From: Candidatus Omnitrophota bacterium
GTDB taxonomy: Bacteria > Omnitrophota > Gorgyraeia > Gygaellales > Profunditerraquicolaceae
Assembly (NCBI GenBank): GCA_029571225.1
Contig: JAKPTF010000049.1
Location: 1-32,098, forward strand
Direction of reading: 5' to 3'
Length of the DNA: 32,098 nt
Shown here piece after piece: positions 1-32,098 of this stretch; the stretch's first letter is position 1; each line of letters starts with the position of its first letter. The position numbers and the translations under genes were made by a program. A model generated the notes under the pieces. It had not been told where the DNA came from. It made no database searches and worked only from the letters and a program-made list of their open reading frames with translations.

Positions 1-227
1 GATCTCATGCCGCCGATATCGTCAAAGGTTTTCCCGGCGCCGTCGACCGAGACAGGAAGATATCCGTTGCGCGCGCCAGGCGCGACTGGCAGGCCCAGAT
101 CAGGTTGTGCCTTGATCCGGACAAGGCGCGCAGGTACCGCGCATCGTCCAGGCCGCTTGAATCTGACGTTTGCACCATGTGCGGCAAGTTCTGTTCGATC
201 AAATTGATGCAGGATTGCATGCGTTGA
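1..227 (+). CDS. thiC: ThiC C-terminal fragment (phosphomethylpyrimidine synthase), 5' end outside window
   Basis: The first 75 readable codons (from base 3) match the C-terminal end of ThiC, the radical-SAM enzyme that converts aminoimidazole ribotide into HMP phosphate in thiamine synthesis. The tail begins with a HAADI-type stretch, continues with a segment like LCLDPDKARRYR, and ends in the cysteine cluster CTMCGKFC, which binds the 4Fe-4S cluster in this family. The spacing here is CX2CX3C; the form I know best from ThiC is CX2CX4C (CSMCGPKFC), so this copy is one residue shorter, possibly an archaeal-like variant. The stop TGA is at 225-227 and tRNA-Gly starts three bases later. The family call is firm; everything upstream is missing. 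Confidence 0.85.
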   Translation, partial: SHAADIVKGFPGAVDRDRKISVARARRDWQAQIRLCLDPDKARRYRASSRPLESDVCTMCGKFCSIKLMQDCMR

Positions 228-230
228 TAT

Positions 231-304
231 GCGGGTGTAGTTCATCGGTAGAACACCAGCTTCCCAAGCTGGATAGGAGGGTTCAATTCCCTTCACCCGC
301 TCCA
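231..304 (+). tRNA. tRNA-Gly (anticodon CCC)
   Basis: A complete 74-nt cloverleaf folds by eye. The acceptor stem GCGGGTG pairs with CACCCGC, the D stem GTTC with GAAC, and the anticodon stem CCAGC with GCTGG around the loop TTCCCAA. The T stem GAGGG pairs with CCCTT around TTCAATT. The discriminator is T and the 3' CCA is encoded in the DNA. The anticodon CCC reads the glycine codon GGG. The gene sits 3 nt after the thiC stop and about 21 nt before the next protein start, with no visible promoter or terminator of its own, so it is probably cut from a longer transcript. Confidence 0.95.
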
Positions 305-325
305 GATCTTTATACGGGGAGACAG

Positions 326-991
326 GTGGCGTCCGGGTTTCTTAAAATAGTATCAGCCGGGGTTGCTGCCGCGTGCATGTGCGCGGCTGGCTGCGTCACG
401 GCCCCCAAGGGGCATGTCGGCGGCTCGGTTCCTGTTGTTCCGGCTGAAGGGGGTATATACCATACGGTTATGCGCGGCCAGACATTGTGGCGGATCGCGC
501 GCATGTACGGTTCTGACGTTGACCGTGTTGCATCCGCGAATAACATACAGGATGCCCGTCAACTTGAAGTCGGCCGCAGGCTGTTGATTCCGGGAGTTTC
601 CGCGGGCCCGTCTCCGGTCATCCTCGCGGCTGACGAAGATTTTATGTGGCCGGTCAAGGGCACGGTGGTCCTTGGGTTCGGGCAGGCCAGTGACGCCGGC
701 GTGAACAAGGGCATCAATATCAGGCCCCATCACGATCACGGTGTCAGGGCCGCGCGAAGCGGCACGGTCGTGTTCCTGCACGATGATTTCCTGGATTTCG
801 GCCCCACGATCATCATCGATCACGGCGACGGGTTCCTCACCGTGTACGCGGGGGCCGCGGATATCTCGGTCAAACCGGGGGATATCGTCGCGCGCGGCAA
901 CACGATCGCCAATGCGGGCGGCCGGGCAATCCATTTCGAGATACGCAGGGGCGCGGTTTCACAGAACCCGTTTTTTTATCTGAGCCAGTAG
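326..991 (+). CDS. NlpD-like lipoprotein: LysM plus degenerate LytM/M23 domain
   Basis: A 221-residue protein with a GTG start at 326, chosen because it lies just past the tRNA and follows a purine-rich GGGGAGA; the frame stays open upstream only by running through the tRNA. A short hydrophobic signal ends in a lipobox-like AAGC with Cys23, suggesting lipid anchoring. A LysM domain (about residues 45-89) should bind peptidoglycan. An M23/LytM domain follows (about 108-220). The usual zinc ligands HxxxD are replaced by N127 and N131 (NKGINI) and the YAH histidine by Gly176, while the last one (IHFEIR, H203) remains. It therefore should not cut peptidoglycan and more likely activates a cell-wall amidase, as EnvC and NlpD do in E. 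coli. No amidase is in the window. It heads the cluster that runs to 6665. Confidence 0.85.
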   Translation: MASGFLKIVSAGVAAACMCAAGCVTAPKGHVGGSVPVVPAEGGIYHTVMRGQTLWRIARMYGSDVDRVASANNIQDARQLEVGRRLLIPGVSAGPSPVILAADEDFMWPVKGTVVLGFGQASDAGVNKGINIRPHHDHGVRAARSGTVVFLHDDFLDFGPTIIIDHGDGFLTVYAGAADISVKPGDIVARGNTIANAGGRAIHFEIRRGAVSQNPFFYLSQ

Positions 992-995
992 GGAT

Positions 996-2585
996 ATGCA
1001 GAAAATATTCTTCGGCCGTACACAATATCTGGATATCATTGAAAAGCGCGTCAAGGGGTTATGCGAGGGCTACCGGCAGAACATGTGCCTGATCGGGCCC
1101 GAGCTGGTCGGCAAGACGTCATTGGTCTCGCGGTTCATCTCGAGGTTCTGCGATACCCGTTTTGTCACGGTATACCTTGACATCCGCCATGAGCCCACGC
1201 AGGTGTTCGGCAGGAGGTTCATCGGCTGCATGCTGTATAATTTCCTTCAGAACAGCAATGTCCCGTTGCGCGAGGACCTTGATTTTCTTATCGAAAAAGC
1301 GTCGGGGTTCATTCCCAAAACGGCAGGCCGCATGCGCTCCATTATCCTCGACCTGGACCGCAGGAAGAAAGAGAATATCTTCACCCAGCTGTTATCGCTG
1401 TGCGACTCCCTCCATCAGGAGACCGGCAAAAGCTGCGTCGTCATCTTCGACGAATTCCATAATCTTGAATCCCTCGGCATCAAGACCCTCTATAAAGAAT
1501 GGTCGCAGGTTCTGATCACCCAGAAGACAACGATGTACCTGATCACCAGTTCCCTTCCCTATAAGGCGAACCTTATCCTGTCGAAAAATTTAAGCCTCCT
1601 GTTCGGGAATTTCGAGGTCGTCGCCGTTGAGCCGTTCGATGTGCGTGATTCGCACCGTTATATCGATACGCGCCTTGCGCCGGGCATTCTGTCACAGGGC
1701 GAGCGGGATTTCATCGTCCATTTCACCGGCGGGTATCCGTTTTACCTGGACCTCGTATGCGACGCGGTGTCGTCATGCCCGCATCCGGACCTCGTGCAGA
1801 TCCTGGAAGGGCTCCTGTTCACCTCTTCGGGGATCCTCAATCAGCGGTTCTATAATTATCTCAAGCGTTTCAACGACAACCCGCTCGCGCAGGACCATAT
1901 CGGCATCCTGCATTGCGTCTCGTGCGGCCAGAACAGGATCAAGGATATCGCGCATATCATCAAGAAGCCGCAGACCGTCGTGTCGTCGCGCGTGTCATAT
2001 CTGCTCGAGGCCGATGTGCTGACGCGAAGCGGCGATTTCCTGCAGATAGACGATCGCGTGTTCAGTTTCTGGCTCCGGTTTGTCTATCAGGGAAAGCTCA
2101 ATGCCCTGACGTTTGACGCGCAGAACCAGAACGCGGTCTTCCGCAAGAACATCGAGGCCATGATACACGAGTTCCTCGCCAGCGCCGCGAAGAGACTTCC
2201 GGAACGGATCGCCGAGATGGTGCGACTTTTCTCCGACGACCGTATCCAGGTCGATAAAAAGAGCATGCGGCTGACCCATTTCAGGGAGGTCAAGCCCGTT
2301 GAGTTCAACGGCCGGGCGCTCAAGGAAGGGCTCGTGTGCCGGTCAGGCGACGGCCTGTGGCTGTTCGGGTTCACGCACGAGGCGCCGGGCGAGGACGATA
2401 TCGCGTCCTTCTCGCAGGAGTGCAGGAAATTCAGGCGCAAGCTGGAGCGCAAGGTCCTGGTGACCCTGTCCGATATGGACCAGAACTCGCGCCTGCGGGC
2501 GCTCAACGAGAACATATGGACCTGGGATCTGAACCGTCTGAACCAGATGTTCGATCTGTTCTCAAAACCGAGGATAGTCGTCTGA
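996..2585 (+). CDS. AAA-type ATPase of the archaeal-ATPase family with winged helix
   Basis: A 529-residue ATPase. It opens with FGR and has a Walker A motif at about residues 34-42 (GPELVGKTS) and Walker B at about 148-154 (VVIFDEF). After the P-loop core comes a winged-helix-like region (around HIIKKPQTVVSSRVSYLLE) followed by FSFWLRFVYQ, the pattern seen in the archaeal ATPase/DUF234-type STAND proteins. The C-terminal 150 residues resemble the degenerate nuclease-like tail of that family, but I see no clear PD-(D/E)xK residues. The start lies 4 nt after the previous stop, so it is probably cotranscribed with the NlpD-like gene. The cellular role is unknown: such proteins are often put with signalling or defence, but these neighbours are housekeeping genes. 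Confident of the ATPase fold, not of function. Confidence 0.75.
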   Translation: MQKIFFGRTQYLDIIEKRVKGLCEGYRQNMCLIGPELVGKTSLVSRFISRFCDTRFVTVYLDIRHEPTQVFGRRFIGCMLYNFLQNSNVPLREDLDFLIEKASGFIPKTAGRMRSIILDLDRRKKENIFTQLLSLCDSLHQETGKSCVVIFDEFHNLESLGIKTLYKEWSQVLITQKTTMYLITSSLPYKANLILSKNLSLLFGNFEVVAVEPFDVRDSHRYIDTRLAPGILSQGERDFIVHFTGGYPFYLDLVCDAVSSCPHPDLVQILEGLLFTSSGILNQRFYNYLKRFNDNPLAQDHIGILHCVSCGQNRIKDIAHIIKKPQTVVSSRVSYLLEADVLTRSGDFLQIDDRVFSFWLRFVYQGKLNALTFDAQNQNAVFRKNIEAMIHEFLASAAKRLPERIAEMVRLFSDDRIQVDKKSMRLTHFREVKPVEFNGRALKEGLVCRSGDGLWLFGFTHEAPGEDDIASFSQECRKFRRKLERKVLVTLSDMDQNSRLRALNENIWTWDLNRLNQMFDLFSKPRIVV

Positions 2586-2587
2586 TC

Positions 2588-3076
2588 ATGAAAATTTGCG
2601 TCCTGTCAGATACCCATATTCCCGACCGCGCGCGTGAACTGCCGGCAAAACTGCTCAATGAGCTCAAGACCGCAGACATGGTTATCCATGCCGGCGACCT
2701 TGTGGACCCGGCAGTGTACAAGGCGCTCTGCGATGCCTGCAAGGACGTCAGGGTCGTCAGCGGAAATATGGATCCTTCGGAGCTCAAAGTTAAGTTCCCC
2801 CAGCGGCAGCTGATCAGGGCGGGGAATTTCAGCATCGGGGTCGTGCACGGCTGGGGGCCGCCGAACCAGCTGATGGGAGTTGTCAAGGACATCTTCAGGA
2901 AAGAGGCCCCGGATATCGTCATCTTCGGCCATTCGCACCAGGTATGCAATCAGAAGGAAGGCAAAACGCTGTATTTCAATCCGGGCAGCCCCACGGATGA
3001 CGTATTCGCGGCCTTCAAGTCTTTCGGGATCATCGAGATAACCGACACCATAAACGCGCGGATCGTGAAACTATGA
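2588..3076 (+). CDS. YfcE/MJ0936-type metallophosphoesterase
   Basis: A 162-residue calcineurin-like phosphoesterase of the small YfcE/MJ0936 group. All core metal motifs are present: SDTH (D8, H10), AGDLVD (D37), GNMD (N60), VHGW, and GHSH (H115, H117), followed by the usual NPGS. Family members hydrolyse phosphodiesters or nucleotide substrates with two divalent metals; the natural substrate is rarely known. The ATG at 2588 is 2 nt after the ATPase stop. Its stop overlaps the next start as ATGA, which implies translational coupling with the HIT gene. Length is normal for the family. Confidence 0.9.
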   Translation: MKICVLSDTHIPDRARELPAKLLNELKTADMVIHAGDLVDPAVYKALCDACKDVRVVSGNMDPSELKVKFPQRQLIRAGNFSIGVVHGWGPPNQLMGVVKDIFRKEAPDIVIFGHSHQVCNQKEGKTLYFNPGSPTDDVFAAFKSFGIIEITDTINARIVKL

Positions 3077-3588
3077 GCATGGACAAACTGTGGGCGCCGT
3101 GGCGCATCGATTACGTCCAGGGCAAAAAAAACAAAGGGTGCATTTTCTGCGCGGCAGCAGGATCAAAACCGGCCGGCCGCGGGCATGCGCGGCATGTTGT
3201 TTTCCGCACGCCCTATTCCATGTGCATCCTCAACATATTTCCGTATAATAACGGCCATGTGATGGTCGCGCCGCTGCGCCATGTCAGGGACCTTTCAAGG
3301 CTCTGCGATGAGGAGGTGCTGGACCTGATGCGCAGCGTCGAAAGAACCCGGAAGCTGCTGATCGCCGCGCTCAAGCCCGAAGGATTCAATATCGGCGTCA
3401 ATATGGGCAGGGTTTCGGGCGCAGGCATACCCGGCCATCTGCACGTCCATATCGTTCCGCGGTGGAACGGCGACACCAATTTCATGCCGATTGTCGGCAA
3501 TACAAAAGTCATTTCGCAGTCGCTCGAACAATTACACAAACTCTTGCGCCATGCTGACACAAAAACAGATGCAGGATATGGAAAATAA
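3073..3588 (+). CDS. HIT-family hydrolase/nucleotidyltransferase (Ap4A phosphorylase-like)
   Basis: A 171-residue HIT protein with the catalytic triad motif HLHVHIV (H122, H124, H126). The N-terminal WAPWR segment and CIFC pair are typical of the bacterial Ap4A phosphorylase-like branch. These enzymes cleave dinucleoside polyphosphates or related nucleotides through a histidine-nucleotide intermediate. The start at 3073 overlaps the preceding stop by 4 nt; an alternative ATG at 3079 would drop two residues. Its 3' end overlaps the next gene by 38 nt. With the phosphoesterase upstream and the triphosphohydrolase downstream it forms a run of three nucleotide or phosphate hydrolases. Confidence 0.9.
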   Translation: MSMDKLWAPWRIDYVQGKKNKGCIFCAAAGSKPAGRGHARHVVFRTPYSMCILNIFPYNNGHVMVAPLRHVRDLSRLCDEEVLDLMRSVERTRKLLIAALKPEGFNIGVNMGRVSGAGIPGHLHVHIVPRWNGDTNFMPIVGNTKVISQSLEQLHKLLRHADTKTDAGYGK

Positions 3589-4705
3589 ATATCTGGCGCC
3601 CTATGCCGCCCATGCCGCGGATTCCCGCGGCAGGGTGCACGCCGAGAAAGAGCATCCCTACCGGTCGGCATACCAGCGGGACCGCGACCGCGTCATCCAC
3701 AGCGCCGCGTTCCGCAGGCTTGAATACAAGACCCAGGTATTCGTCAACCACGAAGGCGATTATTACCGCACGAGGCTGACCCATTCCCTCGAGGTGTCGC
3801 AGATCGCCCGCACGATCGCGCAGGCCTTGCGGCTCAACGTCGACCTGACCGAGGCGATATCGCTGGCGCATGACCTCGGGCACACGCCGTTCGGCCATTC
3901 GGGAGAGGAGGCCTTGAACGAGCTGATGGCCCGCCAGGGAGGGTTCAATCATAACCTGCACGGATTGCGCGTCGTTGATGTCCTGGAAGAGCGGTATCCC
4001 GGATTTCCCGGCCTCAACCTGACCTGGGAGGTCCGCGAAGGTATTGTCAAGCATTCCTCCGCATTCGACCGGGGCTGCAGGATCCCGGGCCTTGCGCCGT
4101 CGGAGATGCCGACGCTGGAGACCCAGGTCGCCGATATCGCCGACGAGATCGCCTACGACAACCATGACCTCGACGACGGGCTCACGTCGGGATTATTGAA
4201 AGAAACCGATCTGGAAAAGCTTAAAATATGGTATAATGTCTGCAAGGGCGTTGCAGGCACGTACCCGCAATTGACGCCTGAAAAGCGCAAATACCTCATC
4301 ATCCGGTCGCTTATCGACATCCAGGTCAGCGACCTGATCGCCAACACCGAGGCGGCTATCACGCGCCTGAAATTGGCGACGTCCAGGGACGTCAAGAAAC
4401 TCGGCCGCAAGGTCGTAGCGTTCAGCCCGCAGATGCAGGAACTGCGCAGGCCGCTGCGCCGGCTTTTGATGGACAAATTGTATCATCATTACCGCGTTAT
4501 CCGCATGGCCGACAAGGCCAAGCGTTTTATAGAAGAGCTGTTTGAGGTATATTGCGACAGGCCCGAGGCGCTGCCGCCCTATGTCCAGAAGAGGATACCG
4601 TCTGACGGCGTGAAGCGCGTTGTCTGCGACTATATCGCCAGCATGACCGACAGGTACGCACTTGATGAATACAAAAAACTGTTCGATCCGTACGCAAAGG
4701 TATAA
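3551..4705 (+). CDS. dgt: Deoxyguanosinetriphosphate triphosphohydrolase-like HD protein
   Basis: A 384-residue HD-domain dNTPase of the dGTPase-like class, which releases triphosphate from dNTPs and so lowers dNTP pools. Family hallmarks are SRGR, the RDRDRVIHSAAFRRLEYKTQ stretch, RTRLTHSLEVSQIAR (first metal His) and AHDLGHTPFGHSGE (HD pair and following His). The start at 3551 was chosen because it gives the usual 12 or so residues ahead of LAPYAA; in-frame ATGs at 3569 and 3578 are alternatives, and none has a good ribosome binding site. It overlaps the HIT gene by 38 nt, pointing to coupling. It ends one base before the next ATG. Confidence 0.9.
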   Translation: MLTQKQMQDMENKYLAPYAAHAADSRGRVHAEKEHPYRSAYQRDRDRVIHSAAFRRLEYKTQVFVNHEGDYYRTRLTHSLEVSQIARTIAQALRLNVDLTEAISLAHDLGHTPFGHSGEEALNELMARQGGFNHNLHGLRVVDVLEERYPGFPGLNLTWEVREGIVKHSSAFDRGCRIPGLAPSEMPTLETQVADIADEIAYDNHDLDDGLTSGLLKETDLEKLKIWYNVCKGVAGTYPQLTPEKRKYLIIRSLIDIQVSDLIANTEAAITRLKLATSRDVKKLGRKVVAFSPQMQELRRPLRRLLMDKLYHHYRVIRMADKAKRFIEELFEVYCDRPEALPPYVQKRIPSDGVKRVVCDYIASMTDRYALDEYKKLFDPYAKV

Positions 4706-4706
4706 G

Positions 4707-5789
4707 ATGCTCCGGTCGGCGGTACACGGCATCTACCGCCTGGTGAACTCGACCTTCGAGCTCAAGGATATGGTGTGCCGGCTGTCGCGCCTGGTGTGCC
4801 AGATATTCGGGGCGCGGTACTGCCTGATTCTCCTCCTGGACCCGAGCAAGAAATATTCCCTGCATAAATGCATGGTCTCCGGCAGGAAAAAGACCGTGAT
4901 CGTTGACGGCAAAAAACGCATCACCAACCGCGTCGAGAAAAAGATCATCAGGACCTTCAGCGCCATCCGCAGCGACTATTTGATGGGGATCCCCCTGGTG
5001 TCCGAGGACATCATGGGGATCATCATCGTCAAGCGGTCCCTTGACGATGTGCCGTTCGAAAAGGACGATCAGGACATCCTCATGACGGTCGCCGAACAGG
5101 CGATGATCGGCATCAAAAACCTGGAATTATACGAAGAACAGCAGAAAATCGTGTTCGGCAGCATTAAATCGCTCGTGACTTTGCTTGATACGCGCATCCC
5201 GCAGGAATACACGCATTCCCCGTATTTCAGCAGGCTTGTCACCGCGCTGGGAGAGGAGATGCATCTTGACGAGAAGCAGATCGAGTCGCTCAAATACGCG
5301 GCCCTGCTGCACGACGCGGGCAAAATCGACGTGCCCGCGGAGATATTGACCAAGACGACGAAGCTGACTCCCCAGGAATACCAGATCATCATGCGCCATC
5401 CCGAGCAGGGCGCGGCGCTCCTGCGGCCGTTCCAGATGCTCAAGCCCGTGATCCCCATCATCATGCATCATCACGAAAAATACAACGGGACCGGGTATCC
5501 GTCGAGGCTCAAGAAAGGCCAGATTCCGCTGGGCGCGCGCATCATGGCCGTGGCGGACGCCTTCGAGGCCATGGTTTACGGAAGGCCGTACCGGGAGCGC
5601 GTCAACATCGACCGCGCGGTGCAGGAGATAAAGAACAAATCCGGCACGCAATTCGATCCGAAGGTGGTCGACGCGTTCCTGCAGATCATCGGCCGGCATT
5701 ATAAAAAATACTTGCAACTGGCCAAACAGACGATATATAATGGATCCCATGGAAAAACAGGAGTATTCCCAGCTCGAGCTCTTCAATAA
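4707..5789 (+). CDS. GAF-HD-GYP protein, probable cyclic-di-GMP phosphodiesterase
   Basis: A 360-residue protein with an N-terminal GAF-like sensor region (about residues 1-150) and a C-terminal HD-GYP domain. The domain shows LLHDAGKIDVP, the MRHPE stretch, HHEKYNGTGYP (the HHE and GYP signatures) and VADAFEAM. HD-GYP proteins hydrolyse cyclic di-GMP, so this one likely adjusts that signal in response to something bound by GAF. ATG 4707 was chosen because AAAGG lies 6 nt upstream and it begins right after the dgt stop; ATGs at 4662 and 4665 would overlap dgt. Its last 50 nt overlap the SPOR gene. No receiver or membrane segment is visible, so it is probably cytoplasmic. Confidence 0.88.
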   Translation: MLRSAVHGIYRLVNSTFELKDMVCRLSRLVCQIFGARYCLILLLDPSKKYSLHKCMVSGRKKTVIVDGKKRITNRVEKKIIRTFSAIRSDYLMGIPLVSEDIMGIIIVKRSLDDVPFEKDDQDILMTVAEQAMIGIKNLELYEEQQKIVFGSIKSLVTLLDTRIPQEYTHSPYFSRLVTALGEEMHLDEKQIESLKYAALLHDAGKIDVPAEILTKTTKLTPQEYQIIMRHPEQGAALLRPFQMLKPVIPIIMHHHEKYNGTGYPSRLKKGQIPLGARIMAVADAFEAMVYGRPYRERVNIDRAVQEIKNKSGTQFDPKVVDAFLQIIGRHYKKYLQLAKQTIYNGSHGKTGVFPARALQ

Positions 5790-6354
5790 GACAGGAGAAG
5801 AGGCAGGCTCGGCGCAGAAACTGTCCGGGACGCTGGTGAGCTATATCCGCACCTACGAGCGGCTTGTGCTCATGCTCATCGGGATCGTCATTACCGGGGT
5901 CGTGTGTTTTTGCATGGGCGTCGAAAAGGGCAAGCACATTGCCATGTCCCGCACGAATTCAAACCTGGACTTGGCGCATCGGAATCCGGGCGCGGACCTG
6001 GAAATCGCTCCCCGGACAGAAGTTCCTGCGCGTCCAGCGATGCCCGCGCGGCCGACAGCGCCGGCCGGCGTTGCGGCAATGCCGATTACTGCGGCGGACA
6101 GATCTGCCCCGGCACCGCAGCCTGCAGCCGCGACCGCGCAGGGTTATACGATCCAGATCGCTTCATATGCAGGCAAAACGTCGGCGCAGCGCGAAATGGA
6201 CGCCCTTAAAAAAGAGGGATTGCTGCCCGTTATCAAATCATCGGGGAACTATACGGTGTTGTGCGTGGGGAATTTCCCCGACAAGGCAACCGCAAAATCT
6301 TTACTGACTCAACTGAAAAGAAAGTATAGAGATTGCTATATCAGGAGGTTATAA
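5740..6354 (+). CDS. Single-pass membrane protein with C-terminal SPOR domain
   Basis: A 204-residue protein. A cytoplasmic N-terminus of about 40 residues is followed by one transmembrane helix (about 42-61), then a Pro/Ala-rich linker (about 80-130) and a SPOR domain (about 135-204, opening YTIQIASYAGK). SPOR domains bind denuded glycan strands at division sites, so a role in septal cell-wall remodelling is likely, fitting the NlpD-like gene in the same cluster. The start is uncertain between 5740 and 5749 (three residues later). Either way it overlaps the HD-GYP gene by 40-50 nt. Its stop lies just past the Shine-Dalgarno sequence of the next gene. Confidence 0.82.
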   Translation: MDPMEKQEYSQLELFNKTGEEAGSAQKLSGTLVSYIRTYERLVLMLIGIVITGVVCFCMGVEKGKHIAMSRTNSNLDLAHRNPGADLEIAPRTEVPARPAMPARPTAPAGVAAMPITAADRSAPAPQPAAATAQGYTIQIASYAGKTSAQREMDALKKEGLLPVIKSSGNYTVLCVGNFPDKATAKSLLTQLKRKYRDCYIRRL

Positions 6355-6359
6355 GTACC

Positions 6360-6665
6360 ATGTCAATGCATCCGTCGTTAGCAGGGACCGAAAAAGGGAA
6401 AAAACAGCGCGCCGTGCTCAAACGGGTCGAGCGCATCAAATGGCTTGCCGAAAAGGCGCAGTGGAAGGAAGGCGATAAGGTATACGGCCTTCCGAAGATC
6501 AAGACAGTGCGTATCAAGATCAAGAAGGAAAAGGCGGAAAAGGCTGCTGAAGGCGTTGCCGGGGCCGAGGCCGGTGCCGGCGCCGCTGCCGCTGCCGCTC
6601 CCGCTGCTGCAAAGGCTGCTGCTCCCGCAAAGGCTGCTGCTCCCGCGAAGGAAGCGAAGAAATAA
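6360..6665 (+). CDS. Small basic protein, PVC ribosome-associated type, with Ala/Lys tail
   Basis: A 101-residue lysine-rich protein. Its first 55 residues (MSMHPSLAG, then LKRVERIKWLAEKAQWKEGD and VYGLPKIK) fit what I recall of the small basic protein family of Chlamydiae/Verrucomicrobia (TIGR04137), thought to associate with the ribosome. The rest is low-complexity Ala/Pro/Lys, ending in tandem KAAAPA-type repeats, like the tails of some ribosomal and histone-like proteins. AGGAGG at 6343-6348 lies 11 nt before ATG 6360; a second ATG at 6366 is possible. It is the last gene of its cluster and is followed by a hairpin. This is the best taxonomic pointer in the window. Confidence 0.8.
   Translation: MSMHPSLAGTEKGKKQRAVLKRVERIKWLAEKAQWKEGDKVYGLPKIKTVRIKIKKEKAEKAAEGVAGAEAGAGAAAAAAPAAAKAAAPAKAAAPAKEAKK
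6611..6646 (+). repeat. Two tandem copies of an 18-bp unit inside the small basic protein gene
   Basis: The unit AAAGGCTGCTGCTCCCGC occurs at 6611-6628 and again at 6629-6646 with no difference, encoding KAAAPA twice. It probably arose by slippage and lengthens the Ala/Lys tail. Confidence 0.9.
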
Positions 6666-6688
6666 TCCGGGTGATACCTTTTACACGA

Positions 6689-6720
6689 CAAAGCCTCGCT
6701 GCAGCAGCAGCGGGGCTTTG
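6689..6720 (+). terminator. Hairpin terminator after the small basic protein gene
   Basis: A 14-bp stem (left arm 6689-6702, right arm 6707-6720, loop AGCA) begins 23 nt after the stop. All pairs are Watson-Crick except one G-T wobble, and the outer part reads CAAAGCC/GGCTTTG-like. Only a weak T-rich run follows (ATATTATTATG), so it may attenuate rather than fully stop transcription into the protease gene, whose ATG is 8 nt further on. Confidence 0.65.
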
Positions 6721-6728
6721 ATATTATT

Positions 6729-7355
6729 ATGATCGATTTCGCAGCGTTCGTCATATCTTTCGGTTTTCTTATCGTGGCGATGGTGTTCCATGAGGTCGCG
6801 CACGGCTGGGTCGCGTATATGCGGGGCGATTCCACCGCCCGCTATATGGGCAGGCTCACGTTTAATCCGCTTGCGCACATAGACCCCATGGGCACGATCA
6901 TCATACCGTTGTTCCTTTTCATATCGACCCAGGGCAGGTTCGTGTTCGGCGCAGCCAAACCGGTCCCCGTTGATTTCTCCCGGTTGAAGAACCCCAGGAC
7001 CGATATGATTCTGGTCGGGGCAGCAGGGCCTGCCGCCAACCTTGTGCTGGCCGCGGCGAGCGCGGTGCTGTGGAAGGTACTGCCTGATTTTCCGTCGAGC
7101 GGATTTATATTCCAGAGCATGATTATGACCAATGTGGTGCTGGGGCTTTTTAACCTGATCCCGATCCCCCCGCTTGACGGCTCGCGCATCGCCATGGGGT
7201 TCCTGCCCCGGGATCTTGCGTACGGATATGCGAAGATCGAACGCTACGGTTTTTTCATCATCATGGGATTGTTGTGGGTGGGGATCCTTGACCTTTTCTT
7301 ATGGCCGGCGGTCGTCATTGTCTATAACCTGATATATTCGATCAAGGCATTATGA
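6729..7355 (+). CDS. Site-2 protease family (M50) membrane metalloprotease
   Basis: A 208-residue polytopic membrane protein. The zinc motif HEVAHG (H21, E22, H25) lies in the first hydrophobic segment and the third ligand in NLIPIPPLDGSRI (D150). There is no PDZ domain, so it belongs to the small S2P type rather than RseP. Such proteases cut substrates inside the membrane, often anti-sigma factors or transmembrane regulators; no such partner is visible here. The ATG at 6729 follows the terminator hairpin closely and no clear ribosome binding site is seen. It overlaps aroB by 4 nt (ATGA). Confidence 0.9.
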   Translation: MIDFAAFVISFGFLIVAMVFHEVAHGWVAYMRGDSTARYMGRLTFNPLAHIDPMGTIIIPLFLFISTQGRFVFGAAKPVPVDFSRLKNPRTDMILVGAAGPAANLVLAAASAVLWKVLPDFPSSGFIFQSMIMTNVVLGLFNLIPIPPLDGSRIAMGFLPRDLAYGYAKIERYGFFIIMGLLWVGILDLFLWPAVVIVYNLIYSIKAL

Positions 7356-8452
7356 AGAAGATCCGCGTAGCTCTTAAGGACCGTTCCTATAACATCCATA
7401 TCGGAGCAGGGATCATGCGGCAATGCGGCCATATCGCGGCGCGGCTGGCGGTCGGCACCGACGCCTATGTCATAACCAACCGCCGGATACAGGCAAAATA
7501 CGGGCGTACGCTCTGCGCGTCGCTCAAGGCCGCGGGCATATCGTCCACGGTCAGGCTTATCCCTGATACGGAAAAGAGCAAATCTTTTGCCACAGCGGCC
7601 GCTGTGCTCAATGATCTTGCCCGTTTTGACAGGAACAGGCATGTGTTCATCGTCGCGCTTGGCGGCGGGGTGGTGGGGGACCTCGCGGGGTTCATCGCCG
7701 CCGTGTATAAGCGGGGAATCCCCTACATACAGGTTCCGACCACGCTGCTGGCGCAAATCGATTCGTCAATCGGCGGCAAGACCGCGATTGATCTGCCTGC
7801 CGGGAAGAACCTTGTCGGCGCGTTTCATCAGCCGCGTGCGGTAATCACTGATGTATCCGCGCTTGCGAGCCTTGGTAAGCGCCAGCTTTGCCAGGGCATG
7901 GCAGAGGCGATCAAGTACGGGCTTATCAGAGACAAACGGCTGTTTCTCTATATAGAGAAGAACATCGCCGGCCTTCTTGCCAAGGACAGGCGCGCATTGT
8001 CGTTTGTGATCGCCAGATGTTCCAGTATCAAAGCGGATATTGTCAGCCGCGATGAGCGGGAAGAGAAGTCATTGCGCACGATCCTGAATTTCGGCCATAC
8101 AATCGGCCACGCGATAGAATCGGCATCGGGATACAACAGGTACGGCCACGGGGAAGCGGTTGCACTGGGTATGCTTGTCGCCTCGGATATCAGCAGGCAG
8201 ATGAAGATGATCACGGCCCATGATCAGGAGCGGATCATACGGCTTATCAAGGCAGCAGGCCTGCCGGTAAGGCTCAAAGGCGTTCCCTTTCGCAAGATAA
8301 TTTCCATGCACTATCGCGACAAAAAATTCAAGGCGGGAAGGAACAGATTTGTGCTGCTGGATGGGATCGGCAGGGCCCGGGTCGTTGAGAATATCAGCCT
8401 TTTCATTATCAGAAGCACCCTTGCGAAGTCATCAGGCCCCGCTATTTGCTGA
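7352..8452 (+). CDS. aroB: 3-dehydroquinate synthase
   Basis: A 366-residue AroB, which cyclises DAHP to 3-dehydroquinate in the shikimate pathway using NAD+ and a divalent metal. The conserved blocks are all there: ALGGGVVGDLAGFIAA, a PTTLLAQIDSSIGGKT stretch, GKNLVGAFHQP, NFGHTIGHAIE and HGEAVALGM, which include the metal-binding His and Glu residues. The start overlaps the protease stop (ATGA), so the two are probably translated together although their functions look unrelated. No other aro gene is present. It ends 9 nt before the long palindrome. Confidence 0.96.
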   Translation: MKKIRVALKDRSYNIHIGAGIMRQCGHIAARLAVGTDAYVITNRRIQAKYGRTLCASLKAAGISSTVRLIPDTEKSKSFATAAAVLNDLARFDRNRHVFIVALGGGVVGDLAGFIAAVYKRGIPYIQVPTTLLAQIDSSIGGKTAIDLPAGKNLVGAFHQPRAVITDVSALASLGKRQLCQGMAEAIKYGLIRDKRLFLYIEKNIAGLLAKDRRALSFVIARCSSIKADIVSRDEREEKSLRTILNFGHTIGHAIESASGYNRYGHGEAVALGMLVASDISRQMKMITAHDQERIIRLIKAAGLPVRLKGVPFRKIISMHYRDKKFKAGRNRFVLLDGIGRARVVENISLFIIRSTLAKSSGPAIC

Positions 8453-8461
8453 GCGGGTTTG

Positions 8462-8524
8462 AAAGCAGAAGGACGTGTTTAATTTTATTGCCGTTCCATA
8501 AAATTAAACACGTCCTTCTGCTTT
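8462..8524. terminator. Perfect 27-bp inverted repeat between convergent genes, probable bidirectional terminator
   Basis: Left arm 8462-8488 and right arm 8498-8524 are exact reverse complements (27 bp), with a 9-nt loop TGCCGTTCC. The aroB stop ends 9 nt before the repeat and the stop of the minus-strand gene lies 9 nt after it, so the repeat is centred between two convergent genes. The outer ends AAAGCAG/CTGCTTT give a short T run on either strand. It explains the whole 8453-8533 gap. It is far longer than most intrinsic terminators. Confidence 0.8.
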
Positions 8525-8533
8525 ATTTCTTGA

Positions 8534-9124
8534 TCAGCGATAGCGGAGCCTGATGACCTCGTTATCCTTCATCAACTCGACACCTTCGGAGCTGATGGAG
8601 GTGACCGTTGCGCCGTCAACGGTTTCCCCGACTCCGACGACTTTGTTATTGATGATGGCGCTTGACAGCCCTGCGCCCTCTGACAGGAATATGCCGTTGA
8701 CGACATAGGGCTCGGTCTGGGCTTGCGCAGGAGGCTTCGGGGCTTTTTTCGCAGCCGCGAAAGTCTCGCTCAATGACAGTTCAGCCTGTCCTTTTTTTCC
8801 GCCGCGCGCCGGCCGCGCGGGCGCAGAGGCGGTGCGGGCTCCTGCGGCCTTCACGCCCGCGGTTTTGGACGGGGCAGCAGGCTGGGGCTTGAACATCGGC
8901 ACGACCGAATCAAAGGCAAGCTTCGCAACGACAATGCCGATGATGACCATGACAATCGTCTTGACTATATGCTTGATGTCGAATTCTGATTTTTTTTTCT
9001 GGGATTCCGCGGGTTTTGGCGGGGTCGGTTTTGCCTGTGCTGCAGGCTGCGGAGGCACCGGCGCAGCCCCTGGTTGAGGTGGGGGGGTTACCGGTGCGTT
9101 CGTAAATGGATTTATCTGGTCCAT
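8534..9124 (-). CDS. Single-pass inner-membrane protein with GspB/PulC-like periplasmic domain
   Basis: A 196-residue protein, the only minus-strand gene seen. It starts with a Pro/Ala/Gln-rich cytoplasmic stretch (about residues 1-45), has one membrane helix (about 53-71), a basic Ala-rich linker, and a C-terminal domain of about 60 residues. That domain contains YVVNGIFLSEG, SAIINNKVVGVGETV and VELMKDNEVIRLRYR. This resembles the periplasmic domains of type II secretion GspB/GspC/PilP-like proteins (VNGI..., SAIINxK...V..G). Those help connect the inner-membrane assembly platform to the secretin. No other secretion genes are nearby. ATG 9124 was chosen over 9172 because a promoter lies between them. 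Family call moderately secure. Confidence 0.65.
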   Translation of the reverse strand: MDQINPFTNAPVTPPPQPGAAPVPPQPAAQAKPTPPKPAESQKKKSEFDIKHIVKTIVMVIIGIVVAKLAFDSVVPMFKPQPAAPSKTAGVKAAGARTASAPARPARGGKKGQAELSLSETFAAAKKAPKPPAQAQTEPYVVNGIFLSEGAGLSSAIINNKVVGVGETVDGATVTSISSEGVELMKDNEVIRLRYR

Positions 9125-9131
9125 GGCAGTT

Positions 9132-9159
9132 ATTATAACAAAGAAAAATATTTTGTAAA
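9132..9159 (-). promoter_or_regulatory. Sigma-70-type promoter for the GspB-like gene, probably leaderless
   Basis: On the minus strand TTTACA (9154-9159) and TATAAT (9132-9137) are separated by 16 nt. Only 7 nt separate the -10 box from the ATG at 9124, so transcription would start at or next to the A of the start codon. No Shine-Dalgarno sequence precedes that ATG. Confidence 0.65.
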
Positions 9160-9194
9160 TAAAAATCTGCATTTTTAACGCGGTTTAATTTAAC

Positions 9195-9223
9195 TTGACA
9201 ATAGTGTAGTTTTCCTATAAAAT
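9195..9223 (+). promoter_or_regulatory. Strong sigma-70-type promoter for guaB3-guaA
   Basis: TTGACA (9195-9200) and TAAAAT (9218-9223) are spaced by exactly 17 nt in an AT-rich gap. This predicts a start near 9230 and a leader of about 80 nt. GAGGAG lies about 6 nt before the ATG at 9310. I see no riboswitch-like fold in the leader. Confidence 0.75.
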
Positions 9224-9309
9224 TAATCTCTCGATCAATATATTTTTGAGAAAGCTTACATTTATTCATCTTCTTGTATAACAATAACTTACAATAAGAG
9301 GAGCGTGAA

Positions 9310-10470
9310 ATGGCAGAGTGGATAGGCATAGCCCGCAGGGCACGCAGATGTTATGGTTTTGACGAGATTGCGCTTGTTCCCGGTTCACAGACCGTGAATC
9401 CGAATGAGGTTGATACGACCTTTGAGTTCGCCGGAAAAAAATTCAAGGTTCCTATCCTGGCAGCCGCAATGGACGGCGTTGTTGACGTCACGTTCGCTGT
9501 CGAAATGTCGCGCCTGGGCGGCATGGCGGTATTGAACCTTGACGGCCTGCAGACGCGGTTTGCCGATCCGGATACGGTGCTTGAGAAGATTGCCAAAACG
9601 CCCGCGCAGGAAGCCACGGAGCTTATCCAGAGCGTGTACCGCACCCCTATCCAGGAAAAGCTTATTGCCAGGCGCGTCAAGGAGATAAAACAAAAGAAGG
9701 CCTACGCTGCAGTGAGCTGTATCCCTGCGCACGCCCAGGAGTTCGGCACGATCGCGGTCAAGGCTGGTGCCGACGTCATCGTGGTGCAATCAACGGTCAC
9801 CACGCCCAAGCACGTGTCGACCGAATATAAGACCCTGGACCTGGCGAAGTTCTGCAAGTCTGCAAGAATACCCGTGATCCTGGGAAATTGCGTGACATAT
9901 GAGACGACCCTTGAACTTATGGAAACCGGGTGCGCCGGGCTGCTGATCGGCGTTGGGCCAGGGGCCGCGTGCACGACGCGCGGAGTGCTGGGCATCGGCG
10001 TGCCGCAGGTGACCGCGACCGTCGATGCCGCTGCTGCGCGGAATTTCTATTTTAAGCGCACGGGCAGGTACGTTCCCATCATTACCGACGGCGGGATGAA
10101 CCGCGGCGGGGACATCTGCAAGGCGTTTGCCTGCGGAGCTGACGCGGTCATGATCGGCTCGAGCTTTGCCAGAGCGAAGGAAGCCCCGGGCAGGGGTTAC
10201 CATTGGGGAATGGCCACGTCAAACGTGAACCTTCCGCGCGGCACGCGCATATATGTCGGGACCACGGGCGCACTCAAGGAGATACTGTTCGGGCCTGCCA
10301 AGACCGATGACGGCTCCCAGAACCTGATGGGCGCTTTGACGACCTCCATGGGGTCCCTGGGCGTCGAGAACATCAAGCAGATGCAGGACGTCGAAATCAT
10401 TATCGCACCGTCGATCCAGACCGAAGGCAAAGTATTCCAGGCAGGCCAGAAAGTGGGTATGGGGAAATGA
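9310..10470 (+). CDS. GuaB3-type IMP dehydrogenase, CBS-less
   Basis: A 386-residue TIM-barrel protein of the GuaB3 branch (IMP dehydrogenase-related, no CBS insert). The catalytic loop reads [15 protein letters not shown] with the active-site Cys at 221, and the flap-proximal sequence [13 protein letters not shown] resembles this branch. IMP dehydrogenase oxidises IMP to XMP with NAD+, the first committed step to GMP. The 4-nt overlap with guaA, which uses XMP, strongly supports that activity here. The ATG at 9310 has GAGGAG in front. With CBS domains absent, the usual nucleotide control through the Bateman module cannot operate. A GMP-reductase-like role is less likely given guaA. Confidence 0.88.
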
Positions 10471-12008
10471 GCAAAGAACTGGTGCTGATCCTTGATTTCG
10501 GGTCACAGTATACACAGCTGATCGCGCGGCGCGTCAGGGAAAACAAGGTGTTTTCCAAGATCATGCCGTATACGATTTCAGCCAGAGAGATCGCCGCGCT
10601 GTCTCCCAGAGGGCTGATCCTTTCCGGCGGCCCGGCGTCCGTCGTTGAGAAAAAATCTCCCCTGCCTGACAAGGATATTTTCAAGCTCGGCATCCCGGTC
10701 CTGGGCATCTGTTACGGGATGCAGGCGATCGCGCAGCTGCTGGACGGCAAGACCAGGCATACCAGGGAGCGCGAATACGGCAAGACAGAGCTTTTCGTGG
10801 ACGATAACCGCGATCTTTTCAGCAACGTCCCGGGGAATTTCACCTGCTGGGCCAGCCACGGCGATTACGTGACGAAGCTGCCGCCGGGTTTCGTCATTGC
10901 GGCCCATACGCTCAATGCGCCCATTGCCGCCATGTCAAACAAGAAGCGCAGGATCTACGGCGTGCAGTTCCATCCGGAGGTCACCCATACCGAAAAAGGC
11001 AACCAGATTATCAGCAATTTTCTCTTCCGTATCTGCGGCTGTTCAGGCAGATGGACCATGGCCGCGTTCGTGCGCGAAACGGTCGACACGATCAAGAAAA
11101 CAGTCGGAAAGGACAAGGTGGTGCTTGGCCTTTCAGGCGGGGTTGATTCGTCGGTCGCCGCCCTTCTGGTCCATAAGGCCATCGGCAAGAACCTCCGGTG
11201 CATTTTCATCGACAACGGCGTGATGCGCAAGGATGAGCCGGATCAGATCAGGAAGGTCTTCAAGAACATGTACCATCTGAACCTCGATTACGTCGACGCC
11301 TCGAAGTCATTCCTCGCCAAGCTCAAGGGCGTCGAGGATCCCGAACAGAAACGCAAGATCATCGGCGCGGAATTCGTGCGGATCTTCGAGCAGGAGGCCA
11401 GGAAGCTGAAAGGCGTCAAGTACCTCGCCCAGGGAACGCTGTATCCCGACGTCATCGAATCCGTATCTGCGACGGGAGCTCCGTCCGCGAAGATCAAGAG
11501 CCACCATAACGTCGGTGGCCTTCCCGAACACATGAAGTTGAAGCTCCTGGAGCCTTTGCGCGACCTTTTCAAGGACGAGGTGCGCGCCATCGGCAAAGAG
11601 ATCGGCCTTCCGGAAAGCATCATCTACCGCCAGCCGTTCCCCGGCCCGGGCCTTGCGATCCGAATCATCGGCGAGGTCACGCAGGACCGGCTCAAGATAC
11701 TGCGCGAGGTTGACAGCCGCGTGCTCGATGAGATCATCAAGGCAGGGCTTTATCAGCAGCTCTGGCAGTCGTTCGCGGTGCTTTTGCCCATCAAGACCGT
11801 CGGTGTCATGGGCGACGAGCGGACCTACGACAATGTCGTGGCCCTGCGCTGCGTGACGAGCCACGACGGCATGACCGCCGACTGGGTGCGCCTGCCTTAC
11901 GAGGTGCTTGAAAAGATCTCCAGCCGAGTGATCAACGAGGTCAAGGGCGTCAACCGCGTCGTGTACGATATCACCTCGAAGCCTCCCGCGACCATCGAGT
12001 GGGAGTAG
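10467..12008 (+). CDS. guaA: GMP synthase (glutamine-hydrolysing)
   Basis: A 513-residue two-domain enzyme that aminates XMP to GMP. The class I glutamine amidotransferase domain (about 1-190) has nucleophile Cys82 in [10 protein letters not shown] and the His/Glu pair in [12 protein letters not shown]. The ATP-pyrophosphatase domain carries the P-loop LSGGVDSS, and the C-terminal dimerisation domain ends with [11 protein letters not shown], as in most GuaA proteins. Length is normal. The start overlaps the guaB3 stop by 4 nt, so XMP formation and use are coupled in one operon driven from 9195. Confidence 0.98.
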
Positions 12009-12035
12009 GGATTTTTTTATAGCCCCGTACCAGTC

Positions 12036-15000
12036 ATGCCGCATTCCGAATTCGTCCATCTCCACCTTCATACGCAGTACAGCCTTCTTGACGGCGCCTG
12101 CAGGATACCTGATATCCTCAAGAAGGCGAGGGATTTCAACATGGATTCCCTGGCGATCACCGACCATGGCAATATGTTCGGCGCCATCGATTTTTACCTG
12201 GCCGCGCAGAAGGCGGGGATCAAGCCCATCATCGGCTGTGAGGTGTATGTTGCGCCGAAATCCCGCCTCGAAAAGGCGGCCAATTCCTCCGAAGATTCAT
12301 TCCACCATCTGATATTGCTCGCGCGCGACGAGGCCGGATATCAGAATCTCATGAAGCTGGTATCGATCGGGTACCTCGAAGGGTTCTATTACCGGCCGCG
12401 CGTCGACAAGGAAGTCCTCCGGAAACACTCAAAAGGCCTTATCGCCATGACCGCCTGCCTCAAAGGCGAGGTACCGTCGCTTTTGCGGGAGCTGCGGGTC
12501 CATGATGCGCAGAAGGCAGCCGACGACTACGCGCAGATATTCGGCAAAGAAAACTTCTTTCTCGAAGTCCAGCAGAACGACATCCCCGAACAGAAGACCG
12601 TCAACGAAGGGCTCCTGAAGCTGTCGCAGGCGATGGATCTGGAGCTCGTCGCGACCAATGACGTGCATTATCTGGTCCGGGAGCATGCGCGCGCGCACGA
12701 GGCGCTTTTGTGCATCCAGACGCAAAATATGCTCGAGGACGAGAACCGGTTCAGGTTCAGGACGGATCAGCTGTATTTCAAGTCTCCGGAGGAAATGATC
12801 GCGGCGTTCAAAGATTTCCCGCGCGCAATATCCAATACGGTCGAGATAGCCGGCCGCTGTAACCTCGAGCTCAATTTTAAATCCTACCACCTGCCCAAAT
12901 ACGAAGTCCCCGAGGGCATGACCAAAGAGGATTTTTTAAGGTCCGTGTGCGAACAGAACCTGCCTCTGCGCTATCCCGGCGCCGACCCGGAAATACGCAG
13001 GCGCCTGGAACATGAACTGAAGACCATCAAGGACATGGGGTTCACCAGCTATTTCCTGATCGTCTGGGATTTCATCCATTATGCCAAGAGCCGGAATATC
13101 CCCGTTGGGCCGGGCCGCGGGTCTGCTGCGGGAAGCATCGTCAGCTATCTCCTGGGCATCACGGATATCGACCCGCTGAAATACAACCTGCTGTTCGAAC
13201 GTTTTCTCAATCCCGAGCGCGTGAGCATGCCCGATATAGACATCGATTTCTGCTACGAGCGAAGGCCCGAGGTCATCGAATACGTCACCAGGAAATACGG
13301 CAAGGAGAACGTCGCGCAGATCATTACCTTCGGGACCATGCAGGCGCGCGCGGTCGTGCGCGACGTGGGCCGCGTCATGGGCATGCCCTACGCCGACGTG
13401 GACCACATCGCAAAGCTCATCCCGCCGCCTGATCCGGGCAATCCCGAGGCCGGCCTGCAGGAGGCGCTCAAGGCCGAGCCGGAACTGGACAGCCTGTACA
13501 AGAACGACGAGCAGGTCAGGAATCTCATCGATATCGCCCTGACCCTTGAGGGCCTGAACCGCCACGCCTCGACGCACGCCGCGGGCGTCGTCATTGCCGA
13601 CCGGCCGCTTGACAATTACATGCCGCTGTTTAAAACTCAGGAGGATCAGATCACCAGCGGTTACGAGATGAAGACGCTGGAGAAGATCGGCCTCCTGAAG
13701 GTCGATTTCCTGGGCCTGAAGACTTTGACCGTCATCGACCAGGCGGTCAAGCTCATCAAGGAGAACCGGCATGTCGATCTCGATATCAACGCGATCGCGC
13801 TTGACGACGCGGCGACATACAGGCTGCTTTCTGAAGCGCGCACGCTGGGCGTGTTCCAGCTTGAATCGTCAGGCATGCGCGACCTTTTGCGCAAGCTTGA
13901 GCCCGAGGGGTTCGAGGACCTGATCGCGCTTTTGGCTTTGTACCGGCCCGGGCCAATGGGTTCGGGAATGCTCGAAGATTTCATCAAGCGCAAGAAAAAG
14001 CTCGTGCCGGTCAGGTACGACCATAAGCTGCTCGAGCCTATCCTCAAGGATACCTACGGCATCATGCTCTATCAGGAACAGATCATGTTTATCGCCTCGC
14101 AGCTTGCCGGATTCTCGCTCGCGCAGGCCGATCTTTTGCGCAGGGCGATGTCGAAGAAGATCCCGGAGGTCATGGAGCAGCAGCGAAAGGCCTTCGTGTC
14201 CGGCTGCCTCAAAAAGGGCGTCAAGGATACGGTCGCAAACAAGATCTTCGACCAGATCGTGTTCTTCTCCGGCTACGGTTTTAACCGCAGCCACAGCGCT
14301 GCCTACGCGATCATTTCGTACAGGACCGCGTTTTTGAAAGCCAATTACCCCGTAGAGTTCATGACCGCGCTTCTGACTTCCGAGCGCGATAATACGGACA
14401 AGATCGTCGAATACGTCAACGAAGCGGAGCGCATGGGCATACCGGTCCTGGCGCCGTCGATCAATGAGTCAGGCGCGTATTTCAGCATCGAGGAGAAGGA
14501 TAAGATCAGGTTCGCGCTCCTTGCCATCAAGAACGTGGGCAAGGGCGCGGTAGAGTCTATCATCCAGGCCCGCAGGGAACAAGGGCCGTTCAAGTCCCTT
14601 GACGATTTGTGCCGGCGTGTCGATCTGCGCCTGGCCAACCGCAAGGTCCTGGAATCGCTTATCAAGGCAGGGGTACTCGATTGTTTCGGCAGGCACAGGT
14701 CGACGCTGTTCTCAGGGCTGGACGCGGTGCTGGAGCAGTCTTCGCAGATGCAGAAGGAGAAGGCCTCCGGCCAGATGTCGTTTTTTGACCAGCCTGAGGG
14801 CGGAGCTGGTTTTGGGCACAAGGCGGAATCTATGGCCGAGGTGAAGGAATGGCCTGAACCGCAGCTGCTCGCGTTCGAAAAAGAACTGCTCGGATTCTAT
14901 GTGAGCGGCCATCCGCTGGCCCGCTATGCGAAACAGCTGCAGCGTTTCACATCCTGTTCGATCAGCAGCCTGCCAAAGCTCAAAGACGAAGAGGTGGTCA

Positions 15001-15509
15001 AGGTCGTCGGCCTGATCACCAAGGTCAAGAATACGATCACGCGTAAAAAACAGGAGAAGATGGCAATTTTGCTCGTGGAAGACCTGGAAGCGGTAATAGA
15101 AGTTCTTGTTTTTCCCGCAACATACCAGAAGGTCAGCAGATATATCCAGTCTGGCACGGTCGTTATGCTTCGCGGCAGGCTCGATATAAAGGAAAGCTCT
15201 CCCAAGATCATCGCTGAGGACCTTTTCCCGTTTGACGAAGTATATAAACTCGTCAAAGGCCTTAAGATCGATCTGGCAGGCATTAAAGAAAATATCTTTG
15301 AGTCTTTGAAAAAGCTTTTGAGCGCCTCAAACGGTCCTATTCCGGTGTATTTGCACCTTGATTCAGCGTCAAAGACCCGCGTTCAGGTTATCGTTGGCCA
15401 GGAATTATTCGTGACCGTCACCGATCAGCTTATCCAGGATATTGAAAATCTCGTCGGAGAGAACCGCGGGGCAAGCCGCGGCGAATCCCGCGTTTCGCTC
15501 ATCCTTTAA
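12036..15509 (+). CDS. dnaE: DNA polymerase III alpha subunit
   Basis: A 1157-residue replicative polymerase of the DnaE1 type. The N-terminal PHP domain (about 1-280) opens with HLHLHTQYSLLDG and shows TDHGN, GCEVYV, HHLILLAR, ACLKGE and TNDVHYL, so its metal-binding residues appear intact. Palm-domain aspartates lie in MPDIDIDF (D400, D402) with the third in KVDFLGLKTL. Helix-hairpin-helix and OB-fold regions follow; the OB part begins near VKVVGLITKVKNTI. ATG 12036 puts the PHP motif at the usual distance from the N-terminus, but no clear ribosome binding site precedes it. An intact PHP site could provide proofreading, as shown for some other DnaE1 enzymes. It stands 27 nt after guaA. Confidence 0.97.
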   Translation: MPHSEFVHLHLHTQYSLLDGACRIPDILKKARDFNMDSLAITDHGNMFGAIDFYLAAQKAGIKPIIGCEVYVAPKSRLEKAANSSEDSFHHLILLARDEAGYQNLMKLVSIGYLEGFYYRPRVDKEVLRKHSKGLIAMTACLKGEVPSLLRELRVHDAQKAADDYAQIFGKENFFLEVQQNDIPEQKTVNEGLLKLSQAMDLELVATNDVHYLVREHARAHEALLCIQTQNMLEDENRFRFRTDQLYFKSPEEMIAAFKDFPRAISNTVEIAGRCNLELNFKSYHLPKYEVPEGMTKEDFLRSVCEQNLPLRYPGADPEIRRRLEHELKTIKDMGFTSYFLIVWDFIHYAKSRNIPVGPGRGSAAGSIVSYLLGITDIDPLKYNLLFERFLNPERVSMPDIDIDFCYERRPEVIEYVTRKYGKENVAQIITFGTMQARAVVRDVGRVMGMPYADVDHIAKLIPPPDPGNPEAGLQEALKAEPELDSLYKNDEQVRNLIDIALTLEGLNRHASTHAAGVVIADRPLDNYMPLFKTQEDQITSGYEMKTLEKIGLLKVDFLGLKTLTVIDQAVKLIKENRHVDLDINAIALDDAATYRLLSEARTLGVFQLESSGMRDLLRKLEPEGFEDLIALLALYRPGPMGSGMLEDFIKRKKKLVPVRYDHKLLEPILKDTYGIMLYQEQIMFIASQLAGFSLAQADLLRRAMSKKIPEVMEQQRKAFVSGCLKKGVKDTVANKIFDQIVFFSGYGFNRSHSAAYAIISYRTAFLKANYPVEFMTALLTSERDNTDKIVEYVNEAERMGIPVLAPSINESGAYFSIEEKDKIRFALLAIKNVGKGAVESIIQARREQGPFKSLDDLCRRVDLRLANRKVLESLIKAGVLDCFGRHRSTLFSGLDAVLEQSSQMQKEKASGQMSFFDQPEGGAGFGHKAESMAEVKEWPEPQLLAFEKELLGFYVSGHPLARYAKQLQRFTSCSISSLPKLKDEEVVKVVGLITKVKNTITRKKQEKMAILLVEDLEAVIEVLVFPATYQKVSRYIQSGTVVMLRGRLDIKESSPKIIAEDLFPFDEVYKLVKGLKIDLAGIKENIFESLKKLLSASNGPIPVYLHLDSASKTRVQVIVGQELFVTVTDQLIQDIENLVGENRGASRGESRVSLIL

Positions 15510-15533
15510 ATACCCATCCCGCAACGCTTTGAA

Positions 15534-15625
15534 GCAAAAATTTATTTGACGTTTGGGTTATTTTATGCTATATTTAACTCGTATATTCGTAAACTTTTGG
15601 AGACGTTATAGTTGCAAAAATTTAT
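15534..15625 (+). repeat. 12-bp direct repeat flanking the HU/IHF promoter
   Basis: GCAAAAATTTAT occurs at 15534-15545, ending right at the -35 box, and again at 15614-15625 in the leader, exactly 80 bp apart. Each copy has an AT-rich core. They could be binding sites for the HU/IHF-like product itself or another regulator; this role is inference. Confidence 0.55.
15546..15574 (+). promoter_or_regulatory. Sigma-70-type promoter for the HU/IHF-like gene
   Basis: TTGACG (15546-15551) and TATATT (15569-15574) are spaced by 17 nt in the 146-nt gap after dnaE. The leader would be about 75 nt and ends in GGAGGAG shortly before the ATG at 15656. This is one of the few real intergenic gaps in the window. 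Confidence 0.75.
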
Positions 15626-15655
15626 CGGGTGGTTGAGCAAAAGCGGAGGAGTTAG

Positions 15656-15928
15656 ATGACAAAGAAGGATATAATTCTCAAAGTCGCTGATGAGACGAAT
15701 CTCAAACAGACTGACGTGAAACAGGTCGTGCAAAAGACCTTTGATTATATGGTCGAAGCGCTTGTCAGAGGAGAAAAGATAGAACTGCGCAATTTCGGCG
15801 TATTCAAGGTCAAAGAAAGAAAAAGCCGCACCGGAAGAAATCCCCGCACAGGGCAGGTCGTTCCTGTTCCTCCCCGGAAAGTCGTTGTATTTAAGCCTGG
15901 CCTGGAAATGAAACATCAGGTCAAATAA
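15656..15928 (+). CDS. HU/IHF-family DNA-binding protein
   Basis: A 90-residue nucleoid protein that bends DNA as a dimer. It has the family pattern: MTKKDIILKVADETNL, then VEALVRGEKIELRNFGVF, and the beta-arm with RTGRNPRTGQ and the intercalating Pro region VPVPPRKVVVFKPG. The GRNPRTG arm is the standard HU/IHF signature. A strong GGAGGAG precedes the start. It has its own promoter and may control itself through the 12-bp repeats around it. hisS starts 21 nt after its stop. It cannot be assigned to HU rather than IHF from sequence alone. Confidence 0.95.
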   Translation: MTKKDIILKVADETNLKQTDVKQVVQKTFDYMVEALVRGEKIELRNFGVFKVKERKSRTGRNPRTGQVVPVPPRKVVVFKPGLEMKHQVK

Positions 15929-15949
15929 TATAAGTCAAAGCCGCTTACC

Positions 15950-17206
15950 ATGTTCAAACGCGTTCCCGGCACCAGGGATATTCTGCCTGGAGAAACTGAA
16001 TGTTGGCAGAATATCGAGAATATAAGCCGCAGTCTTTTTACCCGCCATAACTACCGCGAAATCAGGACTCCGCTTTTGGAGGACGAACCGTTGTTCAACC
16101 GATCCCTGGGTGAGACCGCTGAAATAGTTCAGAAACAGATGTTCCTGATCAAGCGCGAGCACGATGTATATGCCCTGCGGCCCGAAGGCACCGCGTCGAT
16201 CGTTCGGGCGTATATCGAGAATAATCTTGATAAACAGCAGGGATTCGTCAAATTGTACTATATGGGGCCGATGTTCCGCGCCGAACGTCCGCAAAAGGGG
16301 AGGCTGCGCCAGTTTCATCATATCGGCTGCGAGGCGATCGGTTCGTATGGCCCCGGCATAGACGCAGAGGTAATCGTTCTTGCTGATTCGTTGCTTAAGG
16401 CCTTGGGGATCTCGGGATACCGGATCGCTTTGAATAGCCTTGGCTGCGTCTCCGACCAGCAGGCATTCAGGGTTTTCCTGAAGGACAAGCTCTCTGGCCG
16501 CTTGAATGATCTGTGCGCTGACTGCAAAGACCGGTTCGGCCGGAATATCCTGCGCGTGCTTGATTGCAAGAACGATTCCTGCCGGCATATCATCAGAGAA
16601 CTGAACATTTCAGGTAGCAGCCGCTGCGCAGAATGCGAAAGCCATTTTTCATCAGTGCGCAGGAGCCTTGACGCGCTGGGCGTTTCGTATGAGATCTCGC
16701 CGAATCTGGTCAGGGGCCTGGATTATTATAACCGCACGGTATTCGAGTTCAAACACGACGGCCTCGGGCCTCAACAGGACGCGCTTGGCGCAGGCGGCAG
16801 ATACGACGGCCTTGTCAAACAGCTCGGCGGGCCTGATGCCGGCGCTATCGGATTCGCATTCGGGGTCGAGCGTCTGATTCTCGCGTCGGGACTGAAAGCT
16901 GAAACAGAAATGGTTCAGCCGGGCCTGGTGTATGTGATCACGCTCGGAGACCGGGCGCGGGCCGCGGGTGTCAAGCTGCTTGCGGACCTGCGCGGAGCAG
17001 GGGTCACGGCGGACACTGATTACGAAGGAAAGTCTTTGAAGGCAGCGATGCGCACGGCAAATGACCTCAAGGCGCGGTTTGTCGCGATACTCGGCGACGA
17101 TGAGCTGAAGGAAGGGGTTGTTGCGCTCAAGGATATGTCGAACAGCAGCCAGGAAAAAGTGAGAATATCAGAATTAACCGATAAAATAAAAGGGAGCAGC
17201 AAATAA
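15950..17206 (+). CDS. hisS: Histidyl-tRNA synthetase
   Basis: A 418-residue class II synthetase charging tRNA-His. It starts FKRVPGTRDILPGE. Motif 2 is YMGPMFRAERPQKGRLRQFHHIGCE, given here only by its ends YMGPMFRAE and RQFHHIGCE. The histidine-specific block RGLDYYNRTVFEF and motif 3 near GFAFGVERL are present, followed by an anticodon-binding domain. Its stop TAA is directly followed by the ATG of aspS, so the two synthetase genes form one unit, as in many bacteria. No T-box or other leader element is visible before it. Confidence 0.97.
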   Translation: MFKRVPGTRDILPGETECWQNIENISRSLFTRHNYREIRTPLLEDEPLFNRSLGETAEIVQKQMFLIKREHDVYALRPEGTASIVRAYIENNLDKQQGFVKLYYMGPMFRAERPQKGRLRQFHHIGCEAIGSYGPGIDAEVIVLADSLLKALGISGYRIALNSLGCVSDQQAFRVFLKDKLSGRLNDLCADCKDRFGRNILRVLDCKNDSCRHIIRELNISGSSRCAECESHFSSVRRSLDALGVSYEISPNLVRGLDYYNRTVFEFKHDGLGPQQDALGAGGRYDGLVKQLGGPDAGAIGFAFGVERLILASGLKAETEMVQPGLVYVITLGDRARAAGVKLLADLRGAGVTADTDYEGKSLKAAMRTANDLKARFVAILGDDELKEGVVALKDMSNSSQEKVRISELTDKIKGSSK

Positions 17207-18592
17207 ATGTTACGGACACACACGTGCGGGGAGCTGACAAAGGAGCATGTAGGCAAAGAGGTCGTGTTATGCGGATGGGTCGCGGTGCGCAGGGACCATG
17301 GCAAGCTCATATTCCTTGACGTGCGCGACCGCTGGGGCCTGACGCAGGTTACGATCATTCCCCGGGACCTGGGCGAGGATTATCAGAAGGCAAAGGAGAT
17401 ACGGAGCGAGTTTGTGCTCAGGGTTTCCGGAATCGTGAACCCCCGCCCGGCAGGCACCGTCAACGCGAACCTGCCGACCGGCGAGATCGAGGTCCTGGCG
17501 AAAAAGATCGAGATCCTGAACCCGAGCCTCACCCCGCCGTTCGAGGTCAAGGACGAGCTTGATGTGACCGAGGATATGCGCATGAAATACCGGTACCTGG
17601 ATCTGCGAAGGCCCGGGATGTTGCGGAATTTCACCCTTCGCCACCGGATGTACCAGGTCATCAGGCCTTTCTTGAACGCTCAAGGGTTCATCGAATGCGA
17701 AACGCCGATCCTCACCAAATCGACTCCCGAAGGCGCGCGGGATTACCTGGTGCCTTCGAGGCTCAATCCGGGCGAGTTCTACGCGCTTCCGCAGTCTCCG
17801 CAGTTGTTCAAGCAGATCCTCATGGTGTCGGGCATCGAGCGGTATTACCAGATCGCCAAGTGTTTCCGCGACGAGGACCTTCGTGCGGACCGCCAGCCGG
17901 AGTTCACTCAGCTTGACCTTGAGATGTCGTTTATTACCGAAGAGGATATCTACGCGCTGTTCGAGAAGATGATGTACGCCATATTCAAGGATATGAAGGG
18001 CGTTGAGCTGAAGATCCCGTTTGAGCGCATGACGTATGCCGACGCGGTGGCAAGATACAAGTCGGACAAGCCTGATATGCGCAAGGAATGGAACACGGAG
18101 TTCGCGTTCCTGTGGATCGTGGATTTTCCCATGTTCAAATGGAATGAAGAGGAGAAACGCTGGGACAGCGAGCACCATCCGTTCACCAACGTCCATCCGG
18201 ACGATATCGCGCTTCTGGATTCGGCTCCGGACAAGGCGCGGTCGCGTTCGTACGACCTGGTCCTCAACGGAACCGAGATCGGATCAGGATCCATCAGGAT
18301 CCATGACCAGCGGCTCCAGCAGAAGATATTCAAGCTGATCGGTATCTCCGATGAAGAGGCGCAGAAGCGCTTCGGCTTCCTGCTCGAAGCGTTCCAGTAT
18401 GGCGCGCCCCCGCACGGCGGGTTTGCGTTCGGCATTGACCGGCTCCTGACCCTTATCGCGGGGCTGGACAGTATTCGCGAGGTGATCGCGTTCCCCAAGA
18501 ACGCCAAAGCAGCCTGCCCTCTGACGAGCGCGCCGTCCGAAGTCGACCCGCGTCAGCTTGCCGAAGTTGGCATCTCGATCCGAAGAAAGTAG
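17207..18592 (+). CDS. aspS: Aspartyl-tRNA synthetase lacking the GAD insertion
   Basis: A 461-residue class II synthetase, against about 580-600 for the usual bacterial enzyme. The N-terminal OB domain (GWVAVRRDHGKLIFLDVRDR), motif 2 (YYQIAKCFRDEDLRADRQPEFTQ, i.e. CFRDED followed by RQPEFTQLD) and motif 3 (GIDRLLTLIAG) are all in place. The chain jumps from YKSDKPDMR (Pro at residue 289) almost directly to FLWIVDFPMFKW. In the bacterial enzyme more than 100 residues, the GAD domain, lie between these two points. The reading frame is unbroken and the flanks are well conserved, so this looks like a natural domain loss. AGGGAG precedes the start, which abuts the hisS stop. Confidence 0.95.
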   Translation: MLRTHTCGELTKEHVGKEVVLCGWVAVRRDHGKLIFLDVRDRWGLTQVTIIPRDLGEDYQKAKEIRSEFVLRVSGIVNPRPAGTVNANLPTGEIEVLAKKIEILNPSLTPPFEVKDELDVTEDMRMKYRYLDLRRPGMLRNFTLRHRMYQVIRPFLNAQGFIECETPILTKSTPEGARDYLVPSRLNPGEFYALPQSPQLFKQILMVSGIERYYQIAKCFRDEDLRADRQPEFTQLDLEMSFITEEDIYALFEKMMYAIFKDMKGVELKIPFERMTYADAVARYKSDKPDMRKEWNTEFAFLWIVDFPMFKWNEEEKRWDSEHHPFTNVHPDDIALLDSAPDKARSRSYDLVLNGTEIGSGSIRIHDQRLQQKIFKLIGISDEEAQKRFGFLLEAFQYGAPPHGGFAFGIDRLLTLIAGLDSIREVIAFPKNAKAACPLTSAPSEVDPRQLAEVGISIRRK

Positions 18593-18644
18593 CGGGTTTT
18601 CGCCTATTTGAACGACTGACACAGTCAGCACAGGCGAAAACCTG
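18593..18644 (+). terminator. Hairpin after aspS, probable terminator
   Basis: Outer arms 18593-18605 and 18632-18644 pair over 13 bp (GGTTTTCGCCT with AGGCGAAAACC plus a wobble and a C-G pair). An inner 5-bp stem GACTG/CAGTC sits at 18614-18626. The structure starts directly after the aspS stop and lies 23 nt before phoH. No strong T tract follows, so it may slow rather than end transcription. Confidence 0.6.
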
Positions 18645-18667
18645 ATGGTTTTTGTGAACCTGTTAAT

Positions 18668-19624
18668 ATGGAACGAAAGATAAAGATACGCAGCACCGGC
18701 CAGGCGCAGTCGCTCTTCGGCCTGCACGACGAGAATATCAAGGATATCGCCCGCCAGTTCAAGGTGAAGATCACGCTGCGGGGCGAGTTTCTCAAAATTT
18801 CCGGCAGCCGTGATAATATCGGCCGCTGTGAAGAGTTTATCACATCGCTTTTAAACGATATCGATTCAGGATCCGACGCCCCGTACCAGCGCCCTGATTA
18901 CAGCAGGGTCAAGGAGCATAAAGGCGCGGGCCGAAAACGCTCAAGCCAGACATCTTCGGCGTTCTCCCGGCCGATGCGGCCGCAGTTGACCAAGGTTATC
19001 GGACCGCGCACTCCGGGACAGCGCGATTATGTCGAGGCGATCAAGAAACACGATATCGTGTTTGGCATCGGGCCGGCGGGCACGGGCAAGACCTACCTTG
19101 CCATGGCCTGCGCTGTCGAGGCATTGAGAAATCAGGAGGTCCGCAGGATCATCCTGACCAGGCCTGCGATCGAGGCAGGGGAGTCCCTGGGGTACCTGCC
19201 GGGCGACATGTATGAGAAGATCTCCCCGTACCTGCGGCCGCTCTATGACGCGCTGTACGACATGATGGAGGCGGAGCGCATCGAGAAATACATCGAAACA
19301 GGAATTATCGAGGTCGCGCCCCTGGCGTATATGCGGGGCAGGACCCTCAACGACGCGTTCATCGTGCTGGATGAAGCGCAGAATTCGACCATCGAACAGA
19401 TGAAGATGTTCCTGACGCGCCTGGGTTTCGATTCCAAGGCGGTCATCACCGGCGATATCACGCAGAGTGACCTTCCCGACGGCAAGCCCGCGGGGCTTCT
19501 CCAGGCGATGGACGTGCTCAAGGATATCGAGGGCATCAAGTTCATCCTGTTCAGCGGTTCGGACGTAGTCAGGCATGAACTTGTCCAGCAGATCATCAAA
19601 GCGTATGAAAAGAATAATCGATAG
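18668..19624 (+). CDS. phoH: PhoH-family ATPase
   Basis: A 318-residue PhoH/YbeZ-type protein. A KH-like N-terminal region (about 1-75) precedes an AAA-like ATPase core with Walker [12 protein letters not shown] and Walker [10 protein letters not shown]. It also contains [18 protein letters not shown] and [10 protein letters not shown], which define the family. PhoH proteins act as RNA-related ATPases and sit beside ybeY in many genomes; here ybeY follows after one gene. No ribosome binding site is clear before ATG 18668, but the KH-like start fits the family. The gene order phoH, 7TM-HD, ybeY is a common one and supports a shared rRNA or 30S quality-control role for the outer two. Confidence 0.95.
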
Positions 19625-19631
19625 AAAAAAG

Positions 19632-20981
19632 ATGACGAATTTCGACCTGTTCGTCAGCCGCGCGGCGGGCTCCGTCAGGTATGCCTCGTATGTCGCCGGG
19701 ACGGCGGCCACCGTCCTGTGCGGCTGGATCCTGGGCGTCAACCTGGTCGTGCCGGTTCTGCTGGTTTCTCTGGGGCTGCTGCTGCAGGCCATGCATCGGT
19801 CCAAGGACCTCAAGGCTTACCGCATGCTGTACCTGGTCTTTTTGTACGTCATCGTGATGACAGCCACCTATATGATCAGGGCGTACAAGGCGCCGATCTT
19901 CCTGACGCCGTTCTCCGTCCTTGCGCTTTTATCCGTGATGCTGTTTAACGATCTTGTCGTCGCTTTCGTCTTGACGGTCGCCGGCGCCGTAACCGCAGCC
20001 GCGATAAACGCAAACGACCTTTATATGGGCATGCTGTTCTTGACCAGCGGCATTGCCGCCGCGCTGCTTGCCAACGGCGCGCGCAGGCGCAACGAGGTCA
20101 TCCGTGCAGGCGTCATCGTCGGAGTCCTCCAGGCCGCGACCGGGGTTATCCTGACGAACTTCCGTTTTTTCGAGCCGATGCAATACGTAATCCTGTTCGC
20201 CAACGGCGCTGCCTGCGGCATCATCGTCCTGGGCATCCTGCCCGTGTTCGAGTTCCTGTTTCACAGGGTTACCAACATCAGCCTGCTTGAGATGGCGGAT
20301 TTCAACCATCCCCTGCTTCACCGGCTCATGCTCGAGGCTCCGGGCACCTATCACCACAGCCTCATCGTGGGGAATCTCTCCGAGGCGGCGTGCAGCGCGA
20401 TAGGGGCAAATTCGCTGCTGGCGCGCATCGGCGCGTACTATCATGACGTGGGCAAGCTCGCCAAACCCGAATATTTCAGCGAGAACCAGGACCTTGCGGT
20501 CAACAAGCACGATACGCTCTCGCCGACCATCAGCAAACTGGTGATCATGAATCATATCAAAGAGGGGATAGACCTTGCCCGACAGTATCACCTCAACGCC
20601 AGCATCATCGATTTTATCCAGTCCCATCACGGAACGTCGCTCGTGTATTATTTTTACCGCCGCGCCCTCGAGCGGGTCGAGGACACGCAGGAAGTCCCCG
20701 AAGAGGGTTTCCGGTATCCCGGCCCCAAGCCCAGGACCAAGGAGATCGCGGTGGTTTTGCTTGCGGATTCAGTCGAGGCGGCGACGCGCAGCATGAAGAG
20801 CCCGTCTCCCGACGGCATCCGGGAACTCGTGCACAAGATCATCAACAATAAGTTCATCGACGGCCAGCTCGACGATTGCGACCTCACCCTCAGGGACCTC
20901 GAGAAGATCGCACAGGTCTTTATCCATGTGTTGAGCGGCATCTATCACACGCGCATCACCTATCCTGAACAAAAGAAGTGA
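19632..20981 (+). CDS. 7TM-HD phosphohydrolase (PgpH/YqfF type) without the usual ectodomain
   Basis: About 449 residues: roughly seven hydrophobic segments in the first 230 residues, then a cytoplasmic HD domain. HD signatures are TYHHSLIVGNLSEAA, YYHDVGKLAKP, the IQSHHGTSLVYYFY block and LADSVEAATR. PgpH-type proteins of this group hydrolyse cyclic di-AMP. Typical members are near 700 residues because a large extracellular 7TMR-HDED domain follows the first helix; here it is missing. ATG 19632 is preferred because a purine-rich GAAAAAAG precedes it and it starts just after the phoH stop; ATG 19605 or 19575 would overlap phoH. Its stop overlaps ybeY as GTGA. Confidence 0.88.
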   Translation: MTNFDLFVSRAAGSVRYASYVAGTAATVLCGWILGVNLVVPVLLVSLGLLLQAMHRSKDLKAYRMLYLVFLYVIVMTATYMIRAYKAPIFLTPFSVLALLSVMLFNDLVVAFVLTVAGAVTAAAINANDLYMGMLFLTSGIAAALLANGARRRNEVIRAGVIVGVLQAATGVILTNFRFFEPMQYVILFANGAACGIIVLGILPVFEFLFHRVTNISLLEMADFNHPLLHRLMLEAPGTYHHSLIVGNLSEAACSAIGANSLLARIGAYYHDVGKLAKPEYFSENQDLAVNKHDTLSPTISKLVIMNHIKEGIDLARQYHLNASIIDFIQSHHGTSLVYYFYRRALERVEDTQEVPEEGFRYPGPKPRTKEIAVVLLADSVEAATRSMKSPSPDGIRELVHKIINNKFIDGQLDDCDLTLRDLEKIAQVFIHVLSGIYHTRITYPEQKK

Positions 20982-21406
20982 ACCGAATCTGCGTCCGAAG
21001 CGAGCAAAAGACCGTTGCGATCGACAGGGCCCTGCTGAAAAATATCATCGCGGGGATCATGGCGCACGAAAGGCCGGGTATCCGTTACGAGGTCGGCGTC
21101 TGCCTTGTGCCGGACAGACGGATACAAAACCTGAACAGGCGGTTCCACGGCAGGGATATCCCGACCGACGTCCTGGCGTTTTCCCTGGGACGGTCTGCGG
21201 ATGAGATCATCGCGGACATATACGTATCGACGCAGACTGCCGTGTCACAGTCGTTAAAGTTCGGCACAAATCCGCGTTATGAAACATACCTTTATTGCGT
21301 GCACGGCGTTCTGCATTGCGTCGGTTTCGACGACCGGACGCCCGCGGGCCGCAGGGCCATGCGCCGCGCTGAAAAAAAATACCTGAATAAATTCCATATC
21401 AAATAA
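20978..21406 (+). CDS. ybeY: YbeY-family rRNA maturation endoribonuclease
   Basis: A 142-residue YbeY, involved in 16S rRNA 3' end maturation and ribosome quality control. It has NRRFHGRDIPTDVLAF near the middle and the metal motif HGVLHCVGFDD (H109, H113). The usual third ligand, His in GYDH, is Asp119 here. The start is GTG at 20978, overlapping the previous stop by 4 nt; no ATG gives the normal N-terminus. It stands close to phoH, as in many bacteria. Family call is firm; whether the Asp still binds zinc is open. Confidence 0.92.
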   Translation: MNRICVRSEQKTVAIDRALLKNIIAGIMAHERPGIRYEVGVCLVPDRRIQNLNRRFHGRDIPTDVLAFSLGRSADEIIADIYVSTQTAVSQSLKFGTNPRYETYLYCVHGVLHCVGFDDRTPAGRRAMRRAEKKYLNKFHIK

Positions 21407-21413
21407 GGATCGT

Positions 21414-22175
21414 ATGGCAATCGTCAGATCAGAATCCATAGTGCTTCGAAGGCGCGACCTGCGGGAAACCTCGCTTCTGGCCACGTTCTTCACGCGGAAT
21501 TTCGGCAAGATAACCGGAGAGCTCAAGGGGATCAGGGCTGACGCAAAAAAATTCGCAAGCAAAGTGGAAATTTTCTCCCTGAATGATATAATATTCTATC
21601 AAAGCAGCCGTTCATCCGTGCATCTGGTCAGCCATTGCGACGAAAAAGATAATTTCACGGCCCTGCGGCACGATATCGCAAAGGCGGCCGCGGCCCAGCT
21701 CATATGCGAGCTCGTTGACATGCTCATGCCCCCGGAGGACGCAAATACCGCAGTATATGACTGGACTCTCGAGGCGCTGCGGCATTTATCGACCCTCGGC
21801 CACGCTGATAAACTGATGACGGTCTTTAAGATTAAAATGCTGACGCTGTCCGGCTTCAAGCCGTATCTTGATTCATGCGTGTGCTGCGACAGCAAGATGC
21901 CTGACCAGCCCCGTTTCAGCATGAGCATGGGGGGGCTTTTGTGTCCGCGATGCGCGGGCAAGGATCCGTCGGCGCGGGCCATATTCAGGGGCACGATCGC
22001 CACGATCCTGCACATTGAGAAGAACGACCTGAAGAACAACATGAACCTCGGCATGAACCCGCAGATCAAGAAAGAGCTGGAGCTGGTATTGAACGGTTTT
22101 TTGAACTTCCATCTGGGAAGGGACCTGAAAGCGCAGCGTTCGATCAACAAGCTTGACGCAGCCGGAGCCCTTTAG
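21414..22175 (+). CDS. recO: DNA repair protein RecO
   Basis: A 253-residue RecO, which loads RecA on gapped DNA with RecF and RecR. The N-terminal OB fold begins VRSESIVLRRRDLRETSLLATFFT and includes FGKITGELKGIR. A helical region follows, and a zinc-finger-like pair of cysteine motifs, CVCC and CPRC, sits in the second half with GFKPYLDSC ahead. Length and order match the family. It starts 7 nt after ybeY with a weak AAGGA site and is followed after 10 nt by panE. Confidence 0.93.
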   Translation: MAIVRSESIVLRRRDLRETSLLATFFTRNFGKITGELKGIRADAKKFASKVEIFSLNDIIFYQSSRSSVHLVSHCDEKDNFTALRHDIAKAAAAQLICELVDMLMPPEDANTAVYDWTLEALRHLSTLGHADKLMTVFKIKMLTLSGFKPYLDSCVCCDSKMPDQPRFSMSMGGLLCPRCAGKDPSARAIFRGTIATILHIEKNDLKNNMNLGMNPQIKKELELVLNGFLNFHLGRDLKAQRSINKLDAAGAL

Positions 22176-22185
22176 GGGAGGGGAT

Positions 22186-23133
22186 ATGAAGATCGTCATC
22201 GTAGGTCCGGGGGCAATGGGGTGTCTGTTCGCCGCATTCTTATCCAGGCAGAGGTCCAGGGAACATGAGGTCTGGCTTCTGGATAAAGACGCGTCCCGCG
22301 CCGCGAAGCTGGGCAGGCAGGGCATTGACGTCGAAGGCATCGCGGGCAGCTGGCACGCTGACGTGCGCTCTACGGCCGATCCCAGGGATATCCCCGCGGC
22401 AGATCTTGTCGTGGTCTGCGTCAAATCGTACGACACCAAGAACGCGATTGCGTGCATCAAGCCGCTTATCACCGAAGATACCGCCGTGTTGACTTTGCAG
22501 AACGGTATCGGCAACATCGAGATCATCGGCGAGGCTATCGGGCCGGATCAGGTCATCGGCGGGGTTACGAGCCTCGGCGCGACCTGGCTTGAAGTCGGCC
22601 GCATCAGGTTCGCGGGCAAAGGCGAGACGATCATCGGCAGGATAGACGGCAAGACCTCGGTTCAGATGCGCATGATCCGGGAATTGTTCAACAAGGCAGG
22701 GCTTGAGACCAGGATCTCCCAGGACATCAAAGGGTTCCTGTGGTCGAAACTTGTCGTTAACACCGGTATCAATGCGCTGACTGCGGTCACGCGTCTGCCC
22801 AACGGAAGCCTGCTGGAGTACGAAGGGTCGCGCAGGATACTCCGGGAATCGGTGACCGAGGCGGTCAAGGTCGCCAAGCGCAAGCGCATAAAGCTTCTTT
22901 ATGACGATCCGCTGGCAAAGGTCGAGTCTGTCTGCGAGGCGACCGCGACCAACGTGTCGTCCATGCTGCAGGATGTCCTGCGCAGGAAACGCACCGAAAT
23001 AGATTTCATTAACGGGGTCATCGTTCGGTTCGGCCAGGAACTGGGTATTTCGGTTCCGGCTAACGCCATGCTTGTTTCGCTGGTCAAAGTCATCGAATCG
23101 AGTTACGAAAAGGCAGTTGGAGCGCATCAGTGA
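22186..23133 (+). CDS. panE: 2-dehydropantoate 2-reductase
   Basis: A 315-residue NADPH-dependent reductase of the PanE/ApbA family, converting ketopantoate to pantoate for coenzyme A synthesis. It starts MKIVIVGPGAMGCLFAAF, the Rossmann dinucleotide motif. It also has VVCVKSYDTKNA, TLQNGIGNIE and the catalytic-lysine region LWSKLVVNTGINALTA. ATG 22186 was chosen because GGGGAGGGG lies just upstream; an in-frame ATG at 22153 would lie inside recO. panB, which makes ketopantoate, is in the same window about 5.7 kb downstream, so the two steps are present though not adjacent. Confidence 0.94.
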   Translation: MKIVIVGPGAMGCLFAAFLSRQRSREHEVWLLDKDASRAAKLGRQGIDVEGIAGSWHADVRSTADPRDIPAADLVVVCVKSYDTKNAIACIKPLITEDTAVLTLQNGIGNIEIIGEAIGPDQVIGGVTSLGATWLEVGRIRFAGKGETIIGRIDGKTSVQMRMIRELFNKAGLETRISQDIKGFLWSKLVVNTGINALTAVTRLPNGSLLEYEGSRRILRESVTEAVKVAKRKRIKLLYDDPLAKVESVCEATATNVSSMLQDVLRRKRTEIDFINGVIVRFGQELGISVPANAMLVSLVKVIESSYEKAVGAHQ

Positions 23134-23145
23134 GGAGGAGCCGGT

Positions 23146-23520
23146 ATGGCATACAAGGTCCTGATCATAGACGACAGCAGGATGAGCCGCGACATGCTCA
23201 AACTCACCCTTGAGCAGGCAGGCATCGAGGCCAAAGGCGTTGCTGACGGCAAGGAGGCGCTGGCGATACTCGAGCAGGAATCATTCGATCTGATCATCCT
23301 TGACCTGATACTGCCGGGCCTGGACGGCTTCGGGCTTCTGACCATGATCAAGGAAATGCCTTTGTGCAAGAAGACGCCGGTCATCATCCTCTCGGCAAGG
23401 GATTCCAAAGAGGAGAAGGAAGAGGCAAAGCGGCTGGGCGCATCCTATTATATGGTCAAGCATCTCGTGCATCCCGCTGATGTGTTGAAGACCGTGAAGG
23501 TTTTTCTCGAGACTGAATGA
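23146..23520 (+). CDS. Single-domain response regulator (CheY-like receiver)
   Basis: A 124-residue stand-alone receiver domain. The acidic pair D9/D10, phosphoacceptor D53, S83 (ILSAR) and K105 (YYMVKHL) are all in place, so it should be phosphorylatable. There is no output domain. No histidine kinase is in the window, so its partner is unknown. AGGAGGAG lies 6-7 nt before the ATG. Its stop overlaps the start of polX as ATGA, which may couple translation; a functional link to DNA repair is speculative. Confidence 0.93.
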   Translation: MAYKVLIIDDSRMSRDMLKLTLEQAGIEAKGVADGKEALAILEQESFDLIILDLILPGLDGFGLLTMIKEMPLCKKTPVIILSARDSKEEKEEAKRLGASYYMVKHLVHPADVLKTVKVFLETE

Positions 23521-25226
23521 AAAACGAGCTTGTCGGCAGCATATTCCGCGACATCGCCAGGATCCTCGAGATCAAAGGCGAGAACAGGTTCCGTGTCCGA
23601 GCTTATGACCGCGCCGCGCAGGTTATCGAGAACCTGGGCGAGGATGTCGCGCACGCCGATAAAGAAGGTACGCTGACCGGTATCCCCGGTATTGGCAAGG
23701 ACCTTGCGGCAAAGATCAGCGAGATCGTCGCGACCGGATCGCTGAAGTTCTACGAAGACCTCAAAAAAACGCTCCCTCCCGGAACCCTCGAACTTCTTAC
23801 CATACCCTCGGTCGGGCCCAAGACCGCCCAGCTTCTTGCGAAGGATCTCGGGGTCAAAAGCGTCGACGACCTTGAAAAAGCCATTCGCTCTCATAAACTC
23901 GACGGGATTGCGGGTATCAAAGCCAGGACCATCGAGAACATCGAAAAAGGCATTGCCCTGGTGAAAAGCGGCAGGGAGCGGCTTGGGCTGGCGCAGGCAG
24001 AGTCAATAGCACGGGACTTCGTGCGGGCATTGGAGCGCCTGCCGCAGGTCGAGAAGGTCATATGCGCCGGAAGCCTGCGCAGGCAGAAAGAAACGGTCCG
24101 CGACATAGACATCCTGGTCATTGCCACTGACGCCCAGCCTGTTATGGACGCTTTTATCGCGCTGCCCGCGGCGCATACGACCCAGGCCTGGGGCAGCACG
24201 AAGTCGTCGATCCGCACTGCAGAGGGCGTACAGGTCGATTGCCGCGTCGTCGATAAAAGATCGTTCGGAGCGGCGCTTCTGTATTTTACCGGCTCAAAGG
24301 GATTCAATGTCAGGCTCCGTCAGCTTGCGCAGAAGACGCGCCATAAGATCAATGAATACGGGGTATTCGACAGGAACGAAAAACTCGTCTGCGGCAGGAC
24401 CGAAGAAGAGATATTCAGGTTTCTCAAGATGCAGTATGTGGCGCCGGAACTGCGCGAGGATACCGGCGAGATAGAGGCGGCGCTTGAAGGTTCGCTGCCG
24501 CGGCTCGTCGAAGCTCCGGATATCAAAGGCGATCTTCACGTGCATTCGGACTGGTCGGACGGGTCCAATACGATCGAAGAAATGGCGATGGCCGGGAAAA
24601 AAGCCGGGTATTCGTATATCGGCATCTGCGACCATTCGCAGAGCCTGAAGGTCGCGCATGGCGTGCCGGTGAAGGACCTTGCGAAGAAGCGCAGGCAGAT
24701 CGATGCGGTGAACCGGAAACTCAAACCTTTCCGCGTCCTGTTCGGGACCGAGGTCGACATCGATGCTGACGGCACGCTGGATTATCCGGATGATATCCTG
24801 AAGCAGTTCGACGTCGTCATCGCGGCGATACATACCGGCATGAAACAGCCGGCGCGTCAGATAACGCGGAGGATCCTTAAGGCATGCGAGAATCCGTATG
24901 TCCATATCATCGCTCATCCGACAGGCAGGCTGCGGGGTGTGCGGGATGCATACGAAATCGACCTCGATGAGGTATTCGCAAAAGCGAAGGAGACCAATAC
25001 GGCTCTGGAAATAAATTCGTATCCTGACCGCATGGATCTGAACGACATCAATTGCCGCAGGGCACAAGAGGCAGGAGTGAAGATATGTATCAATACAGAC
25101 AGCCACAGCGCCGATCAACTGGGGTTTATTCGTTTTGGCCTTGCTATGGCTCGTCGCGGCTGGCTCACCCCATCCTCCCTCTTCAATAATGAAGACGCTT
25201 TAGCTAAACTATTGCGGAAGAGGTAG
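23517..25226 (+). CDS. polX: Family X DNA polymerase with PHP domain
   Basis: A 569-residue bacterial PolX, a gap-filling repair polymerase. An HhH-containing N-terminal region (ILEIKGENRFRVRAYDRAA, then LTGIPGIGKDLAAKI) leads into the nucleotidyltransferase core with GSLRRQKETVRDIDILV, which carries two of the catalytic aspartates. A C-terminal PHP domain (from about residue 340, starting DLHVHSDWSDGSNT) includes GICDHSQ, GTEVDI, IAAIHTG, IIAHPTGR and INTDSHS, and so looks intact as a 3'-5' exonuclease or phosphatase. Domain order and length are standard. It overlaps the receiver gene by 4 nt and is followed by an AT-rich gap of about 50 nt. Confidence 0.95.
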   Translation: MKNELVGSIFRDIARILEIKGENRFRVRAYDRAAQVIENLGEDVAHADKEGTLTGIPGIGKDLAAKISEIVATGSLKFYEDLKKTLPPGTLELLTIPSVGPKTAQLLAKDLGVKSVDDLEKAIRSHKLDGIAGIKARTIENIEKGIALVKSGRERLGLAQAESIARDFVRALERLPQVEKVICAGSLRRQKETVRDIDILVIATDAQPVMDAFIALPAAHTTQAWGSTKSSIRTAEGVQVDCRVVDKRSFGAALLYFTGSKGFNVRLRQLAQKTRHKINEYGVFDRNEKLVCGRTEEEIFRFLKMQYVAPELREDTGEIEAALEGSLPRLVEAPDIKGDLHVHSDWSDGSNTIEEMAMAGKKAGYSYIGICDHSQSLKVAHGVPVKDLAKKRRQIDAVNRKLKPFRVLFGTEVDIDADGTLDYPDDILKQFDVVIAAIHTGMKQPARQITRRILKACENPYVHIIAHPTGRLRGVRDAYEIDLDEVFAKAKETNTALEINSYPDRMDLNDINCRRAQEAGVKICINTDSHSADQLGFIRFGLAMARRGWLTPSSLFNNEDALAKLLRKR

Positions 25227-25278
25227 ATACAAATAAATTCTTTTTGCATACAGAATAATTGGATAAGGACCTGTAATT

Positions 25279-26229
25279 GTGATAATTCTTCATAAAGAAT
25301 TTAATTCTATGTTCCGTATTATCAATAGGTTAGCTAAAGCGTCTTTGATTTTGGTGGTTGGGTGTCAGGCGCAGATGCCGATGTACCACGAGACGCAGCT
25401 TTTGATGGGCACGTACGTTGAGGTCATATCGCCTGATAGAAACGCCAGCCGCATCGTGTTCGATGAGATCAGGAGGATCGAAGGTTTTTTGAGTAAATAC
25501 GATCCCGAAAGCGAATTGTCGAAATTGAACGCGAAGGGGACGGTGACGGCCGGACCTGACCTGCATTATCTATTAACCAGGTCAAAGGAATTTTGGTTCG
25601 CTACTGACGGCGCATTTGATATCACGGTCGGGCCGCTGATGGACCTGTGGGGTTTTACGACAAAGAATTTCCGTCAGCCGCAGGAGGAGGAGATACCGAA
25701 GGCGCAGGCGCTGGTCGGCATGAATAAAATCATTTTTCATCCGGGAAATAATGTGGTAGAATTTACTGTTCCCGGAATGAAGATCGACCTCGGAGGCCTT
25801 GGAAAAGGCTATGCGGTCGACCGCGCAGTCGCCTTGCTGCGCGCGAAAGGTATCCGCAACTGCCTGGTGAACGCCGGAGGCCAGATCCATTGCCTCGGCA
25901 CCAACAGCGGCAAACCGTGGCGCATCGCGGTCAGGGACCCCCGCGGCAGGAGATTCCGGGGGGCGTTCGATCTCGCCGACAGGGCGGTCGCTACCTCAGG
26001 CGACTATGAGCAGTATTTCATAGCCGGGGGCAAACGTTTTTCTCATATCATGGATCCCCGGACCGGCAGGCCGTCGGATTCCGGCGTGATTTCCGCCACG
26101 GTCATCGCCGATGACGGGCTGACCGCCGATTTTCTCGCAACGTCGCTGGTCGTCATGGGCAAAGAAAAAGGCATGGCATTGCTGCAGCGGTTTCCCGGCG
26201 TCGAAGCGAAGATCATCGAAAGACCATAG
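25279..26229 (+). CDS. apbE: FAD:protein FMN transferase, probable lipoprotein
   Basis: A 316-residue ApbE-family enzyme that attaches FMN to Thr or Ser of target proteins outside the cytoplasm. A signal with lipobox VVGC sits near residue 29 (19 if started at 25309). The core has LLMGTYVEV, DPESELSKLN, IDLGGLGKGYAVDRA and NAGGQI, then SHIMDPRTGRP and the Mg-binding block DGLTADFLAT. The GTG at 25279 was chosen because AAGGA lies 9 nt upstream; ATG 25309 is a good alternative without a site. The first 100 nt are much more AT-rich than the surroundings. No obvious flavoprotein target (such as an Rnf or Nqr subunit) is in the window. Confidence 0.92.
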   Translation: MIILHKEFNSMFRIINRLAKASLILVVGCQAQMPMYHETQLLMGTYVEVISPDRNASRIVFDEIRRIEGFLSKYDPESELSKLNAKGTVTAGPDLHYLLTRSKEFWFATDGAFDITVGPLMDLWGFTTKNFRQPQEEEIPKAQALVGMNKIIFHPGNNVVEFTVPGMKIDLGGLGKGYAVDRAVALLRAKGIRNCLVNAGGQIHCLGTNSGKPWRIAVRDPRGRRFRGAFDLADRAVATSGDYEQYFIAGGKRFSHIMDPRTGRPSDSGVISATVIADDGLTADFLATSLVVMGKEKGMALLQRFPGVEAKIIERP

Positions 26230-26232
26230 AGT

Positions 26233-27576
26233 ATGAACCAGAACAAGATCGATATCAACAAACCGACACCCAATCCGGTCTTTACGTATTTTTCGGATCT
26301 CATTGACCGCGACATCGTGGATTTCCGCAACGAATTTGTCGGCCAGCTCTACGACATCATCGTCAAGGTCGCCCAGGTTTATCCTCAATCTGCGGGCCTG
26401 ATCGTGCGCAGAGGGTTCCCTAACCGCAAATACGCGCTCGTCAACTGGGAGCATGTCGAAGAGCTCAATCCCCGGGAGATCAAGCTCAAGCTCGAAAAGT
26501 CTTCGATCGTCTTCGCGGAAAAGCACGATAATAAGGAAGAGCTTTCCCTTCGCCGGGATATCCTCGATCAGCAGGTCGTTGACACATACAACCACCGCGT
26601 CATCCGCGTCAACGACATTCATTTTCTGCGCGTCGAGAATGCCCTGACCGTCGCGCACGTCGATATCGGCGCAAGGGGGCTCGTGCGCAGGCTCGGGTTC
26701 GAAAAGTTCCTGGATTTTGCAGTCAGGACATTCAACCCCCACGCGCGCTATCTGCGGCTGGAGCGACTGATTCCCTGGAAGTATATCCAGCCCCTCACCA
26801 TCAATCCCTCGAGCATGACCATCAAGATCAACGTGCCGCAGAAACAATTGACCAATATCCCCGCGGCTGACCTGGGCGAGATCATCCAGGATCTGCCCCT
26901 GCAGGATCAGATCGCGCTTTTCAAGACCCTGGATCTTCCGACCCGCGCCAAGGTGTTCATGAACATAGATTTCAAGACGCAGCAGCAGATGATCGACGAG
27001 CTCGGGTACGCCGAGATCGCCACTATCCTGAACTTCCTGCCGTCCGACGAAGCGACCGATTTCCTCGAGCGTCTGCCGCAGGAATCCACGAAACAGTTCT
27101 TGAGCATCCTGGAGAGCAAACAGGCCAAGAAACTTTCGGAGCTGCTGGGGTATTCGGGGGATTCAGCCGGCGGCCTTATGACAACCGAGTTCCTCGCGTT
27201 TAAAAAAGGCACGGCCATCGCGGAGATCATCAAGGCTATCAGGGAAAAGACGTTCAAGGTCGAACCGGCCCAGTTCGTCTATGTCGTCGATGATGAACAG
27301 CATCTGGTCGCGTCTATCAATTTCAAGAGGCTTATGCTCGCGCCGCCGGATGATCCTGTCGAGAAACACACGTTCCCCAAGACCTATTACGTGAACCTGA
27401 ATTCGAGCGTCAAAGAGGTTGCCTATCTCATGGAGAAATACAAATATTACGCCATCCCCGTCGTGGACGACCATAATGTCTTAAAAGGCATCGTCACGGT
27501 TGACGATGTGCTCAGCCAGGTCATTGCGATCGCCTGGCGAAGGCTCAAGAAAATCAACATTACTCCGAAACAATGA
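26233..27576 (+). CDS. Soluble PRC-barrel / MgtE-N / CBS regulatory protein
   Basis: A 447-residue protein without membrane segments. Two PRC-barrel-like modules come first (about 20-85 and 100-165; FVGQLYDIIVKV, LDQQVVDTYNHRVIRVNDI). A helical MgtE N-terminal domain follows (about 200-310; EIIQDLPLQDQIALFKTLD, FLPSDEATDFLERLP), then the MgtE-like GYSGDSAGGLMTTEF and a CBS pair (about 320-435). In MgtE channels these N and CBS parts sense Mg2+ and gate the pore, but the pore is absent here. The stop overlaps the start of the NRAMP-like transporter by 4 nt. I infer that it senses Mg2+ or another ligand and controls that transporter. It starts 4 nt after apbE. Confidence 0.85.
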   Translation: MNQNKIDINKPTPNPVFTYFSDLIDRDIVDFRNEFVGQLYDIIVKVAQVYPQSAGLIVRRGFPNRKYALVNWEHVEELNPREIKLKLEKSSIVFAEKHDNKEELSLRRDILDQQVVDTYNHRVIRVNDIHFLRVENALTVAHVDIGARGLVRRLGFEKFLDFAVRTFNPHARYLRLERLIPWKYIQPLTINPSSMTIKINVPQKQLTNIPAADLGEIIQDLPLQDQIALFKTLDLPTRAKVFMNIDFKTQQQMIDELGYAEIATILNFLPSDEATDFLERLPQESTKQFLSILESKQAKKLSELLGYSGDSAGGLMTTEFLAFKKGTAIAEIIKAIREKTFKVEPAQFVYVVDDEQHLVASINFKRLMLAPPDDPVEKHTFPKTYYVNLNSSVKEVAYLMEKYKYYAIPVVDDHNVLKGIVTVDDVLSQVIAIAWRRLKKINITPKQ

Positions 27577-28808
27577 GCAAGATCAAGAAATTCTGGCGTG
27601 AAACGGTTATTTTTCTTTCGATCCTGGGGCCGGGACTCATCACCGCCAACGTGGACAACGACGCCGGCGGCATCACCACGTATTCCGTGGCGGGGGCGCA
27701 TTTCGGGTTTTCATTATTGTGGTCGTTCATCCCGATCATCATCGCGCTCATCGTCATCCAGGAGATGTCCAGCCGCATGGCGGTCGTGACCGGCAAAGGC
27801 CTGGCAGACCTTATCCGCGAAGAGTTCGGAGTGAAGGTTACGTTCTATGCGATGCTCGGCCTTATCTATTCGAACATTTTCAATACGATCGCCGAATTCG
27901 CCGGCATCGCGGCAAGCGCGGAGCTCCTGGGGATCAACAAGTTCGTTCTGGTGCCGCTGTCCGCGGTGTTCGTGTGGTTCCTGATCGTCAAGGGCACGTA
28001 TAAGTCAATAGAGAAGATATTTCTTCTGTTCTGTTTCTTTTACGTGGCGTATGTCATCAGCGCTTTCTATACGAGGCCGGATTGGGGCCATGTGGCGCAG
28101 GAGATCATACACCCCAAGATCCCTTGGAGCAGGGAATATCTGATCCTGTTGATCGCCGTTGTCGGCACGACGATAACGCCCTGGATGCAGTTTTACCAGC
28201 AGTCATCGGTCGTCGAAAAAGGCATAAAACTCTCCGATTACAAATACACGAGGCTCGATGTCATTTGCGGGGCGTTTGTGGTCAACATCGTCGCGTTCTT
28301 CATCGTGCTGGTATGCGCAAACACCCTTTTCAAGAATGGAATCCGCGTCGAGACCGCCAGCGACGCGGCGCTGGCACTGCGGCCGCTTGCCGGGGATTAC
28401 AGCTATTATCTGTTCGCCGCCGGCCTCTTCAACGCCTCGCTGTTTGCCGCGTGCATCCTGCCGCTGTCGACCGCCTATTGCGTGTGCGAAGGCATGGGCT
28501 GGGAGCTGGGATTGAACAAGAAGTTCAGGGAGGCGCCTCAATTTTATGCGCTTTATACCGCGATCATCGCCATCTCTGCGGTCGTGGTCCTTGTGCCGAA
28601 CATACCGCTGGTGCCTTTGATGATCAGCGCTCAGACAAAGAACGGCATCCTTCTGCCGTTCGTGCTTATATTCATGCTGCTTCTGGTGAACAACAAGCGC
28701 CTTATGGGCGAATACACCAACTCGCGCCTTTATAATATCATCGCCGTCACGGTCGTCGTGTTCATGATCCTGCTGTCGGCGATCCTGCTATTGACATATT
28801 ATTTCTAA
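27573..28808 (+). CDS. NRAMP-related divalent metal transporter with non-canonical metal site
   Basis: A 411-residue polytopic protein (about 11 hydrophobic segments) of the NRAMP superfamily. In helix 1 the canonical DPGN is replaced by DNDAGG (residues 28-33, after ILGPGLITANV). In helix 6 the canonical MPH is replaced by TPW (T202, P203, W204 in GTTITPWMQFY), removing the methionine that favours Mn2+ and Fe2+. Similar losses are known in NRAMP-related magnesium transporters, which move Mg2+. Together with the MgtE-type regulator overlapping it by 4 nt, Mg2+ uptake is a better guess than Mn2+. panB starts 17 nt later, with no functional tie evident. Confidence 0.85.
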   Translation: MSKIKKFWRETVIFLSILGPGLITANVDNDAGGITTYSVAGAHFGFSLLWSFIPIIIALIVIQEMSSRMAVVTGKGLADLIREEFGVKVTFYAMLGLIYSNIFNTIAEFAGIAASAELLGINKFVLVPLSAVFVWFLIVKGTYKSIEKIFLLFCFFYVAYVISAFYTRPDWGHVAQEIIHPKIPWSREYLILLIAVVGTTITPWMQFYQQSSVVEKGIKLSDYKYTRLDVICGAFVVNIVAFFIVLVCANTLFKNGIRVETASDAALALRPLAGDYSYYLFAAGLFNASLFAACILPLSTAYCVCEGMGWELGLNKKFREAPQFYALYTAIIAISAVVVLVPNIPLVPLMISAQTKNGILLPFVLIFMLLLVNNKRLMGEYTNSRLYNIIAVTVVVFMILLSAILLLTYYF

Positions 28809-28825
28809 AACGAAAGAGAAGAGCC

Positions 28826-29683
28826 ATGGAAAACAGACCATCAGTAACCGTCAAAGACATCCTTGCTTTGAAAGGCAAACGCAGGATCACGATGTTGACC
28901 GCGTACGATTACCCGACCGCGGCGCTCGTGGATCAGGCAGGGATTGATATGATCCTCGTGGGGGACTCGCTCGCTAATGTCGTGCTTGGCCTTAAATCTA
29001 CCACCGAAGTCGGTATGGCCGAAATGATCCATCACGCAAAGGCAGTGACCCGCGCAGTCACCCGCGCCATGGTCATCGGCGACATGCCGTTTGATTCATA
29101 TCAGGTCAATCCGGAGGATTGCGTTAAAAATGCCAGGCGATTCATCGATGAAGCAAAGTGCGACGGCGTGAAACTCGAATGGTTCGACCGCTGCCTTGAG
29201 GTGACAGAGAAGATCGTCAAGGCAGGGATACCGGTTGTCGGGCATATCGGCCTGACCCCCCAGACAGCGGATAAGCTCGGCGGGTTCAAGGTCCAGGGCA
29301 AGGATGCGGAGGCGGCAAAAAGGCTTATCAAGCAGGCTGAAGATTTGACTAAAATAGGGTGTTTTGCAATAACGCTTGAGTGCGTTCCTGACCAGATCGC
29401 AAAGATGATAACTGAGAAGATCAAGGTCCCCACGATCGGTATCGGCGCAGGCAAATACACCGACGGCCAGGTGCTGGTCATACACGACGCGATCGGCCTG
29501 TTCGACCGCTACACGCCCAAATTCGTCAAAAAATACATCAATCTGTCGCCGATGATCCTCGAGGCGCTGCAGCAGTATAAAAAGGAAGTGGAAGCAGGCA
29601 GTTATCCCGGCCCTGAGCACAGCTTCTCCATCAAAGACGACGAGCTTAAGAAATTGGGGTCAGACACTAAAAAAAGTGGATAA
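28826..29683 (+). CDS. panB: 3-methyl-2-oxobutanoate hydroxymethyltransferase
   Basis: A 285-residue PanB, which makes ketopantoate from alpha-ketoisovalerate and methylene-tetrahydrofolate, the first committed step to pantothenate. Typical blocks are MLTAYDYPTAALVDQAGID, LVGDSLANVVLGL, GDMPFDSYQ, VKLEWFD and GHIGLTPQ, then IGIGAGKYTDGQVLV. The TIM-barrel metal ligands lie in GDS and the following Asp motifs. AGAGAAGAG precedes ATG 28826. It supplies the substrate of panE, also in this window. It is slightly longer than many PanB proteins because of a charged C-terminal tail. Confidence 0.96.
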   Translation: MENRPSVTVKDILALKGKRRITMLTAYDYPTAALVDQAGIDMILVGDSLANVVLGLKSTTEVGMAEMIHHAKAVTRAVTRAMVIGDMPFDSYQVNPEDCVKNARRFIDEAKCDGVKLEWFDRCLEVTEKIVKAGIPVVGHIGLTPQTADKLGGFKVQGKDAEAAKRLIKQAEDLTKIGCFAITLECVPDQIAKMITEKIKVPTIGIGAGKYTDGQVLVIHDAIGLFDRYTPKFVKKYINLSPMILEALQQYKKEVEAGSYPGPEHSFSIKDDELKKLGSDTKKSG

Positions 29684-29724
29684 CTCTGGGGAAAACCCTC
29701 GTGTTTCGCCGCGTTCGGTTTTCC

Positions 29725-29752
29725 TTGCGTTTTTAGTTTAATATGCTAAAAT
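29725..29752 (+). promoter_or_regulatory. Sigma-70-type promoter for glyS
   Basis: TTGCGT (29725-29730) and TAAAAT (29747-29752) are spaced by 16 nt in the 131-nt gap after panB. This would give a leader of about 55 nt that contains the hairpin at 29779-29797. Confidence 0.6.
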
Positions 29753-29778
29753 ATGTTCCTTAATCTTTAACCTCTCAT

Positions 29779-29797
29779 AAAGGGGGATGACCCCTTT
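29779..29797 (+). promoter_or_regulatory. Hairpin in the glyS leader
   Basis: AAAGGGG (29779-29785) pairs with CCCCTTT (29791-29797) around the loop GATGA, ending 17 nt before the glyS ATG; one further T follows. No Shine-Dalgarno sequence precedes that ATG, and the GGGGG run is inside the stem. It could act as an attenuator or control initiation. It does not resemble a T-box or a glycine riboswitch. Confidence 0.45.
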
Positions 29798-29814
29798 TCC
29801 TGCTCGGACAAACA

Positions 29815-31119
29815 ATGGCAGATATAATGGAAAAAGTGGTTTCACTCTGTAAGCGCAGGGGATTCATTTTCCCCGGCAGCGACATTTACGGCGGCCTTGC
29901 CAATTCATGGGATTACGGCCCCTACGGAGTGGAGCTTAAGAATAATATCAAAAAGGCCTGGTGGAAGGCCAATGTATACATGCGCAACGACATGTACGGC
30001 ATGGACGCGGCCATCATCATGCATCCCAAGACCTGGGAGGCATCGGGCCATGTGCAGAATTTCTTCGACCTTAAGGCGGATTGCAAGAACTGCAAAAAGC
30101 GTTTTAAGGTCGCTGACCTCAAGGATACGAAAAAATGCCCCGAATGCGCAGGCGAATTGACCGAGGCGCGCCAGTTCAACCTCATGTTCAAGACGCACAC
30201 CGGGCCGGTCGAGGACGCATCGAGCCTCGCATATCTGCGGCCGGAGACCGCACAGGGTATGTTCGTCAATTTTGCCAATATCCTCGACTCGCGCCATCCC
30301 AAGCTGCCGTTCGGCCTGGCGCAGATCGGCAAATCCTTCCGCAACGAGATCACGCCGGGGAATTTTACGTTCCGCACGCGCGAGTTCGAACAGATGGAGA
30401 TCGAGTACTTCTGCAGGCCTGAAGATTCGGAAAAAGTCTATGAAGAATGGGTGGCTGCGCGCAGGCAATGGTACATGGACCTGGGCATGAAACAGGAAAA
30501 CCTGCGGTTCAGGCAGCATGGCAAGGATGAGCTTGCGCATTACGCCAAAGCATGTACTGACGTGGAATACAATTTCCCCTGGGGCTGGTCAGAGCTTGAA
30601 GGCATTGCCAACCGTACGGATTTCGACCTCAAGCAGCACGCCCAGTTCAGCGGCCAGGACCTGCGCTATTTCGACGAGGTAAAGAAAGAGAGGTTTTTTC
30701 CCTATATCATCGAACCGTCAGGCGGTGTGGACCGCTGTCTGCTGGCGTTCCTCGCCGACGCCTATCATGAAGAAAAGGTCAAGGAAGACATGCGCATTGT
30801 ACTGAAACTGCACGCAGACCTTGCGCCCATCAAAGCGGCGGTGCTGCCGCTTTTGAAGAACCGTCCCGAGCTCGTCGAGCTGGCAAAAAAAATGGCGTGG
30901 GACCTTAAGAAGGACATGGTCGCCGTCTATGACGACACCGCGGCGATCGGGAAATTATACCGCAGGCAGGACGAGGTGGGCACGATGTTCTGTGTTACGG
31001 TGGACGTGCAGTCACTCGAGGACAAGCAGGTCACGGTGCGTTTTCGCGACACCATGCAGCAGGAGCGTATACCGGCGGAAAATCTAAAAAAATATTTGTT
31101 GGAGAAAATGAATGCGTGA
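29815..31119 (+). CDS. glyS: Glycyl-tRNA synthetase, dimeric single-chain type
   Basis: A 434-residue alpha2-type class II GlyRS, the form found in eukaryotes, archaea and some bacteria, not the GlyQ/GlyS tetramer. It opens with [20 protein letters not shown] and has a zinc-like cluster CKNCKKRF...CPEC. The block [13 protein letters not shown] is the type signature, followed by motif 2 ([20 protein letters not shown]), the glycine-specific [13 protein letters not shown] and motif 3 ([15 protein letters not shown]). The C-terminal anticodon-binding domain is complete. ATG 29815 lacks a Shine-Dalgarno site; ATG 29827 would remove four residues. The tRNA-Gly at 231-304 is one likely substrate. 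Confidence 0.96.
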
Positions 31120-31183
31120 CGGTATCTGCCACGTCAGGCGGCGGGACGTTGCGCAAAATGAAGAAAGGGAGGGTTTCAGAGCA

Positions 31184-32098
31184 ATGGCTACGGGAAAGAA
31201 GTTCGTGTACAGTTTCGGAGGCGGCAAAGCGGACGGCAATGAGTCAATGAAAAATCTTCTGGGCGGCAAGGGCGCGAATCTTGCCGAAATGGCAGGCCAC
31301 AAAGCGCTTCGTCTGCCTGTGCCTCCGGGTTTCACCATCACAACCGAGGTCTGCACGTATTATTATCAGCACAATAAGAAATATCCCAAAGGCCTTGAAG
31401 AACAGGTGAACAAGGCGCTCGCGCAGGTCGAGAAGCTCATGGGCCGCAAGTTCGGCGACCCGACAAACCCGCTTCTGGTGTCGGTCCGTTCAGGCGCGCG
31501 CAAATCAATGCCCGGCATGATGGAGACGATCCTCAACGTCGGCCTTTCAGAAAAGACGATCCCAGGACTCATCAAGCAGTCAGGCGGCAATGACCGGTTC
31601 GTGTATGACGCATACCGCCGCCTCATCATGATGTATTCGGACGTCGTCATGGAAAAGGCTGCCGGTATCGAGCCTGCGGACGACATGGGCATCCGCAAGC
31701 AGCTCGAGCGCATCATGGACAAGCTCAAGAAGGAAAAGGGATATTCGAGCGATACCGATATGAAGACCGCGGACTTGAAAATCCTCTGCAATCAGTTTAA
31801 AGCCAAGATCAAGGAAGTCCTGGGCAAGGAATTCCCCGACGATCCCATGCAGCAGTTATGGGGCGGCATCGGCGCCGTGTTCGCGTCATGGAACGGCAAG
31901 CGCGCGGTCGCCTACCGCGTGATCGAAAAAATCCCGCATGAGTGGGGCACTGCGGTGAACGTCCAGACCATGGTGTTCGGCAATATGGGGAACGATTGCG
32001 CAACCGGCGTCGCATTTTCGCGCAACCCGGGCAACGGCGAGAACGGTTTTTACGGCGAATACCTCGTCAACGCCCAGGGCGAGGACGTTGTCGCGGGC
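31184..32098 (+). CDS. ppdK: Pyruvate, phosphate dikinase, N-terminal part (runs off window)
   Basis: The first 305 codons of PPDK, which interconverts pyruvate, ATP and Pi with PEP, AMP and PPi. It begins [12 protein letters not shown] and has [12 protein letters not shown], the P-loop-like nucleotide site [20 protein letters not shown], and [17 protein letters not shown]. The visible end, [12 protein letters not shown] and [13 protein letters not shown], is still within the ATP-grasp domain. ATG 31184 was chosen because AAAGGGAGGG ends 10 nt upstream and it gives the normal N-terminus; the frame stays open back to an ATG at 31112 inside the end of glyS. Histidine and PEP domains lie beyond the window. 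Its presence suggests PPi-linked glycolysis or gluconeogenesis. Confidence 0.95.

Follow-up and report, generated by a model that had tools for sequence, protein, structure and literature searches.

What does a soluble protein with the gating domains of the Mg2+ channel MgtE do next to a transporter of an unrelated fold? The question is raised by two genes of Candidatus Omnitrophota bacterium (assembly GCA_029571225.1, contig JAKPTF010000049.1), analyzed in a stretch of 32,098 nt (positions 1 to 32,098 of the forward strand), hereafter the window. The first gene (26,233..27,576, + strand) encodes, by its ORF and Pfam matches, a soluble PRC-MgtE_N-CBS protein of 447 aa, termed here the NRMT sensor or sensor. 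The second (27,573..28,808, +) encodes an NRAMP-related magnesium transporter (NRMT) of 411 aa, recognized by phmmer match to EleNRMT (7qia). The stop codon of the sensor overlaps the transporter start in an ATGA (27,573..27,576, +), a 4-base overlap shared with 17 of 48 Omnitrophota pairs. The initial annotation, made from the sequence alone, had described this overlap, the three kinds of module in a soluble protein, and a transporter of the NRAMP superfamily without DPGN and without the MPH of helix 6. These points were borne out: both ORFs are real, the first lacks a pore domain, and the second matches Pfam Nramp at 1.6e-104. Its main proposal, a two-gene Mg2+ uptake system with an MgtE-like sensor, stood only in part, as described below.

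The identity of the transporter was examined by homology and by residue alignment. EleNRMT was the best phmmer match (E = 2.3e-116), far ahead of the next-best PDB chain (4e-25), so the transporter was placed in the NRMT clade, which was named in 2014 and whose structure was solved in 2022 (PMC8806188). The helix-1 metal motif is D30-A-G-G33 (27,660..27,671, +), aligned as NDAGG with D30 as the conserved metal Asp; EleNRMT has D55...G58 and canonical Nramps D-P-G-N here. The helix-6 motif is T199-T-I-T202-P-W204 (28,167..28,184, +; T224...A227-P-W229 in EleNRMT), where canonical Nramps have A..MPH. With neither motif present, a canonical Nramp or MntH was excluded, and the residues aligned with EleNRMT likewise exclude a canonical Met/Asp/Asn metal site. 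Identical positions were D30/D55, G33/G58, E108/E133, T199/T224, P203, W204/W229 and Q354/Q379, and the only metal-site difference from EleNRMT (Ramanadane et al., 2022, PMC8806188) lies at the Met position, T202 for A227. The His positions of helix 6b are replaced in both proteins (W204 and Q209 in the window NRMT, W229 and N234 in EleNRMT). All 47 close Omnitrophota relatives agree with the window NRMT in keeping the helix-1 Asp and in having Gly for the DPGN Asn, and they share the main metal-site set, one of them having unread letters at two Thr positions. The A227 position is Ala in 46 of these 47, and Thr occurs there in 13 of 26 paired Bacillota NRMTs (TTITPW in 11, TTITPY in 2). T224 is conserved in every readable Omnitrophota NRMT. 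EleNRMT carries Mg2+ and Mn2+ but not Ca2+, is uncoupled from H+, and needs T224 for Mg2+ (PMC8806188); the MgtE discussed in that paper is MgtE itself, and no partner gene is described. By its residues, the window transporter is an ordinary NRMT, a putative Mg2+ transporter without the His residues of H+ coupling. Other groups related to Nramp also have changed metal motifs and lack an MgtE-N partner, with GPGT (L179, L182, L184, L185, L188), DAPS (L199, L201, L202) or GPAT (L236-L238).

The sensor was then compared with MgtE. Its closest solved relatives are the cytosolic domains of MgtE, by sequence (best 5e-29) and by fold (Foldseek, 1.5e-20). Pfam detected MgtE_N at residues 210-308 (1.6e-22) and CBS at residues 385-429 (1.1e-13). 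There are two CBS modules, the first being too divergent for Pfam in the window copy. PRC was matched at residues 19-78 (7.7e-4, 19.9 bits), below the cut-off of 21.2 here and above it in several homologues. The MgtE pore domain (PF01769) was not detected in the sensor, and no 19-residue window of the protein has a Kyte-Doolittle mean above 1.6. A structure model of low overall confidence (pLDDT 65.8, pTM 0.34) was used for the N, CBS and C-helix parts only. Taken together, the sensor starts with a PRC-barrel-like domain (residues ~15-95; 26,275..26,517, +) that carries the Pfam match and is beta-rich in the model, followed by a second PRC-like domain (residues ~103-200; 26,539..26,832, +), poorly modeled and recognized by hhalign with the first (E = 5e-5, probability 67%). 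The N-terminal extension is thus probably a tandem PRC doublet. The MgtE N domain (residues ~206-308; 26,848..27,156, +), supported by Pfam and by Foldseek to MgtE, contains the invariant D272 and D276 (27,046..27,060, +), equivalent to D91 (Mg4) and D95 (Mg6) of Thermus thermophilus MgtE. The CBS pair (residues ~313-430; 27,169..27,522, +; Pfam, Foldseek) includes D425, equivalent to D247, the partner of D91 at Mg4. By alignment and model, a short basic C-terminal helix (residues 423-440; 27,499..27,552, +), ending in SQVIAIAWRRLKK, replaces the plug helix of MgtE.

The densest invariant polar residues of the sensor are in the second PRC-like domain (D112, Q114, D117, R125, N127, D128, R153 and W182, in 72-73 sensors), and they also hold in Chloroflexota and Desulfobacterota. 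The PRC region, the N-terminal ~190 residues, is present in the sensors and absent from the ordinary MgtEs compared, the Thermogemmatispora type excepted. In one Bacillota locus it is split off as its own ORF (L181:1118-1717), overlapping in another frame the MgtE_N-CBS ORF (1614-2417); a partner reported as split in Clostridium acetobutylicum is similar. Full-length MgtEs of Thermogemmatispora (L012-L014) share the PRC-MgtE_N-CBS layout, with 29-30% identity over nearly the whole sensor; unlike the sensor, they have the pore in the same chain (665 aa, e.g., L013:5989-7986) and no adjacent NRMT gene. Such a PRC-MgtE may be an ancestor-like or a parallel architecture.

Residue roles in MgtE were taken from the T. 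thermophilus protein (PMC5882242; cytosolic domain 2yvy, 2zy9), with which the sensor shares the N domain, the CBS pair and the Mg4/Mg6 ligands. D91 and D247 (Mg4) and D95 (Mg6) were kept in all 73 readable sensors from two phyla (D425, the counterpart of D247, in 74/74). Only 2 of 103 N-domain columns were fully invariant among these 73 sensors, and both are Mg4/Mg6 ligands (D272 and D276); given three known N-domain ligands, two random invariant columns would both be ligands with a chance of about 6e-4. Across the gating sites Mg2-Mg7, the window sensor keeps Mg4 (D91/D247) and Mg6 (D95) and has lost the residues of Mg2, Mg3, Mg5 and Mg7. The Omnitrophota form in general lacks most residues of Mg5 and Mg7. 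E59, D226 and D250, not kept in the window sensor, are mostly lost in Omnitrophota, some sensors retaining Glu at 250; at position 59, D/E is retained in Bacillota sensors. In place of the plug-helix ligands E258 and D259 the sensors have other residues, mostly R/K among Omnitrophota and R in the window sensor, while D/E stands at 259 in 22/22 full-length MgtE controls from Omnitrophota. The retained Mg4/Mg6 ligands fit Mg2+ sensing by the sensor, but given the loss of the plug-helix ligands and of most Mg5/Mg7 residues its output cannot work exactly as that of MgtE. The positions contacting the ribose and adenine of ATP in MgtE are changed in Omnitrophota sensors, and MgtE-like ATP sensing is therefore not claimed.

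Among the Chloroflexota and Desulfobacterota sensors, D95 was kept in 21/21, and the D91/D247 pair was intact in 9, lost in 9 and mixed in 3. This joint change fits a shared metal site, with most losses falling in related genomes. In a group sampled from Desulfobacterota (L216-L218, L220, L221, L230-L232), both Mg4 aspartates are replaced by Ser/Asn and D95 is kept. A divergent arrangement, type B (L091-L095, Omnitrophota), has the NRMT gene first and a sensor without D91 (Gly) and without the plug-equivalent tail, and a similar reversed pair was seen in another phylum (L223).

To what extent are the two genes linked? The Omnitrophota survey covered 193 genomes, its loci coming mostly from metagenome-assembled genomes; loci of Bacillota, Chloroflexota and Desulfobacterota were sampled by Nramp score, and gene starts were assigned mechanically. 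A neighboring MgtE_N gene on the same strand was present at 45/45 NRMT-type genes of Omnitrophota (40 upstream; 5 downstream, the type B loci) and at 0/6 canonical Nramps. In the Bacillota loci examined, an MgtE_N gene lay directly upstream of 26/26 close NRMTs, defined by the signatures D[AP][GST]G plus TT[IV][AT]P[WY], and of 0/52 DPGN-type genes. For the two phyla, pairing thus follows the loss of the DPGN Asn and of the helix-6 Met (71/71 NRMTs versus 0/58 canonical genes); for the Met, this had been suggested as a check. One Bacillota gene of low score (L200) has an NRMT-like signature and no MgtE_N neighbor. The pairing is looser in Chloroflexota and Desulfobacterota than in Omnitrophota and Bacillota: a same-strand sensor was found at 19/29 NRMTs and at 0/8 canonical genes, and two more loci of this sample (L204 and L233) have a convergent sensor alongside the NRMT. 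Ortholog pairs throughout Omnitrophota and in other phyla exclude a pairing confined to a single genome, indicating that the window pair is not due to chance. No natural sensor-NRMT fusion was found in the samples of the four phyla; a long NRMT frame at L204, examined as a possible fusion, was an upstream ORF extension. An M-box riboswitch precedes 17/20 Bacillota pairs and 0/40 Omnitrophota loci, and the only Rfam match in the window is a tRNA.

The distribution of other Mg2+ transporters was also compared. The MgtE pore domain occurs in 2/45 Omnitrophota genomes with an NRMT and in 91/148 without (Fisher p = 1e-12, relatedness ignored), and within the window's own family in 1/15 with versus 10/18 without (p = 0.004). 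CorA, on the other hand, is unrelated to NRMT presence (14/45 versus 58/148, p = 0.38). The sensor-NRMT pair thus largely replaces pore-bearing MgtE in Omnitrophota. In the window's genome, whose assembly is 88% complete, neither the MgtE pore nor CorA gave a match. An MgtA-type P-type Mg2+ ATPase is encoded outside the window (G000 contig C82:86256-88772; TIGR01524, 1066 bits), so the pair may not be the only Mg2+ route of this genome.

Sensor and NRMT distance matrices were only moderately correlated (r = 0.57 overall, 0.47 in Omnitrophota), which led to the finding of transporter exchange. In the NRMT tree, L004, L009 and L088 of the window family, together with L081-L083, L089-L090 and L084-L087, make up a clade that has strong support and groups with Clostridia-type NRMTs, a label that rests on M-box operons and similarity, the genomes being Bacillota. 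The sensors at most of these loci, in contrast, are intermixed in their tree with those from the same genus or family found beside the resident NRMT type (support 100 for L083 with L059, 98 for L082 with L078, 99 for L089 with L079 and 98 for L090 with L073). Constraints grouping each family's NRMTs were rejected (AU p 2e-7 to 1e-38), as were those grouping the sensors of exchanged loci (p = 2e-45; smallest group 0.002); these p values are descriptive, since the groups were chosen after the trees had been seen. In related loci with collinear flanks, sensors are 71-81% identical and NRMTs only 52-53%; for L059 versus L083 the values are 81% for the sensor, 52% for the NRMT and 79% for downstream DNA. 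Conversely, the Bacillota locus L172 shares 70% NRMT identity with L083 but only 30% sensor identity. The four locus pairs L059/L083, L079/L089, L073/L090 and L078/L082, of the same family and mostly the same genus, have near-identical organization with NRMTs from two clades.

The conflict between the trees, together with these identities, indicates that the transporter was swapped for a Clostridia-like NRMT under the resident sensor at least four times, within families. Possible routes are replacement by recombination, or duplication with differential loss, although the surveyed genomes carry one NRMT-type gene each. Chimeric metagenome-assembled genomes were rejected as the cause: in several independent genomes, the swapped gene is located within a contig and its flanks are collinear. 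The C-terminal tail of the sensor keeps the resident pattern in L004, L009 and L088 despite the exchanged NRMT, and is therefore unlikely to be a contact specific to the transporter.

Neither the pairing nor the main hypothesis is new, as both were described by Shin et al. (2014, PMC4072509). That paper reports an NRMT with a linked MgtE-N-like gene in the C. acetobutylicum Ca_c0685 operon and in Acidobacterium capsulatum (Acp2976-Acp2977), and proposes cytoplasmic feedback or chaperoning for the partner, whose role was left open. The gene pair, the NRMT clade and usually the gene order are the same as here; the window differs in its Omnitrophota host, in having no M-box, which there precedes only part of the NRMT-linked partner group, and in Thr for Ala at the helix-6 Met position. 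Its accessible text has no mention of PRC barrels, and neither the ligand pattern nor the transporter exchange was met there. Among the later NRAMP papers found, none takes up the role of the partner, and the searches returned no paper combining PRC-barrel, MgtE and Nramp. The strict linkage, the replacement of MgtE, the retention of Mg4/Mg6 ligands with loss of plug ligands, and the repeated exchange are new in this survey; the linkage, the retained residues and the exchange were not found described in the literature searched.

We favor, with a probability of about 60%, the reading that the sensor docks on the NRMT and regulates it in response to Mg2+, the two forming a Mg2+ import unit. This reading builds directly on the genes and their domains, the transporter identity, the strict linkage, the conserved ligands, the replacement of MgtE and the exchange; we infer that the sensor binds Mg2+ and docks, which way the control runs, and what the PRC region does. 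The NRMT would be an NRAMP-fold carrier with a Mg2+-type site and without the His residues linked to H+ coupling, and the sensor a detached regulator with the cytosolic gating module of MgtE. When cytosolic Mg2+ is ample, the ion would join D272 and D276 of the N domain to D425 of the CBS pair, closing the module as at Mg4/Mg6 of MgtE. The closed sensor, held at the cytosolic face of the NRMT most likely through the conserved PRC region, would then lower NRMT activity and uptake. The M-box upstream of Bacillota pairs was counted in favor, as a Mg2+ link for the unit. Of the two-gene system first proposed, the pore-less MgtE module, the tight operon and the fit of the Mg4/Mg6 ligands to Mg2+ sensing stand, but the plug-helix ligands and the ATP contacts speak against a simple transfer of MgtE gating. 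Against the favored reading also stand the roughly one third of sampled Chloroflexota and Desulfobacterota NRMTs without an adjacent same-strand sensor, the lack of natural fusions in the samples, the Mg4 aspartates lost in the Desulfobacterota-sampled group, the lack of M-boxes in Omnitrophota, the loss of E258/D259 and most Mg5/Mg7 residues, and the tail that is unchanged on exchange. In PMC4072509, moreover, Mg2+ import by the C. acetobutylicum NRMTs did not require the partner, and no effect of the A. capsulatum partner was visible: its co-expression did not improve rescue by a transporter that behaved mainly as a Mn2+ importer.

A more specific form of the regulator reading, which we put forward tentatively and at rather less than even odds, is that the sensor is a portable trans-acting Mg2+ regulator in a fixed chromosomal slot, where the transporter under its control has repeatedly given way to horizontally acquired NRMTs of only ~52% identity. 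Because the sensor stays while NRMTs are exchanged, it would act through a surface common to divergent NRMTs. Exchangeability suggests such an interface on shared surfaces; looser coupling fits equally, and for this reason two rivals, a chaperone and a regulator of another target, were kept. The MgtE-like protein could be an assembly factor or metal chaperone that stabilizes, inserts, loads or unloads the NRMT without Mg2+ gating, an alternative already named by Shin et al. (PMC4072509). It agrees with the loss of the plug output and with the densest invariance lying outside the Mg2+ sites, in the second PRC-like domain; but that Mg4/Mg6 ligands were specifically retained, and that D91 and D247 are lost together, argues that a metal-bridged switch matters. 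Since C. acetobutylicum NRMTs work in Bacillus subtilis without the partner (same paper), the partner is not strictly needed for assembly, and we regard this role as unlikely. That the sensor mainly regulates another target, such as a P-type Mg2+ ATPase, and is merely co-transcribed with the NRMT would agree with the strong MgtA-type match in the genome, with the tolerance of very different NRMTs, and with sensor-NRMT contact being a proposal. Across four phyla the linkage is to NRMTs, with none to the canonical Nramps examined; this, and a sensor gene that remains beside the NRMT slot through the exchanges, make it very improbable.

The metal itself may also be questioned. The pair could handle Mn2+ or mixed divalent metals, the module sensing that metal and not Mg2+: EleNRMT carries Mn2+ as well as Mg2+ (PMC8806188), and with the partner-associated A. 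capsulatum NRMT rescue was full for Mn2+ import but, for Mg2+ import, confined to low-millimolar Mg2+ (PMC4072509). Nevertheless, all readable Omnitrophota NRMTs have the T224 that EleNRMT requires for Mg2+, the pair substitutes for MgtE in genomes of Omnitrophota, and M-box riboswitches precede Bacillota pairs, so that a Mn2+ or mixed-metal system is quite unlikely. Finally, the sensor, as MgtE minus its pore, might be a functionless, decaying remnant. This is contradicted by the residues invariant across two phyla; nearly every pair also has its reading frames intact, the PRC extension is missing from those ordinary Omnitrophota MgtEs that were compared, and the reading is scarcely credible.

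If the regulator reading is true, the gating domain of a channel can be detached and made to regulate, as a soluble protein, a carrier unrelated to that channel. In the portable form of this reading, one sensory module would serve membrane proteins of two unrelated folds, the MgtE channel in cis and a LeuT-fold carrier in trans. For the role left open in 2014, the survey yields three named residues, pairs of related loci in which different transporters stand beside the same sensor, and the PRC region as a candidate dock. Elsewhere in the window (19,575-20,981), a 7TM-HD (PgpH-like) protein is encoded, possibly a cyclic-di-AMP phosphodiesterase.
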